From contig JAHDEX010000018.1 in NCBI GenBank assembly GCA_020628545.1, positions 1 through 64,000 of the forward strand: 64,000 nucleotides of DNA, read 5' to 3'. This DNA comes from Paracoccaceae bacterium (GTDB lineage Bacteria > Pseudomonadota > Alphaproteobacteria > Rhodobacterales > Rhodobacteraceae). Below the pieces are notes generated by a model that saw only the letters and a program-made list of their open reading frames with translations, had not been told where the DNA came from and did no database searches. Shown piece by piece: positions 1 through 64,000 of this stretch. Each line of letters begins with the position of its first letter. The first letter of the stretch is position 1. A program made the position numbers and the translations under genes.

Positions 1-756
1 ATCCTCGCCCTGATGTTCATGGCCTACGTCGCGGTTGTCTCCAAAACCGCAAAGGACTGGAACCCAACGCTCGAAAAAGACATGGGGTTTGGCGAAAAGC
101 TAAAGAATTCCCGCTTCCTGATCCCTGTCTTTGCGCTGATCCTCACCGTCATCGGCTCCATGTACCTTGGTTACGCCACCGCAACCGAAGCCTCCGCCAT
201 CGGCGTGATCGGCGCGCTACTCCTCGCCGCCGCGCAACGGTCGCTCAACTGGAACAGCTTCACCGCGTCCCTCATGGGCGCGATGCGGACCTCTGCGATG
301 ATCGCACTGATCCTCGCCGGTGCGGCCTTCCTCAAGCAGTCCATGGGCTTCACCGGTATCCCACGTGCACTGGCCGACTGGATAGCTGCGATCGAGCTGA
401 CCCGTTTCCAACTTCTGATGGCCCTGCTCGTCTTCTACGTCATCCTCGGCATGTTCCTTGATGGCATCTCGGCGGTCGTCCTCACCATGGCCGTGGTGGA
501 ACCGATGGTGCGCGAAGCGGGCATCGACCTGATCTGGTTCGGCATCTTTGTGGTGGTCGTGGTTGAGATGGCCCAGATCACGCCGCCCATTGGTTTTAAC
601 CTCTTCGTGCTCCAAGGCATGACGGACCATGAAATGGGCTATATCACCAAAGCCGCCCTGCCGATGTTCCTCATTATGGTGCTGATGGTCTTTGTCCTGA
701 TCGCCGTGCCCGAAATCGCGACATGGTTGCCGGAGAACATCCGGCAAACCCGATAG
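1..756 (+). CDS. TRAP transporter large permease (DctM family), 5' truncated by window edge
   Basis: The reading frame is open from the first base, so only the C-terminal 251 residues of a roughly 430-residue DctM-type permease are present. Hydrophobic segments fill the sequence, and two typical large-permease motifs are visible: a TATEASAIGVIGAL-like stretch and ITPPIGFNLFVLQGM near the C-terminus. The protein forms the membrane channel of a binding-protein-dependent secondary transporter (inner membrane, cation coupled). It is followed without a gap by a second membrane protein and the 5-oxoprolinase genes, so pyroglutamate or a related acid is a reasonable guess for the substrate; that is inference from context only. 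The small permease and binding protein should lie upstream of the window. Confidence 0.9.
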   Translation: MLALMFMAYVAVVSKTAKDWNPTLEKDMGFGEKLKNSRFLIPVFALILTVIGSMYLGYATATEASAIGVIGALLLAAAQRSLNWNSFTASLMGAMRTSAMIALILAGAAFLKQSMGFTGIPRALADWIAAIELTRFQLLMALLVFYVILGMFLDGISAVVLTMAVVEPMVREAGIDLIWFGIFVVVVVEMAQITPPIGFNLFVLQGMTDHEMGYITKAALPMFLIMVLMVFVLIAVPEIATWLPENIRQTR

Positions 757-1692
757 GTGATATGGGGGCTTTCGACATGCGCCGACCATTCGCGCCTCCT
801 GCTGGTGCTCGGTCTTGTGCTGGGCATCGCCCTGCCGGGCCTTGCCGCGGCCATGGCACCCTTTCTGCCAGAGATGGTTGCGATCCTGCTCGCCCTCACC
901 GCCTTCCGGATCGGGGCGCGCAAAGCCTTCGGCGCGCTAACAGATCTGCGATGGAGCCTACCTGCCGTCCTTATCCTGCAGGTCGCCCTACCAATCGTGA
1001 TTGCAGCGCCGCTCTGGGCCATCGGTGCGCTACAAACACCACTGGCTTTAGCCCTGATCCTCGCCACATGCGCGCCAACAATCTCGGGGGGCCCATCGCT
1101 GGCGATCATCCTCAGGCAAGACCCGGCGCGCGTGATGCAAATCCTCGTCCTGGGCACCGCCGCCTTCCCGCTCACGGTCTATCTGGTCCTGAAAGTGGTC
1201 CCGGTCCTCGACACGCCCGGTCTGCTCGCAACCGTCGGCCTGCGCGCCCTTGTCACAATCGTCATCGCATCTGCGATTGGCTTCACTGCCCGACACATTC
1301 TGCTGCCCAACCCGACGCCCGCACAGACCAAAGCCATCGACGGTGCGAATGTCCTCTTCTTCGCGATCATTGTGATCGGCTTGATGACGGCACTCGGCCC
1401 CACCCTGCGCAACGACCCCATAACAGCACTCCTCTGGACAATCGCCGCCTTCGCGCTCAGCTTTGGACTGCAAGCGCTCGCCATTCTGATCCTTGGCAAA
1501 AGCGAACTCGCACATGTCGCAGGCCCCCTTGCCCTCTGCGCCGGCAACCGCAACATCGCCCTGTTCCTGGTGGCCCTCCCCGCAGAGGTCATGGCACCGA
1601 TCATGATCTTCATTGCCTGCTGGCAACTACCGATGTATCTGACGCCACTCCTCCTCCCCGGCCTCTATCGCAACATCCCGGAACATGACTGA
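757..1692 (+). CDS. Bile acid:sodium symporter-like (BASS fold) membrane protein
   Basis: A 311-residue polytopic membrane protein with about ten hydrophobic segments. The GTG start directly follows the TAG of the TRAP permease, indicating translational coupling. The half-site CAPTISGGPSLAIIL and the later LALCAGNRNIALFLVALP resemble the two discontinuous-helix crossover motifs of BASS/SBF and arsenite-permease-like carriers. Function is unknown; it sits inside a pyroglutamate-type operon and may carry an organic acid. The 3' end overlaps pxpB by 8 nt. A long open frame in another phase across the same bases is a composition shadow. Confidence 0.65.
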   Translation: MIWGLSTCADHSRLLLVLGLVLGIALPGLAAAMAPFLPEMVAILLALTAFRIGARKAFGALTDLRWSLPAVLILQVALPIVIAAPLWAIGALQTPLALALILATCAPTISGGPSLAIILRQDPARVMQILVLGTAAFPLTVYLVLKVVPVLDTPGLLATVGLRALVTIVIASAIGFTARHILLPNPTPAQTKAIDGANVLFFAIIVIGLMTALGPTLRNDPITALLWTIAAFALSFGLQALAILILGKSELAHVAGPLALCAGNRNIALFLVALPAEVMAPIMIFIACWQLPMYLTPLLLPGLYRNIPEHD

Positions 1693-2416
1693 CACTCCCA
1701 AAATCGCCCGCATCGGGCTGCGCGGCGTTGTCGTCACCTTTGGCGATAGCCTGTCAGACCATGCCAACCGTGCCGCCATCGCCTTCCGCGCAGCCGTCGA
1801 TGCCGAAGACTGGCCCGAGGTGCAGGAGACCGCCTCCACGCTCGTCTCAACCTTCCTCTCCGTTGACCTGTCGACCACCGCCTACGACGACATCACCCAC
1901 CGTCTCGAAACCCTGCTCGCAACCCGCGACTGGTCTGCGGCCAAGCTACCGCCGGGCCGCAAGCTCTGGACGCTGCCAATGTGTTTTGACACGGCAGTCG
2001 CCCCTCAGTTCGACGACGCCGCACAGGCCGCGGGCCTCAGCCCAAAAGACGCCCTCACCCAACTCGGCCAATCCCGCACCCGGGTCATCACGCTGGGCTT
2101 TGCACCCGGCCAGCCCTACCTCGGCCTCCTGCCCGAAGTCTGGGACATCCCCCGCCAGGCCGACCTCACGCCCAAGGTGCCCATCGGTGCCCTCGTCATC
2201 GCAATCCGGCAGTTCGTCCTCTTTGCCACAACGGCACCAACCGGATGGCGTCACATCGGCCAAACCGCCTTCCGCCCCTTCGACCCAAACCGAGAGATGC
2301 CCGTCGCCTTCACCCCCGGCGACGAAGTCCGCTTCGCCCCGATCACCCCAGCAGAACTCGCACAGCTCGAAACCGGCGATAGCCTCGGCGGCGCGGAGTG
2401 GGAGGCATTGGCATGA
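1685..2416 (+). CDS. pxpB: 5-oxoprolinase subunit PxpB (KipI/AHS1 family)
   Basis: 243 residues, full length for the AHS1 (allophanate hydrolase subunit 1-like) family. The conserved core is visible around residues 135-155 (TLGFAPGQPYLGLLP) with the downstream GALVIAIRQFVLFATTAPTGWRHIGQT block, where the family usually has a Tyr/Gly-rich stretch. PxpB, PxpC and PxpA together hydrolyse 5-oxo-L-proline to glutamate with ATP in the cytoplasm. It overlaps the preceding gene by 8 nt and the following gene by 4 nt (ATGA), so the three subunits are co-translated. The three-gene order B-C-A is standard for bacterial 5-oxoprolinase. Confidence 0.9.
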   Translation: MTDTPKIARIGLRGVVVTFGDSLSDHANRAAIAFRAAVDAEDWPEVQETASTLVSTFLSVDLSTTAYDDITHRLETLLATRDWSAAKLPPGRKLWTLPMCFDTAVAPQFDDAAQAAGLSPKDALTQLGQSRTRVITLGFAPGQPYLGLLPEVWDIPRQADLTPKVPIGALVIAIRQFVLFATTAPTGWRHIGQTAFRPFDPNREMPVAFTPGDEVRFAPITPAELAQLETGDSLGGAEWEALA

Positions 2417-3441
2417 CCCCCACCCTCGACATCCTCGACGTGGGCCCTGCCGTCACCCTGCAAGACCTGGGCCGCACCGGCTACATCGCCCAAGGCCTGA
2501 CCCGCGGGGGCGCAATGGACCGCCAGGCACTTTATGAAGCCGCAGCCCTCCTCGCCCAACCTGTGACCACAGGGCTTGAGATGATCGGCCTCGGCGGCAG
2601 TTTCCGCGCCAACACCGACACCCGCGTAGCGCTCACCGGCGCCCCCATGACCGCCAGCATCGACGGCACACCGGTCAACTGGCACGGCTCCCACAAGCTC
2701 CCCGCTGGCAGCATTCTGAAGATCGGCGGCGTAAAGGCCGGGGCCATCGGTTACCTCAGCTTTGGCGGCGGCCTCGCGACACCACAGGTCATGGGCGCGC
2801 AATCCGCGCACCTTGTCGCGGGGCTGGGTGAAACCCTCACCGCCGGAGACTCCCTCCCCTTGGGCAAAGACAAAGGTGGACGGGTCGACATGCTGCTCCC
2901 CCCCGAGGACCGTTTCAAAGGCGGCGAGATCGGCATCACCACCTCGCTCCAAGCGCACCTCTTTGGCGACGCTGCCCTCGCCCGCTTCACCACCACCAGT
3001 TTCACCCGCGATGCCCGCGCCAACCGTCAAGGCATCCGCATGAACCCAGACGGAGACGGCTTCGCAGCCGAAGGCGGCCTTAAAGTCGTCTCAGAAGTCA
3101 TCGTCCCCGGCGACATTCAGATCACCGGCGACGGTGCGCCCTATGTGCTGATGTGCGAAAGCCAGTCCACCGGCGGCTACCCCCGTATCGCGACCGTCCT
3201 GCCGTCCGACCTTGCCCGCGTCGCCCAAGCGCCCCTTGGCGCGAACATCCGCTTCAAACTCTACGACCTCGACGCCGCCATCGCCCGAGAGGCCCGCGCC
3301 GAAGCAGACCGCCGCAGCCTTGCCTCCAAAGTGCAACCGCGCATTCGCGACCCGCACGACATCAACGACCTTTTGTCCTACACCCTCATCAGCGGCGTGA
3401 TCAGCGCCACTGATGATCCTTTTGCAGGAGACGCCAGATGA
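2413..3441 (+). CDS. pxpC: 5-oxoprolinase subunit PxpC (KipA/AHS2 family, biotin-dependent carboxyltransferase-like)
   Basis: 342 residues, AHS2 family. The N-terminal signature with GRTGY followed by GLTRGGAMDR (residues about 18-36) is typical, as is GYLSFGGGL about 110 residues in. The ATG at 2413 overlaps the pxpB stop (ATGA) and is preceded by a GGGAGG ribosome site at 2400-2405; a GTG at 2398 would also be in frame but lacks such a site. It forms the PxpBC part of 5-oxoprolinase, thought to activate the substrate with ATP. Its end overlaps pxpA by 4 nt. Confidence 0.9.
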   Translation: MTPTLDILDVGPAVTLQDLGRTGYIAQGLTRGGAMDRQALYEAAALLAQPVTTGLEMIGLGGSFRANTDTRVALTGAPMTASIDGTPVNWHGSHKLPAGSILKIGGVKAGAIGYLSFGGGLATPQVMGAQSAHLVAGLGETLTAGDSLPLGKDKGGRVDMLLPPEDRFKGGEIGITTSLQAHLFGDAALARFTTTSFTRDARANRQGIRMNPDGDGFAAEGGLKVVSEVIVPGDIQITGDGAPYVLMCESQSTGGYPRIATVLPSDLARVAQAPLGANIRFKLYDLDAAIAREARAEADRRSLASKVQPRIRDPHDINDLLSYTLISGVISATDDPFAGDAR

Positions 3442-4205
3442 CCACAATCGACCTCAACGCCGACATGGGCGAAAGCTTTGGCCTCTGGAAAATGGGCAAC
3501 GACGCAGAGCTGTTGAAGATCATCACCTCCGCCAACATCGCTTGCGGTGGTCACGCGGGCGACCCGGACGTGATGGAAAAGACCTTCGCGCTCGCGTCCG
3601 AAAACGGCGTCGGCATCGGCGCACATCCGGGCTTTGCGGACATTGCAGGCTTTGGCCGTTTCAAAATGCACCTCCCCAAAGGCACGCTACAAAACATGAT
3701 CCGCTATCAGGTCGCGGCTCACGTCGGCATGGCGAAAGCCTTTGGTCACGAAGTCCGTCACCTCAAACTCCACGGTGCCCTCGCCAACATGTGCTCTGAA
3801 GACGTCGACATGGCCGAAGCCGCCTATGAGGCAGCGCTCTCTGTCGCACCTGACCTGATTGTCATGGTCCTCGCCTGCACCGCGCAACAACAAGCTGTTG
3901 AAAAACTCGGCTGCGCCTGGGCCGGCGAGATTTTCGCCGACCGCGCCTACAACGAGGACGCCACACTCGTGGACCGCTCCAAACCCGGCGCAGTCATCCA
4001 CGACGCTGAACGTGCCGGACCGCGCATCGCCAACATGGTCCGCGAAGGGGCCATCATCACTGAAAACGGCACTCGCATTCCGGCGAAGATCGACACGATC
4101 TGCATGCATGGTGACACGCCCGAGGCCATCGCCATCGCCCGGTCCGTCCGCGCCGCCCTCGAAGCCGACGGCGTCACAATCCAGAAGTTTGCAGGCCGTC
4201 AGTAA
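3438..4205 (+). CDS. pxpA: 5-oxoprolinase subunit PxpA (LamB/YcsF family)
   Basis: 255 residues, the usual length. The N-terminus IDLNADMGESFG and the SANIACGGHAGDP block (residues about 3-40) are diagnostic of the LamB/YcsF family, a polysaccharide-deacetylase-like fold; the conserved HLKLHGAL and C-terminal MHGDTPEA motifs are also present. It supplies the hydrolytic half of the PxpABC reaction that opens 5-oxoproline to glutamate. The start overlaps pxpC (ATGA) with GGAG just upstream. The 3' end overlaps by 7 nt the end of the convergent PPOX gene. Confidence 0.93.
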   Translation: MTTIDLNADMGESFGLWKMGNDAELLKIITSANIACGGHAGDPDVMEKTFALASENGVGIGAHPGFADIAGFGRFKMHLPKGTLQNMIRYQVAAHVGMAKAFGHEVRHLKLHGALANMCSEDVDMAEAAYEAALSVAPDLIVMVLACTAQQQAVEKLGCAWAGEIFADRAYNEDATLVDRSKPGAVIHDAERAGPRIANMVREGAIITENGTRIPAKIDTICMHGDTPEAIAIARSVRAALEADGVTIQKFAGRQ

Positions 4206-4825
4206 AGCCGGTCACTTTCGTTATACGCCATCCGCGCTTCGATTTCATCGAGCGGCGTTTCCATCGCGCCGTGGTCTTTCAGCGCTTCCGCATAGGTCGG
4301 CAGTCCTTCAATGGACCCCCACTTCTCCGGCTGCCACATCGCAGACCGGATCATCGCCTTGCCGCAATGAAAGAACGCCTCTTCCACGCGCACAAGCAAC
4401 GCAAGATCGGGGCGATGCCCGTTCAACACGGTCATGTCGAGCAGTTCCGGATCCCGCACGATCACCGCCGTTCCATTGATCCGCACCACTTCCTTGCGCT
4501 TTGGAACCACAAGCATCATCCCCACGCGCGGGTTCTCCAGCACGTTGAGAAACGTGTCCGCCCGCTGGTTGCCAATCCTGTCCGGCACCACAAGCGTCTT
4601 GTCATCCAGCACCTTGATAAACCCGGCAGGGTCACCCTTCGGGGACACATCCATATGCCCTTTCGCATCGCAACTCGCGATACTGACAAAGGTCGTCCGC
4701 GCGATCCAGGCGCACAGATGATCATCCAGCCGATCCACCACCTTGTTCACCTGACTGGGATGCATCTCTACAAACAGGCTCATCAACTCTGCCTGTGTCT
4801 TCACCGGATCGGTTGGCTCATACAT
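4199..4825 (-). CDS. Pyridoxamine 5'-phosphate oxidase-like FMN-binding protein
   Basis: 208 residues with the split-barrel pattern of the PNPOx-like family in the long (MSMEG_1061-type) branch: an N-terminal helix region, FVSIASCDAKGHMDVSPKGDPAGF (strands around the flavin site), then NVLENPRVGMMLVVPKR and a C-terminal helical part with AFFHCGKAMIRSAMW. The HCxKA-like segment is typical of this branch. It is probably a cytoplasmic flavoenzyme reducing or oxidising an unknown small molecule. It is transcribed convergently to the pxp operon and divergently from the toxin-antitoxin pair; no operon partner is seen. Confidence 0.8.
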   Translation of the reverse strand: MYEPTDPVKTQAELMSLFVEMHPSQVNKVVDRLDDHLCAWIARTTFVSIASCDAKGHMDVSPKGDPAGFIKVLDDKTLVVPDRIGNQRADTFLNVLENPRVGMMLVVPKRKEVVRINGTAVIVRDPELLDMTVLNGHRPDLALLVRVEEAFFHCGKAMIRSAMWQPEKWGSIEGLPTYAEALKDHGAMETPLDEIEARMAYNESDRLY

Positions 4826-4901
4826 CGCGCGTCCTCCTCCCGGAACGCTACCACGTCCCGCCCAGCACCTGTAGGCCGGGGTTCACCCCAGTACCGCAAC
4901 G

Positions 4902-4930
4902 TTGACTTAGCTAAACTTAGTCCATATATT
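4902..4930 (+). promoter_or_regulatory. Promoter of the toxin-antitoxin pair, probably leaderless
   Basis: TTGACT at 4902-4907 and TATATT at 4925-4930 are separated by exactly 17 nt, a near-consensus sigma-70-type promoter. The -10 element ends only 6 nt before the antitoxin ATG at 4937, so transcription should begin at or next to the start codon. No ribosome site precedes that ATG, which agrees with leaderless translation. CTTAG is repeated at 4906-4910 and 4916-4920 between the hexamers and may be part of an antitoxin operator. Confidence 0.6.
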
Positions 4931-4936
4931 GACCCC

Positions 4937-5164
4937 ATGCAATTCACCGTCCACACCGCCAAAACGCAGCTGTCAAAGCTGATCGAAGCCGCCCTGAACG
5001 GCGAAGAGGTCGTGATCGCCCGCGGCTCTCAGCCCGTCGTGCGCCTCGTCCCCGTTGCGCAGAACGCATTCAAACTCGGTCTCCTCAACGGTCAAATCGG
5101 CGCAGGCCCGGACTTTCTTGAACCGATGGAGGACGCAGACCTCGCCACATGGGAAGGCCGCTAG
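4937..5164 (+). CDS. Type II antitoxin, Phd/YefM family
   Basis: 75 residues starting MQFTVHTAKTQLSKLIEAA, the DNA-binding N-terminal half of Phd/YefM antitoxins, followed by GEEVVIARGSQPVVRLVPV. The C-terminal tail (about residues 50-75) is acidic and would wrap the toxin. The stop codon abuts the GTG of the PIN toxin. As in other such pairs, it should repress its own promoter and neutralise the toxin. The start was chosen because the conserved N-terminus begins here; the frame stays open far upstream without family similarity. Confidence 0.88.
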   Translation: MQFTVHTAKTQLSKLIEAALNGEEVVIARGSQPVVRLVPVAQNAFKLGLLNGQIGAGPDFLEPMEDADLATWEGR

Positions 5165-5557
5165 GTGGACGTCCTCTTGGACACCCACACGTGGGTCTGG
5201 ACGCTGGATCAAAGCCACCTGCTGTCACAGCCCGCCAGGCAAGCCCTGTCGCAGGCGAGCGCCGTCCGCGTCAGCCCCATCACGTTCTTTGAAATCGGTC
5301 AGAAAGTCCGCATCGGCAAATGGCCAGAAATGGAGCCGCACATTTCAGCCCTGCCGACCTACCTCGCCGATCAAGGCGCGGTCTCAGCCCCCCTTACGCA
5401 TGAGATCGCACTGCTTGCCGCAACGCTCGACTGGGACCACCGCGACCCTTTCGACCGCATCCTCGCGGCCACTGCAATCACGACGCAAGCCGCATTGATT
5501 TCCAGCGACACGATGTTCGACAGCCTCACGAACCCCAACTTCCGCCGCATCTGGTAG
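5165..5557 (+). CDS. PIN-domain toxin (VapC-like ribonuclease)
   Basis: 130 residues of a PIN domain. Acidic metal-site residues are visible: Asp6 in VLLDTHTWVW, the Glu in FFEIGQKV, the pair in HRDPFDRIL, and the Asp in LISSDTMFD. The LLDTHTWVW and RDPFDRILAATA motifs mark the subgroup that is commonly paired with Phd-type antitoxins. It is expected to be a Mg-dependent endoribonuclease, inhibited by the product of the preceding gene. The GTG start directly follows the antitoxin stop, so the pair is translationally coupled. On a plasmid such a pair would also stabilise inheritance. Confidence 0.88.
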   Translation: MDVLLDTHTWVWTLDQSHLLSQPARQALSQASAVRVSPITFFEIGQKVRIGKWPEMEPHISALPTYLADQGAVSAPLTHEIALLAATLDWDHRDPFDRILAATAITTQAALISSDTMFDSLTNPNFRRIW

Positions 5558-5606
5558 CATAACTGTAATCTGCTAGTCTCACCCGCACATCAGATGCGAG
5601 GGTTCC

Positions 5607-6239
5607 ATGTTTATCGGCCACTACGGCGTCGCACTCGCGGCCAAAGCCACCGCCCCCGACGTTCCGCTCGTGGCACTGATGATCAGCACACAAATCATCG
5701 ACGTAATCTTCTGCGCCCTCGTTGCGGCCAAAGTCGAAAAGGTCGAAATCGACCCAACGGCCTCTGCCACCATCCCGATCCGCTCCATCTACATGCCGTT
5801 TTCGCACAGTCTGGAAGCTGGAATTGTCATCAGCGCAGCCACAGCCTTTGGCGCATCCGCCTTCCTTCCCGGCATCAACACAGGCGCCCTGTGGCTGATT
5901 GCCCTCGTCTGCTTCTCGCACTGGATCATCGACGTGATCATGCACGTCCGCGACATTCCCGTCGTCACCCTTGGCCGCAAGATCGGTCTTGGCCTCTGGA
6001 ACAACCGCCCGCTGTCCATCGCTCTCGAACTCGGCCTGATTGCCGCTGGAACAATCCTCCTAGCGACGCTTGGCGATCTGGCAACGTGGAAAGTCTGGGC
6101 GCTTGGCGGTGCCATGTTCATCGCCCAAGCCATCGCTTTCTTCACACCACCGCCATCTCCGGTCCTCCGCATGGTCGGCTCGATGATGGTCGTCTACATC
6201 GTCATGACCGCCGGGGCGTGGTGGATCGAACCGCTTTAA
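5607..6239 (+). CDS. Membrane protein of the inner-membrane metal-hydrolase-like (YdjM/PF04307-like) type
   Basis: 210 residues with several membrane-spanning segments. The N-terminus MFIGHYGVALAAK, the central MPFSHSLEAG and CFSHWIIDVIMH place histidines at membrane borders in the pattern of the YdjM-like predicted metal-dependent membrane hydrolases. Function is unknown. It stands alone on the + strand 49 nt after the PIN toxin, and its stop codon overlaps by 4 nt a small minus-strand ORF. Confidence is high that it is a gene, moderate for the family. Confidence 0.7.
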   Translation: MFIGHYGVALAAKATAPDVPLVALMISTQIIDVIFCALVAAKVEKVEIDPTASATIPIRSIYMPFSHSLEAGIVISAATAFGASAFLPGINTGALWLIALVCFSHWIIDVIMHVRDIPVVTLGRKIGLGLWNNRPLSIALELGLIAAGTILLATLGDLATWKVWALGGAMFIAQAIAFFTPPPSPVLRMVGSMMVVYIVMTAGAWWIEPL

Positions 6240-6409
6240 CCGGCGCGCGCGATCGGAAGAGGCCGCGGTGTTGGCATGGGAAGCGCCCCACTCGCGGTCT
6301 GAATGCGTTTGATCAAACCAAGTGTCTTGGCCGGATCAACCCGCCCGCGCCGCATAGGCTGTCCAAATTCGCATCCTGTGTCTGCGGTTTTCAAATTGAC
6401 TGAAGTCAT
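6236..6409 (-). CDS. Possible small protein, 57 aa
   Basis: A 57-residue frame starting MTSVNLKTADTGCEF, with a GGAG ribosome site (complement of 6417-6420) 7 nt before the ATG. The product is basic and proline-rich at its C-terminus. It fills most of the gap between the membrane-protein gene and the Crp/Fnr gene. There is no recognisable family; it could be a spurious frame. Reported because of the well-placed ribosome site. Confidence 0.3.
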   Translation of the reverse strand: MTSVNLKTADTGCEFGQPMRRGRVDPAKTLGLIKRIQTASGALPMPTPRPLPIARAG

Positions 6410-6508
6410 CGCCGATCTCCTTGTTGGGAAGGAGTTTTTCGGCAAAGCGCCCACAACACAGTGACGCCCGTCACAAAGGTGCAAAATAGTTAACGCAGCG
6501 GAAACGGG

Positions 6509-7198
6509 CTACCCCGCCGCAAGCACCTCAAGCGCCCCACGGTCGAGTAAGATCAGCTGCCGCCCGTCAATGCGCAGCACCTCGCTCGCCACCCAGGCTT
6601 TGACGTGGCGGTTCACGTTTTCACGGGCAAGACCACAGAACTCGCCAATCTCACTCTGCGAAAACCGCTCAGCCAGCCTGACGCCGTCGTGGCTGGCCGC
6701 GCCCCACTGGTCAAACAACCGCAGCATTGCCCGCGCAAGCCGCGCGCTGCCCTCTGGCTCGGCCTGCACCGCATACATGTCCGTCGCATTGCGCACCTTG
6801 CTGCACAGGGCAGAGATCACCGCCCGCGCAACAGGAGGATGCGCGCTCACAAAGTCCATCACATTCTCGCGCGACAACACGCGCCCCGTCACAGCACTCG
6901 CCGCCACCGCATCCGCAGTCCGCAACCCGCCATCCAGCGCCGCGATCTCGCCCAGCACCTCTCCCGGCCCCATATGCGCCAGCACAGACTTGCGCCCCGA
7001 CAACGCGGTCATCGAAATCTCGGCCCGGCCCTCTTCAATCAGAATGACGGTGCTGCCCGGCTCGCCCTCCGAAAAGATCGTGCTGCCAGCCGGATAAGTC
7101 TTGCGATGGCTCGCCGCGAACATGGCGGCGATGTCATCGGCGTCCATGGCAGACAGCAGAATCCCACGGTCATCAGAAGGGCGGATCGTTCGGGTCAT
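6509..7198 (-). CDS. Crp/Fnr-family transcriptional regulator
   Basis: 229 residues: an N-terminal cyclic-nucleotide-binding beta-roll (about residues 20-130, with the cassette-like GEVLGEIAALDGGLRTADAVAAS) and a C-terminal winged helix with the recognition segment FSQSEIGEFCGLARENVNRHVKAW (about 175-205). No N-terminal cysteine cluster is present, so it is not an Fnr-type iron-sulfur sensor. It lies just downstream of, and on the same strand as, a class III nucleotidyl cyclase (72 nt gap), which suggests that a cyclic nucleotide may be its ligand. That link is inference. Confidence 0.88.
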   Translation of the reverse strand: MTRTIRPSDDRGILLSAMDADDIAAMFAASHRKTYPAGSTIFSEGEPGSTVILIEEGRAEISMTALSGRKSVLAHMGPGEVLGEIAALDGGLRTADAVAASAVTGRVLSRENVMDFVSAHPPVARAVISALCSKVRNATDMYAVQAEPEGSARLARAMLRLFDQWGAASHDGVRLAERFSQSEIGEFCGLARENVNRHVKAWVASEVLRIDGRQLILLDRGALEVLAAG

Positions 7199-7270
7199 GG
7201 CCCTTTGTCGGGCAGGGCCACGCTATCGGTCAAGGCGTCTTAACGTCTTGTTAACCTTTATGTCACACCA

Positions 7271-10200
7271 TCACGACAGGGCAGCTAAACCAGCCTCGGC
7301 TCGAGCAACCAATACTTCGACCCCCTCGTCGCGCGCGTGATCCAGCCCACACACCAAATGATCACGCGCGCGATCCCATTTCCGGCGTTTGAGCGCGATC
7401 AGCCCCAACCCGATTTGCACGCGCGCGTAATGCGCGCCGCGCTTCTCGTGGTCGATCTCCGCCGCTTCCGCCAAATCCCGTTCAGCACCGCGCATCCCAA
7501 AAAGCCTGAACTTCAGAAACGTCAGAATATCCGCCATCGTCGGCTTCCCACGCACAGGCTTTGGCCGCCCTGGCGGCGCCTCTGCATCCGGGTCAATCAG
7601 CCCAGCGATGGCCAAGGCAACCTCCCCCCGCATCATCAGTGCCTGCCGGACAATGTTCACATTCCCTGCCTTGCGGAACGCGGCCAGCGTCTCATCCGCC
7701 ATCTTCCAGCCCGCCGCCAAGTTGCCCGCCCGTAACTCCAGAACCGTCGCAATCCAATCAGCGGAATGCACGAGGTTGTAATCCCAATTGTCCGCCGAAA
7801 TTTGCCGCAAGGCCTGCAGCCGTGCCCGCACCTCGGCAAGATCGCCCGTGTAGACGTGGGCAAAGCATTCCACACCTTCCAGCACCAGACTATCGCTGCT
7901 CTGCCGCAGGATATCCTGCTTCGCCCGCCGCGCGATTTCGCCCGCCGCTTCTGCATCGCCACCGATCCCATGCACAATCGCCCGCGCCCAGTTTGCATAA
8001 CCCCGCGCACGACGGTCCTGATGAACATCACCGAAGGCCTCAATCTCGTTGGCCATCTCAAGGGCTTCCAGCCGACGTCCGCAGTCTCGGAAACTTGCGA
8101 CGGTCATATAACGGGCTGTCATCCCCAAATGCCGGTCTCCTGCATGATCAGCTGCCGCGATCGCATCCCGACACAGCGCACGCACCTCCTGCTGCGGTGC
8201 CCACCCCGTTTCTTCATAGATGCGGGCTAAGGTTGACTTCACAAACCCCGCACCATGCGCATCCCCATGCGCTTCCGCCTCTGCAATGGTCTCCAGCGCC
8301 AGGTCGCGCGCCTGCGCATACTCCCGCGCCCCGGAATGCGCGAGCGCCACAATTGCCCGCACAAAGGCGCTCTGCGGCACGTACTCCATCGCCGCAAGAC
8401 GCGGCAGGATATCCGCCGCCATCGCAAGGATTTCCTTGTAATGCGCCCCAACAGCCTTCGCCCGCATCCAGGTCTGGGCCACATCGGCAAAGGCCACATC
8501 GTCAATCAACGCGGGATCATCATCCAGAAACACGAACACCTGGCGCGTATGCCGATCCACCTGCGCGATGTCGTAGACCTGCAGGGCTTCCTCAGCGGCC
8601 CGGATCAGCGCCTGAGCGGCCTTCTCACGCTGATCAGCGGCAACATAGTGATACGCCAGCACCGCCGCCCCCGGCGGCTCTGTCTCTGCAGCGAGGCCAT
8701 CCGCTATGCGCCCGTGAATGTCCATCCGCTGCCCGCTCAGCAGGCCGCTATAAACCGCTTCCCGGATCAACGCGTGTGAAAACCGTCCCGTCCGCGCATC
8801 GCGCGCCTCAATGATCCCGTCAAACTGTGCGACCTGTGGTGCCGCGCCTCCCAATACATGCTCTAAGAGATCCCAGCCAAAGTCACGCCCAATGGCAGAG
8901 GCGACTTGCAGCGCCTGCTTTTCCTCCGGCGGCAACCTGTCAACACGGCTCAGCACCAATTGCTGCAGGTTGCCCGAAAAGACCGGACTATCCGGGTCCT
9001 TTAGGTCCAAACCCTCGGGCGTCTCAACCAGTTGATCCCCCGCCGCAATCGCATAAGCAATCTCCTCGGCCACCAATGGAATACCCTCTGCTTGGTCCAC
9101 CACCCGCGCCGCCAAAGCAGGCGACAATGCCGCCGTCGCCCGTGCGGCAAAGATCGCACCAATCTCGGCATCACCCATCGGCTGCAACGCAAGGTGCAAA
9201 AGCCCCGGCACGCTTGCAAATTGCCCCCCATCCCGCGTCGTCAGGATCAGCGCGACACCTTCGGCGATCAGCGCCTCCAGCAAGTCCAGCGTGGCAAGAT
9301 CCGCCCAATGCGTATCCTCCACCACCAGCACCGCACCCGTCGCCGCAACGACTCGCGTCAGAAACCGCAGCAGGAAATCCCGATCGTTCAGAAGCCGCCC
9401 GGCCGGGTCTTGCTCACCTGCACGCGGTGCCGTGAACGCAGCAACCCCGTCTTCATCGCAACAGTCAGGCACCACCTGCCGCACTGCTGCAAACTGCGCT
9501 GACCGCGTCGCACCTTCACCCAGACCCGCAATCGCCGCGATGATCTGCTCGACCGGCGCAAACGGCCGCCCAGTCAGGTCCGGCCCACATTGCCCAACGT
9601 GCACAACCGCGAGGGACTGAGAAACTTCATACAGCAACCGCGACTTCCCGATCCCGGCCACGCCCGAAAGCATCAGCGCCGTCTCATCCAATCCGGGCGC
9701 AAACACCGCCAAAGCGCGGGTTACCTCTGTCTCGCGACTGACAAACGCGCCAAGCCCCCTGCCCCGCAGCCCGTCAAACCGGGTCGCAACGGCAATGACC
9801 TCACCCAACCGATGCACTGCAACCGGCGTCTCAAACCCCTTCAGCGAGACCGCCTCACCGGCCTCCGTCGCGACAAACCCCGCCACCTCCCGTGCCACCG
9901 CATCGGTCATCAGCGTCGTATTCGGGGCCGCCAGCGCCTGTAACCGCGCCGCCATGTTCACCGGATCACCCACCAGCTTCACCGCCCCCGGCTCTGCCGC
10001 GACCATCACCATGCCGCCCGCCAAGCCGATCCGCACTTCGGGCGCGACGCCGTAAACCCGCGCCAGCGCGTCAGATCGCCCCGCCAAGTCCGTCATGATC
10101 TGATCTGCGGCACGACACGCCTGCAATGACGCGTTCTCAACCGCCTGTGGCGCGCCAAAGCCCGCCAGAACGCCATCGCCCGCCGTGTCCACCACATGAC

Positions 10201-10351
10201 CGCCATGGGCCGTCACAGCCCGCTCCGCCAGCTGCAGCACCTCTTGCAGCAGCGCATAGACCTTCTCTTCCCCTAGGCTCTGCGTCAGCCCTGAAAACCC
10301 CACCACATCCAACGCAAGCAACGCCGCCCAGCGTTTGTCACCCGCTTGCAT
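7271..10351 (-). CDS. Class III adenylate/guanylate cyclase fused to AAA-type ATPase and TPR-like region
   Basis: 1026 residues. Residues about 1-180 form a class III cyclase domain: metal Asp in ALLALDVVGFSGL, second Asp in DTAGDG, and the transition-state Asn/Arg in GDPVNMAARL. A large P-loop ATPase follows, with Walker A GVAGIGKS near 245 and Walker B VLVVEDTHWAD near 345. The C-terminal 450 residues are alpha-helical and look like TPR repeats. The ATG at 10351 has GGAGGA 5 nt upstream; an in-frame start at 10378 is less supported. It overlaps the GMC-hydrolase gene by 14 nt, so both belong to one operon. Likely a cytoplasmic signal-transducing cyclase; its input is unknown. Confidence 0.88.
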   Translation of the reverse strand: MQAGDKRWAALLALDVVGFSGLTQSLGEEKVYALLQEVLQLAERAVTAHGGHVVDTAGDGVLAGFGAPQAVENASLQACRAADQIMTDLAGRSDALARVYGVAPEVRIGLAGGMVMVAAEPGAVKLVGDPVNMAARLQALAAPNTTLMTDAVAREVAGFVATEAGEAVSLKGFETPVAVHRLGEVIAVATRFDGLRGRGLGAFVSRETEVTRALAVFAPGLDETALMLSGVAGIGKSRLLYEVSQSLAVVHVGQCGPDLTGRPFAPVEQIIAAIAGLGEGATRSAQFAAVRQVVPDCCDEDGVAAFTAPRAGEQDPAGRLLNDRDFLLRFLTRVVAATGAVLVVEDTHWADLATLDLLEALIAEGVALILTTRDGGQFASVPGLLHLALQPMGDAEIGAIFAARATAALSPALAARVVDQAEGIPLVAEEIAYAIAAGDQLVETPEGLDLKDPDSPVFSGNLQQLVLSRVDRLPPEEKQALQVASAIGRDFGWDLLEHVLGGAAPQVAQFDGIIEARDARTGRFSHALIREAVYSGLLSGQRMDIHGRIADGLAAETEPPGAAVLAYHYVAADQREKAAQALIRAAEEALQVYDIAQVDRHTRQVFVFLDDDPALIDDVAFADVAQTWMRAKAVGAHYKEILAMAADILPRLAAMEYVPQSAFVRAIVALAHSGAREYAQARDLALETIAEAEAHGDAHGAGFVKSTLARIYEETGWAPQQEVRALCRDAIAAADHAGDRHLGMTARYMTVASFRDCGRRLEALEMANEIEAFGDVHQDRRARGYANWARAIVHGIGGDAEAAGEIARRAKQDILRQSSDSLVLEGVECFAHVYTGDLAEVRARLQALRQISADNWDYNLVHSADWIATVLELRAGNLAAGWKMADETLAAFRKAGNVNIVRQALMMRGEVALAIAGLIDPDAEAPPGRPKPVRGKPTMADILTFLKFRLFGMRGAERDLAEAAEIDHEKRGAHYARVQIGLGLIALKRRKWDRARDHLVCGLDHARDEGVEVLVARAEAGLAALS

Positions 10352-13300
10352 CAACGTCCTCCGACCGGTCAAAGTCATGGTAGGTGTTTAGGTGTTCCAG
10401 AATGTCCGGGAAAATATCCGTCGCGGCATTGCGACCTATGAAGCAATCAATATGGCCATAGTCCTGATAAACCTTCCGGCTATACCGCTCTGCCACATCC
10501 GCGTTCTCATCCTGCAACCAATCCAGCGTGCGCAAGCTGCATTCAGGGATCATCAACGGGTTCTTGGCCCCTGCGATAAAGAAGATCGGCATCCGCAGCC
10601 TTTCAGGATGCGCCATGTAGTCAATGTCCCGACTGTTTGAGACCGCATGTCCCGTCGCAAAACACCGCGCGATCTGCGCAAAGGGCGCGCTCGACATGGC
10701 GCCAAACATGTCCCCGATTGCGTTATGCGTGGCCTGATTAAGGTTCTCATGCTGGTACGTCGGCCCAAAGTAGAAGTTGATCCGATGACAGGTCGGGTTG
10801 TTACACACCACGGGCGCAAAGTTCGGCACCTGCCAGATCAACCCGTCAATCGCCTGATCAAGGGCCGTCGGATCGGGCCCCGAACAGGGATCAACCACCT
10901 TCAGCCCTTTCTTGATGGCCTCTTCCAACGCCTCATCCAGCTCCATCATTTCAACAAGCGGCCACATCTTCTTGGGCAGGCCATTGCGCACGTAATCCGC
11001 CATCTGCCCATCGGCCTGCGCATACTTGAACCAGTTGATCAGCGTATGTGGCCCCAGTTGCGACGACACAACCGACCGCACCCGCTGTTCGCCTGCCAGC
11101 ATCGCCATGAACATCAAGAGCGATCCAACGCAGTGCACAACAACCTGCACGTCTTTCACATCCGTTCGCACCCGCAAGATCTCTGTGATCGCCGCCGGGA
11201 AGTCCTCATTGATGACATCATCCATATCAAAGGTCGTCAGGCTCGCCGGCAAATCACCACTGCCTCGGTAGTCAAAGAGCCAAATGTCAAAGCCATCGTC
11301 GTACAGTTCTTGCACCAGATTGCGCTTCACAGTCGGCGTCGCAAAGGTCGAGGAAATCGCACCAAAACCCGCCGCCACAAGCACCGGTCCCTTAGTGCCG
11401 CCCTCATAGCGGGTCAGTTTCACCTCAATCCCATCAGCCGACTGCGTGGTGTAAACAACTGGGTCGGGTAAAATCGTCTCTGTCTCTGACCGTGGCTCCG
11501 TATGTGCCGGAAAGTTCGCCATGTAGCTCAGGAACCGCCCATAAACCCGCACGATCAACACGCCAAACTTGCCCAGCACCTGCGCCTGATAAAGCTGCTC
11601 CGTTCGCTTGCCGGTTTTGTTGCCAAGCGCGTCCCCAAGATGCAGCGCCCCCAAAAGCGCCGCCGTGCGCCAGCCTGTGTCCTTCACAACATCCACGAGG
11701 GCCGCACGATCCCCCTCCGTCACGACGCGTTTCACCGCGCCATAGGCGTTCTCCAAACCGCCTTCCAAAGCGCCATCAGGGAACGCCACAGAAATCTCAT
11801 TCGCCTGCTTGATCACATCTTCCAATCCGATGGAGATGATACCACGCGCCACGACCAATTCTTGATCATAAATATCAAAATACAACTCTGTCAGGTCGGT
11901 CCACCAATGTGATCCCTCGCGTAACTGCAAGGTCTTTACGCCCTTGTATTGCAACGCCCGCCCATCCGGGCTGCGCATGGTGCCTTCATAGACCATGTTC
12001 CAACACTCGATTTCGTCGAAGTTCTGGATCAGGAATTTGAATTGCCCATCGACGGCATAGACACGCGTCTCACTCCGCACCGTCCATGTCGCCGTCCCCT
12101 GAATGTGCCCTTGCTTGCCACCTTCGCGCAGCAGGTCCTGCACATGATCCGCCCAAATATGCGCATCAAAGACAAAGTTCTCCGCCCCCATCGCGGCGGA
12201 CTGATAGGTGCCGTGGCGCAGTCCACTGTCCCCCAACCCCACATCTGACACATGCCCGCGCATCTGCTCATCAAAGGATAGCGGTGGAGAGAACGCACCA
12301 ATGGCCGTTTCCAGCAGCTCCACCGCCTTGATCGGATCGCCCGTCTCCATCTGCGTCACGACAGGCTTCAGCGCATCAATGCACTGCTTCACGATGGGCC
12401 GCAAAACGCTGCGCATCCCATCACCCTTGGCGATGTAGTTCACAAAGTGCTTGGCACCGGGCATTGGAAATTGAGCACGCAAATCCGCCGGTAATTTCCC
12501 GTATTCCTCCAAAAGCCGTCCCCACGACTGCCGCAAGTATCGCCGCAGTAGAACTTTTGGACACCGCCCCAGGCGGTCATGCAAATCTTCCAGATAGCGC
12601 AACGCGCCTTGCAGCGCCCCGGTGAAATCGACCGGCTCCTCCTTAGTCGGCTCCATACGATCCACAGGCGGTGGCGACCCGTCTTTGATCTCCCACCCCT
12701 CAACCTCTGCCATCCGCGCCACCGCGCGCTCGGCTACTGCGGTGATCGTCAAATGCGGGTTCACACCAATGGCAGAGGGCAACACGGACCCATCCATGAC
12801 AAACAGCCCCGGGTGCAATGCCCCGCTTGCAGCGAACACCTGACAATCCGCGTTCACAACGCCCGCTGTCACATCCGCCCCCATCGGACAGCCGCCCAAC
12901 GGATGCACCACCGTCACCCGCCGGTCAAACGCGTCCTCCCACATCGGCATCGGCAGGTATTCCGCCTTCAGCGCATCCGCGGCCTTCCGCAACGCGCGAT
13001 CACTATGTGCAAAGGCAGGGTCACGCCCCGCCCCTTTCCAGTCCACGCGCACGCGGTCCTTCGCGCCAAGCGCCAAAGTGCCAGAGGCCGTGTCGTGGTT
13101 CATCACAAGAAACGGCAACGTCCGCGACACAGGGCCGGTATAGGCCGTCTCGGCAAATCCCGTCGGGTTGGCCTTGAACTGCTCACCCAGCCACGCAAAA
13201 TCCTGCATCCGCGTACCGACATCCCCTTGCCGGAAGTAGTCCCCCTGCAGCACATCCTGCATCGGTAGAAAGCCCGCGTAGATCGGGGCAAGGGCGCCGG

Positions 13301-14414
13301 GCATTGCGCCCTCTTCGATGATCAACCGCTCGTCCAACCGGTCAGACTCATGCCCGACCTTCACCACCCCGGTGATGCAAGGCCCGGGCTTCCGGCTCGG
13401 GCGATCCGGGTCGGGTGCATCCCCTGCCCCCACACAATAAACCGGCTTGCGCGGTGCTTCGACGCCAACACGATCCTCATCCGGCCGATTGGCGTTATAG
13501 GCAAAAGCCCAGACATCCCCGTTGCTTGAAAACTGCGCGCCCAGCTTATCCGACACCGAAAGCCCCGCTTTCTTGCTCCGCAACAGGATCTCGGTTGACC
13601 CCAGAGTTCCCGCAGCCAACACCACCCGCGCGGCCTGCAACACCCGCACCTCACCCGACGCGGTGTCCTTCACCCAAACGGACCACCCTGTGTCCGACGG
13701 GAGGACCTGCTGCACATCCGCCCCCACATAAAGCGCTGCCTGCCACGCGTAGGCATCCGCCAGATAGGTCACATCCACGGTGCTTTTCGCATCGTGGTTA
13801 CACCCAGAACAGCAATCGCCGCAGTCAACACATGGGTTGCGCCAAACCCCCGCCGCGTTCTCCCCGGCCTTGAAGGTCACGTTGATATCGGGCCGCTCCA
13901 ACGGCACGCCCAAGCCCTCCGCGACTTCCGCCATCGCCTCCAGTTTTGGCAAGGTCTTTTCTGCCGGATACGGGGTTGAGCCCAGCATTTCCCGCGCCCG
14001 CGCATAGTAGTCCGTCAATGCGCCCGATGCGTTGTAAGGCGCAGGCCACCGCGCCAGCGACCGCTCATCCGCCTCAATCGCCACATTGGCGTTGATCAGC
14101 GAAGTACCTCCCAATCCGCAGCCGATGAAGCAATTCACATTGTCACTGACCCGAATGTCATAAAGCCCATAAGGCTTGCCATAGGTCTCGCCCGTCCGGC
14201 CAAGGGTCGTCTGAAACTCACCGATGCCCGTGACAACGTCGTTGGGAAACTCACCTGACAGCCACTCCTGTCCACGCTCCAGTACGCTAACCTGCAGCCC
14301 CGCCCGCGCCAACCGGCAGGCGGCCACACCACCACCATAGCCTGACCCGATCACCAACACCTCGTGGTGCTCTGGCGCATCGGCAAAATCCACTGACATC
14401 CGCACCCGCCGCAT
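10338..14414 (-). CDS. GMC-family oxidoreductase (cholesterol-oxidase-like) fused to alpha/beta hydrolase
   Basis: 1358 residues. The N-terminal 560 residues are a GMC flavoenzyme: FAD-binding VIGSGYGGGVAACRLARAG at 21-39, a five-Cys stretch CVDCGDCCSGC (195-205) common in this branch, and HPLGGCPMGADV with NPHLTITAVAE near the domain end. A middle region (about 590-900) resembles the lipocalin-like insert of large cholesterol-oxidase proteins. The last 340 residues are an alpha/beta hydrolase with VHCVGS at the nucleophile elbow (Cys instead of Ser) and QDYGHIDCFIG carrying the His. The likely substrates are sterols or other hydrophobic alcohols. The ATG overlaps the stop of the metallophosphoesterase gene by one nt (TGATG), with GAGG upstream. 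Confidence 0.87.
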   Translation of the reverse strand: MRRVRMSVDFADAPEHHEVLVIGSGYGGGVAACRLARAGLQVSVLERGQEWLSGEFPNDVVTGIGEFQTTLGRTGETYGKPYGLYDIRVSDNVNCFIGCGLGGTSLINANVAIEADERSLARWPAPYNASGALTDYYARAREMLGSTPYPAEKTLPKLEAMAEVAEGLGVPLERPDINVTFKAGENAAGVWRNPCVDCGDCCSGCNHDAKSTVDVTYLADAYAWQAALYVGADVQQVLPSDTGWSVWVKDTASGEVRVLQAARVVLAAGTLGSTEILLRSKKAGLSVSDKLGAQFSSNGDVWAFAYNANRPDEDRVGVEAPRKPVYCVGAGDAPDPDRPSRKPGPCITGVVKVGHESDRLDERLIIEEGAMPGALAPIYAGFLPMQDVLQGDYFRQGDVGTRMQDFAWLGEQFKANPTGFAETAYTGPVSRTLPFLVMNHDTASGTLALGAKDRVRVDWKGAGRDPAFAHSDRALRKAADALKAEYLPMPMWEDAFDRRVTVVHPLGGCPMGADVTAGVVNADCQVFAASGALHPGLFVMDGSVLPSAIGVNPHLTITAVAERAVARMAEVEGWEIKDGSPPPVDRMEPTKEEPVDFTGALQGALRYLEDLHDRLGRCPKVLLRRYLRQSWGRLLEEYGKLPADLRAQFPMPGAKHFVNYIAKGDGMRSVLRPIVKQCIDALKPVVTQMETGDPIKAVELLETAIGAFSPPLSFDEQMRGHVSDVGLGDSGLRHGTYQSAAMGAENFVFDAHIWADHVQDLLREGGKQGHIQGTATWTVRSETRVYAVDGQFKFLIQNFDEIECWNMVYEGTMRSPDGRALQYKGVKTLQLREGSHWWTDLTELYFDIYDQELVVARGIISIGLEDVIKQANEISVAFPDGALEGGLENAYGAVKRVVTEGDRAALVDVVKDTGWRTAALLGALHLGDALGNKTGKRTEQLYQAQVLGKFGVLIVRVYGRFLSYMANFPAHTEPRSETETILPDPVVYTTQSADGIEVKLTRYEGGTKGPVLVAAGFGAISSTFATPTVKRNLVQELYDDGFDIWLFDYRGSGDLPASLTTFDMDDVINEDFPAAITEILRVRTDVKDVQVVVHCVGSLLMFMAMLAGEQRVRSVVSSQLGPHTLINWFKYAQADGQMADYVRNGLPKKMWPLVEMMELDEALEEAIKKGLKVVDPCSGPDPTALDQAIDGLIWQVPNFAPVVCNNPTCHRINFYFGPTYQHENLNQATHNAIGDMFGAMSSAPFAQIARCFATGHAVSNSRDIDYMAHPERLRMPIFFIAGAKNPLMIPECSLRTLDWLQDENADVAERYSRKVYQDYGHIDCFIGRNAATDIFPDILEHLNTYHDFDRSEDVDASG

Positions 14415-15805
14415 CACGCCACCTCATCCGGGTTGGTCATCCGCAACAACATCTTCTGCCGCACGCGGTACGCCTCCTCCGCCACCAGCGCGAGGTTCTC
14501 CCACGCCGCCTGCGACCCCTCCAGCCAGCGCGCGACCTCAATCGCAAACTGGTTTCCACCGGGCCGGACCTCGCCCACCTGTTCGACATAGGCGCGCGGC
14601 ACCTTACCCTGCTGCGGCGTGCCCATAAGCCGCACGGCTACGACATTCAGCGCATCATCAATCAGTACCATCGACGCCCCCACCGCCGTATCATGCCGTG
14701 GCCCGTTCAACGTCCAGCCGCCCGTATTGAACACCCGCACCGGGTTCGGGCTCGCACGGCTGATCACACGGTCCGCGAAGGGCTTATGCGTATGCCCAAA
14801 GACAAAGGTCAGATCCTCCACATCCCCGTCCAGTTCCGCAGCGATCTGCGACCGCGCGACGCCGTCAATATACCAGCGCAGCCCGTCCCACCCTTCCGTG
14901 GTCAGCGGATCAATCACCGCCCGGCGTTCCGTATCCAGCATTGCACCAAGCGAGGCATCAAACCCAACCCGTGTCGCCCGCTTCAACGCCTCCCGCAGCG
15001 CGAGGTTGCCACTGAACGGCAAAGCCTCTGACAGCTTGTCCGCAACTACCTCTGTCCAATCGGCCGACTTCGCTCGAAACCCGGCCGCCGTCAGCAGACT
15101 CTGGTACAGGTCATAGGCCTCATCCGCGATCCCCGTCTCCCCCAGGCTGGCCCAAAAGAAGTCGAGCCACCCGGCATTCTCTGCCGCGATTTCTTCCACC
15201 GTGAGCCACCGGCGCGGGGCACCATCCAGAAAGTCCTTCAGGTCGCTCATCAGCCGATACGGGCGCTCAACAAAATGTCCATGATGCAAAAAAACCGCCT
15301 TCTTGCGATCGCCAAACCCGATGTTTGGATACCGCATATCTACGTCAGCAAATCCGACGAGATGTGCAATTTCCGTCAACATCCGGCTTTGCACGCGATC
15401 GTCGCTGTCAAACGCCCGCGTCGCCTTGCGATGGATCAGCCCGGGCGTCGGGCTCAGACGATCTTTGACCTCCAGGCCAAGCCGCGCATCCGTCCAAAGC
15501 GCATGATCATGGTTGCCCGCCGTTGCGATCAGCGTTTTGTCCAGCCGCCCCCCGGCGGTAAGCGCCTTCAAATGCGCCACCCCCGCCTGCGCCGCCCGCG
15601 CGCCGTCCGAGAACTGCAGATCAAGCAAGTCGCCCAGAACAATCAGCTGCGGCTGATCTTGCTGCTGCGCGAGAAACGCATCAAACGCCTCACCCAATGC
15701 CCGCGTCACCGGGCTCTGCCCGTCCAAGGTGATCTCGGTCAGAGGTGTCAGCAAACTGGTGAGCGCGCCCGCGTGCTGATCCGACAAACAAATGTATCTG
15801 AGCAT
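14414..15805 (-). CDS. Calcineurin-like metallophosphoesterase
   Basis: 463 residues starting MLRYICLSDQHAG. The binuclear-metal motifs are in order: SDQH (residues 8-11), GDLLD near 80, GNHDH near 115, HHGHF near 180 and FGHTHKPF near 340. The domain is larger than a minimal phosphoesterase; the extra helical insert between 190 and 320 has no clear relative. A TTG upstream at 15868 would add 21 residues, but the conserved first strand begins just after the ATG used here. It is the first gene of a three-gene coupled operon with the GMC-hydrolase and the cyclase. The substrate is unknown. Confidence 0.85.
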   Translation of the reverse strand: MLRYICLSDQHAGALTSLLTPLTEITLDGQSPVTRALGEAFDAFLAQQQDQPQLIVLGDLLDLQFSDGARAAQAGVAHLKALTAGGRLDKTLIATAGNHDHALWTDARLGLEVKDRLSPTPGLIHRKATRAFDSDDRVQSRMLTEIAHLVGFADVDMRYPNIGFGDRKKAVFLHHGHFVERPYRLMSDLKDFLDGAPRRWLTVEEIAAENAGWLDFFWASLGETGIADEAYDLYQSLLTAAGFRAKSADWTEVVADKLSEALPFSGNLALREALKRATRVGFDASLGAMLDTERRAVIDPLTTEGWDGLRWYIDGVARSQIAAELDGDVEDLTFVFGHTHKPFADRVISRASPNPVRVFNTGGWTLNGPRHDTAVGASMVLIDDALNVVAVRLMGTPQQGKVPRAYVEQVGEVRPGGNQFAIEVARWLEGSQAAWENLALVAEEAYRVRQKMLLRMTNPDEVA

Positions 15806-15960
15806 GACGTTAAGTAAGCCTTTCTCATCACCCTGTGCGGGACGGGGCCACTCTGTCAATGCAGACAACCCTAGGGTGACAAGCGCGAGTGGGCATGTTC
15901 ATCTCATCAAACGTGCCGTTTCGCGGGGCGGCCAAAACCACTTGCAACAACAGATTTTGA

Positions 15961-16725
15961 ATGAAAAAACTTTTTCCAATCCTATGCCTCGTCCTCCCCG
16001 CCTGCGACGTGATCGTCCCGGATCAGGACAATACACCCCCGGAACTCACCATCTCGATGTTTGATCCTGATGTTGTTGTCATCGCATCAAGCGACCCGAA
16101 CCGGGTCCTGCCGCGTGGCTGCCCCCCGGGCACATCCACCACGCCTGCGCTTGTCCGGGCCCACCTCGAGCAGACCGACACCGCTTATATTCCTCCGCTG
16201 GACGCGGCCTTCCTTGCTAATGAGACCTACTTCTACAAAGCCGACGGCGACAAACTTCGCTTCTGGTTCATCGCGAGGGACAACGAAGGCGTGAACTCGA
16301 TCAGCGCAATTGGTCATTCTCACGACCCCGACGCCCCGAACGCATACGAATTTCAGGCGCGTGGCGACATCGAGGACATTCAAGATCTGGGCGACTACGA
16401 ACAGGGCCCCAGCACAACACAGGAAATGGTACTGAATTCACCCTACCTGCCGATCACACCCGCAAACCAACCGGGGCTGGATTTTCGCTCAAACCTCGGC
16501 GACCTGCCCGTCTTCGTCCACAACCTGCGCGCGCCAGAGTTTGACATCGACGGCGCCCCGGCCACCAAAGACGGCCTCTTGCTTCCCGTTGACCCCATCA
16601 GCCTGATCGGCGGACCGGTCATCTACGCCTCCTCCGTCAGCGCGAGTGACGGTCCCGAAAACCAAGGGACAGAGGTCGCGGTCAATCTGCTCCCTCGTTT
16701 TCTCTGTCGCCCTGATCCCGACTAG
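15961..16725 (+). CDS. Putative lipoprotein of unknown function
   Basis: 254 residues with a short signal peptide ending in the lipobox LVLPAC (Cys15), so the mature protein should be lipid-anchored on the periplasmic side. The mature part is acidic, with NTPPELTISMFDPDVVVIAS right after the anchor and a FWFIARDNEGVNSISAIGHS segment that reads like an immunoglobulin-like beta-sandwich strand pair. Four further cysteines are few and scattered. No family recognised. It is divergent from the metallophosphoesterase gene and convergent with the methyltransferase gene. Confidence 0.7.
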   Translation: MKKLFPILCLVLPACDVIVPDQDNTPPELTISMFDPDVVVIASSDPNRVLPRGCPPGTSTTPALVRAHLEQTDTAYIPPLDAAFLANETYFYKADGDKLRFWFIARDNEGVNSISAIGHSHDPDAPNAYEFQARGDIEDIQDLGDYEQGPSTTQEMVLNSPYLPITPANQPGLDFRSNLGDLPVFVHNLRAPEFDIDGAPATKDGLLLPVDPISLIGGPVIYASSVSASDGPENQGTEVAVNLLPRFLCRPDPD

Positions 16726-16744
16726 GGAAAACCAGCGCGGCGCA

Positions 16745-17548
16745 CTAAGTGGCATGCGCTGTCACAACATGAATCTGCGCTGGAAATACGATTGCTCCGT
16801 TCAGTGCAGAACTGTCGCAGAACTCAATTAAGTCCGCTTTTATTGCGCTTAATTGATGCGCACCCACCTCCACTCCGCGCAGCATCATCCTAATCGTTAC
16901 CTTCATCAACATCTCCGCGACCTCTTCCGCCACATTCGGCGGTGTCAGGGTGACGTCCCGTGTCGCAATCTCAACCGTCCAACCAGAGGCCTCCAAGGCA
17001 GCCATCAATGCACGCGGCTCGCCAAAACGCATGGGTCCGGGCGTGTCCGGCTCCGGCGGCGGGACATCGGCAACATGCCGGTCGATGATCTGGCGTGGAA
17101 TTGCGAAATAGGGGTTGGCCGATGGCGGCCCCCAAACCGTCGCGGCCAGACGCCCTCCCGGTTTGACAGCTTGGCGCAGGTTCGCAAAGGCCGCAGCCGT
17201 ATCGGCAAAGAACATCGTGCCGAAATTCGAAATGACCGCATCAAACCGTTCAGGTTCAAAAGCATGGGTCTGCGCATCCGCCACAATCAGATCGACCGTA
17301 TCAGGCACCCTGCCCCGCGCGAATTTGATCAACGGCGGCGCGATATCCACCCCCGTCACATGCCCCTCCGGCCCAACGGCCTCCGCTGCCGCGCGCAGGG
17401 TCGGTCCAGTGCCACATCCAATGTCAAGGACCGCTTCACCCGACCCAAGCGCTGCGGCTTGCATCAACGTGTCCTGCACCGGTCGCAGCGTCTTTTCGAG
17501 TTCCTCGGCCGCTTCCAACCACGGCCGCGCCATTTCATCCCAATCCAT
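16745..17548 (-). CDS. Class I SAM-dependent methyltransferase
   Basis: 267 residues starting MDWDEMARPWLEAAEELEK. The SAM-binding motif I is VLDIGCGTGPT (about 42-52), followed by the acidic loop VTGVDIAPPLI and VISNFGTMFFAD (motif for the strand-4 region). The ATG at 17548 has GGGGGGAT upstream; an in-frame start at 17596 adds 16 residues without family likeness. The ubiquinone/UbiE-like subgroup is the closest by eye, but the substrate is unknown. It lies between the lipoprotein gene (convergent, 19 nt) and the replication initiator (same strand, 66 nt). Confidence 0.83.
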   Translation of the reverse strand: MDWDEMARPWLEAAEELEKTLRPVQDTLMQAAALGSGEAVLDIGCGTGPTLRAAAEAVGPEGHVTGVDIAPPLIKFARGRVPDTVDLIVADAQTHAFEPERFDAVISNFGTMFFADTAAAFANLRQAVKPGGRLAATVWGPPSANPYFAIPRQIIDRHVADVPPPEPDTPGPMRFGEPRALMAALEASGWTVEIATRDVTLTPPNVAEEVAEMLMKVTIRMMLRGVEVGAHQLSAIKADLIEFCDSSALNGAIVFPAQIHVVTAHAT

Positions 17549-17614
17549 GTCCGATCCCCCCAAATAGACTTTTGCTGAATGAGACGACTGTACCACAGTT
17601 TGACGGCGCTCAGT

Positions 17615-18781
17615 TCAGACCCCCTCCAGTTCCGCGAAAACGCCCGGCTCCACGTCCTCCCAAAACGCAAAGATCGCCTCGGCGTTTAGGGCCGACATCC
17701 ACCCATGCATTTCAAAGTCCTGCCGTGCCGCGGCCTCCGTGATCCGCGCAAGGAAGATCCGCTTATCCGCATCCCGTTGCGTCGGGCTCCGCCCTGCCAC
17801 CAGATCACGCACCACAGCCAACTTCCGCGCCCGCTCTGACTGCGGCGCCACGGCCTGCGCCTCCACCGGCTTGATCGCCGCCTGCAAATACCGCGCCGGG
17901 TTCTGCACATCGTCCCGCCCCGCCACATAGGCCAGCTTTTCGGCGACATAGCCTTCCCCATGCTCCGCAATCCACTGCCGCGCGAGCCGGTCACTTACGC
18001 CCAATACCCGCAGCCGCTCATAAACAGCCGTATTCCGCACCCCTGCCCCATCATCGATGTTCAGCACCGCCAATTGCGGGTTCTCCGCGATCTTAAACCG
18101 AATATCCGTCACCGCCCGTCCCATCTTCCGGGTCTCTGGCGTGACGATGATGTTCGACGTCTTGTTCACCTCCGCCACCGCCGGTTTGATGATCTTCGCG
18201 TTCAGATGCTTGAACGTCTCGTAATAGGCACTGTCATTGACCCCCATCAGCCGCCGGAACAGCTCCAGCGACCACCACCCGGTGCTGCCCGTCCGCACAA
18301 ACCGATAGCAGTTTTCATACAGCGCCAGCGCATGCCCGCTCGTGAACCGCTTCTGGATGTTGAGGTTGATCAACGCGAAGACCTTCGGGTCATGCAGCTT
18401 CTCCGCCAAAGCCGCGGAATAGGCATACTCACACACGCCCCCTTTCAGCTTCGCATAAGCCAGAAGGCTCGACACCCCCCACTCCTGCTGCCCGTTCTCA
18501 TCGAGCATGTCCCACTCAGCCAAGGTCTCCACCAACCCACGCAACGACGCCTTCAGCGTCTCCATGTCGTTGGAGTTATACCCAATCATCGTGCACAGCG
18601 TCCGCGCATCAATCCGGTGGGTCTGGTGATGGATCAGCGTGTCATAGGCGTTCAGCAAGAGAACGTTGGACAACTTGCGCTGCAACAACGTGAGCTTCCC
18701 GCTCACATGAATCGCCGCGACGTTCTTTTTGACGGTCGCACGGCGGAGGGCGCCGGTTAACGGCTTATGGTTATCTGTCAT
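17615..18781 (-). CDS. Plasmid replication initiator, Rep_3 superfamily
   Basis: 388 residues. Residues about 20-240 carry the paired winged-helix pattern of Rep_3 initiators: VSGKLTLLQRKLSNVLLLNAY, IGYNSNDMETLKASLRGLVETLAEWDM, and the second domain with GHALALYENCYRFVRTGSTGWWSLELFRRLMG. Such proteins bind iterons to open the plasmid origin. The C-terminal 130 residues are less conserved and helical. In the four-class roseobacter plasmid scheme (RepABC, RepA, RepB, DnaA-like), this would be RepB-type. It is divergent from parA; the space between holds three 22-bp iterons. The ATG has GAGGAG just upstream. Confidence 0.88.
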   Translation of the reverse strand: MTDNHKPLTGALRRATVKKNVAAIHVSGKLTLLQRKLSNVLLLNAYDTLIHHQTHRIDARTLCTMIGYNSNDMETLKASLRGLVETLAEWDMLDENGQQEWGVSSLLAYAKLKGGVCEYAYSAALAEKLHDPKVFALINLNIQKRFTSGHALALYENCYRFVRTGSTGWWSLELFRRLMGVNDSAYYETFKHLNAKIIKPAVAEVNKTSNIIVTPETRKMGRAVTDIRFKIAENPQLAVLNIDDGAGVRNTAVYERLRVLGVSDRLARQWIAEHGEGYVAEKLAYVAGRDDVQNPARYLQAAIKPVEAQAVAPQSERARKLAVVRDLVAGRSPTQRDADKRIFLARITEAAARQDFEMHGWMSALNAEAIFAFWEDVEPGVFAELEGV

Positions 18782-18866
18782 CTGCTCCTCGTCTCTCCTC
18801 TTGAGTGGGAGAGTCGCGCTACCTTACCGCAAAAGGCACCCGACGCCAATAATTTGACGGGCACCT

Positions 18867-18896
18867 ATCTACGGGATGAAGGTGCGTCCCGTAGAT
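18867..18896. repeat. 10-bp inverted repeat in the origin region
   Basis: ATCTACGGGA (18867-18876) and TCCCGTAGAT (18887-18896) are perfect inverted arms with a 10-nt spacer. It lies about 85 bp upstream of the rep start on the rep side. It could be a rep-autoregulation operator or an RNA hairpin in the rep leader. No T-run follows on either strand, so a terminator is unlikely. Confidence 0.6.
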
Positions 18897-19035
18897 GGAT
18901 ACCTTTAAGACTGATGCGCTCATCTCAGCGTCGCTCAAAGGGACCCGGATACAGGAGCATCCTGGGGATAACTTTCTGCGTGAGGCTCTAACATGCGAAC
19001 TTCAGTGTCTAACCCATTGAAAACCTGCGAATCGG

Positions 19036-19093
19036 CACCTTTTCTCCCGAAACCGCGCACCCTTGATCCCGCATCCGGGTACCCTTTATCCCG
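19036..19093 (+). repeat. Three iterons with 22-bp period
   Basis: CACCTTTTCTCCCG (19036), CACCCTTGATCCCG (19058) and TACCCTTTATCCCG (19080) share the consensus YACCYTTNNTCCCG and start exactly 22 bp apart, i.e. two helical turns. This is the spacing expected for initiator-binding iterons of Rep_3 plasmids. More degenerate copies may flank the array at about 19012 and 19102. Confidence 0.75.
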
Positions 19094-19152
19094 GAAAGAG
19101 CGACCCAAGAGGATGTAAGTCATTGGCCTAAAATGCTTTTCCAAGGTCAAAG

Positions 19153-19167
19153 TCTATAAAGTATAGA
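19153..19167. promoter_or_regulatory. Palindrome in AT-rich segment upstream of parA
   Basis: TCTATA-AAG-TATAGA is a 6-bp inverted repeat with a 3-nt centre inside the AT-rich part of the origin, about 155 bp before the chosen parA start. It may be part of the parA promoter/operator or of the unwinding element. Short AT palindromes are not rare, so the call is tentative. Confidence 0.35.
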
Positions 19168-19181
19168 TAGTTCTAAAACAG

Positions 19182-19194
19182 CTTCGCTGCGAAG
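19182..19194. repeat. Centromere-like palindrome 1 (CTTCGCTGCGAAG)
   Basis: Shorter variant of the TTTCGCWGCGAAA palindrome, intergenic upstream of parA. It is a perfect palindrome around the central T (19188). As it lies before parA, it may also serve as the parAB operator. Confidence 0.65.
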
Positions 19195-19321
19195 ATCTTT
19201 CAATATAGACTATGAATAGAGGGATTTTGCACGAGCAGACCACTTCCTGATTCTCATTTGCCCAATCATGTGCGATAGTTTTGACCAAATCAAAACAAAC
19301 GGCGCACATACAGGCAACTTC

Positions 19322-20686
19322 ATGACATCCTCCGAAAAGGCCCCCCTGCCCCCTTACATGCAGATCGACCCTGCAAAGGCGGCAGAGAAGCTGGCCCCTC
19401 CGATTGACACCACCCGCTTTGCCAAGGCGGCCTCCTTTGCCGCCAAAGGGCGCGAAGACCTCGCCAAGCGCGGCCATGCCCCAGATGGGCACAAGCATCT
19501 GCGCCGGTTCTCCACGTGGGAGGTCTGTCGCTACATGATCCCCGTGGCCCCTGCCCACCTGCGGCGTGTCCTCAAGCAGAACCCGGACCTGCCGCAAGGC
19601 ACGGGCGACGGCGGAACAAAGTGGTTCACACTCGACGACATCATTTCGCTGCGAAAATACCTCGCCAAGGAAGGGTCCGCCGGGAAGGAGTACCTCCCCT
19701 ACCGGCCGGAAGGCGCTCCTGCAAAAATTATCAGCGTGGCAAACTTCAAAGGCGGCGTTGGCAAGACCTCGACCGCCGCGCATCTGGCCATGTCCGCCGC
19801 CCTCGACGGCTATAAGGTGCTTGTGATTGATCTGGACAGCCAAGGATCCATGACCTCGATCATGGGTGGGCAGGTCCAGGACGAATGGCAAACCGCCTTC
19901 CCGCTGCTCGCCAAGGACTACGCGATCAATGTCGAGGCCGCGAACCGTACCCGCGAAACCCCCCTGCCCCTCGATGAGACACTGACTGAGGCGCGCAAAA
20001 TGAACGCCCGCGACGTCATCCAGTCGACCCATTGGCCCAACATCGACCTGATCGGCGCGCAACTGAACCTCTACTGGGCCGAATTTCAGGTCCCCGTCTG
20101 GCGGATGCAGCACCGGTCCTGGCCGTTGTGGGAGGCGCTCAGCAACGCACTGTCGGGTGAAGGGATATTAGAGGAGTATGATATCATCCTTCTCGATACG
20201 CCCCCGGCCCTTGGGTATCTGACGATCAACGCGCTTGCCGCCGCCGATATCCTGCTGGTGCCTTTGGGCGCATCGTTTCTGGAGTTCGACAGCACAGGCC
20301 GGTTCTTTGATATGCTCTACAGCACCTTCGCCAGCATCGAAGACGGTGAAAACGCACAGCGCCGCCGCGAAGGCTTGCCCGAGATGAAGTTCGAATGGGA
20401 CGCCGTGCGCGCGATTGTCACCCGCTTTGACGCCTCGCAGCAGACCGATCTGGCGAATGTGATCCAAGCCTATTTCGGCGACTTCATGACAACCTACCGG
20501 CAAGAGGTCACCGCGATGGTCGGACAGGCCGGCGAGAACGTGAACGGTATCTACGAGGCGGATTACCGCGACTTCAACCGTGACACTTACATCCGTGGGC
20601 GCGAAACATTCGACCGTACATGGGCTGAGGTTAAAGAAGTCTTACTCGGCACCTGGTGGCGCGACGCACAGATGCAGGACACTTGA
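19322..20686 (+). CDS. parA: Plasmid partition ATPase ParA (type Ia)
   Basis: 454 residues. The N-terminal 140 residues form the DNA-binding extension typical of type Ia plasmid ParA proteins (VCRYMIPVAPAHLRRVLKQNPDLPQ resembles a helix-turn-helix). The deviant Walker A motif is FKGGVGKTSTAAHL near residue 145, Walker A' is VLVIDLDSQGS and Walker B is DIILLDTPPALGYLTINAL. It drives plasmid segregation with ParB. The ATG at 19322 was preferred (MTSSEKAP, AGG about 8 nt upstream); an in-frame ATG at 19268 would add 18 residues but has no ribosome site. One palindrome lies within the coding sequence (19644-19656) and two more just after the stop. Confidence 0.93.
   Translation: MTSSEKAPLPPYMQIDPAKAAEKLAPPIDTTRFAKAASFAAKGREDLAKRGHAPDGHKHLRRFSTWEVCRYMIPVAPAHLRRVLKQNPDLPQGTGDGGTKWFTLDDIISLRKYLAKEGSAGKEYLPYRPEGAPAKIISVANFKGGVGKTSTAAHLAMSAALDGYKVLVIDLDSQGSMTSIMGGQVQDEWQTAFPLLAKDYAINVEAANRTRETPLPLDETLTEARKMNARDVIQSTHWPNIDLIGAQLNLYWAEFQVPVWRMQHRSWPLWEALSNALSGEGILEEYDIILLDTPPALGYLTINALAAADILLVPLGASFLEFDSTGRFFDMLYSTFASIEDGENAQRRREGLPEMKFEWDAVRAIVTRFDASQQTDLANVIQAYFGDFMTTYRQEVTAMVGQAGENVNGIYEADYRDFNRDTYIRGRETFDRTWAEVKEVLLGTWWRDAQMQDT
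19644..19656. repeat. Centromere-like palindrome 2 inside parA
   Basis: TTTCGCTGCGAAA, perfect 13-bp palindrome, read in the parA frame as part of IISLRK. Part of the family of sites around parAB. Confidence 0.75.
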
Positions 20687-20689
20687 GAC

Positions 20690-20730
20690 TTTCGCTGCGA
20701 AAATACGCAAGATGATTTTCGCAGCGAAAA
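20690..20730. repeat. Centromere-like palindromes 3 and 4 between parA and parB
   Basis: TTTCGCTGCGAAA at 20690-20702 and TTTTCGCAGCGAAAA at 20716-20730, with centres 27 bp apart, fill the short parA-parB intergenic space. The first starts 4 nt after the parA stop. Two different central bases (T and A) read as the same site on opposite strands, so the pair is arranged in opposite orientation. Confidence 0.8.
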
Positions 20731-20757
20731 GGCAGAGCAGTAAAAAGGGGAAACCCC

Positions 20758-21834
20758 ATGGCAAAACGCACCAAACTGACGGCCCCCAGCGCCGAAGACC
20801 TTGCGAAACTCGACGCTGATTTTCGCAGCGAAAATCGGGTCCGGCCCAACCCGGCCACGGCACCCATCGCGAGCGTCGCCGCTGAAACCGCGCAGACCGC
20901 AAGCATCGAACCTGCACAGCAAAAGCTGAACCGGCTCGACGCCGAACGCCTGCGCGACGCGGAAGAGCAGGGCCGTCTGATCGAAGAAATTCCCATCGGT
21001 CAGATCAACGAACTTGCCATGGTGCGCGACCGGTCGATCATCGATCCGGACGAGATGAAAGAACTGCAGGTCTCGCTCATCGCCAATGGCCTGCGCCTGC
21101 CGATTGAGGTCTACAAAACGGACGACGGTTATGGCCTGATCTCCGGCTACCGCCGCTTGCTGGCCACACGTGAATTGAATGCCAGCTACCCAACCGAATA
21201 TCTCACCATCAAAGCGCTGGTGCGCGCCAAGCAGGACACGCCGAAAGCGATCCAGGCAATGGTCGAGGAAAACGAGATCCGCTCTAACCTCAGCCACTAC
21301 GAACGCGGCCGTATCGCCGCGATTGCCGCAAAACAGGGCGCGTTCAAATCGACCGACGATGCGATCAACGGGCTCTTTGCTTCGGCGTCTCCTGCGAAGC
21401 GCTCCAAGGTCCGGTCGTTTGCCGAAATCTTCGCCGACCTTGGCGATCTGCTAAAGTTCCCCGAGGACCTGTCCGAACGCCGTGGCCTCCGTCTCGCCGG
21501 TGCGCTCCGCATGGGCGGCGTCCAACAACTCCGTGCTGCGTTAGAGCAGGGGGGCTTCGCCAATCCCCAGCAGGAGTGGGAGGCGCTGGAGCCGATCATC
21601 ATGGCCTTTGATGAGAAGCCGCAGACCACCCCAAAACGTGGCCGTCCAAAGATGCCGCCCATCGCCGGATGGGATGGCGACACGCTCACATTGGCCTCCG
21701 GGATTTCGCTGCGAAAAGAGCATGACGGTCATGGCTACCTCGTACGTATCTCGGGCAAGAACATCACCAGTGAATTGCTCGACAGCATGATGATCGAGAT
21801 GCAGTTCCTGCTGGATAAGCCCAAAAAGCGCTGA
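20758..21834 (+). CDS. parB: Plasmid partition protein ParB
   Basis: 358 residues. The ParB/Srx-like domain spans about 75-165, with the CTP-binding boxes recognisable as LISGYRRLLAT (GxRR-like) and VEENEIRSNLSHYERG (the ENxxRxxL-like box). A helical DNA-binding region follows (residues 175-235). The C-terminal 120 residues include a basic TPKRGRPKMPP stretch and probably the dimer domain. It follows parA by 71 nt and should be co-transcribed. Two palindromes lie in its coding sequence (20818-20836 and 21704-21716) and one directly after its stop, which is unusual for a partition gene. Confidence 0.92.
   Translation: MAKRTKLTAPSAEDLAKLDADFRSENRVRPNPATAPIASVAAETAQTASIEPAQQKLNRLDAERLRDAEEQGRLIEEIPIGQINELAMVRDRSIIDPDEMKELQVSLIANGLRLPIEVYKTDDGYGLISGYRRLLATRELNASYPTEYLTIKALVRAKQDTPKAIQAMVEENEIRSNLSHYERGRIAAIAAKQGAFKSTDDAINGLFASASPAKRSKVRSFAEIFADLGDLLKFPEDLSERRGLRLAGALRMGGVQQLRAALEQGGFANPQQEWEALEPIIMAFDEKPQTTPKRGRPKMPPIAGWDGDTLTLASGISLRKEHDGHGYLVRISGKNITSELLDSMMIEMQFLLDKPKKR
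20818..20836. repeat. Centromere-like palindrome 5 inside parB
   Basis: GATTTTCGCAGCGAAAATC, the longest copy: a perfect 19-bp palindrome around the central A at 20827. In the parB frame it encodes DFRSEN near residue 22. Confidence 0.8.
21704..21716. repeat. Centromere-like palindrome 6 inside parB
   Basis: TTTCGCTGCGAAA within the 3' part of parB, encoding ISLRK, the same peptide and phase as the copy within parA. Confidence 0.75.
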
Positions 21835-21849
21835 TTTTCGCTGCGAAAA
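21835..21849. repeat. Centromere-like palindrome 7 after parB
   Basis: TTTTCGCTGCGAAAA begins on the base after the parB stop codon. Perfect 15-bp palindrome. Confidence 0.78.
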
Positions 21850-21966
21850 GGCGCGGGTTGTCGCGTAACATATTGATATTAAACAATATCGAAATCGTGA
21901 AGGTGCGGCAATTGACCAAAATGGCCGCCTGGCCCAGCGTGCGGTCATCCAACACTGAAGGTTCCC

Positions 21967-22788
21967 ATGCGCTTCTCCCTCGCCATCACCGCTCTGTTTG
22001 CCATCGCCCCATTTGCGGCGTCTGCCCAAGACTGCGGTCCCACCGCGCCTTGTGAAATCGAAGGCGGCAGCTACCACCTGCGCTTGCCGGAAGGGGAGGG
22101 GCCGCACCCGGTGCTGATCTGGTATCACGGCCACCGCGGCAACGGCGCGTCGATCCACCGGGGCGGCGGTTTGGAGCGGGACTTCCTGAACAACGGTTAT
22201 GCGCTCCTTGCGCCCAACGGCTACCAAAGCAGCCCGGACGGGCCACGGTCCTATCCGGCCCGCGAAGGCGCTCCACGCAACGATGTGGCGTTTACCTTTG
22301 CCGCGTTGGAAGCGGCGAGCGCACGTGCCGACCTCGATATGGATCGCCTCTACGTCGGCGGCTTCTCTGCCGGTGGGTCGATGGCTTGGCTTCTGGCCTG
22401 TGAGGCGGGCGACCGGCTGAAAGGGATGGTCTCCGTCGCAGGCGCGCTGCGCCGTCCGAACCCGACCGACTGCGCGGGGCTGGCAGGATTGCCGGTGCTG
22501 CAGGTGCATGGCTTCGCTGATGGCCAAGTGCCGTTTGAAGGGCGTCAGATCCGCGATTGGCACCAAGGCAGCGTCTGGGAGGCCCTCAGGCGCGCCAGAG
22601 AGGCCAATGGCTGCCGGACTAACCCGGATGCCATCACAAGCGATGAGAACTTCCGTATGCGCCTCTGGAGCGCCTCCTGCGCCGGTGCGCCGGTCCGGTT
22701 GGACATTCATGATGGTGGTCACGGGCTTCCAAATGGCTGGACGGAACGGGCACGGGCGTTTCTCGAAGGGGCCTCGACCACGCAGTGA
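21967..22788 (+). CDS. Secreted alpha/beta hydrolase, LpqC / PHB-depolymerase-like esterase
   Basis: 273 residues with a signal peptide (cleavage after AASA, about residue 20). The esterase catalytic triad is visible: nucleophile Ser in GGFSAGGS, Asp in HGFADGQVPF, and His in DGGHGLPNGW. The oxyanion region is PVLIWYHGHRGNG. The family includes extracellular poly(3-hydroxybutyrate) depolymerases and feruloyl-esterase-like enzymes, so export to the periplasm or outside to cleave an ester is likely. Four to six cysteines in the mature part could form disulfides. It follows parB by 132 nt on the same strand, with a palindrome between, and is unlikely to be a partition gene. Confidence 0.82.
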   Translation: MRFSLAITALFAIAPFAASAQDCGPTAPCEIEGGSYHLRLPEGEGPHPVLIWYHGHRGNGASIHRGGGLERDFLNNGYALLAPNGYQSSPDGPRSYPAREGAPRNDVAFTFAALEAASARADLDMDRLYVGGFSAGGSMAWLLACEAGDRLKGMVSVAGALRRPNPTDCAGLAGLPVLQVHGFADGQVPFEGRQIRDWHQGSVWEALRRAREANGCRTNPDAITSDENFRMRLWSASCAGAPVRLDIHDGGHGLPNGWTERARAFLEGASTTQ

Positions 22789-22847
22789 AGCGTTGAAACC
22801 GCAGCCAAACTTGCGCAAGGTCGCTGGACCGGGCAGGGGAGGACGCG

Positions 22848-23591
22848 GTGGAGCTGCGATTGGATGGCAAACGGGCGCTGGTGACGGGCGCGTCGAGCGG
22901 GCTTGGCCAGCACTTTGCCGGTGTTTTGGCCCGGGCCGGGGCGGAGGTTGTGCTGGCGGCGCGGCGGGAAGAGAAGGTTTTGGCCAATGCCAACGCCTTA
23001 CGCGCCCAGAATTTCGCTGCGAAATCCGCCGATCTTGACGTCACCAACCCGGCAATGGTCGCTGCCTTTTTCGCCCATGAAACCCCATTTGATGTGGTCG
23101 TGAATAACGCTGGGATCAGTGGTGCGGGCGCGGCATTGGATACCACGACCGACGAGTTCAACGCTGTGATCCAGACCAACCTGACCGGGGTTTTCACAGT
23201 CGGGCGTGAAGCCGCCAAAGCGATGAAAGACACGGGCGGGTCGATTATCAACATCGCGTCGATCCTCGGCCACCGCGTGTCCGGCGGTGTCGCGGCCTAT
23301 GCGGGCTCGAAGGCCGGGGTGGTGCAACTGACCAAGGCGCTTGCGCTGGAATGGGCACGCCATGGCATCCGGGTCAATGCACTTTGTCCGGGCTATATCG
23401 CGACACCCATCAACGCGGATTTCTTCAAGACACCGGCTGGAGACGCCTTGATCAAACGCATCCCGCAACGGCGGTTGGGGCAACTAAGCGACCTCGACGG
23501 CCCGCTCTTGCTGCTCGCCTCTGACGCAGGTGGGTTCATGACGGGATCAACGCTTGAAGTGGATGGCGGGCATCTGGTGTCGGGGTTGTAG
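22848..23591 (+). CDS. SDR-family oxidoreductase
   Basis: 247 residues, classical short-chain dehydrogenase. NAD(P)-binding TGASSGLGQ near residue 15, NNAG near 85, catalytic Ser in IASILG and the YAGSK active-site pair (Tyr/Lys) near 150, and the late PGYIATP and TGSTLEVDGG motifs. The GTG start at 22848 follows a GGACGCG stretch; there is no strong ribosome site. It heads an operon with an acyl-CoA dehydrogenase (9 nt gap) and an APH-like kinase, so its substrate is probably a hydroxyacyl-CoA or hydroxy acid. A copy of the partition palindrome lies within it at 23011-23025. Confidence 0.87.
   Translation: MELRLDGKRALVTGASSGLGQHFAGVLARAGAEVVLAARREEKVLANANALRAQNFAAKSADLDVTNPAMVAAFFAHETPFDVVVNNAGISGAGAALDTTTDEFNAVIQTNLTGVFTVGREAAKAMKDTGGSIINIASILGHRVSGGVAAYAGSKAGVVQLTKALALEWARHGIRVNALCPGYIATPINADFFKTPAGDALIKRIPQRRLGQLSDLDGPLLLLASDAGGFMTGSTLEVDGGHLVSGL
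23011..23025. repeat. Centromere-like palindrome 8 inside the SDR gene
   Basis: ATTTCGCTGCGAAAT, a perfect 15-bp palindrome 1.2 kb beyond parB inside a metabolic gene, encoding NFAAKS. It is the outermost copy found. Confidence 0.75.
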
Positions 23592-23600
23592 GAGAGTACA

Positions 23601-24806
23601 ATGGATCTCACGATATCGAGCGAAATCAATGCGTTGCGGGAGGGTATTGCCGCCTTCGTGGATGAAAACCTGATCCCGCTCGAAAGCGATCCGGCCTCCT
23701 ACGACGATCATGAGAACATTCGCCTGCCGCTGCTGGAAGAGATGCGCGCGAAGGCCAAGGCGGAAGGGCTTTGGTGCCTGCAATTGCAGACTGAGACCGG
23801 GGGCAGGGGGCTGAACAAGCAGGGGATGGCGGTTTGCTATGAGGCGATGAACCGCTCGATCTTTGGTCCGGTCGTGTTCAACTCTGCAGCACCCGATGAT
23901 GGCAATATGATGGTGCTGGAAAAGCTCGGGACGGCGGCGCAGAAGGACCGTTGGCTCGCGCCGCTGGTGCGTGGTGAGGTGCGGTCTGCCTTTGCGATGA
24001 CGGAGCCGCATCCGGGCGGTGGTTCCGACCCGGGGATGATGCTGACGCGGGCCGAGAAGGATGGCGATGACTACGTCGTCACGGGCCGCAAGTGGTTCAT
24101 CACCGGTGCGGGGGAGGCGTCGCATTTCATTTTACTCGCCCGGACCTCTGACGACGCGCGACGCGGGCACACAGCGTTTCTGTTTCACAAAGACGACCCG
24201 GGTTGGGCGATCATCCGGCGCATTCCGATCATGGGGCCGGAAGAACATGGCGGGCATTGCGAGTTGCAGTTCGACGGGCTCCGCATCCCGAAAGAGAACA
24301 TCCTGCTGGAGGAGGGCAGGGGGCTGAAGGTCACGCAGACCCGGCTTGGTCCAGCGCGGTTAACCCATTGCATGCGGTGGCTGGGGCTGGCGAAGCGGTG
24401 CGTGGAGATCGCGACCGATTATGCGTCGGCGCGTGAAGGCTTTGGCATCCGGCTTGCGGATCGGGAGAGTGTGCAGGTGAAGCTGGGTGATCTGGCGATG
24501 CGGATTGAAGTGGGGCGGTTGCTGACCATGAAAGCCGCTTGGGAGATCGACCAGGGGCGCTATGCGCAGAAAGAAATCTCCATGGCCAAGGTGCATGTAG
24601 CGAACCTGCTGCATGATGCGGCGGATACGGGTATCCAGATCAACGGGGCGCGTGGGTACTCCAAGGATACTGTCCTTGAATGGATCTACCGCTATGCGCG
24701 GCAAGCGCGGCTCGTCGATGGGGCGGACGAGGTGCATAAGATGCTGCTCAACCGCCATCTGTCTGAGCTGGGGAGCGATTTCTGGTCCTGGGATGTGGCG
24801 CCGTGA
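23601..24806 (+). CDS. Acyl-CoA dehydrogenase (ACAD10/11-like)
   Basis: 401 residues, full length for a flavin acyl-CoA dehydrogenase. Typical blocks are visible: FAMTEPHPGGGSDP (FAD-contacting), YVVTGRKWFITGAGEA, and the C-terminal GYSKDTVLEWIYRYARQARLVDGADEVHK, which carries the substrate-base region. The pattern and the presence of an APH-like kinase immediately downstream match the ACAD10/ACAD11 group, where phosphorylated 4-hydroxyacyl-CoAs are processed. The start is 9 nt after the SDR stop with AGGAGA upstream, and the stop overlaps the kinase GTG by 4 nt. Confidence 0.88.
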   Translation: MDLTISSEINALREGIAAFVDENLIPLESDPASYDDHENIRLPLLEEMRAKAKAEGLWCLQLQTETGGRGLNKQGMAVCYEAMNRSIFGPVVFNSAAPDDGNMMVLEKLGTAAQKDRWLAPLVRGEVRSAFAMTEPHPGGGSDPGMMLTRAEKDGDDYVVTGRKWFITGAGEASHFILLARTSDDARRGHTAFLFHKDDPGWAIIRRIPIMGPEEHGGHCELQFDGLRIPKENILLEEGRGLKVTQTRLGPARLTHCMRWLGLAKRCVEIATDYASAREGFGIRLADRESVQVKLGDLAMRIEVGRLLTMKAAWEIDQGRYAQKEISMAKVHVANLLHDAADTGIQINGARGYSKDTVLEWIYRYARQARLVDGADEVHKMLLNRHLSELGSDFWSWDVAP

Positions 24807-25831
24807 CAGTGGAGGTTGTGGGCGACTGCGACTTCGACCCGGGTGCTTTAGGTGCCTATTTACAGGATGCCTTGCCACCGCAAACGGGTCCCTTTCGGTT
24901 GGTGCGGATTGGCGGTGGGCAGTCGAACCCGACCTATTTCCTCGACTGGGGTGTGCGGCGGCTGGTGCTGCGCAAGAAGCCCAACGGCGTGGTCTTGAAG
25001 GGTGCGCATGCGGTGGAACGGGAGCATCGGGTGTTGGCGGCTTTGCAGGAGAGTGCTGTGCCGGTGCCAGAGGTGGTGCTGCTCGAAGAGGATGCCAGCG
25101 TGATTGGCACGCCATTCTACCTAATGGAGCGGGTGGAGGGGCGCGTGTTTGCGGACCCGGCTTCGACGGACGCGCCTTTCGCGGATCGCCATGCGATGTG
25201 GATGGCGGCGGCTGAGACCTTGGCCAAGATGCATCGGGTGGATTGGCAGGCCGTGGGGCTTGACGGGTTCGGGCGGCCCGCTGGATATTTTGACCGGCAA
25301 GTGGCGCTGTGGGATCGCCAGTATCGGGGCTCAAGTGGTGATCCGATCCCGGAGATTGAGGCACTTTATGACTGGCTGATCGCGCATATGCCGGACGACG
25401 ATGGGGTGTCTGCGATCTGCCACGGCGACTTTCGGATTGGGAATCTGATTTATCACCCGACGGAGCCAAAGGTGGTTGCCGTGCTGGATTGGGAGTTGTC
25501 GACGATTGGGCATCCGATGGCGGATTTGGGGTTCATCTGCATGGCCTGGTATTCATCCTCGGACGAATATGGCGGGTTGTTGGACCGGGATTTGGGGGCT
25601 TTGGGCTTGCCGGAGGAGGCGGCGTTTTTGGCGGCCTATGGGGCTGCATTGGGGCGGCCCTTCACTCTGACGGCGTTTCACCGGGCCTTTGCGCTTTATC
25701 GGTTTGCGGTGATCTTTGTGGGGATCGCGGATCGGGTCAGGGCGGGGACGGCAACAGATCCGCGGGCGGCGGCATTGGCTCCACTGGCGGCGCGATTTGC
25801 GCGGCGGGGGTTGCAAGTTACCAAGCTGTGA
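24803..25831 (+). CDS. APH-like phosphotransferase (acyl-CoA-associated kinase)
   Basis: 342 residues of the aminoglycoside-phosphotransferase fold. Nucleotide loop GGGQSNPTYFL near residue 35, the catalytic loop CHGDFRIGNLIY (HxDxxxxN) near 210 and the metal motif VLDWELSTIGHPMADLGFI (DFG equivalent) follow the ACAD10/11 N-terminal kinase pattern rather than antibiotic kinases. It overlaps the acyl-CoA dehydrogenase by 4 nt (GTGA). The pair probably phosphorylates and then eliminates a hydroxyl group from 4-hydroxyacyl-CoA, as described for the LvaA/LvaC system and mammalian ACAD10/11; the substrate here is inferred. Confidence 0.86.
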   Translation: MTVEVVGDCDFDPGALGAYLQDALPPQTGPFRLVRIGGGQSNPTYFLDWGVRRLVLRKKPNGVVLKGAHAVEREHRVLAALQESAVPVPEVVLLEEDASVIGTPFYLMERVEGRVFADPASTDAPFADRHAMWMAAAETLAKMHRVDWQAVGLDGFGRPAGYFDRQVALWDRQYRGSSGDPIPEIEALYDWLIAHMPDDDGVSAICHGDFRIGNLIYHPTEPKVVAVLDWELSTIGHPMADLGFICMAWYSSSDEYGGLLDRDLGALGLPEEAAFLAAYGAALGRPFTLTAFHRAFALYRFAVIFVGIADRVRAGTATDPRAAALAPLAARFARRGLQVTKL

Positions 25832-26018
25832 TGGCGGCTTGCGCGGGGCGGATTGTTCTTGCTTGCGAAACACAGTGATCGCGGATCCGTTTCAACATAC
25901 CTTGAATTCACCGCAGTTCGGCAGCCTTCTGGCTAAGTCCCAACACATTAAGAATCAATTATGTGCACATGTCCGCGATCATTCGATTCGGATTTGTTGT
26001 GTATTTATGAGGTCTTAT

Positions 26019-26951
26019 ATGTCACGCCATATAGCAATGACGCTCAAAGCGGTTGCCTTCGTTCCCCTTGCATTGATTTCGCCCAATCTGGCGGCTGCCC
26101 AGTCTGACAGTTGGTCCGCCTATCTTGAGCCGGCCGCGCTGAGCGAGCGGATTGCAACGGGTGATGAGGTTCAGATTATTGATATTCGGAGTTCGAAGTA
26201 CGTCAAACGCGGCATCATTCCTGGTGCTGTCTGGATTCCGTTCCCGGAATGGCGCGGTGACAAGGAGCGGCCGGGTCAGGTACCGACCGAGGAAGAGCTT
26301 GAAGCGATGTTGGGTGCCAATGGCATCGACCCGAACAAGCCCATTGTGATCTATAACCACGCGGCGAAGACGGTTCAGACCGGACGGTCGGCGATTGTGT
26401 ATTGGATCCTGAAGTCGGCGGGTGCCGAGGACCTTGCGATCCTGAACGGCGGCTTTAAGGCCTGGGCCGGCATGTCATACCCAGAGGCGGAGGCACCGAT
26501 TGCGCCGACGCCTGTGAGCGTTGATATCACCTACACCGAAGAGTGGTGGGCCGATGCGATGGATATCTTTGCCGTGACCTCTGGTCAGGTGGATGGGGCG
26601 ATCCTGGATGCGCGTCTTGATGCGCAGGTGCGCAAGTCCGTTGAGACCGGCGAGCCGATGATGAGCATGCCGATGGCGCAGTATGTGCCTGCGAGCCTGT
26701 TCACCAACCCGATGTCATCCAGCCGTTTGACAGCGGAAGGGCAGGCGGACTTTATCGCTGAGTTGACAGACCGTGGGATTGACCCGGGCGACGGATTTCT
26801 GATCAGTGTGTGCCAGACCGGTGAGCTGAGCGCGCTGTCGTGGTTCTATGCGTCGGAGATTCTGCAGCTCGAAGACGTGCGTTACTATCCTGATGCGCTG
26901 AAAGGCTGGGAAGGCGACGGTGGTCTGATGTTCGGAATGCGGACCCAGTAG
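26019..26951 (+). CDS. Periplasmic double-rhodanese sulfurtransferase
   Basis: 310 residues with a signal peptide (about 1-27, ending NLAAAQS). There are two rhodanese domains. The first (about 45-155: VQIIDIRS, GIIPGAVWIPF, VIYNHAAKTVQTGRSA) lacks a cysteine in the active loop and is probably structural. The second (about 175-305) has the catalytic loop CQTGELSA with Cys265. Typical thiosulfate or mercaptopyruvate sulfurtransferases have this inactive-active order. The ATG at 26019 has GAGG 6 nt upstream; another ATG at 26007 is possible. A strong terminator follows at 26975. Confidence 0.87.
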   Translation: MSRHIAMTLKAVAFVPLALISPNLAAAQSDSWSAYLEPAALSERIATGDEVQIIDIRSSKYVKRGIIPGAVWIPFPEWRGDKERPGQVPTEEELEAMLGANGIDPNKPIVIYNHAAKTVQTGRSAIVYWILKSAGAEDLAILNGGFKAWAGMSYPEAEAPIAPTPVSVDITYTEEWWADAMDIFAVTSGQVDGAILDARLDAQVRKSVETGEPMMSMPMAQYVPASLFTNPMSSSRLTAEGQADFIAELTDRGIDPGDGFLISVCQTGELSALSWFYASEILQLEDVRYYPDALKGWEGDGGLMFGMRTQ

Positions 26952-26974
26952 CACCTTTTTCATTGCGAATTATT

Positions 26975-27008
26975 GAAAACGACGGGCTGTCCCGTCGTTT
27001 TCTTCGTT
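26975..27008 (+). terminator. Rho-independent terminator after the rhodanese gene
   Basis: A perfect 12-bp stem, GAAAACGACGGG (26975-26986) and CCCGTCGTTTTC (26991-27002), with a 4-nt loop, followed by TTCGTTTGG. The T-rich right arm gives the usual terminator shape. Confidence 0.85.
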
Positions 27009-27172
27009 TGGTAACGTGAATCTCAACAGATTTCTGTTCACCACAGCAACATTTGTTGTATGTCAATTATAGAAGACACTTAAGTGTCATCAGAGGTTGA
27101 CACTCTGGGGAACAAGATAAGTATTCCGGCATAGAAGCCCCTTTTGCTGCATTTCGAAGGATGGAGACTGCT

Positions 27173-28255
27173 ATGGCTGAGCAAGAACGCACCAAAGCGA
27201 TCGGGTTCGCAGGGATGAGCTTGTTGGAGGCGCTGTCGCGGGCGCCATTTTCCATCGTGCTGACGGATCCGCGAGCCAAAGATAATCCGATTGTGTATGT
27301 CAACGACACGTTTGAGACGATCACCGGTTACGCGCGGGACTTTGCAATCGGGCGCAACTGCCGTTTTCTGCAAAAGGATGATCGCGATCAGGACGTGATC
27401 AACAAGCTGCGGAATGCCATCGCAAACGATGAAGAAGTCGTGGTGGATATTCGGAACTATCGTCCCGACGGAGAGCAGTTCTGGAACAGGTTGATGATCT
27501 CACCCTTGCGCGGTGCGGATGGCGATGTCCTTTACTTCGTTGGTCTGCAGATGGAAATCGAAGTGCCACCGGGCGATCAAACGACCCCACATGACCGCGA
27601 TGTTCAGCGGGCGTTGGAAGAGATTCAGCATCGGGTCAAAAACCATCTCGCGATGGTGGTGTCGATGATCCGGTTACAATCGAACGCATCCCGCCCCGAT
27701 CCCCAGCAGGATTTTGATATGCTCGCGCGTCGCGTTGAGACGCTTCAGCTGCTTTATGAAGAACTGTCCGGGCAGGACGAAACGGATGAGGACCAGGGCG
27801 ACGAGACCGTCGCCCTTGGTGCCTATCTGTCGCGTGTGGCGAATGCGGTTGCGCATTTGGATGGCCGCAGCGGCGTGCGGGTCAACATCGATGCGGAAAA
27901 ATTGCGCGTGCCGTTTACCACCGCAACGCAGCTTGGATTGATCCTGTCAGAATTGATGACAAATGCGTTGCAGCACGCCTTTGAAGGGCGCGAAGAAGGG
28001 CTGTTGGAGATCGAGGCCAAAACGCTGAGTAACGGGGTTTTCCGGTTGCTGGTGTCAGATGATGGCATCGGGATCCCAGATGGCGTGGATTGGCCTGCCG
28101 AGGGCAATCTGGGTAGCCGGATCATACGAAGCCTTGTGAACGGCTTGAATGGCAAGCTGGATGTCAGCGCGGGCGATGTGCAGGGCACAACGGTGACGCT
28201 GGATGTGCCGCAGGCCAAGGTCAATATTCCAGAGGACGTCGAAATCAATGCCTAG
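27173..28255 (+). CDS. LOV-domain blue-light sensor histidine kinase (HisKA_2/HWE type)
   Basis: 360 residues. Residues about 18-130 are a LOV-type PAS domain: the photo-adduct cysteine lies in GRNCRFLQ (Cys63), with YVNDTFETITGY before it and the flavin-facing Gln in FVGLQ (Gln126). A HisKA_2 dimerisation helix follows, with phospho-acceptor His153 in EEIQHRVKNHLAMVVSMIRLQ, then a HATPase with SELMTNALQHAFEG and DDGIGIPDG. There is no membrane segment, so it is a soluble flavoprotein kinase. ATG 27173 has GGAG 6 nt upstream; another ATG lies at 27161. It overlaps the response regulator by 8 nt. Confidence 0.93.
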   Translation: MAEQERTKAIGFAGMSLLEALSRAPFSIVLTDPRAKDNPIVYVNDTFETITGYARDFAIGRNCRFLQKDDRDQDVINKLRNAIANDEEVVVDIRNYRPDGEQFWNRLMISPLRGADGDVLYFVGLQMEIEVPPGDQTTPHDRDVQRALEEIQHRVKNHLAMVVSMIRLQSNASRPDPQQDFDMLARRVETLQLLYEELSGQDETDEDQGDETVALGAYLSRVANAVAHLDGRSGVRVNIDAEKLRVPFTTATQLGLILSELMTNALQHAFEGREEGLLEIEAKTLSNGVFRLLVSDDGIGIPDGVDWPAEGNLGSRIIRSLVNGLNGKLDVSAGDVQGTTVTLDVPQAKVNIPEDVEINA

Positions 28256-28649
28256 AGCTGTCTTGGTGGCCGAGGACGACGCGATCGTCGCCCTTGATCT
28301 GCAAGAACAATTGCTTTCTGCCGGTCACATCGTATCCGGCCCGTTCTGTACTGCGTCCGACGCGATCCGCTCTCTGGCAAAAACGCGCCCCGCCCTTGCG
28401 ATTGTTGACTTTCGGCTTGAGGACGGGCCGGCCGTCGAACTCATCGCAGTTTTGAAACGAATGAGCGTCCCTTTTGTCATCGTGACCGTCTCGGCCAAGA
28501 ATGAGTTGCCCGAAGACCTGCGCCCGGTGCGTATTTATTCCAAGCCGTTCATTATGAGCGATCTGTCGCAATTGGTGGATAAGGCGGTACGCGGTGATCT
28601 GGGGACTGTGCTAGGAGCCGCAGTCGAAGTGCCGCGCCGCAGCATATAA
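28248..28649 (+). CDS. Single-domain response regulator paired with the LOV kinase
   Basis: 133 residues, a receiver domain only. Acidic pocket EDD at 9-11, phospho-acceptor Asp54 in AIVDFRLEDG, and conserved Lys99 in YSKPF. No output domain is present, so it probably passes the signal by protein contact or phosphotransfer, as in alphaproteobacterial general-stress or chemotaxis-like circuits. The start codon lies inside the kinase gene (8-nt overlap), so it is translationally coupled to it. dddP begins 153 nt downstream on the same strand. Confidence 0.9.
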   Translation: MPRAVLVAEDDAIVALDLQEQLLSAGHIVSGPFCTASDAIRSLAKTRPALAIVDFRLEDGPAVELIAVLKRMSVPFVIVTVSAKNELPEDLRPVRIYSKPFIMSDLSQLVDKAVRGDLGTVLGAAVEVPRRSI

Positions 28650-28802
28650 AACCAGTCTGATCGTCGGTTGCGTCAGTGGCAGGTTGCCGATGAGTGCCCC
28701 TTGTCTTGTGGCGGCCTAAAGCGACATTTGCGGTCGGATTTGACGCAGCCGTGGCCTGCATCAGTACCGCAGTCTGGTCTTCAGAGCAGAGGACAGATCG
28801 CA

Positions 28803-30140
28803 ATGGACGATTACGTCAGTCACACCCGCAAGATCGACCCCAGTCAGGGGCGACGGCTGGGTGATGGCACATTGAACGACGGCGATAGGATCGAGATTGG
28901 CCCCACGCCGCTGGCCTTTGCGGAGTGGCGCGAGGCTGGGCTGGAGCTGCCCGATCTTGAAGAGATGCGGAGGGCGCGGCACGCGCGGCTGACAGAGGCG
29001 ATTGTGGCGCGCGGGTATGGCGGGCTTTTGATGTTCGATCCGCTGAACATCCGTTACGCGACAGACACGACCAATATGCAGCTGTGGAACGTGCACAACC
29101 CGTTTCGGGCGGTGTTGTTGTGCGCGGACGGCTATATGGTGATCTGGGACTACAAGAACGCGCCGTTTCTGTCGTCGTTCAACCCGTTGGTGCGGGAAGC
29201 ACGATCAGGGGCCGATCTGTTCTACTTCGCGCGGGGTGATCGGATTGGGCCTGCCGCAGATGCTTTTGCGGCGGAGGTGGCCGACCTGCTGGCCGTCCAT
29301 GCGCCGGGTGAGACGCAACTGGCCATCGACAAGATCCAGCCGCATGGGTTGGATGCATTGCGGCGGGCGGGTTTGCAGACCCGGGACGGGGAAGAGGTGA
29401 CGGAGCGGACGCGCGCTGTGAAGAGCGAGCATGAGTTGCGGGCGATGCGCTGTGCTGTGCATGCCTGTGAGCGGGCGATGCAGGCGATGGAGGACTTCGC
29501 GCGCACCGAGATCCCGGGCGGCGGTGTGACGGAGGATGATGTTTGGGCGGTGTTGCACGCCGAGAATATCAAGCGGGGTGGGGAGTGGATTGAGACGCGC
29601 CTGCTGACCTCCGGGCCGCGCACGAACCCGTGGTTTCAGGAATGTGGCCCGCGGGAGATTTCGGAAGGCGAGATCCTGGCCTTTGATACGGACCTGATCG
29701 GGCCTTACGGCATGTGTGCCGACCTGTCGCGCACATGGTTGATTGGCGATGATCTGGCGCCCAAGCGGATGCGGGAGGCGTATAAGCACGGGGTTGAGCA
29801 TATCCGCCATAACATGGCGCTGCTACGGCCCGGGTTGCACATGGAAGACCTGACCCAGTCGTTGCATGTGTTAGAGCCGCGCTATGACGCTTTGAAGTAC
29901 TCCTCGCCTTTGCACGGTGTTGGGTTGTGCGATGAGTGGCCTTTGATTGCCTATCCGGACCGGCTGGTGCCGGGGGCGTTTGATGCGGAGATTGCCGAGA
30001 ACATGTGCCTGTGTGTTGAAGCGCTGGTGGGCGAGGTCGGGGGTGATTTCATGGTAAAACTGGAGGATCAGGTTGTGGTGACAGCAGCCGGCGCCGATGT
30101 GATGTCGCGCTATCCTTGGGATGAGCGGTTTCTGGGATGA
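28803..30140 (+). CDS. dddP: DMSP lyase DddP (M24 peptidase-like)
   Basis: 445 residues, the length of characterised DddP. The sequence follows roseobacter DddP closely from the start (HTRKIDPS, EIGPTPLAFAEW, GGLLMFDPLNIRYATD, NMQLWNVHNPFRA). The residues reported to bind metal and catalyse in DddP are all at their published positions: Asp295, Asp297, Asp307, His371, Asp377, Glu406 and Glu421. It cleaves dimethylsulfoniopropionate to DMS and acrylate in the cytoplasm. The ATG at 28803 has AGAGGA about 9 nt upstream; the frame is open further 5' without similarity. It ends 9 nt before a dispersed 247-bp repeat. Confidence 0.96.
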   Translation: MDDYVSHTRKIDPSQGRRLGDGTLNDGDRIEIGPTPLAFAEWREAGLELPDLEEMRRARHARLTEAIVARGYGGLLMFDPLNIRYATDTTNMQLWNVHNPFRAVLLCADGYMVIWDYKNAPFLSSFNPLVREARSGADLFYFARGDRIGPAADAFAAEVADLLAVHAPGETQLAIDKIQPHGLDALRRAGLQTRDGEEVTERTRAVKSEHELRAMRCAVHACERAMQAMEDFARTEIPGGGVTEDDVWAVLHAENIKRGGEWIETRLLTSGPRTNPWFQECGPREISEGEILAFDTDLIGPYGMCADLSRTWLIGDDLAPKRMREAYKHGVEHIRHNMALLRPGLHMEDLTQSLHVLEPRYDALKYSSPLHGVGLCDEWPLIAYPDRLVPGAFDAEIAENMCLCVEALVGEVGGDFMVKLEDQVVVTAAGADVMSRYPWDERFLG

Positions 30141-30149
30141 GGGGGGGTG

Positions 30150-30396
30150 GCGGATATTGCTGCCATTCATTTGATCCACTGAAAGGCCCGGGACAAGCCG
30201 GAGGCGCCGGGCCATCGGCGGACCGCCCCGTCGGGCCGACGATGACGCCACCCGTGTGACTTGCTTGTGAGGTGTGCTTATGTGTGGATGGATAAACTGC
30301 CACGCTGATGGGTTGCCCTCGTCAGCCCACGGTCCGCCGCCGGCCCTTGTGGCAGGATAAGCCGTCTTGGATGATGTTTGGCGAGGGCAGCTTTGC
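30150..30396 (+). repeat. 247-bp dispersed repeat, copy A
   Basis: This stretch is about 90% or more identical to the reverse complement of 52967-53212. Both copies start with GCGGAYATTGCTGCC and end with GAGGGCAGCTTTGC; the ends share an imperfect inverted GCTGCC. Inside there are stable inverted repeats: GGCCCGG...CCGGGCC near 30185-30212 and TGCCCTCG (30314-30321) with CGAGGGCA (30382-30389). A one-base indel between copies breaks every frame, so it is not a coding repeat. It could be a MITE-like element or a structured-RNA-type intergenic repeat. It fills nearly all of the dddP-fosX gap. Confidence 0.85.
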
Positions 30397-30463
30397 GGGA
30401 CTTTACTGACAATATATGGACGTCTGCTAATGTGCCGAGAAAGGGAACCTCGGAGGCAAAGCA

Positions 30464-30868
30464 GTGGTTCAGGGTTTAAGTCATATGACGTTCATGGTGA
30501 GCAATCTCGACAAAATGGAAGAGATGCTTACGAAAGTCCTTGATGCCAAGAAGATCTATGACAGTGGCGACAAGACATACTCGCTCTCCAAAGAACGCTT
30601 CTTCGATATTGGAGGCATCTGGGTAGCGACGATGGAAGGCGAGCCCCTTCTAGAAAAGACCTACAACCATGTTGCATTCAAGATGGCAGCGGATGACTAC
30701 GACAACAGACTTCAGCGTATAAAGGCGCTCGGTCTGGAGGTGCGCGAGGGTCGCTCACGTGTAGAGGGTGAGGGTCATTCGATCTACTTCTATGACTACG
30801 ACAACCATATGTTTGAGTTGCACAGCGGCACTTTGAAAGAACGACTAAAGCGCTACGCTGAAGCGTGA
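30464..30868 (+). CDS. fosX: Fosfomycin resistance hydrolase FosX
   Basis: 134 residues of the glyoxalase/VOC fold, almost colinear with Listeria FosX. Metal ligands His7, His69 and Glu118 and the general base Glu44 (LSKERFF), which separates the epoxide-hydrolase FosX from FosA, are all in place; TYNHVAFKM, RVEGEGHSIYFYDYDNHMFELHSGTL also match. The GTG start at 30464 has GGAGG 7 nt upstream. Base composition is visibly less GC-rich than its neighbours, suggesting acquisition. It would open fosfomycin with water (Mn-dependent, cytoplasmic), although a housekeeping role cannot be excluded. Confidence 0.92.
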   Translation: MVQGLSHMTFMVSNLDKMEEMLTKVLDAKKIYDSGDKTYSLSKERFFDIGGIWVATMEGEPLLEKTYNHVAFKMAADDYDNRLQRIKALGLEVREGRSRVEGEGHSIYFYDYDNHMFELHSGTLKERLKRYAEA

Positions 30869-30990
30869 ACCGGTCCTTCGCTGCACTCTGACCAATGGGC
30901 AGGTTGGGCTCGAAACGGCCATTGGCATTGTCACGGGGCGCGCAGCGGGTGAGACTGACGGTTGTTGGGGGATCGTGAGGGGGAGGGGCC

Positions 30991-32103
30991 ATGGCGCTGA
31001 TCACACGGGCTGAGGTTTTCATGGCCAACCTGGTGCCGCAGGTGAAGCGGACGGATGCGATTCAATCTTTTGACAGTCAGGAGACGCCGTTTGTGCGGGT
31101 GACAGACGCCGATGGCGTGGTTGGGCTGGGGTACAGCTACACGATCGGTCAAGGCGGTCCTGCGGTCGTCTCTTTGCTGCGCGAGACGCTTTTGCCGCAG
31201 TTGATCGGGCGCGAGGCGGAAGAGATTGGGCGGATCTGGCGGGATCTGCTGTTTTCGACCCATGCCACAAGTGTGGGGGCGATTACCTCGCTGGCGCTTG
31301 CGGCGATTGACACGGCGCTATGGGATTTGCGGTGCAAGCGCGCCGGTCTGCCGCTGTGGCGGATGCTCGGCGGGGCAAAGGACTCGGTTCCAATGTACAC
31401 GACCGAAGGCGGATGGCTGCATATCGCGACGGAGGATCTGGTCGCTGATGCGGTGGCTGCGCAGGAGGCGGGCTTTGCGGGTAGCAAGATCAAGATCGGG
31501 CGTCCGCATCTGAGCGAGGACCGGGAACGGCTGGAGGCAGTGCGCGCAGCTGTGGGGCCAGGATATGAGATCATGACCGATGCCAACCAGTGCTTCACGC
31601 GTGCGGAAGCGACGCGGCGGGCGCGGGTTCTGGAAGACTGTGGGGTGGCTTGGTTTGAAGAGCCGATGCCAGCGGATGATGTGCTGGGGCATCAGATGCT
31701 GGCGGCATCAACGTCGGTGCCGATTGCGGTTGGGGAGAGCCTTTATTCGCTGTCGCAGTTCAAGGACTATCTGGTGGCTGGTGCGGCGAGCATTGTCCAA
31801 GTGGATGTGGCGCGGATTGGGGGAATTACCCCCTGGATGAAGGTCGCGCATATGGCCGAAGCCCACAACGTGCCGGTCTGCCCGCATTTCCTGATGGAAC
31901 TGCATGTAAGCCTTGTCTGCGCGATCCCGAATGCGCCGTGGCTGGAGTATATTCCGCAGCTGGACAGTCTGACTGCAGCACCGATGACGATGAAGGACGG
32001 ACGGGGGTATCCGTCAGATGTAGCGGGGCTCGGGATCGATTGGGATTTTGACAAGCTGAAGGCCGCGCGGATTGATGGGTTGAGTGCCACATTCACGGGT
32101 TGA
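30991..32103 (+). CDS. Mandelate racemase/muconate lactonizing enzyme (enolase superfamily)
   Basis: 370 residues. Active-site residues of the mandelate-racemase subgroup are present: the KxK pair Lys166/Lys168 (SKIKIG), metal ligands Asp197 (MTDAN), Glu223 (WFEEP) and Glu249 (VGES), and the Asp272-His299 dyad (VDVARIGG, CPHF). It is therefore probably an acid-sugar dehydratase or racemase that abstracts a proton alpha to a carboxylate. The start has GGGGGAGGGG just before the ATG. No operon partner; fosX upstream is unrelated. The exact substrate cannot be told from sequence. Confidence 0.9.
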   Translation: MALITRAEVFMANLVPQVKRTDAIQSFDSQETPFVRVTDADGVVGLGYSYTIGQGGPAVVSLLRETLLPQLIGREAEEIGRIWRDLLFSTHATSVGAITSLALAAIDTALWDLRCKRAGLPLWRMLGGAKDSVPMYTTEGGWLHIATEDLVADAVAAQEAGFAGSKIKIGRPHLSEDRERLEAVRAAVGPGYEIMTDANQCFTRAEATRRARVLEDCGVAWFEEPMPADDVLGHQMLAASTSVPIAVGESLYSLSQFKDYLVAGAASIVQVDVARIGGITPWMKVAHMAEAHNVPVCPHFLMELHVSLVCAIPNAPWLEYIPQLDSLTAAPMTMKDGRGYPSDVAGLGIDWDFDKLKAARIDGLSATFTG

Positions 32104-32416
32104 TCAGCTTGTTGGCGGCGTTTCGGGGCAAGAGTTTCCCAGCGCCGCTCACGATCAGCGCTGGGAAACGTGCCACCCGCATCATCAGCCTACCTTTTAA
32201 AAATGAGATCATTAACAAATGTCGACACAGGGTGACTTGGGACGAGTCGGGTCTGTGTCGCGCGGGTTATGCGCCGAAAAATCCTAGAGTTATGGCCTGC
32301 CTTGGCGATTTGAATCGCGCATTGTTCGAGGTGCGATTTAAATGAAAACAAGGGCTTGGGGCAATCACCCGAACGGGTGAAAAACGCAGAATGGGCGAAA
32401 TAAATTGACGCGAACG
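32104..32416. other. Gene-free stretch with a strong 12-bp hairpin
   Basis: 313 bp between convergent genes. GTTTCCCAGCGC (32134-32145) and GCGCTGGGAAAC (32158-32169) form a perfect 12-bp stem with a 12-nt loop, probably ending the enolase-family transcript although no T-run follows. TCACCCG-AA-CGGGTGA at 32365-32380 is a second palindrome. A frame at 32100-32345 has no ribosome site or recognisable product. Confidence 0.55.
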
Positions 32417-34015
32417 TCAGGCATCCTGCCGCGTTTCGACCTGTTCAAGCGCGTTGATGACTGTGGGTAATGCAGCGGAAATGTAAGGCAGGTAGCAGTC
32501 GATCCGGTAGATGGGTGCGCCGATCCGCTGGGCGAATTCATCAAAATAGCCGGGTGATTTGATCATCGAATTGCCACTGTGGATGAGGGCTGCGCGGGGC
32601 CGGACATTGGCCTGCGGCGGTGCAAAAGACCAATCGTGGCACGAGAAGCTGGCATCGCGCCACATGCCTTCAGAGCGGTGGACCATAAGATCGCGGAAGT
32701 TGCGGTCATCTGCCGCGATGCCATCGGCATCTTCGAATTTCGCCATCTCAATCCCGATCAGCGGATGGACGCCATCATATCGGTCTTCCATGCGGCTAAG
32801 CTTGTGCATCGCCAGGCCAAGCATGAACTTGATGGTTTTGGGCGCGTAGAGGCAAGCCAGGCCAAAGGTTTTCATCTTGCCTGTGAACCCGTCAATGACC
32901 TTGCGCGACACGATAGGCGGGATCACCTCTAGCCCGACGATCATTTGCACACGTTCCGGGTATTGCAGGGCCAGTGGATAGCCGACAGCAAAGCCGTCCG
33001 CGGCGCCAAAGATTGAAAAGGTGTCGATCCCTTCATGGTTCATGATCGCCATGACGTCGTCGATATGGTCCTGCAGAAGGGCGTCGCCTTCCTTTGGGTT
33101 TACGCTTGATTGTCCGCGTCCTGCGCGGCTGATCCTGACAATGCGCCAGCCGCGTGAGACGGCGTAGTCCCGTGCCTTTTCCGGCCAATGGCGGCCCTGC
33201 ACCATCCCGTGCAGAAAAACGAGTGTCTTATCGGCCCGGGGGCCGTCAACCTCGTACACGATTGTGCGGCCGTCAGGGCGGGTCAGTCGGCCCAGAGCCG
33301 CATCCGTATTTTTAGGGACCTTCGTCGCCGTTGCAGGCATCAGCGTAGCCGCCTGATTGACCATGCGCAGGATATCGGCCTGAGAGCTGACGCCCAGTTT
33401 GTTGGTCAGTGTTTTGACCTGACTGCGCGTCGTTTCCCACGATTTGCCGAGGCGGGATGCGATCTCGCGCAGGGTGCCGCCCATAAGCAGTTCCTGCACC
33501 AGTGTGAATTCCGCGTGGGTCAGTTCAAAACTGTCCGCAACAAACTTTGAGATCACGCCCTGGAAATCGGCACCGGTCCTTTTTGCCAGGATGGCGTTGG
33601 TGGTGGGGTCTTTCGACAGGATCACAAGCTCTGTGGCATCGTCTTCGATCACACGCAGCAGAAGCGAGGCCCCATCCGTCTCACCAGCAAGCCAGTCGCG
33701 CAGGCGGTCGCGGTCTTCAAGGCGGATTTGGTCTTTGATGGCTGCTTCGATGGCGCAGGTGGAGTCAAAACGCGTCACTTCAAGCGCGTCGAGGTCGGCG
33801 GTTGTGTCATGGTCGGGTTCTGCGATTTCGCCCAACAGGCGCCAGGCCTGATCTGCATGATAGTCGAGTTTGGGCGAGACGAGCTGACCGTCGTCATCGT
33901 CCAGCCAAGAGGTGAGCATTTCCATCAGGGTTTCGAGCTGTCCTGGGTCCGTCAGACACTCGTAGAAGGCCAAAAGGACTGCTCCGAGATCCTGAGGTGT
34001 CTGCGTGTTCGCCAT
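32417..34015 (-). CDS. LuxR-type HTH regulator fused to a catalytically dead alpha/beta hydrolase
   Basis: 532 residues in three parts: an N-terminal region of about 160 residues without clear family, a LuxR-type helix-turn-helix at about 165-220 (LTHAEFTLVQELLMGGTLREIASRLGKSWETTRSQVKTLTNKLG), and a C-terminal alpha/beta hydrolase fold (about 245-525, with FLHGMVQG and GRGQSS). At the nucleophile elbow the expected G-x-S-x-G reads GAADG (Ala339), the acid-loop Asp is replaced (HSGNSM near 480) and the late His is missing (IDCYLPYIS near 507). The hydrolase is thus probably a ligand-binding sensor. Inverted repeats upstream suggest autoregulation. Confidence 0.85.
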   Translation of the reverse strand: MANTQTPQDLGAVLLAFYECLTDPGQLETLMEMLTSWLDDDDGQLVSPKLDYHADQAWRLLGEIAEPDHDTTADLDALEVTRFDSTCAIEAAIKDQIRLEDRDRLRDWLAGETDGASLLLRVIEDDATELVILSKDPTTNAILAKRTGADFQGVISKFVADSFELTHAEFTLVQELLMGGTLREIASRLGKSWETTRSQVKTLTNKLGVSSQADILRMVNQAATLMPATATKVPKNTDAALGRLTRPDGRTIVYEVDGPRADKTLVFLHGMVQGRHWPEKARDYAVSRGWRIVRISRAGRGQSSVNPKEGDALLQDHIDDVMAIMNHEGIDTFSIFGAADGFAVGYPLALQYPERVQMIVGLEVIPPIVSRKVIDGFTGKMKTFGLACLYAPKTIKFMLGLAMHKLSRMEDRYDGVHPLIGIEMAKFEDADGIAADDRNFRDLMVHRSEGMWRDASFSCHDWSFAPPQANVRPRAALIHSGNSMIKSPGYFDEFAQRIGAPIYRIDCYLPYISAALPTVINALEQVETRQDA

Positions 34016-34054
34016 TGCCGCCCGTTGCCCATTTCACCACGCGTCGAGTATTCA

Positions 34055-34080
34055 TTGACACCCAGAAGTGTCAACGTTGA
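34055..34080. promoter_or_regulatory. Operator-like inverted repeat upstream of the LuxR-pseudohydrolase gene
   Basis: TTGACAC (34055-34061) N6 GTGTCAA (34068-34074) is a perfect 7-bp inverted repeat; it overlaps the 10-bp palindrome TCAACGTTGA (34071-34080). It begins 40 bp upstream of the regulator start on its promoter side. Confidence 0.6.
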
Positions 34081-34093
34081 GTCATGTTCTAAA

Positions 34094-34129
34094 CTTACGT
34101 AGGGACACTTAACCCTGCGTAAGCGTGTC
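34094..34129. promoter_or_regulatory. Second, longer inverted repeat in the same promoter region
   Basis: CTTACGTAGGG (34094-34104) and CCCTGCGTAAG (34113-34123) are 11-bp arms with one mismatch and an 8-nt loop. GACAC at 34104-34108 and GTGTC at 34125-34129 recall the halves of the first repeat. It lies between the divergent regulator and small secreted-protein genes, so either or both could be controlled. Confidence 0.55.
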
Positions 34130-34265
34130 ATTATTGCGCGTTATGCGCGTGGTGGCGCTACTCTCGGGAGAGCCGGCTGGCGCGTCATGGGTCTTGCGTG
34201 ACCCTTCCGGGGACCTGCAAAATGCCTAACATTCGTGTGGTGTGCTGCCGAGGCGGGAGGTTTTC

Positions 34266-34730
34266 ATGAAGCGACTAGTTTTGGGTTGTGTTGTTGGGAT
34301 GGCGACCGGCCCGGCTTTTGCCGCGGAGCTGCATGAGTGCGATGGCGGGCCGATTTCGGAGACGTATATTGAAACGGCGGTGTCCTTTGGTCGGACGTTC
34401 GCGGGTGGAGTGACTGTCTTCCAAGTTTTCCCAGATCCGAACCTGCCCAATGGGGCCGTGTTGGGTGTCTTGTCACCGATGCGGGGGGATCTGGCGGGCG
34501 CGGGCCTGTTTGAGGGCTGTACGCTTGTCTACAGCAGCCGGGATGAAATCAGCTATGTGAATTGGGTCGATCTGGACGGCGTAACCGCGAGCTATGATCC
34601 GGCAGTGGGACTGCAGATTGATGTGCCAGTGCGCTATTACGTTGGCAATGGTGAGATGGCCATGGGAGCCATGCAGTTGCTGATCGATCAGAGCGCAGGC
34701 GCGCTGTCGGTTGAAGAGGTGCTGCCTTAG
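34266..34730 (+). CDS. Small secreted protein of unknown function
   Basis: 154 residues with a signal peptide (MKRLVLGCVVGMATGPAFA, cleavage about residue 20). The mature part is acidic and has two cysteines (HECDGG and FEGCTLVY), which could form a disulfide in the periplasm. GGGAGG lies 6 nt upstream of the ATG. No family recognised. It is divergent from the LuxR-pseudohydrolase gene, whose inverted repeats lie between them, and overlaps the end of the convergent isomerase gene by 4 nt. Confidence 0.7.
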   Translation: MKRLVLGCVVGMATGPAFAAELHECDGGPISETYIETAVSFGRTFAGGVTVFQVFPDPNLPNGAVLGVLSPMRGDLAGAGLFEGCTLVYSSRDEISYVNWVDLDGVTASYDPAVGLQIDVPVRYYVGNGEMAMGAMQLLIDQSAGALSVEEVLP

Positions 34731-35560
34731 GTGATGTCCTGCCAGATGTCTTCGACCCAGGATTTGATCTGAAGCGCTTCGTTCCAGCGATTGGACATCT
34801 CTTTGCCATCGGGGCCCGTCATCGCGTATTCCGGCGGGCCCAGTTCACACAGAAAGATGCAGTCGCCCGACGCGTTGCGGGTGGTCCATGAGGTCAGCCC
34901 CTCGCGCCACCAGCCTTTGAACAGGTCGACCCATTTTTGATGCTGCGGAAAGTCCAGTTGCAGCTGGATTTGCTGGCGGGAGGCCACCCGGCCCTGAAAG
35001 CTGTCGGACCTTTCGAGGATGCGGCTGATCAGGCCCATGTCGCGGTCGGACAGGGGAAACCAGAACTCGCGGTCGACGACGTAGTGCGAAAGGTCCGCGC
35101 ACATGCGCATTTCCGGGATCGCGTCGAGGAGCGTGAGCGTCGTGTAAAGGTCGTTGGTGATGCAGTTGCGGTGCGACTCAAACTGGATCGGGACGCCTTC
35201 CTGTTCGGACATCTCGATCCATTGGCGGATCACGGGGATCATGCCCTCGACCGTGAGGGGGGTGACCTGACCGATGACGTCAACAAAGGGGGCGCCGATG
35301 TCTTTGGCGCGTTTCAGGACGTCGCGCAGTTCCGGGATGGTTTTCGGGAAGGCGACGAGGAGCGGCGTGAGGCCTGCTTTCGCCATAAGAGGTTCAACCG
35401 CGTCCACCACAGCGATGTCCGCTGCCCCAAGATCAAGCGCCATGCCGTGGTAGCCCGCCTCTGCCACCATCTCGACCACCTGATCATAGGGCAGTTTCAC
35501 GCCGGTCTGATCGTGCGGCTGCATGGCCCAGAGGGAGGTGTAGACGTGTAGGTTGCGCAT
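34727..35560 (-). CDS. Sugar phosphate isomerase/epimerase-like TIM-barrel protein
   Basis: 277 residues of the AP-endonuclease-2/xylose-isomerase-like TIM barrel: MRNLHVYTSLWAMQ at the first strand, YHGMALDLGAADIAV, GVPIQFESHRNCITND (metal-ligand Glu/His), MRMCADLSHYVV (Asp/His) and the late CELGPPEYAMTG (Glu). It is probably a metal-dependent sugar isomerase or epimerase. The start was placed at the first family-conserved residue (ATG 35560); AGGAGG lies 12-13 nt upstream within the end of the DUF998 gene. The gap to that gene is only 7 nt, indicating an operon. Confidence 0.82.
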   Translation of the reverse strand: MRNLHVYTSLWAMQPHDQTGVKLPYDQVVEMVAEAGYHGMALDLGAADIAVVDAVEPLMAKAGLTPLLVAFPKTIPELRDVLKRAKDIGAPFVDVIGQVTPLTVEGMIPVIRQWIEMSEQEGVPIQFESHRNCITNDLYTTLTLLDAIPEMRMCADLSHYVVDREFWFPLSDRDMGLISRILERSDSFQGRVASRQQIQLQLDFPQHQKWVDLFKGWWREGLTSWTTRNASGDCIFLCELGPPEYAMTGPDGKEMSNRWNEALQIKSWVEDIWQDIT

Positions 35561-35567
35561 TGTACTT

Positions 35568-36209
35568 CTAGGCCTCCTGCCGTGCGAGGGCGAGCATCCA
35601 CCACGCGAAGGGGACCGTCCAGAGCAGGGTTGCGGCGATGGCGATCTTTTCAAGCCCGCCGTCGATCCCGTCAGGGGCAAGTTTGAAGGCAGCGGCAAAG
35701 AGGATCCAAAGGATTGCTGCGGCCACAAAGAGCTTTGCCTTGCCGGGTTCGCTGTCACGCAGGATGGAAGCGGCGAGGAGAGGGCCGCCGAGATAGAGCG
35801 GGCCAAGGCCGAAGGTGAGTTTGGTATGCACGCTCATCCCCCCATCCGGCGCGGTCTGACCGAAGTCGTCCCACAGCCCGATCGCGACGATAAGCAGCGC
35901 GAGGCAGGTGAAGCAGAGGACCAGGATGGTCCAGCGTTTTGAGCCGGGATGAAGCAGAGTGGACCCGATGGCCAGCGCGATGAGCGAGGCGGCGTTGATG
36001 TAAAAGCCGGTGTCCATGATGAAGCGGTTCGGGCCGCGCCCGAGGTCGCTGACAGTGTCGGCGAGAAAGCTGTGATCGGTGACCAGCGACGCCCAGACCA
36101 TGGCCGCACAAGGGGCCAGACTGCCGATCACGCCGAGGATGCCACAAAACATCAGAAGGTGCGGCGCGGTGCGGGCGTTGTCTGCGAAGGTCTGAGCCGG
36201 GGTGGTCAT
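35568..36209 (-). CDS. DUF998-like membrane protein
   Basis: 213 residues with six or so hydrophobic segments. The pattern HLLMFCGILGVIGSLAPCAAMVWAS, then DHSFLADTVSDLGRGPNRFIMDTGFYINA (between helices 1 and 2) is that of DUF998 proteins. Their function is not known. It lies between a fatty-acid desaturase (40-nt gap) and the TIM-barrel protein (7-nt gap) on the same strand. An in-frame ATG at 36305 would overlap the desaturase gene and adds a non-hydrophobic leader, so the later start is preferred. Confidence 0.75.
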   Translation of the reverse strand: MTTPAQTFADNARTAPHLLMFCGILGVIGSLAPCAAMVWASLVTDHSFLADTVSDLGRGPNRFIMDTGFYINAASLIALAIGSTLLHPGSKRWTILVLCFTCLALLIVAIGLWDDFGQTAPDGGMSVHTKLTFGLGPLYLGGPLLAASILRDSEPGKAKLFVAAAILWILFAAAFKLAPDGIDGGLEKIAIAATLLWTVPFAWWMLALARQEA

Positions 36210-36249
36210 GCGTTTGAGGGTTTTGGCCCGCTGGTCTTTTTCGGGGTCG

Positions 36250-37230
36250 TCATTCCGCCGGGACGCGGATTGCGCCGCGGCCGGTCGGGATGACCCAGAC
36301 TTCATTCATGGGGTATTGGCTTTCGTCTTTCTGGCTCAGCTTCTTGATCACTTCGATCTGGAATTCGATCCAGCCCATGCGCCAGACCTCGCCTGCTTTG
36401 TCCTCGATTTTGGCATTGAGGTCCTTGAGCTTCCAGAACGGTACCGAGGGGAAGGTGTGGTGGGCGGTGTGGTAGGGCATCTGCCAGCAGAGCCACCGGA
36501 TAAAGGCGTTGGCGCGGGTGCTGCGGGTGTTGTTGAGGATGTCGTTCTCATGGCTGAGGCCGAGGTGTTCGATGGTGTTTTGCAGCTGATGCACGGGTTT
36601 CGTCAGCACCATGGGCAGGATCCAGAAGGTGAACCAGGCCCAGCTGCCAGCGGCAAGCGAGATCAGGATAATGGCGGCATAGAGCGCGACATGGATCTGG
36701 CTTTCGCGGATCACCTTCGCCTCTTCATCTTTGCGGATGTAGGGTTCTACGATGATGCCACGGGCGCGGCGGATCACGCCAACCACGCGGTTGCGCCAGT
36801 AGGTGATGCCGGAGAGCCAAAGGAGGTAGGTGGTGAGCGTGTAGGGCTCGCGGACCAGCTCGCCATCACGTTCCCAGTCCTGCGTCCACTGGTGGTGCGC
36901 GAAGTGCATGATCTGGTCGAAGTCACGGGGGAAGATCATGGTGAAGCCGATGATGCGGCCCCAGAACTCATTGAGTTTGCGGGTGGCGAAAACCGTTGCG
37001 TGCGAAAGTTCGTGCTGGGCGGCATAGAGGAAGTTGATCAGGACGCCCAAGGCAAAGCCGGTAATGAGAACCCAAGCGGTGCCCATGGCTTGGGCGTGTA
37101 GGAATGCTGTGACAGCAATCGCGCCGAGGTGGCTGCCGAGTTGTATCCAGCCGCGCGCGTCGGAGCGTTGGTTCAGTTCGCGCAGTTCTGCAGGCTCGAG
37201 AAGTTTGCGGCGTGAAAAGCTGGCGTCCAT
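36250..37230 (-). CDS. Membrane fatty-acid desaturase
   Basis: 326 residues with four to five membrane segments and the three histidine boxes of di-iron desaturases: QHELSH (residues 72-77), HFAHH (109-113) and YHTAHH (about 255-260). An NTIEHLG segment provides a further candidate ligand. It introduces a double bond or a hydroxyl in a lipid chain at the inner membrane. The ATG 37230 has GAGG 9 nt upstream; 39 extra residues upstream in frame look non-coding. It heads a small operon with the DUF998 and TIM-barrel genes. The true substrate (acyl lipid, carotenoid, other) is open. Confidence 0.87.
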   Translation of the reverse strand: MDASFSRRKLLEPAELRELNQRSDARGWIQLGSHLGAIAVTAFLHAQAMGTAWVLITGFALGVLINFLYAAQHELSHATVFATRKLNEFWGRIIGFTMIFPRDFDQIMHFAHHQWTQDWERDGELVREPYTLTTYLLWLSGITYWRNRVVGVIRRARGIIVEPYIRKDEEAKVIRESQIHVALYAAIILISLAAGSWAWFTFWILPMVLTKPVHQLQNTIEHLGLSHENDILNNTRSTRANAFIRWLCWQMPYHTAHHTFPSVPFWKLKDLNAKIEDKAGEVWRMGWIEFQIEVIKKLSQKDESQYPMNEVWVIPTGRGAIRVPAE

Positions 37231-37352
37231 GACGGGTTCCCTCGTCCTAAAGTCCGGTGAAAGGTTAGGGGCGGAAGGGGCGCTTTGTCTATGGGGGTCA
37301 CGTCTGGAAGGGGCCGGGAAGGACGGTTTGCCGCGTCTTGAGGCCAATTGCT

Positions 37353-38216
37353 CTAAAGGTGATCGCTGATATGGTCGAAGACGAGGCGAATGCGGCGGCT
37401 GGTGTTGAGCTCGCTATGAGTGACGAGCCAGGTCGGGACGCGGAATGGGGGAATCTCTGCCAGTATCTGTTGGAGGCGCGGATGGGTTTGCGTGATCCAT
37501 TGTGGCGCGACAATCATGCCCAGCCCATCGAGCGCCATATGCGTGGCGACAAGGAGGGACGATGTTGTGAGGCGGAAGTTGTCGCGGGTGACATCAAGGG
37601 CCGTGGGGCTGAGGTAGCCCAGCATCTGGTCGGCATCGACAAAGCTGATGATCTGGTGACCAGCCATTTTTGCGGGCGTCGGTTCGCCGTACTCCGCAAG
37701 GTAGGCGGGGCTGGCATAGAAGTTCATTTGATCGTCGCGCAGGCGTTTCATCACGAGGTTGGGTTGATCGGGGCGGACGTGGCGGATGGCGATGTCAGCC
37801 TCGCGCCGGACCAGGTCTTTCACGCCGCTGTCGGCGATCAGGTCGATGTCGAGGGCAGGGGCGCGTTTGCGCAGATCGGCGATGATCGGGGGCAGGAGGT
37901 AGGCGGAAGTCAACTCTGACGCTGTAATGCGGACCTGGCCCGCGATGGATTGGGATTGGCCAGAGGCGCTGAGCGAGACCATGTTGGCCCCGTCGGCCAT
38001 TGTGCGTACGTGATCGAGAAGTTCCATACCTGACTGGGTCAGGACGACAGAGCGGGCGGTCCGCTCAAAGAGAGTGACACCCAAAGCGTCCTCGAGGGCC
38101 GCAATCTGGCGGCTCACGGTGGGTTGGGTTTGCCCCAAGACGCGGGCGGCGGCAGAGAGCGAGCCTTCGTCCACGGTGGCCAGAAAGGTTTTTGCGAGGT
38201 TCCAGTCAAAGGTCAT
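37353..38216 (-). CDS. LysR-family transcriptional regulator
   Basis: 287 residues. N-terminal winged helix (residues 1-65: FLATVDEGSLSAAARVLGQTQPTVSRQIAALEDALGVTLFERT), then a linker helix and a two-lobed effector domain. It is divergent from an NmrA-like gene 128 nt away, the usual arrangement for a LysR regulator and its target. The intergenic region holds a T-N11-A palindrome (38228-38242). Its effector is unknown. Confidence 0.92.
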   Translation of the reverse strand: MTFDWNLAKTFLATVDEGSLSAAARVLGQTQPTVSRQIAALEDALGVTLFERTARSVVLTQSGMELLDHVRTMADGANMVSLSASGQSQSIAGQVRITASELTSAYLLPPIIADLRKRAPALDIDLIADSGVKDLVRREADIAIRHVRPDQPNLVMKRLRDDQMNFYASPAYLAEYGEPTPAKMAGHQIISFVDADQMLGYLSPTALDVTRDNFRLTTSSLLVATHMALDGLGMIVAPQWITQTHPRLQQILAEIPPFRVPTWLVTHSELNTSRRIRLVFDHISDHL

Positions 38217-38227
38217 TTCGCGTGACT

Positions 38228-38242
38228 ATGCGATTTCTGCAT
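38228..38242. promoter_or_regulatory. LysR-type T-N11-A box
   Basis: ATGC-N7-GCAT is an interrupted palindrome with the T-N11-A spacing of LysR-type binding sites. It starts 12 bp upstream of the LysR start codon and lies about 100 bp before the divergent NmrA-like gene. A TATAGT -10-like hexamer for the latter is at 38284-38289. Confidence 0.5.
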
Positions 38243-38344
38243 GGATGATAAACGGTTTTTCGCAATGGACCGATGAGATGCGTATAGTTAGGTCGCTGCC
38301 ACGACCCGGTGCCTTTTGGGCCCGGCGAACCGAGGAGCGAGACG

Positions 38345-39013
38345 ATGAAATTGGTGGTATTGGGTGCCAACGGCGGAACCGGCCAGCATGTTGTGGCGAT
38401 CGCATTGCGTATGGGCTGGACGGTGACGGCAGTTGTGCGGTCTGAGGCAAAGCGGCCTCCGATGATGCATGACAACCTTTTTGTCGCGATTGGTGATCCC
38501 TGTGATCAGGCGTTTCTGGCGGGTGCAATGCGTGGTCAGGATGCGGTGATTTCGACTTTGGGTGGGAAATTGCCGACCCGAAAGGCGACATCGGTTTCCT
38601 GGCGTTCGGCTGAGGCGCTTGTGAAAGCGACGGCAAGGACTGTGGTGCGGCGTGTTGCCGTGACCTCTACCGCGTTGCGGTTTCCGCCGCAGCGATTGTT
38701 CGACAAGGTCTTGGCGCGACTGGTGTTTCCGGTTGTGCAAAGTGCGGCGCGGATGGAAACAGCGTTGATGCAAGCTGATCTGGATGTTTTGATTGCGCGG
38801 TGTGGGTTTCTGACCGACGCGGATGATGCATCCTATTGCGCGGCACCTGATGCTTTGCCAGCGCGTGGATTTTCGGTGTCCCGACAGGCGCTTGCGCAGT
38901 TTCTGATTGATATGGTGCAGGACGAATGGTCTGGTTCGCGTGTGTATGGTGTCGCGGCGGCTGTCGTTGGTGAGGTCAGGAAAACCCGACCCGCAGAAAA
39001 ATTGCGGATCTGA
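38345..39013 (+). CDS. NAD(P)-binding NmrA/atypical SDR protein
   Basis: 222 residues with the Rossmann start MKLVVLGANGGTGQHVVAIAL (GxxGxxG-type) and the VAVTSTALRFPP and LIARCGFLTD blocks of atypical SDRs. No classical YxxxK pair is obvious, so it is probably a reductase or a redox sensor of the NmrA type. GAGGAG precedes the ATG. Divergent from the LysR regulator, which probably controls it. Confidence 0.82.
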   Translation: MKLVVLGANGGTGQHVVAIALRMGWTVTAVVRSEAKRPPMMHDNLFVAIGDPCDQAFLAGAMRGQDAVISTLGGKLPTRKATSVSWRSAEALVKATARTVVRRVAVTSTALRFPPQRLFDKVLARLVFPVVQSAARMETALMQADLDVLIARCGFLTDADDASYCAAPDALPARGFSVSRQALAQFLIDMVQDEWSGSRVYGVAAAVVGEVRKTRPAEKLRI

Positions 39014-39108
39014 CCCCTCGTAATCAAAAAATTGGTAACCTATGTGTATGCCATTCACATTATCGCGAGCGCGAAAACGCGCCGCAGCATCTATAAGGGG
39101 ACGTCAGA

Positions 39109-40251
39109 ATGGCGAAAGACACTGCAGCCGACCTGACCGGACAACTCACATTTGATACTGATAAAGGCGCGGGATGGTCCAAGTGGATCGCTGTGCTGCT
39201 GGCTTTGATCCTGATTGGATGGATGGGCAGTGGGTATATTTACCCCACCGAAGCCGAAGAGATTGCAGAAGAAGACCAGACCACGCGGGTTGTGACGGTT
39301 GAGGTCATGAACTCCGCTGCGCGCGAGGTGCCATTGGTGCTGACCGCTGAAGGCCAAGCGACGCCGGATCGGTCGGCCGCTGTACAGGCCAAGGTCACGG
39401 GCCAGATTGAGAGCGTGAGCGTTGCGCGCGGTGATCTGGTGGAGGCCGGACAAGAGATTGGGCGCATTGATGGTCAGACCATTCAAGCGCAGTTGACGCA
39501 GGCCGAGGCGACGCTGACGCAGGCGACCGAGGATTTGGACCGGGCGGAAACCTTGCTGGAACGCGGGATCGGGACGGAGTCTCAGGTGACCCAAGCGCGG
39601 GCGGCGAAAGCGGGTGCTGAAGCCAGCATCACAGCCGCGCGTGAGCAGTTGGAAAACACTATCATGCGCGCGCCTTTTGCGGGTCGTCTGAACGAGATGA
39701 CGTTGGATGAAGGCGAGTTTCTGAATGACGGTGATGTGGTGGCCGAGGTCTTGGACAACGACCCGCTGACCGTAGTCATTCAGGTGCCGCAGGTGGCTTT
39801 GGGCCGTCTTGAGAAGGGGATGGAGGCGGATGTTGCCTTTATCACTGGTGAGACGCGCAAGGGTACGGTGGGCTTTATTGGATCGAATGCAGACAGCCAA
39901 ACCCGGACGTTCCGGGTGGAAATCGCAGTGCCAAACCCCGAAAGCGAGATGCCGGCGGGTTTGAGTGCGCGGGTCGCCGTTCCCACAGGCATGGCGCGGG
40001 GACATTTCATCTCGCCCGCGATCCTGTCGCTGAACCCAAGTGGTGAGCTGGGCATCAAAACGGTCGAGCCGGATAATACCGTTGATTGGAAGCCGGTTGA
40101 GATCGTGCGGGCGCAGACCGATGGGATCTGGGTGACGGGTCTTGAAGAGACGGCACAGATTATCACTGTGGGCCAAGGATTTGTGTCGACGGGCGATGCG
40201 GTTGATCCGCGTCTGCGTGAAGAGGCACCGGCTGAGGAGGTGACAGAATGA
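39109..40251 (+). CDS. RND efflux periplasmic adaptor (membrane fusion protein)
   Basis: 380 residues with one N-terminal membrane anchor (about 25-43), then the lipoyl/barrel-sandwich half motif (VTGQIESVSVARGDLVEAGQEIGRIDG), a long coiled-coil hairpin (QLTQAEATLTQATEDLDRAETLLERGIG...AREQLENTIMRAPFAGRL), and the beta-barrel domain. It connects the inner-membrane pump with an outer-membrane channel. It overlaps the permease gene by 4 nt (ATGA). No outer-membrane factor gene is seen in the window. Substrates are unknown. Confidence 0.92.
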   Translation: MAKDTAADLTGQLTFDTDKGAGWSKWIAVLLALILIGWMGSGYIYPTEAEEIAEEDQTTRVVTVEVMNSAAREVPLVLTAEGQATPDRSAAVQAKVTGQIESVSVARGDLVEAGQEIGRIDGQTIQAQLTQAEATLTQATEDLDRAETLLERGIGTESQVTQARAAKAGAEASITAAREQLENTIMRAPFAGRLNEMTLDEGEFLNDGDVVAEVLDNDPLTVVIQVPQVALGRLEKGMEADVAFITGETRKGTVGFIGSNADSQTRTFRVEIAVPNPESEMPAGLSARVAVPTGMARGHFISPAILSLNPSGELGIKTVEPDNTVDWKPVEIVRAQTDGIWVTGLEETAQIITVGQGFVSTGDAVDPRLREEAPAEEVTE

Positions 40252-43200
40252 ACCGCCTGATCGATGCCGCTTTTGACCGCAACAAGGTTGCGGGGCTGAT
40301 CCTGATCTTCCTGCTGATCGTCGGTGGGTTGTCCTACAGCGCGATCCCGAAGGAGAGTAACCCGGAGATCCCGATCCCCGTCATGTATGTGTCCACGGAT
40401 GTGGATGGGATTTCGCCGGAGGACAGTGAAGACGCGCTGCTTGGGCCGATGGAGACGGAGTTTGCGTCGCTGACCGGGCTGAAACAGATGACGGCCTATG
40501 CCTCGGAAGGGCATGCGTCGATTGAGTTGGAGTTTGAGCCGGGGTTCGATTCTGACGCGGCATTGGACAAGGTACGGGAAGCGGCGGACCGGGCCGAGAA
40601 TGATCTGCCGTCGGGTGCGCAGATCACGGTGACGGAGATTAACACTGCGCTTTTCCCGATCTTGAATGTGATCCTGTCTGGTCCGGTGCCGGAGCGAACG
40701 CTGAATTCGATCACCGAAAGTCTGAAGGATGACATTGAGGCTGTCGGCGGTGTGCTTGAGGTCGATGTGGGCGGCAAGCGCGAAGAGCTGCTGGAGGTGC
40801 TGATCGACCCCACGGTGTTTGAGACCTACAACATTAGCTTTGATGAGCTGATCAATTCGATCACGCGCAACAATCAGTTGATCGCGGCAGGGGCGATTGA
40901 GAACCAAGCGGGGCGGTTGGTGCTGAAAGTGCCCGGCTTGATTGAGAACCTCGAAGACGTGATGGAGCTGCCGATTCTGGTGCGCGACCAGACCGTTGTG
41001 ACCTTTGCGGATGTCGCGACGGTGCGGCGGACGTTTGTGGACCCGAACAGCTTTGCGCGGATCGATGGGCAACCTGCGCTCGCTTTGGAGATCAAAAAGC
41101 GGGTTGGAGCGAACATCATTGAGACCGTCGCGGAAGTGCGGGAGGTGATTGACATCGCCCGCGCCGATTGGCCGGATTCGGTTGAGGTGAGCTTTACGCT
41201 CGACGAAAGCGAACAGGTTCAGGACATGTTGACCGACCTGGAAGCCAACGTGATTGCAGCGGTGATCCTTGTGATGATCGTGGTGGTTTATGCGCTGGGG
41301 CTGCGGTCTTCGATCCTCGTGGGCCTTGCTATTCCGGGGGCGTTCCTGACGGGTGTCGCGGGGCTTTATTTCCTTGGCTACACGATGAACATCGTGGTGC
41401 TGTTCTCGCTGATCCTTGTGGTTGGTATGCTGGTGGACGGGGCCATTGTGACCGTGGAACTCGCGGACCGGCATTTGGCGGACGGCAAGCCTGCGAAGGA
41501 AGCCTATGCGCTTGCCGCGAAACGGATGGCGTGGCCGATCATCGCGTCGACCGCGACGACATTGTCGGTGTTCTTTCCGCTGCTGTTCTGGGAAGGCACG
41601 ATTGGGGAGTTTATGAAGTTCCTGCCAATTACGGTGATCATGACGCTGGCGGCGTCGCTGTTCATGGCGCTTGTTTTCATCCCCGTGCTGGGCAGCTTCA
41701 TTGGCCGCAAGCAAAAGCTGAGCGCCAAGCAGAAGCGGCAGATGTACGAATCCGAGAAGGGTGATCCGCGCCGGATGACGGGTTTCATGGGCGGCTACAT
41801 CCGCGTACTGGAATGGTCGCTCCTGCGGCCCTGGACCACGCTGAGCCTTGCGATGGCCGGTCTTGTCGCCTCATTCCTCGCCTACGGTCAGTACGGCAAT
41901 GGCGTGACGTTCTTCCCCGAGGTGGAACCGGATTATGCGCAGGTTGAGATTCTGGCGAAAGACAACTTCTCGGTCTTTGAGCAGGACGCACTTGTGCGGC
42001 AGGTCGAGGGCAGGTTGAGCCAATATGACGAAATCGCGAGTATCTATTCCCGCACCGGCGGTGACGCGACGAGTGATACGATCGGGTCGATCCAGCTGGA
42101 ACTGGCGGAGTGGGATACACGCCGTCCGATCAAGCAGATTGCCGAAGACATTCGTGCGGATATGGCAGAAATCCCGGGCATTCAGGTGCAAGTGCAGACG
42201 GATGATGGTGGCCCCGGTGGCGGTAAGCCGATTGCGATGAACGTGCTCTCCAAAAACTCTGCCGAGCAGGCGCAGGGCGTGCAGATGATCATTGATGAGA
42301 TGGATCGTCTGGGTGGCTTTATCGACGTCGTTGAGACGCGGCCCTCGCCAGGTGTGGAATGGCAGATCAGCGTGGACCGGTCTGAGGCCGCGCGCGCGGG
42401 TGCCGACGTGGCTTTGCTGGGTCAAGCCGTGCAGTTGCTGACCCAAGGGATCAACGTGGCGAACTACCGGCCGGACGATACCGAAGGGGAGGTGGATATT
42501 GTCGTGCGCTTCCCGGCGGTGGACCGGACGCTGGCCGAGTTGGAAAGCTTGCGGGTGCCAACGGCGGCGGGGCTCGTGCCGATCTCAAACTTCGTGTCGT
42601 TTGAACCCGCACCGCGCAGTGGGTTGATCACACGCATTGATCAGGCGCGTGTAGTGGAGATCACGGCGGATGTGGCGCCGGACTTGCTGGTGAACGATCA
42701 AATCGTCGCCATTCAGGAAGCGATTGCCGAGATGGAATTGCCGCCGACCGTACGCGTCGATTTTGGTGGGGAGGCGGAAGAGCAGCAGGATGCGATGATC
42801 TTCCTGATGGGGGCGTTTGCGTCGGCCATTGGGTTGATGTTCCTGATCCTTCTGACGCAGTTCAACAGCTTCTGGCAGGCTTTTGTGGTGATGTCGGCGA
42901 TTGTGTTCTCAATCGCGGGGGTTCTCCTTGGCTTGATGATTACCGGGCGGCCCTTTGGGATCGTGATGGGCGGGATCGGGGTGATTGCGCTGGCCGGGAT
43001 CGTGGTGAACAACAACATCGTGTTGATTGATACGTTCAACGACCTCAAAGCCTCTGGCCAGTCATCTATGGAAGCGGCCTTGCGGACCGGGGCGCAACGT
43101 TTGCGGCCTGTTGTGCTGACATCCGTCACAACCGCGCTGGGGCTGATGCCGATGGTGATCGGGCTGAATATCAACTTCTTCACGCGCGAGATCGTCTATG

Positions 43201-43364
43201 GCGCGCCGTCGACCCAGTGGTGGACGGAGTTGTCGAGTGCGATTGCCGGGGGGCTGGTGTTCGCCACGGTGCTGACCTTGCTGGTGACACCTGCCATGCT
43301 GATGCTGGCGGAGCGGCGAGCCAAAAGGTTCGCCCCCGGCAGCACGATGGTCCCGGCAGAGTAA
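40248..43364 (+). CDS. RND-family efflux permease
   Basis: 1038 residues, twelve membrane segments with two large periplasmic loops. N-terminus FDRNKVAGLILIFLLIVGGLSYSAIPKESNPEI matches the HAE/uncharacterised RND branch. In TM4 the usual Asp-Asp pair reads VGMLVDGAIVTVE, so only one of the two proton-relay aspartates is present; this is common in this branch. It exports hydrophobic compounds using the proton gradient, partnered with the preceding adaptor. No dedicated regulator is adjacent; a hybrid receptor kinase follows 101 nt later. Confidence 0.93.
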   Translation: MNRLIDAAFDRNKVAGLILIFLLIVGGLSYSAIPKESNPEIPIPVMYVSTDVDGISPEDSEDALLGPMETEFASLTGLKQMTAYASEGHASIELEFEPGFDSDAALDKVREAADRAENDLPSGAQITVTEINTALFPILNVILSGPVPERTLNSITESLKDDIEAVGGVLEVDVGGKREELLEVLIDPTVFETYNISFDELINSITRNNQLIAAGAIENQAGRLVLKVPGLIENLEDVMELPILVRDQTVVTFADVATVRRTFVDPNSFARIDGQPALALEIKKRVGANIIETVAEVREVIDIARADWPDSVEVSFTLDESEQVQDMLTDLEANVIAAVILVMIVVVYALGLRSSILVGLAIPGAFLTGVAGLYFLGYTMNIVVLFSLILVVGMLVDGAIVTVELADRHLADGKPAKEAYALAAKRMAWPIIASTATTLSVFFPLLFWEGTIGEFMKFLPITVIMTLAASLFMALVFIPVLGSFIGRKQKLSAKQKRQMYESEKGDPRRMTGFMGGYIRVLEWSLLRPWTTLSLAMAGLVASFLAYGQYGNGVTFFPEVEPDYAQVEILAKDNFSVFEQDALVRQVEGRLSQYDEIASIYSRTGGDATSDTIGSIQLELAEWDTRRPIKQIAEDIRADMAEIPGIQVQVQTDDGGPGGGKPIAMNVLSKNSAEQAQGVQMIIDEMDRLGGFIDVVETRPSPGVEWQISVDRSEAARAGADVALLGQAVQLLTQGINVANYRPDDTEGEVDIVVRFPAVDRTLAELESLRVPTAAGLVPISNFVSFEPAPRSGLITRIDQARVVEITADVAPDLLVNDQIVAIQEAIAEMELPPTVRVDFGGEAEEQQDAMIFLMGAFASAIGLMFLILLTQFNSFWQAFVVMSAIVFSIAGVLLGLMITGRPFGIVMGGIGVIALAGIVVNNNIVLIDTFNDLKASGQSSMEAALRTGAQRLRPVVLTSVTTALGLMPMVIGLNINFFTREIVYGAPSTQWWTELSSAIAGGLVFATVLTLLVTPAMLMLAERRAKRFAPGSTMVPAE

Positions 43365-43465
43365 GCCCTTGATAAAGCGATAGGTCGCAAGGCAGAGCCT
43401 TTTCGGCTAGTGTGCAGGCGGAACCGTGCCGGCCTGCGGTTCCAGCCAGGGAATGTGGGGGTGCA

Positions 43466-45841
43466 ATGCGGCTAACGACGACGATCGCCGTGCTCATGCG
43501 GCCGATCCTGCAGGTCATGGTTGTTGTTGCTGTGGTGCATTCTTCAATGGCATCGGCGCAAGAGGACCAATCAAAGCCACTGGTCGTTGGGTTCCTCCAG
43601 GTAAGTCCCTACTTTGTTGTCGGGCCAGATGGTCAGAAAACCGGGTTTTTCATCGATCTCGCGCGCGCCATAGGTGAGGAGATCGGGGTAGAGATTGTCG
43701 TCAAAGAGATGCCAGATCAGGCCGCGTTTCTAAGAGCGCAGGCAGAGGGGGAGACCCAAATGATTGCCGGTGCGTCTGTCACCGGGCTTTTTGAGACGAC
43801 GGGCGTCTTTTCTACGCCGGTAGCCACCGAGACGTTGCAATTGGCGGTGCTGACAGCGAAGGCTGATCAGATGCGGGGGCCGATTGCGGGCTATCGGATC
43901 GGCAACGTGCCCCCGGTGGTCGCAGACCAGGCCGCAAAACTTGCAAGCGATAACGAGATGGTCGCATTTGAGAACTCGCGCGCCGCGTTGATGGATTTGC
44001 TGTCGGGCCGGATTGACGGTGTGCTGTTTCCGAACCCCGGGTTAGTGAATGTGAGCCGTGATGCACAGATAGATGACAGGATCGCTTTTGTCGGACCGCT
44101 TCTTGATCAGGTTCAGCGGGTTGTCGTGCTGGATAGAAGCCGCGCGGATTTGTTGCCAGCGGTGAACGCAGCGATCGCGCGGATGGAGGCCGATGGCCGC
44201 TTGGAGGACCTGCGACGGCGGTATTTCCTTCAGACACCCCCGGCGGCGCCAGAGGTGCTGACCGTCGGCGTGACACATGCGCCGCCCTACATGATTGTCG
44301 AGGCGGGCAGTGTCTCAGGTTTTGCAATTTCAGCGTTTGAAGACCTTGCGGGGCGCGCTGGATTGGACTTTGCCTATCAAGTACTGCCGCCCGAGGCGTA
44401 TTTGTCTTCTGTCCGGCGTGGCGACGTTGACTTGATCCCGTTTGTACTGGCTTTGCCAGAGTTTCAGCGGGATGCGGATGTCACGCAGCCCTTGCGGGCT
44501 TATTCTGTCGCGGCCTACGCGCCTGGCGGGACAACGATTGACAGTGCCGAAGATCTGCCTGGCGGACATCTGGGGATGCGGTCAAACCTGTCCCCGATTG
44601 TCGCGCGGGACGGTATGGATGCGACGGATATTAAGACTTTCGCAGACAGCGAGGCCACGGTTGCGGCACTCATTTCCGGCGAGATTGACGCGGTGATTGA
44701 CGACCTTGATGCGGTCCTGGCTGAAACCGACGCGCCGATTGCCGCCGCTTTTGATTTGCAAGGTACGATGGCGCTGCGCTTTGGTCTGGGTGCGGAACGT
44801 GTGCGCCTGAATGCGGTCGTGCCTGCCTATGTCCTGTCGGACCGCTATCAGGAGCTGCAGGCGCAATATTTTGGTGCTTTGCGGTTCTGGACAGGGGAGC
44901 GCCTTCGACTTTTGGGACTCGTTGTCGGCCTGACCGTTCTGTCGCTTCTGGCAGTGATTTTCTGGCAGGAGCAGCGGCGGCGGCGCAGCCAATTTATTCA
45001 GCAGGGGCGCGACCTGGCGCGCGAACGGACCCATAGTGACTCTCTGCGAGAACTCGTTGCAAGCCTGGAGACCGCAAACCGGCAACAGCAGGAACTGACT
45101 TACGCGATCTCGCATGATTTGAAATCGCCGACGAATACGATGGGAATGCTTATTGATGAGCTGCAGCAGCTTGGTGCGGTTGGTGAAGGTGGCCATGATG
45201 TTCTTGCTGATATGTCTGCGACGAACAAGCGTATGGCGAGTTTGATTGCGGATGTTTTGGATTATGCAGAGGTCGTGGATAACGACCAAACGTTCCAGCC
45301 TTTGGCTTTGAATGATGTTTATGCAGATGTGGTCTCAGACCTTGCAAGTGAGATTGCGCAGACAGGTGCGACGATCACGCGGGATGCGTTGCCGGTCATC
45401 ATCGGCTTGCCAAACCAACTTCGGGTTTTGCTCCAAAACCTGCTGTCGAACGCCATCAAGTTCCACGACGATACGGCGAAACCGGTGATCCATGTCGGCG
45501 CACGGTCAGAGGAGGGGGCTTTCTTCCTCACCATCACTGACAATGGGATCGGGATTGCGGACAAGCAGGCTGAAAAGATCTTTGGTCTCTTCAGTCGATT
45601 GCATGGTCGATCCCGCTTTACTGGGTCTGGGATTGGGTTAGGTATCTGTCGCAGGGTGATGACAAACCATGGCGGGACAATTTCGGTCCGCCCAAACCAA
45701 GACCGCGGGTCGGTCTTCGAACTGATGTTCCCGGAAAGGCAAACGCGTGACCAAACCCATCAAACTGGCTTACCTGATCGACGACGAACTGATCGATCAG
45801 AGGATGTATCAACGCGTCATGATGCGATCGGGTCTCGTTGA
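43466..45841 (+). CDS. BvgS-like sensor histidine kinase with two periplasmic solute-binding domains
   Basis: 791 residues: signal/anchor (1-30), two SBP_bac_3-type domains (about 35-260 and 265-480; PLVVGFLQVSPYFVV and VLTVGVTHAPPYMIV), a membrane helix near 490-510, coiled-coil, HisKA with the His in YAISHDLKSPTNTMGMLIDEL, and a HATPase (NAIKFHDD, DNGIGI, GSGIGLGICRR). The periplasmic modules should bind small solutes. The final 35 residues are a non-conserved tail that overlaps the response regulator by 95 nt in another frame. The start MRLTTTIAV was chosen because it begins the hydrophobic leader. There is no PAS domain, unlike BvgS itself. Confidence 0.88.
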   Translation: MRLTTTIAVLMRPILQVMVVVAVVHSSMASAQEDQSKPLVVGFLQVSPYFVVGPDGQKTGFFIDLARAIGEEIGVEIVVKEMPDQAAFLRAQAEGETQMIAGASVTGLFETTGVFSTPVATETLQLAVLTAKADQMRGPIAGYRIGNVPPVVADQAAKLASDNEMVAFENSRAALMDLLSGRIDGVLFPNPGLVNVSRDAQIDDRIAFVGPLLDQVQRVVVLDRSRADLLPAVNAAIARMEADGRLEDLRRRYFLQTPPAAPEVLTVGVTHAPPYMIVEAGSVSGFAISAFEDLAGRAGLDFAYQVLPPEAYLSSVRRGDVDLIPFVLALPEFQRDADVTQPLRAYSVAAYAPGGTTIDSAEDLPGGHLGMRSNLSPIVARDGMDATDIKTFADSEATVAALISGEIDAVIDDLDAVLAETDAPIAAAFDLQGTMALRFGLGAERVRLNAVVPAYVLSDRYQELQAQYFGALRFWTGERLRLLGLVVGLTVLSLLAVIFWQEQRRRRSQFIQQGRDLARERTHSDSLRELVASLETANRQQQELTYAISHDLKSPTNTMGMLIDELQQLGAVGEGGHDVLADMSATNKRMASLIADVLDYAEVVDNDQTFQPLALNDVYADVVSDLASEIAQTGATITRDALPVIIGLPNQLRVLLQNLLSNAIKFHDDTAKPVIHVGARSEEGAFFLTITDNGIGIADKQAEKIFGLFSRLHGRSRFTGSGIGLGICRRVMTNHGGTISVRPNQDRGSVFELMFPERQTRDQTHQTGLPDRRRTDRSEDVSTRHDAIGSR

Positions 45842-46148
45842 AGAGGTCAAATGCTTCGAGCTTGCTAGTCAGGCCCTGACCTACATGACGGAAAACGACG
45901 TTTCACGTCCTGATGTGATCTTTCTTGATATCAATATGCCGCTGATGGACGGTTTTGAGTTTCTCGAAGAAGCTGGCAAGAAACTGGGTGAAAATTTCAC
46001 ACAATTGGTTGTCGCGATGTTGACGACGTCACTGAACCCGGCCGATGAGGATCGGGCAAAATCGTTTCCGGTGGTGCGCAAGTATATCAACAAACCCCTT
46101 ACAGCCGGACATATCGCTGAAGTGGCGGAGATGCTGGGGCGCGGTTAG
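45747..46148 (+). CDS. Single-domain response regulator, overlapping the BvgS-like kinase
   Basis: 133 residues of receiver domain: YLIDDELID (acidic pocket), phospho-acceptor Asp61 in FLDINMPLMDG, and the Lys in INKPL. GTG start at 45747 with AAAGG 6 nt upstream. It is similar to Rcp1-type small regulators that pair with phytochrome or hybrid kinases. Its first 95 nt lie within the kinase gene in another phase. It has no output domain. Its end overlaps by 4 nt the end of the convergent CBS-GGDEF gene. Confidence 0.88.
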   Translation: MTKPIKLAYLIDDELIDQRMYQRVMMRSGLVEEVKCFELASQALTYMTENDVSRPDVIFLDINMPLMDGFEFLEEAGKKLGENFTQLVVAMLTTSLNPADEDRAKSFPVVRKYINKPLTAGHIAEVAEMLGRG

Positions 46149-47035
46149 CACTGGTCTGTCATCAGCCGATCACGGCCTGTGCGCTTGGCCTGATAGAGCG
46201 CCACATCGGCGCGTTTCAGGAGTGCGGTATCGGAGGGGATCTCGGGCGTCCGTGTTGCGAGGCCCATGCTGACGGTGATTTTCACCGCTTCGTCCTGAAC
46301 ATCAAAGCGTGTGTCGCGGATGCTGTTCATCAACCGTTCACACGCGACTTTTGCGCCAGATCGGGGTGTTTTGGGGAAGACCAACGCGAATTCTTCGCCA
46401 CCCAGGCGCCCGACAAGGTCAATCGAGCGGAACTGGTCGATCAGCAGTGCTGAGATGTCTTTGAGGACGCGGTCGCCGACATCGTGACCATAGGTGTCGT
46501 TGACTTTTTTGAAGTGGTCGATGTCGAGCATTGCGAGCGAGAAAGGTTCTTCCATTGCGATGGCTGCCTCGAATTCCTGTCGGAGCGTTTTCAGGAACGG
46601 GCGGCGGTTGGAAACGGCTGTCAGCGGATCGGTGTTTGCCACGACCTGAAGATGCTCATAGGCGGTGGTCAGGGCACGAATGCTGAGCATGCTGAGCAGT
46701 TTGCCGTTTTGGACAACGGGCATGTGCCGGATGCCTTTGGTGCGCATCAATTGCAGAACAAAGGCGACTTCATCCGTGGGTTCGCAGGTGATGACTTCGT
46801 GCGTCATGATGGTTGAGACAGGCGCATCTGCAAGGCCGTCGGTGTAATTCGCGATGACAGGGACCAGATCACGTTCGGAGACGATGCCAAGAAGATGGTC
46901 GGCATCGTCAAGCACTAGGGCCGCGCCGATTTTGTGGCGCAGCAGGATTTGTGCGGTTTCGCGCAGCGAGGTTGTGGGGCTGACGCTGACGACTTTCCTT
47001 GCTGCCCCACTTTCGAGCAGGTTTGTGAGATCCAT
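46145..47035 (-). CDS. CBS-domain diguanylate cyclase
   Basis: 296 residues: two CBS domains (about 5-130: VVSVSPTTSLRETAQILLRHKIGAALVLDD and MTHEVITCEPTDEVAFVLQLMRTKGIRHMPV) and a GGDEF domain (about 135-290) with the active-site motif GGEEF (LVGRLGGEEFALVF), preceded by DTDPLTAVSNRRPF and DHFKKVNDTYGHDVGD. The GGEEF motif is intact, so it should make c-di-GMP, possibly controlled by adenosine nucleotides on the CBS pair. An RxxD inhibitory site is not obvious. Start MDLTNLL at 47035 chosen over an in-frame upstream start. Confidence 0.9.
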   Translation of the reverse strand: MDLTNLLESGAARKVVSVSPTTSLRETAQILLRHKIGAALVLDDADHLLGIVSERDLVPVIANYTDGLADAPVSTIMTHEVITCEPTDEVAFVLQLMRTKGIRHMPVVQNGKLLSMLSIRALTTAYEHLQVVANTDPLTAVSNRRPFLKTLRQEFEAAIAMEEPFSLAMLDIDHFKKVNDTYGHDVGDRVLKDISALLIDQFRSIDLVGRLGGEEFALVFPKTPRSGAKVACERLMNSIRDTRFDVQDEAVKITVSMGLATRTPEIPSDTALLKRADVALYQAKRTGRDRLMTDQC

Positions 47036-47138
47036 CGGTCGGTCTTCCCAGATTGCCTGTCGAGACCGTAACAGGCACAGCCCTAACACCGGTTGAACGC
47101 GCGTTAGGTTTTCAGGGCTTTGGTTACCGGATGTCGGA

Positions 47139-47161
47139 GGGGGCGTTTGGGGAACGCCCCC
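47139..47161 (-). terminator. GC-rich hairpin after the TRAP large-permease gene
   Basis: GGGGGCGTT (47139-47147) and AACGCCCCC (47153-47161) form a 9-bp stem 10 nt beyond the stop of the minus-strand permease gene. There is no T-run, but GGGGGCGTT-type stems of this form are common after roseobacter genes. Confidence 0.55.
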
Positions 47162-47171
47162 CGCGTTTGAA

Positions 47172-49814
47172 CTAGAAGTTCAGCGACACGTCTTTGTGCG
47201 AGGACTGACAGCCCGCGACGAAGAGCGCTTGTTCGTCGCTCATACGTTCCTGTTCGCGCAGGCCCAAAGTCGGTGCCAAGGCGTCACGATACTCTTGCAG
47301 GGCAGGGATCAGGGTCGTCGCCCCGGCACGCCATTCTTTCTGGGCATCGTATTCTGCGATTGCATCCGCGATCTCTTCGGTCGCGTCTTCGATACGGGGT
47401 TCATCCCGGTCGAGGTCGCGGCGAGCGGAAGACAGGGCCGACTTGATGTCGCTGGTGCCTTCTACCAGATCGAGCTGATCTGCGAGGGCGTTGAGCGGTT
47501 CCACGAGGTCCGCGGGTGCGCCGTTGGCAAGCTGATCGGGCAGGGCGCGCAGGGCGTCTTCAACCGCTTCGAAACCTTCCTGACCGCGCAGCACGGTGAG
47601 CATTTCCGCAACCGGCAGATAGGCATCGGATGCTGCGTTGTTGTAGCTGCGGTCGGCGTTGGTGATGTTGCGGTTGAGTTCCGCGTAGGCGCTGTACTGG
47701 TCATCCCAATCGTCCGGGATGTCGGCGGCGAGCGCATCGCGTTCCTCGTTCAACTCCGCGATCCGCATTTCAAGCCGGGACAGGCGCGCGCCTTCGGCGT
47801 CGCCCATGTCGTCTTCGATATGTTCAATATCGGCGTCGATCAGGCGGATGTCCCGCTCAATCGCGCGGACCTTGCGGTGGACGGCGCGGTAGGTAAGGGC
47901 GGCTTCTGCCGCGATGGCTTCTGCTGCGCGGGCCTCCTCAAAGGAGGCCACGGCCTCTTCCACGGACCCAAAGGCGTCGGTGAGGTCGTCGGCCATACGG
48001 TCAGGCAAAACGCTGAGGTCGAGGCTTTGTGCTGTCGCGGCTGTTTGCAGCAGGAGCGGCTTCGTCGTTTCGAAGTCAGCCGCGATGAAGTCCTTGAGGC
48101 AGGATTCCAGCTTTGGGTTGCGCGGGGGTGGTGCGTTTTCGGAGAGCAGCGCCACGCGGTTCGGCAGGTAGTTCACCAGCCCGGGCGTGTAGGCGACGAT
48201 GCCCATGGCCGCGATCTGCAGGCAGATGAAGGGGATCACGCCCTTATACATGTTGATCGTTTTCACGACCGCCGGGGCGACCCCGCGTAAGTAGAAGAGT
48301 GCGAAGCCGAAGGGCGGCGTGAGGAAGCTGGTCTGGATGTTCAGGCCGATCATCACGCCGAGCCAGACGGCCGTGACGTTGGCTTGCGGGTCAGCGAGCA
48401 GGATTGGGGCCACAATAGGTACCACGACCACGGCGATTTCGATGAAGTCGAGGAAGAAGCCCAAGAGGAAGATGACGAGCATCACCACAGCGAATTTTGT
48501 CCAGAAACCGCCGGGCAACCCTTCGAGGAATTCACGGACGAGGTGTTCGCCGCCGAAGGCGCGGAAGGCGGCTGTCAGGATCGCAGCACCCAAGAGGATG
48601 ATGAAGACGAGGGACGTGGCCTTTGCGGTTTCCATCATCACGCCTTCGAGCGTTTTGTCGATCTTGAAGGCGCGCCAGCCGCTCCACAACAAAGCGATGA
48701 CAAGGCCGATGGTGCCGATGACGGCGAGCGTCACTCCGAAAGCATCATCGCTGGATTGGATGTTTTTAACGTTGGTGTCGTAATTCGAGACGGTGAAGGC
48801 GATCAGCGCCATGGATATCAGCGCGAGGATCGCGGGGTAGAACTGGCCGCGTTTGCCCTCGGTGAGGCGGTAGCCTGACATGATGAGCGCACCTGCGGCC
48901 CCGATGGCTCCCGCTTGGTTCACCGTCGCGATCCCGGCCATGATGGAGCCGAGGACGAGGAAGATCAGCAGAAGCGGTGGGACGAGCGAGATAAAGACCT
49001 TGCCCCAGAATTCGCGGTCAAAGCTGCCGTCGTATTTCACTGGCGGCGCGTTTTGTGGGCGCAGGGCGGCGTAGACGAGGATGTAGAGCATATAAAGCCC
49101 CACAAGCACGAGGCCGGGGAGGAGGGCGCCGAGGAACATCTCACCTGCGGAGGTCGAGGTGACGTCGAAGATCGACGGCATCGACAGTTCACCCGTGGCT
49201 TCCTTGTGGAGGCTTTTGCGGATGGTGCTGGCTTGTTCAGCGGCACTGCCGAGTTGGTCGGCGAGGATGATCAGCACGATGGACGGCGGGATAATCTGAC
49301 CCAAGGTGCCAGAGGCCGCGATGGTGCCGGTCGCCAGCGATTGGGAGTAGTTGTTGCGCAGCATTGCGGGCAGGGAGATGAGGCCCATGGCGACCACTGT
49401 TGCGCCGACGATGCCGGTGGTAGCGGCAAGCAGTGCGCCCACGAAGACCACGGAGATGCCCAAACCACCCGGCACGGAGCCAAAGAGGTTGGCCATGGTG
49501 ATCAGCAGGTCTTCGGCGATCTTCGACCGCTGCAGCATGATCCCCATGAAGATAAAGAGCGGGATGGCGATGAGCGTATCCCTCTCCGGCTCCCAATAGA
49601 TGCCCCTGAGGTTCGTCGTCCCCGCCGAGAGCCATTGGCCAGCAGAGCCTTGGGAGAAGTAGGCGGTGGCATCACCGGCAAAAAGGTAGCCGGAGCCTGC
49701 AGCGAGCAGGATGGTGAGGATAGACGCACCGGGCAGGGCGAAGGCGACCGGGTAGCCGGAACCGAGCGCTGTGCCCATCAGAACCAGCAGGACGAGAAGA
49801 AAAAAGAGTTCCAT
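47172..49814 (-). CDS. TRAP transporter large permease with C-terminal coiled-coil extension
   Basis: 880 residues. About 1-590 is a DctM-type permease in the longer (keto-acid/lactate) branch, with a hydrophilic insert near 200-235 and the large-permease motif LTPPFGFALFYLRG. After the last membrane segment an extra region of about 290 residues follows; it is very acidic and strongly coiled-coil (RKVRAIERDIRLIDADIEHIEDDMGDAEGARLSRLE...) and ends with a short Cys-containing tail. A standard large permease lacks such a tail. The ATG overlaps the stop of the small-permease gene (TAATG). It forms the membrane channel for the transporter whose binding protein is encoded at 50.9-52 kb. Confidence 0.9.
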   Translation of the reverse strand: MELFFLLVLLVLMGTALGSGYPVAFALPGASILTILLAAGSGYLFAGDATAYFSQGSAGQWLSAGTTNLRGIYWEPERDTLIAIPLFIFMGIMLQRSKIAEDLLITMANLFGSVPGGLGISVVFVGALLAATTGIVGATVVAMGLISLPAMLRNNYSQSLATGTIAASGTLGQIIPPSIVLIILADQLGSAAEQASTIRKSLHKEATGELSMPSIFDVTSTSAGEMFLGALLPGLVLVGLYMLYILVYAALRPQNAPPVKYDGSFDREFWGKVFISLVPPLLLIFLVLGSIMAGIATVNQAGAIGAAGALIMSGYRLTEGKRGQFYPAILALISMALIAFTVSNYDTNVKNIQSSDDAFGVTLAVIGTIGLVIALLWSGWRAFKIDKTLEGVMMETAKATSLVFIILLGAAILTAAFRAFGGEHLVREFLEGLPGGFWTKFAVVMLVIFLLGFFLDFIEIAVVVVPIVAPILLADPQANVTAVWLGVMIGLNIQTSFLTPPFGFALFYLRGVAPAVVKTINMYKGVIPFICLQIAAMGIVAYTPGLVNYLPNRVALLSENAPPPRNPKLESCLKDFIAADFETTKPLLLQTAATAQSLDLSVLPDRMADDLTDAFGSVEEAVASFEEARAAEAIAAEAALTYRAVHRKVRAIERDIRLIDADIEHIEDDMGDAEGARLSRLEMRIAELNEERDALAADIPDDWDDQYSAYAELNRNITNADRSYNNAASDAYLPVAEMLTVLRGQEGFEAVEDALRALPDQLANGAPADLVEPLNALADQLDLVEGTSDIKSALSSARRDLDRDEPRIEDATEEIADAIAEYDAQKEWRAGATTLIPALQEYRDALAPTLGLREQERMSDEQALFVAGCQSSHKDVSLNF

Positions 49815-50794
49815 TAGTGTGCCCCCGCGCCTGCAGGCTCAATCCGGCCCGGGTCCCCGCGATAATCTGCGACCGCAGCCAACAGGTAACTGGTGAACTG
49901 GATCATCATTGAGACGGCGAAGATGCCAAGGAAGGCCGCCATCATGTATTTGAGGTACAGGCCGAAGCCTGACTGTGTGGTTTCAAAGTTCAGCACCGGG
50001 CTGACGATGACCGATGACTTTTGCGCCATGCCAAGAACAAGGATCATCCAGCACAGTGTCATGCCCAGAAGGATCGTGCCGATTGCATTGATCCGGCCTT
50101 TGGCGCGGGTGGAAAGCGAGGCGAAGATGATGTCAACGCGCACGTGGCCTTCTTCCAGCAAGGTATGGGCGGATGCGAAGAGGAAGAGCGCGCCGTACCA
50201 GAAGCGGATGAGGTCTGCCATGAAGGCCTGTTCATAGGAGAAGATGAAGCGGCAGATCACAATGAGCAGTTCTGCGACAACGATCAGCAGGGCGAGCCAG
50301 TGAAAGCCGAGGTCTTTGGTGAATAAGCCAATGATAATGCCGACGACAATCAGCGGCATATGGACATAAACGCCGCGGTACTGTGAGCGGCCAAGGTCTC
50401 CGGCCAGGTCGTCACCGACGAGACCTTCGAGCATGCCTTCGACGCGGAGGAATGAGATACCAGCGTCAACGACGCCCAAGACCACGACAGACCAGAAAGC
50501 GCAGCGGATCAGGGTCGCGTTCATGTCCGATATGCGCAGGCTGTCTTGCCTGAGCGTGCGATAGTCTGTGCGGATCACGGCCCAGATCGCGATGGCGATG
50601 AAGATGGGGTAGAGGGCTGCTTGCGCCAGACCAAGTGGGGGTCCCGTGAGTGATGCGCCGGGCAAGCCGCCGACGAAGGTCAAAAACGCGTTGGCCAGGA
50701 AGGCATACATGACGGCCAGGTTGGCCCAGCCCAGAATACGGATGAAACGGGTTCCGGACAGCGGTCCGGCAGTGCCTTGCACATCAGCGGTCAT
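49814..50794 (-). CDS. TRAP transporter small permease (DctQ family), long form
   Basis: 326 residues, longer than the usual 160-200, with six or more hydrophobic segments; the C-terminal half (HTLLEEGHVRVDIIFASLSTRAKGRINAIGTILLG) carries the DctQ signature (ARVEGHVRVD-like). The extra N-terminal membrane segments match the large small-permeases that accompany keto-acid/lactate-type TRAP systems. ATG 50794 has GGGGGGA 6 nt upstream. One nt overlap with the large permease gene and a 78-nt gap with a hairpin to the binding-protein gene. Confidence 0.88.
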   Translation of the reverse strand: MTADVQGTAGPLSGTRFIRILGWANLAVMYAFLANAFLTFVGGLPGASLTGPPLGLAQAALYPIFIAIAIWAVIRTDYRTLRQDSLRISDMNATLIRCAFWSVVVLGVVDAGISFLRVEGMLEGLVGDDLAGDLGRSQYRGVYVHMPLIVVGIIIGLFTKDLGFHWLALLIVVAELLIVICRFIFSYEQAFMADLIRFWYGALFLFASAHTLLEEGHVRVDIIFASLSTRAKGRINAIGTILLGMTLCWMILVLGMAQKSSVIVSPVLNFETTQSGFGLYLKYMMAAFLGIFAVSMMIQFTSYLLAAVADYRGDPGRIEPAGAGAH

Positions 50795-50817
50795 GTTGGT
50801 CCCCCCAAACATTCGTG

Positions 50818-50853
50818 AAACGGGCCGCAGCACTCCTCTGCCGCGGCCCGTTT
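50818..50853. terminator. Intercistronic hairpin between the TRAP binding protein and permease genes
   Basis: AAACGGGCCGC (50818-50828) and GCGGCCCGTTT (50843-50853) form an 11-bp perfect stem. It lies 19 nt after the binding-protein stop. Read on the gene strand it is followed by only three T residues, so partial termination or mRNA stabilisation is likely, giving excess binding protein over permease. Confidence 0.65.
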
Positions 50854-50872
50854 TTTATCGTATCACATCGCC

Positions 50873-51955
50873 TTAGAGGTCGAGTGCTGTGTTACGCTTG
50901 TTGACGTAAGCTGTGTCGGACAACGCGGTCCATGCGCCGATCTCGGAGCGTGCCTTGAGGTGGCTGTCGAAGATACGTGCGGCCAGATCGCTGTGCTCAC
51001 GTGCTTCTTCGATGACTTCTTGTGACGCTTCCGCGAAGGAGGCGTAGATGTCGTCGTTGAACTCACGCAGTTCCACACCGTGATCGTTGATCAGACGGTT
51101 CAGATATTCACCGTTGTTGGCGTTGGTCTCCGCCATCGTCAGTGAGTTTTCTTCGTTGGCTGCGGCTGTGATGATCGCCTTGTGCGTATCGGACAGACCG
51201 TCCCAGAACGCTTTGTTCATACCAAGCGACAACTGCGAACCAGGCTCGTGCATACCTGGGTAGTAGTAGTATTTCGCAGCTTCGTAGAACTTCATGAAGT
51301 AGTCGTTGAACGGGCCAACCCATTCTGTCGCGTCAACCGCACCGGAGACGAGGTTTTCGTAGATCTGACCGCCAGGCAGGGACACAGGAGAGCCGCCCAG
51401 TTTCGCCAGAACGTCGCCGCCCAGGCCAGGAATACGCATTTTCAGACCTTTCAGGTCGTCTGCGCTTTCGATTTCCTTGTTGAACCAGCCGCCCATCTGC
51501 ACGCCGGTGTTGCCCATGGCAAGCGCCTTGATGCCGAACTCTGCGCCCAGCTCGTCCCACAGTTCCTGACCGCCGCCGAACTTTGTCCAGGCGTCCATCT
51601 CTGTGTAGGTCAGACCGAATGGGATCGCGGTGAAAGGCGCCCAACCGGGGTGCTTACCCTTCCAGTAGTAGTCAGCGGCCATGTAGGCCTGTGCGTTGCC
51701 GGATGCGACCTCGTCAAACGAGTCAAACGCACCAACGCGTTCGCCGGCTGCGAAGTAAGACACCTGGATCTCACCATCGGTGAGTTCCTGAATGCGTGCA
51801 GCCAGACGCTGCGCAGGCAGACCCAGACCCGGGAAGTCCCGTGGCCACGTTGAGACGATCGCCATCTCGATTGTGCCTTGCGCGAGTGCAGGTGCTGCAA
51901 GCGTTGATCCGGCGCCCGCAAGTGCGGCACCGGTTAGAAATTTACGGCGTTCCAT
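50873..51955 (-). CDS. TRAP transporter substrate-binding protein (keto-acid/lactate TakP-like DctP)
   Basis: 360 residues with a Tat-type leader (MERRKFLTGAALAGAGSTLAAPALAQ). Mature part shows the DctP-type binding fold: STWPRDFPGLGLPAQRLAARIQELTDGEI, GLKMRIPGLGGDVLAKLGGSPVSLPGGQIYENLVSGAVDATEWVGPFNDYFM (substrate and metal site) and the C-terminal TAYVNKRNTALDL tail. The pattern is that of the TakP/lactate group, which binds 2-keto or 2-hydroxy acids with a cation. GGGAGG precedes the ATG. First gene of the operon with the two permeases; the true ligand is not known. Confidence 0.9.
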   Translation of the reverse strand: MERRKFLTGAALAGAGSTLAAPALAQGTIEMAIVSTWPRDFPGLGLPAQRLAARIQELTDGEIQVSYFAAGERVGAFDSFDEVASGNAQAYMAADYYWKGKHPGWAPFTAIPFGLTYTEMDAWTKFGGGQELWDELGAEFGIKALAMGNTGVQMGGWFNKEIESADDLKGLKMRIPGLGGDVLAKLGGSPVSLPGGQIYENLVSGAVDATEWVGPFNDYFMKFYEAAKYYYYPGMHEPGSQLSLGMNKAFWDGLSDTHKAIITAAANEENSLTMAETNANNGEYLNRLINDHGVELREFNDDIYASFAEASQEVIEEAREHSDLAARIFDSHLKARSEIGAWTALSDTAYVNKRNTALDL

Positions 51956-52181
51956 GAATACCTCCCTTAGAACTATGTTGGCTTGTTACCATTGAGTGAT
52001 CTGGCACTACCATTCGCAAAATCCACGATTCGAGCGCGGATTCCCACTACGTATTTACCGCAATTGTGGGTTGAGGGGGGGATTGTTGAGGGTTTTGGGG
52101 GTGTTTGGGGCGGGAAAGAGGCCGGGGGTAGGTGTGGGCGGAGCTTCTACGGGGAAGTGAATGGCCGGTTTGAGCCCATAC

Positions 52182-52514
52182 CTACGGGCATTTCGTCGGC
52201 AGATACCGATTGCGCTTTTTGTCGAGAACATCGAAACGCATCCACCGTTTCGACCAGTTGTAGATCCGCGTTTCGTCGTCAGATGGTTCAACCAGAATGG
52301 CATGATAGTCCAGTATCGTCGTGCCGGTCGGGCCTGTTCTGCTTGTCGCAACTTCAGGAAGCCGCATTTTCCAGATAGAAGTCAATTCGGTGTCGTAGCG
52401 GACGGGTTTGGGAACAAGAATACACGCCTCACTGGTTTCTCCCAAAGCTCCACGGTGAAAGTACATGCCTAGCGCCGATACCCAAGACCAACTTGCCAAA
52501 ATAAGTAGAACCAA
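52182..52514 (-). CDS. Hypothetical protein with N-terminal hydrophobic segment
   Basis: 110 residues, MVLLILASWSWVSALGMYFHRG forming a signal or anchor, then an acidic and Trp-rich domain (IWKMRLPEVA, YNWSKRWMRFDVLDKK). No family recognised. Lower GC and opposite base skew to the surrounding genes suggest recent insertion. It overlaps the next minus-strand gene by 46 nt, which is unusual and leaves the start uncertain. Confidence 0.5.
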   Translation of the reverse strand: MVLLILASWSWVSALGMYFHRGALGETSEACILVPKPVRYDTELTSIWKMRLPEVATSRTGPTGTTILDYHAILVEPSDDETRIYNWSKRWMRFDVLDKKRNRYLPTKCP

Positions 52515-52870
52515 GGGTCCGATATCAAGAACCTCTTCGAAGTTGGGTTGGGCGCTAAAATGCCAGCAATCGTATATAGATAGCCAGCAAGCCCCAGGAC
52601 GAAGAAAAAGGTGATTGCCCCGTCAACCGGCGTTCCCAAGGCTGATGCTGCAAATGCAAGCAAGGCCCCGACAATCACAACCAGGACTGACAGTGCCGAC
52701 AACACTTTTGCAATCCAACTGTGTTCTATCCATCGTTTTTGGCCAAGAAGTACCAAGGGAAGTCCAAGGAAACAGACTGCGGCAGCGAAAACAGCCCAAT
52801 TGTTCAACGAGGCTGGAAGCCAGCTACTAATCCAAAAAACAAGAACAAGAAACAAGGATGCGGCTTTCAA
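52469..52870 (-). CDS. Hypothetical small membrane protein
   Basis: 133 residues with four hydrophobic segments (LFLVLVFWISSWLP, WAVFAAAVCFLGLPLVLL, VLSALSVLVVIVGALLAF, AITFFFVLGLAGYLYTIAGIL). The start codon would be TTG at 52870 (GGAG 10 nt upstream); there is no in-frame ATG or GTG. No family recognised. GC content is lower than the surroundings and it is next to the 246-bp repeat, consistent with an inserted island. Confidence 0.5.
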   Translation of the reverse strand: MKAASLFLVLVFWISSWLPASLNNWAVFAAAVCFLGLPLVLLGQKRWIEHSWIAKVLSALSVLVVIVGALLAFAASALGTPVDGAITFFFVLGLAGYLYTIAGILAPNPTSKRFLISDPWFYLFWQVGLGYRR

Positions 52871-52966
52871 TCGAATTAATGCTCCGCCTTTTTCTGTGTA
52901 AATACTTGGTTATGCTCATAGCTTTTATATTCTATCTGAGCACGCAGACCAAGGTCGGCTTCGTCT
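52871..52966. other. Low-GC intergenic stretch
   Basis: AT-richer spacer between the hypothetical membrane protein gene and repeat copy B. No gene is seen. Confidence 0.4.
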
Positions 52967-53212
52967 GCAAAGCTGCCCTCGCCAAACATCATCGAAGACG
53001 GCGGATCCTGCCACAAGGGCCAAAGGCGGACCGTGGGCTGACGAGGGCAACCCTTCAGCGTGGCACTTTATCCATCCACACATACGGACAACTCACAAGC
53101 CTGCGCGCGGGTGGCGTCATCGTCGGCCCGACGGGGCGGTCCGCCGATGGCCCGGCGCCTCCGGCTTGTCCCGGGCCTTTCAGTGGATCAAATGAATGGC
53201 AGCAATGTCCGC
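52967..53212 (-). repeat. 246-bp dispersed repeat, copy B (inverted relative to copy A)
   Basis: Reverse complement of copy A at 30150-30396 with about 90% or more identity, one net base shorter. Conserved blocks include the start GCAAAGCTGCCCTCGCC and the end TGAATGGCAGCAATGTCCGC on the + strand. The copy sits 386 bp wide between the membrane-protein gene and the NarL-type regulator. Confidence 0.85.
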
Positions 53213-53256
53213 AGAGCTGACTCTGCAGGCTAATAGCTTGCCTCAACTTCCCACAC

Positions 53257-53910
53257 CTAAGGCCGGTCCTGCTGGATCAGACCCGCACCAATCGCGATCG
53301 ACACACATTCGCTCGCGGACTTTGCACCCAACTTCTGCTTGATGTTGCGCCTGTGGGTTTCGACCGTGCGGACAGAGAGGCTCAGGGTCCAGGCGATCCC
53401 CTTGCTCGAATGGCCGTCGGCGACCTGGCGGAGAATCTCCAATTCGCGGTCGGTGAGGTTGATCGCGCTCGCGTCCGGCGTCACTTCGGCAGGGGCGGCG
53501 GCGAGGCCGGCTGCGATTTCGGGTGGCAGATAGGTGCCGCCGCGGTGGACGGTCTGGATCGCAAAAATCAACTCGTCGGGGAGCGCGTCTTTGAAGACAT
53601 ACCCCGCAGCCCCGGCGGCGAGCGCTTTGCGCGCGTATTCCACACCGCGGTGCATTGAGAAAACCAGCACGCGCATGTCGGGGTTCTTCTGGGCGGCGAG
53701 GGGCAGCGCGTTGATGCCGTTCATGCCGGGCAGGTTGATGTCGAGGACGAGGACGTCGCAATTCATCACATCCGGAAGGGCCAGCAGGCTTTCGGCGTCT
53801 ACCGCCTGCGCGATCAGGTCGATGTCTTCGGCGTCGTCAATGCAGGCGGCAATGCCCTGCAGCACCATCGGGTGGTCATCAACGAGGATCACGCGGATAG
53901 GGTTTGTCAT
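53257..53910 (-). CDS. NarL/FixJ-family response regulator
   Basis: 217 residues. Receiver domain with DDHP (11-14), phospho-acceptor Asp57 (LVLDINLPGMNG) and Lys in FKD; LuxR-type helix-turn-helix at the C-terminus (LTDRELEILRQVADGHSSKGIAWTLSLSVRTVETHRRNIKQKLG). It overlaps the kinase gene by 4 nt. As the pair lies just beyond the TRAP operon and the kinase has a Cache sensor, control of carboxylate uptake is plausible but unproven. Confidence 0.93.
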   Translation of the reverse strand: MTNPIRVILVDDHPMVLQGIAACIDDAEDIDLIAQAVDAESLLALPDVMNCDVLVLDINLPGMNGINALPLAAQKNPDMRVLVFSMHRGVEYARKALAAGAAGYVFKDALPDELIFAIQTVHRGGTYLPPEIAAGLAAAPAEVTPDASAINLTDRELEILRQVADGHSSKGIAWTLSLSVRTVETHRRNIKQKLGAKSASECVSIAIGAGLIQQDRP

Positions 53911-55328
53911 GGCACCGGTGTGCTTGGGGTAAAGATGCCGGTGGGCGTTCTGCGGCGGGGTGCAGCCGGCATTTCGACACGCAGGATTGTGCCACGTTCC
54001 CCGTCGCTGCGGCGTTCGATGATCAGCTTGCCGTTAAAGGCCGCAAGCCGTTCTTCCATGTTGCGCAGCCCCATGCCGCGCAGGTCGTCGTGGGAGGAAG
54101 GCGTGCCCCGTTTGATACCCTGACCATCGTCATAGATTTGAAGCGTCACGCCATCATCATCGCGGTCCAGATGGACCTCCACGTTTTCGGCGGCGGCATG
54201 GCGGCGGATGTTCGTCAGTGCCTCCTGCGCGATGCGGTAGAGCGCGGATTTCTGGTCCTGCGAGATCAGGTCGTTGACCGGAAGGGTCGAGACGCGTGTT
54301 GTGAGACCGGTTGAGGCCTCAAACCGTTGGCCCAGCGAACGGAGTGCTGCGGCAAGACCGAGGTCATCGAGGTCCTTGGGGCGCAGGTCCGCGGAGATGC
54401 GGCGGACCTCATGGATCGCCTCGTCAATGCGATTGAACCCGCCTTCAAGGGTTTCGAGCCCTTCTTCGGGGGACTTTTTCAGCCGGGATTTGGCCAGCGC
54501 CAGTTCGTATTTTGCGGAGACGAGGATTTGGCTGATCCCATCGTGCAGGTCGCGGGAGACGCGGGAGCGTTCTTCCTCCTGCACATCGACGAGTTTGTTG
54601 TAGAGCTTGCGCAGGGCGGTGTTGGCAAAGCTTGTCTCGCGGTAGGCGAGGAGCGAGATGAAGGCGGCGATCCCGACCACGCAGGTTGCGAAGATCAGCC
54701 AGATCACGACAAAGATGCTCGACACCCGCTCTTCCACGTCAGCGCGGAGGGCGGCGACCAGACCATCGATTTCGTCCAAATAGACGCCTGTGCCGATCAT
54801 CCAGTCGAACCGGTCTACGCGAACGGCATAGCTGATCTTCTGGCTGACTTCGCCTGTGGTCGGCTGTTCCCATTGGTACGATACAAACCCACCGCCGTTT
54901 TCGGCCGCCGCAACGAGTTCCTGAATCAAATACACGCCGTCGGCGTCTTGCACGTCCCACCAGTTCTCACCCACACGCCAGGGCTGTTTGGGGTGCATGA
55001 TGCTTGTGCCTTCCATGTCGTAGACAAAGAAATAGCCGTCGTCGGAGAAGGTGAGATTGCTGAGGATGCGCTTGATGCGTTCGGCTGATTGCGCCTCAAG
55101 CCCCGGTACATCAGTGATCTCGCTGACCAGTGGCTCAATCGAACTGAGCGCGAGTTCGATGTAATTCTCAAGCTCTTGCTGCTTTTCCGAGACCACCCGT
55201 GCTTCGAGCGCTGCGACCTGACGTTCCACCAACAAGTCGGCCTGACGCTGTACGAAGATCGTCACCAGAGCCAAAGCAAGCGCCACCGGCACAATGCTGA
55301 GCAGCAGGATTTTGAACTTCAAATACAC
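53907..55328 (-). CDS. Cache-domain sensor histidine kinase (HisKA_3, NarX/DegS type)
   Basis: 473 residues. Membrane segment 5-25, a periplasmic single-Cache-type domain (about 45-200, DGYFFVYDMEGTSIMHPKQPWRVGENWWDVQDADG...WMIGTGVYLDEID), second membrane segment near 205-235, then a HisKA_3 helix with the His in RVSRDLHDGISQILVSAKYELAL, and a HATPase_c (DDGQGI, GMGLRNMEERLAAF). The Cache module is of the type that binds small organic acids. Partner of the NarL regulator downstream (4-nt overlap). Confidence 0.92.
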   Translation of the reverse strand: MYLKFKILLLSIVPVALALALVTIFVQRQADLLVERQVAALEARVVSEKQQELENYIELALSSIEPLVSEITDVPGLEAQSAERIKRILSNLTFSDDGYFFVYDMEGTSIMHPKQPWRVGENWWDVQDADGVYLIQELVAAAENGGGFVSYQWEQPTTGEVSQKISYAVRVDRFDWMIGTGVYLDEIDGLVAALRADVEERVSSIFVVIWLIFATCVVGIAAFISLLAYRETSFANTALRKLYNKLVDVQEEERSRVSRDLHDGISQILVSAKYELALAKSRLKKSPEEGLETLEGGFNRIDEAIHEVRRISADLRPKDLDDLGLAAALRSLGQRFEASTGLTTRVSTLPVNDLISQDQKSALYRIAQEALTNIRRHAAAENVEVHLDRDDDGVTLQIYDDGQGIKRGTPSSHDDLRGMGLRNMEERLAAFNGKLIIERRSDGERGTILRVEMPAAPRRRTPTGIFTPSTPVP

Positions 55329-55531
55329 GTTGGCGTGGTCCTTCGGCGCACAGTGGATCGCAGATTAGACCGAAAAACACGGTTTGTCGGAAAAATCTAC
55401 AGGTTTGCGCTAACGCGGGGTGTTGGGAGGCAAAGTGTGAAGGGCGCGGCGGGATTTATCTGTTCGAAAGGTTTTCGTGATTAACCAATGGGGCGTTTGT
55501 TTTGGGGCGTCACTGGAAATGGGGTAATGCG

Positions 55532-56131
55532 ATGGAAACTGCAAGCGTTCAACAGTCGGGTCCGGCGGTTCATGCGATGCTGGATGCCCATGGTGTCAAT
55601 CCGCTTTTTGCTTTGGCGCGGGCGGATCAGGCGGCGCAGTCGAGTGACGCTGCAGACGAGACGGTGATCCGGGCGCTGCAAAGGCTGACCGTCGCAATCA
55701 CCCGACACTGCAACAACCAGACGCGGGCAACGGATCGGTTGGCGGCGGCGATTGAAAAACGGGTGGCCTCATCCACGGAATTGATGGCGGTGCAATGTGC
55801 TGTGCAGGGGATTGAGGCGGAACTGGCGCAGATGCGACGGCGCATGCACCGTGTTGACGCGGCACGCCGGGAAGAGGCCGATGATCTTCGCGGGATGCTT
55901 CAGGCGCTCCAAGACGCGCTTTCGCGGATTGATGATATGGCTGCGGTGAATGACGGCGCAGAAGCCGAAAGTAACGGTGGGGACGTTCTGGATTTTGACC
56001 TTGCGCGCGCAGATACGTTTGTGTTGCGGTCCGGTGCGGTTGAGCGGGCGGCTTTGCCGGAAGCGGAGGTGCAAGACGATGCGCCGATCATTTTTCCGGC
56101 TTATGCGCGGCGGTGGCGTCAGGCCGGGTGA
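55532..56131 (+). CDS. Coiled-coil protein of unknown function
   Basis: 199 residues starting METASVQQSGPAVHAM. Residues about 50-140 are heptad-rich and basic/acidic (IRALQRLTVAITRHCNNQTRATDRLAAAIEKRV... ELAQMRRRMHRVDAARREEADDLRGMLQALQDAL), so it probably forms a coiled-coil oligomer. The C-terminal 50 residues are acidic. No family. A GGGG ribosome-like site precedes the ATG by about 9 nt. It faces the Cache kinase gene divergently (203 nt). A minus-strand frame of 178 residues across the same DNA is a shadow. Confidence 0.55.
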   Translation: METASVQQSGPAVHAMLDAHGVNPLFALARADQAAQSSDAADETVIRALQRLTVAITRHCNNQTRATDRLAAAIEKRVASSTELMAVQCAVQGIEAELAQMRRRMHRVDAARREEADDLRGMLQALQDALSRIDDMAAVNDGAEAESNGGDVLDFDLARADTFVLRSGAVERAALPEAEVQDDAPIIFPAYARRWRQAG

Positions 56132-56294
56132 CGCAAACGACTTGTCCTTTTGATGAACGCATGGTGCGATCGATCTTGGTGGCACCGGAGGTTTGTGGCG
56201 GCTGATACTGCACCATTGATCGCCTGCCGGAGAAGTTGAAAGTGCTTGCTCTCTTTCAAAACCTGCTTCGTTATGACGTGGGGGAGGGGCGGTG

Positions 56295-56888
56295 ATGTCG
56301 AACAAGAACTTCGAAGCGATGTTAGCGGGGGAGGTCCATGACGCGAGGGACCCCTATCTCTTCGAGTTGAAGATGCAGACCGCTGCTGCGAAGGCCGCGT
56401 TCGACGCTGTGCCGAACGACGACGTTCCAAACCGGATCGCGGCAGGCGAGGCGTTCTTCGGAGAGGGCAGCGGGCCATGTCTGGTGTTGGCGCCTTTCAA
56501 CATCCAGTACGGCCATGTGACCATTGGGAAAAGGTCGTTCGTCAATTACGGCGCGACCTTTCTGGACTCGAACTGGATCACCTTGGGCGATTTCGTTGCG
56601 GTCGGTCCGCATGTGCAATTCATCACCGATACACATCCGGTCAAACCGGAAGAGCGTTTCGGCCAATCCGACGAGAATGACCCAATGTCGTTCCGCGTTA
56701 ACAACATGGCCTTGCCGATCACAGTGCAAAGTTACGCCTGGATCGGCGCGGGGGCCATCATTCTGCCCGGGGTCACGATTGGAGAGGGTGCGGTCGTTGC
56801 GGCGGGCGCCGTCGTGACGCGCGATGTCGCAGCCCGGACCATCGTCGCGGGCAACCCCGCGCGTTTTCTGCGCAGCGTCGACGACTAG
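56295..56888 (+). CDS. Maltose-O-acetyltransferase-like (left-handed beta-helix) acetyltransferase
   Basis: 197 residues. N-terminal Mac-type helical segment (MLAGEVHDARDPYLFELKMQTAAAKAAFDAV), then hexapeptide repeats of the left-handed beta helix (ITLGDFVAVGPHVQFITDTHPV with the catalytic His, AWIGAGAIILPGVTIGEGAVVAAGAVVTRDV). It transfers acetyl from acetyl-CoA to a sugar or similar acceptor. The family member is shorter at its N-terminus than NodL-type but otherwise complete. GGGGAGGGGC just before the start. It ends 12 nt before the convergent SBP gene. Confidence 0.87.
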   Translation: MSNKNFEAMLAGEVHDARDPYLFELKMQTAAAKAAFDAVPNDDVPNRIAAGEAFFGEGSGPCLVLAPFNIQYGHVTIGKRSFVNYGATFLDSNWITLGDFVAVGPHVQFITDTHPVKPEERFGQSDENDPMSFRVNNMALPITVQSYAWIGAGAIILPGVTIGEGAVVAAGAVVTRDVAARTIVAGNPARFLRSVDD

Positions 56889-56900
56889 CGCACGACCCCG

Positions 56901-57908
56901 TCAGTTCTGGATCATCGTATCTTCCCAGGCGGCGAGGAAGCGGCGGCGCTTCAGAGCGTCCAGGAACGTCATCAGCGCAGGTTCCAGCGGGATCGTCGCA
57001 CGATCTTCGGCCGCGTCTTCGGACGTCAGTGGGGGCAAAAGCAGGTTCTCACCCTGGCCGAATGCCTGCGTGGCCAGCAGATGGGCGATGAAGCTTTCGG
57101 CGGCCGACGCTTCGGCTGTTGCGGCTGTCACAAACGCCGTGCGCATCATCGTGATGGGAAAATCGGACGGCAGGATAACTGCGAGACTGTCGTTCACCTC
57201 AGGCCGGGCGGCGGCGTAGCTGCCAAGGACGTTGTAGGCGACGGCGATTTTGCCGGTTGTCAGATCGTCGATCATGTCACCCGAACAGCAATAGAGCCGC
57301 ACGCCGAGCCGTCCCATCACCTCCATTAGGCGCCAATAGGTGTCTGAGGCGCGCGAATCCTGTGTCGCAAACAGATAACCCAACCCGGATTGGCGCACAT
57401 CATAGGTGCCGACCTTGTCGCGGAAGGCTGTGGGGCGGTCGCGCAAGGCCTCGATCAGTTCCTGTCGGGTCGCAGGTATCGGAGCGCCCGCGAAGGCCGC
57501 GCGATTGATTACGATGGCCGCAGGTTCAGCGGTGAAGGCAAATAGGCTTTGTCGCCACGTGGCCCAATCAGGGTGCTCAATACCCGGCAGCTGCCGCGCG
57601 AAACCGTCATTCACCAGTTTTAATTGCAAGTCCATCGCGCTTGAGACAACGATGTCAAAGGCGTCAGGCGTGTCGCGCAAGCGGCGGTCAACGTCTGCTG
57701 TACTGGTCACAAAATAGGCAACCCGGGTGTTCGGGTTTTCGTCGACAAAAGAGGTAATCAGTGGCGCAAACAGTGCCGTGTCGGTGCTGGAAATGATCCG
57801 CAAAAACGGGCCGGTGGCGGCATCGTTAAAGACTTGTGTGTCCTCCCACTCTTGCGCGGTCGCGCAGGCCGACCAGAGGATCAGGACGAGAGTTGTAAGG
57901 ATACGCAT
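56901..57908 (-). CDS. Periplasmic solute-binding protein linked to the TctDE two-component system
   Basis: 335 residues with a signal peptide (cleavage about residue 19, ATAQ). It resembles iron-type (Fe3+) or thiamine-like ABC binding proteins (RIISSTDTALFAPLITSFVDENPNTRVAYFVTSTADV, KVGTYDVRQSGLGYLFATQDSRAS) but no ABC transporter genes are near. It overlaps the sensor kinase by 28 nt and is the third gene of the tctD-tctE operon. In such clusters an extra binding protein can serve as a ligand presenter for the kinase; this is inference. Confidence 0.85.
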   Translation of the reverse strand: MRILTTLVLILWSACATAQEWEDTQVFNDAATGPFLRIISSTDTALFAPLITSFVDENPNTRVAYFVTSTADVDRRLRDTPDAFDIVVSSAMDLQLKLVNDGFARQLPGIEHPDWATWRQSLFAFTAEPAAIVINRAAFAGAPIPATRQELIEALRDRPTAFRDKVGTYDVRQSGLGYLFATQDSRASDTYWRLMEVMGRLGVRLYCCSGDMIDDLTTGKIAVAYNVLGSYAAARPEVNDSLAVILPSDFPITMMRTAFVTAATAEASAAESFIAHLLATQAFGQGENLLLPPLTSEDAAEDRATIPLEPALMTFLDALKRRRFLAAWEDTMIQN

Positions 57909-59257
57909 GCGCCGCCCTCCGGTCTGTTTGACAAATGCAGGTGGCCACCATGGGCGGTCGCGACGTCCTGGGCAATTGTGAGGCCAAGGCCGGATCCGAT
58001 ACTGTCTGCCGCGTTGCTGCCACGCTGGAAGCGTCCGGCGAGTGTTGCGATTTCATCGGTGTTGAAGCCGGGGCCTTCATCCTCAACCACGATCACCGGC
58101 TTTGGTGCAGCATTAACCGTGATGGTGACCGTGCTGTCAGGCGGTGCGTATTTTATCGCGTTGTCGATCATGTTGCGCACGGCGTTCTGGATCAGAATAG
58201 CGTCACCAGCAAAGGGCACATCGGCGTCGCCGGCCACGGCCAATGACAGATCGCGCATGTCAGCGATGGGTGTCAGGCGCAGCACCAGGTCTTCGACAAG
58301 GGCGCGCAGGTCCAGCGTTTCCCGCTCCAGATGGTCGGCGCGGAAGGTGATCATCGCGTGGTCGAGCAGCTGACCCGCCGCGCGGCTGCTTTCGTCGATG
58401 GCACGCACCATGGAACGCATCGCCTCGCGGTTTTCTTCGCGCTTCACACGTTGCAGCGTGGCTTCGGCGTAAGACCGGACGGTGGCGAGCGGCGTGCGGA
58501 CGCGGTGGGCGGCTTCGGCGATGAAGTCTTCCGATTGGCTGAGCGACTGGTCAAGGCGACCCATCAGGGAGTTCAGCGATTGCACAAGCGGTGCCATTTC
58601 CTGCGGGACGGGCTTTTGAAACGGGCTCAGGTCTTGCGGGCCGCGTCGGGTGACAGAAGTGGTGAGGCGATTGAGCTGGCCCATGGTGACTGACGACGCC
58701 CAGAGAGAGAGGAGCCCGGTCAAGGCAAAAAACCCGACGCCAAGAAAGGCTGCGTTGCGGGCGATCCGATCGAGCGTTTGCGATTGCGCGTCCTGCGTCT
58801 GTGCGAGGGCGATCTGGATCTCGGTCCGGCGGTTGGCGCCAATGAGCGTGCGGCTCGCGTTGACTTGCCGTACGGCTGCTCCACGCACGTCGCCGGATTG
58901 AAAACTGCGGACGCCCAGTGGTTTTCCCGCCTCGTAGGCCAGATCGTTATAGCCGGACAGGAATGCACCGTCCTGATAGATCGCATAGAACACGCGGTCG
59001 TCCGAGGGTGTCGACAGCATGGAAAAGGCCGCATAGGGGATGTCGATCTCAACCTCGCCGTCGCGGATTGCGGCTGCATCGAGCATCGCGGTGACCGATG
59101 CAGCAAGAATGCTGTCCTGGCCTTGTTGCGCGACCTGCACTGCGTAGCTACGCACCGCGAAGAATAACAGCAGCGCAAGCACGGCCGCCCCACCGATCAG
59201 CGTGATCATCAGGCGGTCGCGCAGGGAGCCGGAGACGGTGGGGCTAGCTGCCATCAT
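57881..59257 (-). CDS. tctE: TctE-type sensor histidine kinase
   Basis: 458 residues. Membrane segment near 20-40, a periplasmic sensor domain (2CSK-like N domain, about 45-165), second membrane segment near 175-195, HAMP-like linker, HisKA with the His in DFIAEAAHRVRTPLATVRSYAEA, and HATPase (NMIDNAIKYAPPDS, DEGPGF, GSGLGLTIAQDV). This pattern is that of TctE/QseC-like kinases. It overlaps the tctD-like regulator by 14 nt and the SBP gene by 28 nt. The start is one of two adjacent ATG codons (59257 or 59254). Confidence 0.88.
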   Translation of the reverse strand: MMAASPTVSGSLRDRLMITLIGGAAVLALLLFFAVRSYAVQVAQQGQDSILAASVTAMLDAAAIRDGEVEIDIPYAAFSMLSTPSDDRVFYAIYQDGAFLSGYNDLAYEAGKPLGVRSFQSGDVRGAAVRQVNASRTLIGANRRTEIQIALAQTQDAQSQTLDRIARNAAFLGVGFFALTGLLSLWASSVTMGQLNRLTTSVTRRGPQDLSPFQKPVPQEMAPLVQSLNSLMGRLDQSLSQSEDFIAEAAHRVRTPLATVRSYAEATLQRVKREENREAMRSMVRAIDESSRAAGQLLDHAMITFRADHLERETLDLRALVEDLVLRLTPIADMRDLSLAVAGDADVPFAGDAILIQNAVRNMIDNAIKYAPPDSTVTITVNAAPKPVIVVEDEGPGFNTDEIATLAGRFQRGSNAADSIGSGLGLTIAQDVATAHGGHLHLSNRPEGGACVSLQLSS

Positions 59258-59912
59258 CAAGCCGATAGCCAAGGCCGCGCAGCGTCGTGATCTTCAGATC
59301 CGATTGTTCGAGGTGTTTGCGCAGACGCCCGATGTAGACCTCAATGGCATTTTCAGACACGTCGCTGTCATAGGTAAACAGGCGGTCTGCAAGCTTTTGT
59401 TTGGAGAAAACCTGCCCGGGGGCATTGAGGAACAACTCCAAAAGCCGCAATTCGCGATTGCGCAATGTGATCGCCTCGCCCCGAACCGTCAGGTGGCCCG
59501 CGACCGGGTCAAAGACCACGCCGCCGCGGTCAATCGTCGGTTTCGCGGTGCCCGACTTGCGGCGGAGGACCGCGCGGCAGCGGGCCTCCAGCTCCGCGTG
59601 GTCAAAGGGTTTGGTGACATAGTCATCCGCGCCCAGATCAAGCGATCCGATTCGATCCGAGACCTGACTGCGGGCGGTCAGCACGATGACGGGTGTGTCG
59701 AGATCGGAGGCACGATGGTCCTTGAGGAATGCCCTGCCGTCACCGTCGGGCAGCATGATATCAAGCAGTATGAGGTCATAATCGCTGGTGGCGACAAAGG
59801 CGCGGGCATCTTCCAAATTTGCAGCATGATCAACCACATGTCCGTCAACGCGCATCCGCGATCCCACGGCTGTCGCGAGCTCTATGTTATCCTCAACCAG
59901 CAAATACTTCAT
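59244..59912 (-). CDS. tctD: OmpR-family response regulator, TctD-like
   Basis: 222 residues: receiver (VEDN, phospho-acceptor Asp51 in LLDIMLPDGDG, TARSQV, Lys in VTKPFDHAELEAR), and a winged-helix output (about 130-220: LRNRELRLLELFLNAPGQVFSKQKLADRLF... RGLGYRLDDGS). It is divergent from tctC with 109 bp between the two, so it most likely controls the tricarboxylate transporter. The start at 59912 (MKYLLVED) was chosen; an ATG at 59927 sits immediately after AAGGA, too close for translation initiation. Confidence 0.9.
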   Translation of the reverse strand: MKYLLVEDNIELATAVGSRMRVDGHVVDHAANLEDARAFVATSDYDLILLDIMLPDGDGRAFLKDHRASDLDTPVIVLTARSQVSDRIGSLDLGADDYVTKPFDHAELEARCRAVLRRKSGTAKPTIDRGGVVFDPVAGHLTVRGEAITLRNRELRLLELFLNAPGQVFSKQKLADRLFTYDSDVSENAIEVYIGRLRKHLEQSDLKITTLRGLGYRLDDGS

Positions 59913-59968
59913 GGCGGGCTGCGTCATTCCTTTGCGATATGACAGGTCTGTGTCAGGTTGGTGTGGTG

Positions 59969-60004
59969 CAACCGTTCCCAACTGATCCGCAGTGCGGACG
60001 GTTG
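59969..60004. promoter_or_regulatory. Inverted repeat in the tctD-tctC intergenic region
   Basis: CAACCGT (59969-59975) and ACGGTTG (59998-60004) are 7-bp inverted arms with a 22-nt spacer between the divergent tctD and tctC genes. A candidate TctD binding site. Confidence 0.4.
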
Positions 60005-60021
60005 TCAAATGGGAGGAAAAC

Positions 60022-61005
60022 ATGACGACATTGAAACTGGGCCGCCGCGCCCTGATGACCGCTGCTTTGGCCTTTGGCCTTGCAGGCAACGCTGCTGCCG
60101 ACGGGCACCAGGTGGTCGATAGCATTCACTTTCTGATCCCCGGCGGCGCTGGCGGTGGCTGGGACGGCACGGCCCGTGGCACGGGTGAAGCCCTGACAGA
60201 GGCCGGATTGGTCGGGAACGCGACCTATGAGAACATGTCCGGCGGCGGTGGCGGCACGGCCATCGGGTTCCTGATCGAAAACGCCGACAGCAACCATGGC
60301 ACGCTGATGGTGAACTCCACCCCGATCGTGATCCGGTCCTTGACAGGTGTGTTCCCGCATAACTTCCGTGACCTGACACTCGTGTCCGGCACAATCGGTG
60401 ACTATGCGGCGATTGTTGTGGGTAAGGATAGCCCGCTGAACAGCATGGCAGATTTGCTGGCGGCGTTTGATGCGGATCCCGGTGCGACGGCGATTGGCGG
60501 CGGGTCGGTTCCCGGCGGGATGGACCACCTGGTTGCAGCGATGACGATGGAAGCGGCGGGCAAAGACCCGCTGGATGTGAAATACATCCCTTACGATGCA
60601 GGTGGTAACGCGATGGCGGCCCTGCTGTCAGGTGAAATTGCGGCGCTGTCCACTGGTTTCTCGGAAGCGGTTGATCTGGCCAATCAGGGTGAAGTGAAAA
60701 TTCTCGGCGTGACAGCGCCGGAGCGCGTGGACGCGGCACCGGATGCGATGACCATGGGCGAGCAGGGGATCGACACGACGTTCGTAAACTGGCGCGGGTT
60801 CTTCGCAGCACCGGGTCTGCCTGAAGACAAGCTGGTTGCCTACCAGGACGCGATTGCGAAGATGTACGACACCCCAGAGTGGGAAGACGTACGGGCGCGC
60901 AATGGTTGGGTGAACATCCACAACCCCGGTGCGGATTTCGAGACCTTCCTGACAGAGCAGGAGCAGGTGATCGGTGATCTGATGAAAAAGCTCGGCTTCC
61001 TTTAA
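60022..61005 (+). CDS. tctC: Tripartite tricarboxylate transporter binding protein TctC (Bug family)
   Basis: 327 residues with a twin-arginine-like signal (LGRRALMTAALAFGLAGNAAA). Mature part fits the Bug fold: VDSIHFLIPGGAGGGWDGTARGTGEALTEAG, then GGTAIGFLIE, and IPYDAGGNAMAALLSGEIAALSTGFSEA. GGGAGG precedes the ATG. It is a periplasmic receptor for a di- or tricarboxylate or a related acid. It starts the tctCBA operon. Between tctC and tctB is a 270-nt region with a repeat (61049-61211). Confidence 0.93.
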   Translation: MTTLKLGRRALMTAALAFGLAGNAAADGHQVVDSIHFLIPGGAGGGWDGTARGTGEALTEAGLVGNATYENMSGGGGGTAIGFLIENADSNHGTLMVNSTPIVIRSLTGVFPHNFRDLTLVSGTIGDYAAIVVGKDSPLNSMADLLAAFDADPGATAIGGGSVPGGMDHLVAAMTMEAAGKDPLDVKYIPYDAGGNAMAALLSGEIAALSTGFSEAVDLANQGEVKILGVTAPERVDAAPDAMTMGEQGIDTTFVNWRGFFAAPGLPEDKLVAYQDAIAKMYDTPEWEDVRARNGWVNIHNPGADFETFLTEQEQVIGDLMKKLGFL

Positions 61006-61020
61006 GCTGAAACCATGGGT

Positions 61021-61040
61021 GCGAGGGACCAGTCCCTCGC
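61021..61040 (+). terminator. Short hairpin after tctC
   Basis: GCGAGGGAC-CA-GTCCCTCGC forms an 8-bp stem with a 4-nt loop, 15 nt after the tctC stop. No T-run follows. It probably stabilises the tctC mRNA or attenuates transcription into tctBA. Confidence 0.5.
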
Positions 61041-61048
61041 GCTCCCTG

Positions 61049-61211
61049 AGGTATTTTCAGCAAGAAGAAGGGGAGACCCGCGTGGTGCTTCCCCCTCAGA
61101 GAAGAAACCTTCTCCTTGCACGGTCATCGGCACCTCTGCCTGTACCGTGGCCCCAGTCTAGGGCGTTAAGGTTAATGAACTCTTTCTGTCTTCTTCTTGC
61201 TCAAAATACCT
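61049..61211 (+). repeat. 163-bp element with 22-bp inverted ends between tctC and tctB
   Basis: Positions 61049-61070 and 61190-61211 are inverted copies with one mismatch; the left end begins AGGTATTTTCAGCAAGAAG. The inside (61071-61189) contains no gene. Similar CAAGAAGAAG/AAAATACC stretches are known to me from intergenic DNA of related bacteria, though I cannot search here. Its ends could fold as a long stem in the tct mRNA. Confidence 0.6.
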
Positions 61212-61275
61212 TGGGGTGAATTGCGCCCTTGTGGCGCAAGAGGGGCGAAGCCCTTTTCAAAACAAGGAATTGATC

Positions 61276-61758
61276 ATGGCCCTCGACAGATGGATCGCCC
61301 TGATGCTTTTGGGCGTGTGTATGGTGTACGGCTACACGGCCTGGTTCACGATGGACAGCAGCCTCGCCCCGTTTATGCAGCGCAACCCGATCTGGCCGAG
61401 CACGTTTCCGAAGGTGCTGTCGATCATCGGCATGGCCTGCGCGCTATTCATTCTGCTGGGCTTTGAGCAGGCAGAAGAGAAAGAGAAGGACATCGATTAC
61501 CGGCGGCTCTGGGAATACCACCTCGGGCAGGCCGTGATGTTGCTCGCGCTGATGGTGGCCTATGCGCTTTGCTTACGCCCACTTGGATTTCTCGGCTCGA
61601 CCACAGCCTTCTTGTTCCTTGGCGCGTTTATTCTGGGTGAGCGAAAGTATGTGACGATGTTGATCATCGCGCTGATCGCCGCAGGATCAATCTGGTATCT
61701 CGTGCAAGAGGTACTCGGCATCTACATGCGCCCGTTTCCGGGCTTTATCGGGGGTTAG
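61276..61758 (+). CDS. tctB: Tripartite tricarboxylate transporter small permease TctB
   Basis: 160 residues with four membrane segments (WIALMLLGVCMVYGYTAWF, VLSIIGMACALFILLGF, QAVMLLALMVAYALC, VTMLIIALIAAGSIWYLVQ). The short size and LALMVAYALCLRPLGFLGSTTAFLFLGAFILGERK segment are typical of TctB. ATG 61276 has AAGGA 8 nt upstream; earlier in-frame starts are in the repeat region. It is followed by tctA after 3 nt. Confidence 0.9.
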   Translation: MALDRWIALMLLGVCMVYGYTAWFTMDSSLAPFMQRNPIWPSTFPKVLSIIGMACALFILLGFEQAEEKEKDIDYRRLWEYHLGQAVMLLALMVAYALCLRPLGFLGSTTAFLFLGAFILGERKYVTMLIIALIAAGSIWYLVQEVLGIYMRPFPGFIGG

Positions 61759-61761
61759 GCG

Positions 61762-63273
61762 ATGCTTGAAGGACTTCTGACGGGCTTGCAAACGGCCCTT
61801 TCGTTGCAAAACCTTCTTATGGTGATTGCCGGGTGTCTGATTGGCACGTTCATTGGGATGTTGCCGGGGCTTGGCCCGATGTCGATCATTGCGATCATGA
61901 TCCCGGTGGCGATTTCGATGGGCGACCCGTCAGCGGCGCTGATCCTTCTTGCAGGGGTCTATTACGGGGCGATCTTTGGTGGCTCGACCTCATCGATCCT
62001 GCTCAATGCGCCGGGGGTCGCGGGGACCGTGGCCTCGAGCTTTGACGGCTATCCGATGGCCCGTAATGGGCAGGCGGGTAAGGCGCTGACGATTGCCGCG
62101 ATTGCGAGCTTTGCGGGTGGCACCTTGGGTGCAGTTTTGTTGATGGTTTTTGCGCCGGCGTTGTCGTCGGTCGCGTTGCTGTTCCATTCGCCCGAGTATT
62201 TCGCGCTGATGGTGGTGGGCCTGTCCGCGATTGCGGCGTTTGCCGGGACGGGGCAGGTGACCAAGGCGATCCTGATGACTGTCCTTGGCTTGATCATGGC
62301 GACAGTGGGCGAGGGCGCCTTGTTCAACCTTCCGCGCTTTACCATGGGGATCATGGACCTGCAGTCAGGCTTTGGGTTTATCACGCTGGCGATGGCGATG
62401 TTTGCCTTGCCAGAGGCCCTGTTCCTGGTGCTGAAGCCAAAGGATCTGCAAGGCGACAATGGCGAGATCAAGGATCTGCGGATCAGCAGGCAGGAGGCGC
62501 GGGCGATTGCGCCGGTGATCGGGCGGCAGTCGGTGCAGGGGTTCTTTATTGGCGTGCTGCCGGGTGCTGGGGCGACGATTGCGAGTTTCCTTGGCTATGC
62601 GGTGGAGCGGAACATCGCGCCGAAGCACGAGCAGGATGAGTTTGGGAAAGGCTCGATCAAGGGGCTGGCGGCGCCTGAGACCGCGAATAATGCGGCTTGT
62701 ACAGGATCGTTCGTGCCCTTGCTCACTCTGGGTATTCCGGGATCGGGGACGACGGCCATTCTGTTGGGCGCTTTGATTGCCCTGAACGTCACACCGGGGC
62801 CGCGGTTGATGGTGGATGAGCCGCAGATCTTCTGGGCGGTCATCATGTCGATGTTCATTGGTAACCTCGTGCTGTTGATCCTGAACTTGCCGCTGATCCC
62901 CTACATCGCGAAGGTGCTGGCGGTGCCGCGGAACTATCTGATCCCTTTCATCCTCTTCTTCACTTTGATGGGGGCCTACATCGGGCAAAACAACGCGACG
63001 GAGTTGTTGATCCTTGTAGGCTTTGGGATTGCGGCGACGGCGTTGAAGTTTGCGGATTATCCGCTGGCCCCGCTGCTCATTGGGTTCATCCTTGGTGGGA
63101 TGATGGAGGATAACTTTGCGCGCTCCATGCAACTTTATGACGGGGTATCATTCATCTGGTCGCGGCCGATGACGCTGGGGCTGTTGATCCTCGCGGCGGT
63201 TCTCGTTCTGCTGCCCAGCTACCGGGCACGGCGGGCGAAGGCGCGGGCGGCAGGCGTGGCCGAGGGCGATTAA
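61762..63273 (+). CDS. tctA: Tripartite tricarboxylate transporter large permease TctA
   Basis: 503 residues with about ten membrane segments, full length for TctA. The signature GCLIGTFIGMLPGLGPMSIIAI (residues 20-40) and GVLPGAGATIASFLGYAVER are characteristic, as is GIPGSGTTAILLGALIALNVTPGPRL. It is the cation-coupled membrane channel for the acid bound by TctC. It follows tctB by 3 nt and is followed by a terminator at 63304. Confidence 0.95.
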   Translation: MLEGLLTGLQTALSLQNLLMVIAGCLIGTFIGMLPGLGPMSIIAIMIPVAISMGDPSAALILLAGVYYGAIFGGSTSSILLNAPGVAGTVASSFDGYPMARNGQAGKALTIAAIASFAGGTLGAVLLMVFAPALSSVALLFHSPEYFALMVVGLSAIAAFAGTGQVTKAILMTVLGLIMATVGEGALFNLPRFTMGIMDLQSGFGFITLAMAMFALPEALFLVLKPKDLQGDNGEIKDLRISRQEARAIAPVIGRQSVQGFFIGVLPGAGATIASFLGYAVERNIAPKHEQDEFGKGSIKGLAAPETANNAACTGSFVPLLTLGIPGSGTTAILLGALIALNVTPGPRLMVDEPQIFWAVIMSMFIGNLVLLILNLPLIPYIAKVLAVPRNYLIPFILFFTLMGAYIGQNNATELLILVGFGIAATALKFADYPLAPLLIGFILGGMMEDNFARSMQLYDGVSFIWSRPMTLGLLILAAVLVLLPSYRARRAKARAAGVAEGD

Positions 63274-63282
63274 ACCGCAACC

Positions 63283-63296
63283 TTACAAAGATGTAA
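63283..63296. promoter_or_regulatory. TTACA-N4-TGTAA inverted repeat before the PepSY gene
   Basis: TTACA (63283-63287) and TGTAA (63292-63296) form an interrupted palindrome 93 bp before the PepSY start. It resembles OmpR-type regulator operators and may be bound by the regulator encoded at 63788. A TTGTAAGA element at 63313-63320 gives a further half-site. Confidence 0.35.
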
Positions 63297-63303
63297 TCTG
63301 ACG

Positions 63304-63341
63304 ATGAGGCGCTTGTAAGACAGGCGCCTCATTTCTTGTTT
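63304..63341 (+). terminator. Terminator after tctA
   Basis: ATGAGGCGC (63304-63312) and GCGCCTCAT (63324-63332) form a perfect 9-bp stem with an 11-nt loop, followed by TTCTTGTTT. It ends the tctCBA transcript. Confidence 0.75.
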
Positions 63342-63388
63342 CATCGGAAGGCAAGACGCCTTCGACAAACCCAAGAAGGAGATGAGAC

Positions 63389-63718
63389 ATGGACAACGGA
63401 ATGATCAAAGCAGGCGCACTGGCAGGTCTGATTGCGGTAGGTGGCGTTGCCACAGCGGTTTCAGCACAGACGGTGGCAGAGGCCACGGGGCTGACTGAAG
63501 AACAGGTAATTGCGATTGCCCTCGAAGAGGTGCCGGGCGAGGTGCAAGAGGTTGAGCTTGAACGCGAAGACGGTATTCAGGTTTACGAGATCGAGATCCT
63601 GACCCTCGCCGGGGCCGAGATGGAAGTTGAGATCAACGCTGACACCGGTGAGATTCTTGAGGTCGATGCCGATGACAAGGATTGCGACAAGGATGACGAC
63701 GATGGCGAAGACGCGTAA
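63389..63718 (+). CDS. Secreted PepSY-domain protein
   Basis: 109 residues with a signal peptide (cleavage after SAQ, about residue 27). Then a PepSY domain (about 32-95: TEEQVIAIALEEVPGEVQEVELEREDGIQVYEIEILT... INADTGEILEVDADD) and a very acidic tail with a Cys (DKDCDKDDDDGEDA). Such periplasmic PepSY proteins often accompany metal or envelope stress two-component systems; an OmpR-type regulator starts 69 nt later. AAGGAGAT precedes the ATG at a good distance. Confidence 0.88.
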   Translation: MDNGMIKAGALAGLIAVGGVATAVSAQTVAEATGLTEEQVIAIALEEVPGEVQEVELEREDGIQVYEIEILTLAGAEMEVEINADTGEILEVDADDKDCDKDDDDGEDA

Positions 63719-63787
63719 CGCCACCTTCCCCCTTCGTGCAGAAGGCTGCTGGTTTCAGCGGCCTTCGATCCGTAAGAGGACGCCGTC

Positions 63788-64000
63788 ATGCGCATTTTGC
63801 TTCTAGAAGATGACAGTCAGTTGGGCCCGTGGGTGGCCGGTGGCCTGCGTGAGGAAGGCCATGTGGTTGATCACTTTGTTGATGGCAAGGATGCGTTGAT
63901 TGCAGCGATGGGGCAGGCGTTTGACTTGCTAATCCTCGACCGGATGGTGCCGGGGTTGGATGGGCTGTCACTTTTGAAGTCATTAAGGGCTTCGAAAGAC
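63788..64000 (+). CDS. OmpR-family response regulator, 3' truncated by window end
   Basis: The first 71 residues of a receiver domain: MRILLLEDDSQLGPWVAGGL, acidic pocket EDD, and phospho-acceptor Asp51 in LILDRMVPGLDG. The gene continues beyond the window. GAGGA lies 7 nt upstream of the ATG. It follows the PepSY gene and probably has a sensor kinase downstream. Confidence 0.9.
   Translation, partial: MRILLLEDDSQLGPWVAGGLREEGHVVDHFVDGKDALIAAMGQAFDLLILDRMVPGLDGLSLLKSLRASKD

Follow-up and report, generated by a model that had tools for sequence, protein, structure and literature searches.

Described partition sites and the window locus

The closest described systems, as given in the excerpts of the papers cited here and below, are the repABC plasmids, the KorB protein of IncP plasmids and the parS-359 site of Bacillus subtilis. 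In repABC plasmids of Rhodobacterales and Rhizobiales several parS palindromes lie near the plasmid par operon, some of them within downstream ORFs in Rhodobacterales and at the 5′ end of repB in Rhizobiales; compatibility groups are set apart by one reciprocal base change (PMC9040568, PMC5613091). KorB is a ParB-family protein that represses at several promoters through its operator OB, the 13-bp palindrome TTTAGC(c/g)GCTAAA (PMC2680271, PMC11790492), whose length is given as 16 bp in PMC11790492. The B. subtilis site is located within the parB coding sequence (PMC4442127), and the parS sequence used in PMC4333373 is that found in the parB gene. Because earlier papers have reported parS within ORFs and within parB (PMC9040568, PMC4442127), the initial annotation went too far in calling the intragenic placement of the palindromes described below unusual.

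We analysed a stretch of 64,000 nt (the window), the source replicon of which is a plasmid of a marine bacterium. As in type I ParABS systems, a gene for a Walker-type partition ATPase, parA (19322..20686, plus strand; Pfam AAA_31 1.8e-32; NCBIfam partition_RepA 218 bits, under the cut-off of 348), adjoins parB (20758..21834, plus strand). An earlier in-frame ATG of parA is present at 19268, and the start is probably the one at 19322, which lies 426 nt before Walker A and is common to most relatives. ParB, the candidate centromere-binding protein, is barely over the curated cut-off of Pfam ParB_N (4.5e-06, 27.0 bits vs 26.3) and below those of NCBIfam partition_RepB and parB_part; at the profile level it matches N domains of Noc/ParB with solved structures (best 5.4e-11), and no chain named KorB was present among its PDB matches, as judged by chain names. 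Residues S129, G130, R132 and R133 and residues E171, N172, E173 and R175, which we take to be the CTP-binding boxes of ParB, are invariant in 55 aligned sequences. Unlike in repABC plasmids, the adjacent replicase is a Rep3-family initiator (17615..18781, minus strand; Pfam Rep3_N 2.5e-19, Rep3_C 5.4e-16) divergent from parAB, and there is no repC in an operon with repAB.

The palindrome in the window and its genome

The exact palindrome TTTCGCWGCGAAA occurs seven times in the window, at 19644, 20690, 20717, 20821, 21704, 21836 and 23012, all within 19644-23024, and the perfect palindromes at the window sites are 13, 15 or 19 bp long. The form TTTCGCTGCGAAA is found inside parA (19644..19656, encoding ISLRK), in the parA-parB gap (20690..20702) and inside parB (21704..21716, again encoding ISLRK). 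Sites of 15 bp are TTTTCGCAGCGAAAA in the gap (20716..20730), TTTTCGCTGCGAAAA directly 3′ of the parB stop codon (21835..21849) and ATTTCGCTGCGAAAT (23011..23025, encoding NFAAKS) inside an SDR oxidoreductase gene, a bystander carrying a site (22848..23591, plus strand; Pfam adh_short_C2 1.2e-54). The longest and most conserved site is the 19-bp GATTTTCGCAGCGAAAATC at parB codons 21-27 (20818..20836), which encodes DFRSEN. Moreover, a candidate operator, CTTCGCTGCGAAG (19182..19194), lies 140 bp before the likely start of parA, and is a degenerate copy in which the 13-bp palindrome is perfect and both outer bases deviate. Hence the eight positions listed in the initial annotation comprise seven exact copies and a shortened, degenerate one at 19182, with 20820 and 21835 each being one base off, and its assignment of copies to parA, parB (two) and the SDR gene, with their peptides, was correct. 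Position 21835 is the first base of the 15-bp extended palindrome.

The motif had been said to occur nowhere else in the window, and no further exact copy was present; the other matches were two copies with two mismatches (4661 and 61799), and neither the 13- nor the 14-bp form was found in 60001-66584, which includes the last 2.6 kb of the contig. Matches with at most two mismatches numbered 10, compared with a mean of 1.98 in shuffled sequences, and none of 100 shuffles gave as many, which bears out the earlier view that such recurrence is not due to chance. In the draft genome (4.34 Mb, 142 contigs, 94% complete) we counted 9 exact 13-bp copies, of which 7 lie in 3.4 kb around parAB and 2 elsewhere; the even genome-wide spread that had been set beforehand as refuting a partition role was not seen, and clustering at the par operon with rarity elsewhere is the arrangement of a type I ParABS system. 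The shuffles and the genome-wide count together rule out a chance origin of the cluster. Two other candidates were rejected: arms of 6 bp around one base would, by reasoning, make a poor RNA hairpin, and iterons of the Rep3 origin do not fit, there being no direct-repeat family in 18782-19330 and the palindromes reaching far beyond that stretch.

As with the repABC sites, more than one palindrome lies close to a par operon on a plasmid, but the motif here is TTTCGC-n(1-2)-GCGAAA and the repABC consensus is GTTnnnnGCnnnnAAC (excerpt of PMC9040568), none of the eight window sites with flanks has GTT...AAC ends, and in many genera copies are retained within parA and parB. With KorB and OB the locus shares a ParB-family protein and a 13-bp palindrome, whereas the exact sites differ from OB at two arm positions (4 and 10) and usually at the centre base. 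A putative centromere inside parB coding sequence is shared with parS-359, which unlike the plasmid sites here is chromosomal.

Recurrence at the par loci of relatives

The comparison with relatives used the exact pattern TTTCGCN(1-2)GCGAAA in 58 genomes (0.60 Mb of par loci), with a main set of 58 parAB loci, window included, and a second set of 59 further ParB genes, the two genome samples overlapping. At least one exact copy was present at 56 of the 58 loci and at least two at 52, while 2 loci had none. Clustering as in type I ParABS held in part, since 168 of 434 exact copies were in par loci and the remaining 266 lay outside the par loci examined, many of them in some genomes; the reversed control pattern gave 85 copies genome-wide. 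Individual positions were kept to different degrees. The parA ISLRK site (19644) is at the same position in 3 of 51 other aligned parA genes (one with 1 mismatch), two sites in the parA-parB gap are also found in three relatives of the genus (L067-L069), only the window has a site at the codon and phase of 21704, and the SDR-gene copy was absent from all 9 SDR relatives examined. One relative (L080) has no standard site and carries a compensated variant, TTTCGTnACGAAA, at 4 places, which goes with VSSRN in parA where others have VSPRN.

We take pTAV3-type Paracoccus megaplasmids to be of the same class as RepB-I replicons. The 72-kb D. shibae plasmid, which is of the RepB-I class (PMC9426580) and ranks second in both plasmid match listings, has no copy at parB codons 21/22, one exact 14-bp copy and five copies with 1 mismatch, one of these being two residues past the 21704 codon position and in a different phase. 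The excerpts of PMC9426580 and PMC3832669 do not describe such palindromes for RepB-I roseobacter replicons or pTAV3-type megaplasmids, and a literature search with five motif strings returned only unrelated titles, as judged by title; neither the motif on this replicon class nor a coding site that slides in frame and changes spacing was found in print, key older papers being outside the search.

Clustering, recurrence and coordinated change are what parS sites or ParB operators predict. Thus the suggestion in the initial annotation of parS sites or ParA/ParB operators gains support from the clustering at parAB, the near-absence elsewhere in the draft genome, the recurrence at homologous loci in two overlapping samples and the four copies that vary together in one relative. 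On the sequence data, the palindromes are very probably parS-like sites of the ParB encoded among them, some doubling as operators. A ParB dimer would read the half-sites TTTCGC/GCGAAA, probably load there as a CTP-dependent clamp and then spread, after which ParA would separate sister plasmids. Autoregulation by ParB (and/or ParA) is a probable further role of the copies 5′ of parA and of those between parA and parB. We infer binding, clamp loading, partition, repression and incompatibility alike from these patterns. A large class of Rhodobacterales plasmids and chromids would then have a probable centromere motif.

An improbable alternative is that the palindromes are mainly transcriptional operators for ParA (via its N-terminal DNA-binding part), for ParB or for some other plasmid repressor, the true centromere being at a different place. 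An operator would fit the positions of the copies at 19182 and between parA and parB, and of the similar ones that relatives have upstream; KorB, a ParB-family protein, represses via a very similar 13-bp palindrome (PMC2680271, in the part cited). However, most copies are not upstream of parA: among 198 sites with at most 1 mismatch at the 58 loci, 102 are in parA or parB, 35 within 200 bp 3′ of parB and 19 within 600 bp 5′ of parA. Moreover, no second perfect palindrome with 6-base arms recurs in the window locus (15701-27000). Still less probable are sites of a transcription factor encoded on the host chromosome, with TTTCGC-nn-GCGAAA as its operator, to which scattered 14-bp copies with a longer shared core, GTTTCGCnnGCGAAAC (19 of 19 sampled, in G092 and G035), would point. 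Against such a factor, exact 13-bp copies outside the window number only 2 in its genome, the only 14-bp matches in the window have 2 mismatches and are below chance (2 vs 4.51), and 38 of 46 genomes of the genus without a close ParB homologue have no 13-bp copy. The other 8 hold 21, 12 of them in one genome (G433), which speaks against the parS-like reading. The 10 genomes of the genus with a close homologue (E 5e-93 or better) have 2-9 exact copies of TTTCGCWGCGAAA each, 39 of 47 being on the par contig.

The coding-embedded parB site and half-site spacing

The copy at parB codons 21/22 (at most 1 mismatch) is kept at 50 of the 58 parAB loci, as a 13-bp form in phase 0 (35) or phase 2 (7) or a 14-bp form in phase 2 (8), and in 56 of the 59 ParB genes of the second set (3 without). 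L080 is one of the 8 loci without this copy, yet has its symmetric variant. Two reading frames are used across the palindrome, giving FRSET/FRRET or GFAAKP, and the 14-bp form gives GFARET in others; retention of the palindrome where the frame differs suggests that DNA, rather than protein, is conserved. The comparison of synonymous sites in homologues that had been proposed earlier was run by recoding the same peptides and counting exact copies, and it supports constraint on the DNA: 33 exact copies in 52 parA genes vs 0.29 expected, 53 in 58 parB genes vs 2.2, and, at the codon-22 site, 46 of 58 vs 2.06, with a maximum of 7 in 2000 resamplings. Coincidence of codon usage, in which FRSE/FAAK peptides are conserved for protein reasons and palindromes follow, can draw on the nearly invariant F22 (55 aligned ParBs) and is rejected by this resampling and by the two-frame retention with different peptides, and where the palindrome is lost the peptide usually differs too (LLLKP, ITRDA, FQRDT; L102 keeps FR), which leaves it with almost no probability.

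Under the parS-like reading, several sites would stand in coding sequence because selection acts on their DNA and the peptide that results is tolerated, and followed, by the protein. We further propose, tentatively and with some doubt, that parB has a centromere built in at a constant codon position, where it determines part of the peptide of ParB, that this centromere slid by one base via a 14-bp intermediate (FRRET, FARET, FAAKP) with the DNA site intact, and that co-resident replicons are kept separate in part by the spacing of the half-sites (1 or 2 nt) combined with changes at positions 6 and 8. On the ParB tree phase switched once and spacing twice, so that sequence counts overstate independent events; ParB residues F225/H225 and F221Y track phase or L080, as correlates only. 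Such a locus would be a natural experiment in which a DNA site and the overlying protein, probably its own reader, change together.

Spacing as a strict compatibility code is only partly supported by the sequences. Where the first locus is mainly 1-nt and the second has sites, 11 of 12 genomes differ in spacing between the two (G107 is 1-nt at both), a contrast that is not independent evidence because the second loci belong to a different ParB group. G270 and G357 have 2-nt centres at both loci, G035 has a mixture, and 7 genomes could not be assigned; a paired test of codon-22 spacing vs other sites had just 2 independent pairs, with which significance is unreachable. If spacing does help to set compatibility, plasmid co-residence would be partly predictable from sequence. 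The second ParB group comprised 23 loci from 22 of the 26 genomes with at least two ParB matches; 18 of these loci had exact copies in the stretch examined. The centre was 2 nt long in 33 copies and 1 nt in 8, and some copies lay at a distance of 2-4 kb from parB.

Palindromes at the par locus of the window and of its relatives

Seven exact copies of the 13-bp palindrome TTTCGCWGCGAAA (half-sites TTTCGC and GCGAAA around a 1-nt centre) are present in the window, all of them within the cluster at 19182–23024, which also holds one symmetric variant, CTTCGCTGCGAAG, at 19182. The site coordinates and encoded peptides given in the initial annotation were correct to within one base. Perfect palindromes in the window are 13, 15 or 19 bp long, and when up to two mismatches were allowed the window had 10 matches versus a mean of 1.98 in shuffles, none of 100 shuffles reaching 10. 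The window lies on a contig of 66,584 bp belonging to a 4.34-Mb draft genome, and 2 exact copies of TTTCGCWGCGAAA occur elsewhere in that whole genome. Upstream of parA, a 12-nt inverted repeat (TCAAAGTCTATA / TATAGACTATGA, 19147–19215) flanks the degenerate palindrome at 19182 and is possibly part of a promoter or ParA operator.

The gene order is a Rep3 initiator (− strand) followed by parA, parB, an esterase-like gene and an SDR gene (+ strand). The closest plasmid records come from roseobacters and Paracoccus and share this replicase-parA-parB set; among them is the 72-kb Dinoroseobacter shibae plasmid, which is RepB-I according to PMC9426580. Among named loci, Yoonia and Loktanella supply the nearest ParB relatives, which makes an origin of the window in that genus probable. 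In Paracoccus aminophilus pAMI6, where these three genes are annotated in the same order, exact 13-bp sites are found before parA, inside parB and just after parB, the internal one at the same parB offset as in the window (63 nt).

We compared the window with 57 homologous parB loci, the best matches only, taken from genomes within its genus and family. In 44 of the 58 loci the exact motif with a 1-nt centre was present two or more times, and most of the remaining 14 had the 14-bp form with a 2-nt centre, single copies or a variant; counting both spacings, 56/58 loci had at least one exact copy and 52/58 at least two. Sites differing from the motif by no more than one base turn up repeatedly at fixed positions: parB codon 21/22 (50 of the 58 genes), parA residue 227 (19 genes, mostly VSPRN), parA residue 38 (14 genes, FAAK), the stretch directly after parB, the region upstream of parA and, in 9 cases, the rep ORF, parA having been located in 52/58 loci, while in the other six, without a match to the Walker pattern used, parA sites land under other headings or go uncounted as parA.

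DNA and peptide at parB codon 21/22

What appears to be conserved at codon 21/22 is the DNA, not the peptide. The palindrome is translated in phase 0 in 35/58 loci (peptides such as FRSET and FRRET), as the 13-bp form in phase 2 in 7/58 (such as GFAAKP), and as the 14-bp form in phase 2 in 8/58 (mostly GFARET). Synonymous resampling, based on the codon usage of the parA and parB genes at each locus, predicted 2.06 exact copies at this site versus 46 seen. The best 80 among 549 named loci formed a second set, in which 21 ParB genes were already in the first; the 59 new ones carried 51 exact and 4 one-mismatch sites in phase 0 and one site in phase 2, the site being absent in 3. Loss of the site usually goes with a changed peptide in both sets. 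A ParB tree built without the palindrome columns gives one change of phase and two of spacing, so the shifts are few events. The 14-bp form is a natural intermediate, as its left half-site lies in the shifted register and its right half-site keeps the original one; the direction of change is our own inference. Residue 225 of ParB (window numbering) is H in all 15 proteins whose genes carry the site in phase 2, and either F or Y in the 35 whose genes carry it in phase 0.

Coordinated change between sites

Where the parB site has a 2-nt centre, 16 of the 21 other exact sites have it as well; the proportion is 3/72 and 0/15 in the two 13-bp groups and 2/14 in loci lacking the parB site. In one relative, L080, no standard site was found within one mismatch, and four perfect palindromes TTTCGTnACGAAA occupy the parA residue-227, parB codon-22, after-parB and after-rep places; two further two-mismatch matches are not palindromic. 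At residue 227, parA encodes VSSRN in L080 and in a second relative, L084, and VSPRN in other site carriers. Since the copies of a locus share such changes in variant and spacing, this suggests that one protein reads them all, for which ParB would be the natural candidate. ParB residue 221 (window numbering) is Y in L080 and F in the other 57 proteins.

Copies in bystander genes and away from par loci

Three copies in the window look recent by comparison with relatives. The parB-316 site at 21704 is in none of the other 57 loci at the same codon and phase, the parA-108 site at 19644 is shared with three other loci (one with a mismatch), and the SDR palindrome at 23012 is absent at matching codons in 9/9 SDR relatives (61–73% identical; from 394 family genomes, search at E 1e-85). 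This pattern resembles a proposal, in PMC9040568, that parS copies are under selection even inside coding sequence. Literature searches with motif strings, plasmid type and coding parS, of partial coverage, did not find these sites, and prior publication is possible. Recognition by ParB is a candidate role for the palindromes.

Outside the par loci examined lie 266 of the 434 exact copies in 58 genomes, many concentrated in few genomes. Of these outlying copies, 19 were sampled from two genomes (G092 and G035; stretches L243–L260, motif near 1001); each has the 14-bp form, and all 19 have a longer core, GTTTCGCnnGCGAAAC, in common; 6 lay outside every ORF of at least 90 aa and 13 were overlapped by mechanical ORFs. 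These scattered copies are possibly operators of an unrelated regulator sharing the half-sites. One genome of the genus, G433, has 12 exact TTTCGCWGCGAAA copies over ten contigs, and no ParB homologue was found there at E 1e-30. A second, related ParB group occurs in the same genomes (L202–L224). The stretches analysed cover a few kb on either side of its parB and contain 41 exact copies, 33 of them the 14-bp TTTCGCnnGCGAAA; thus the two replicon classes share half-sites and often differ in spacing.
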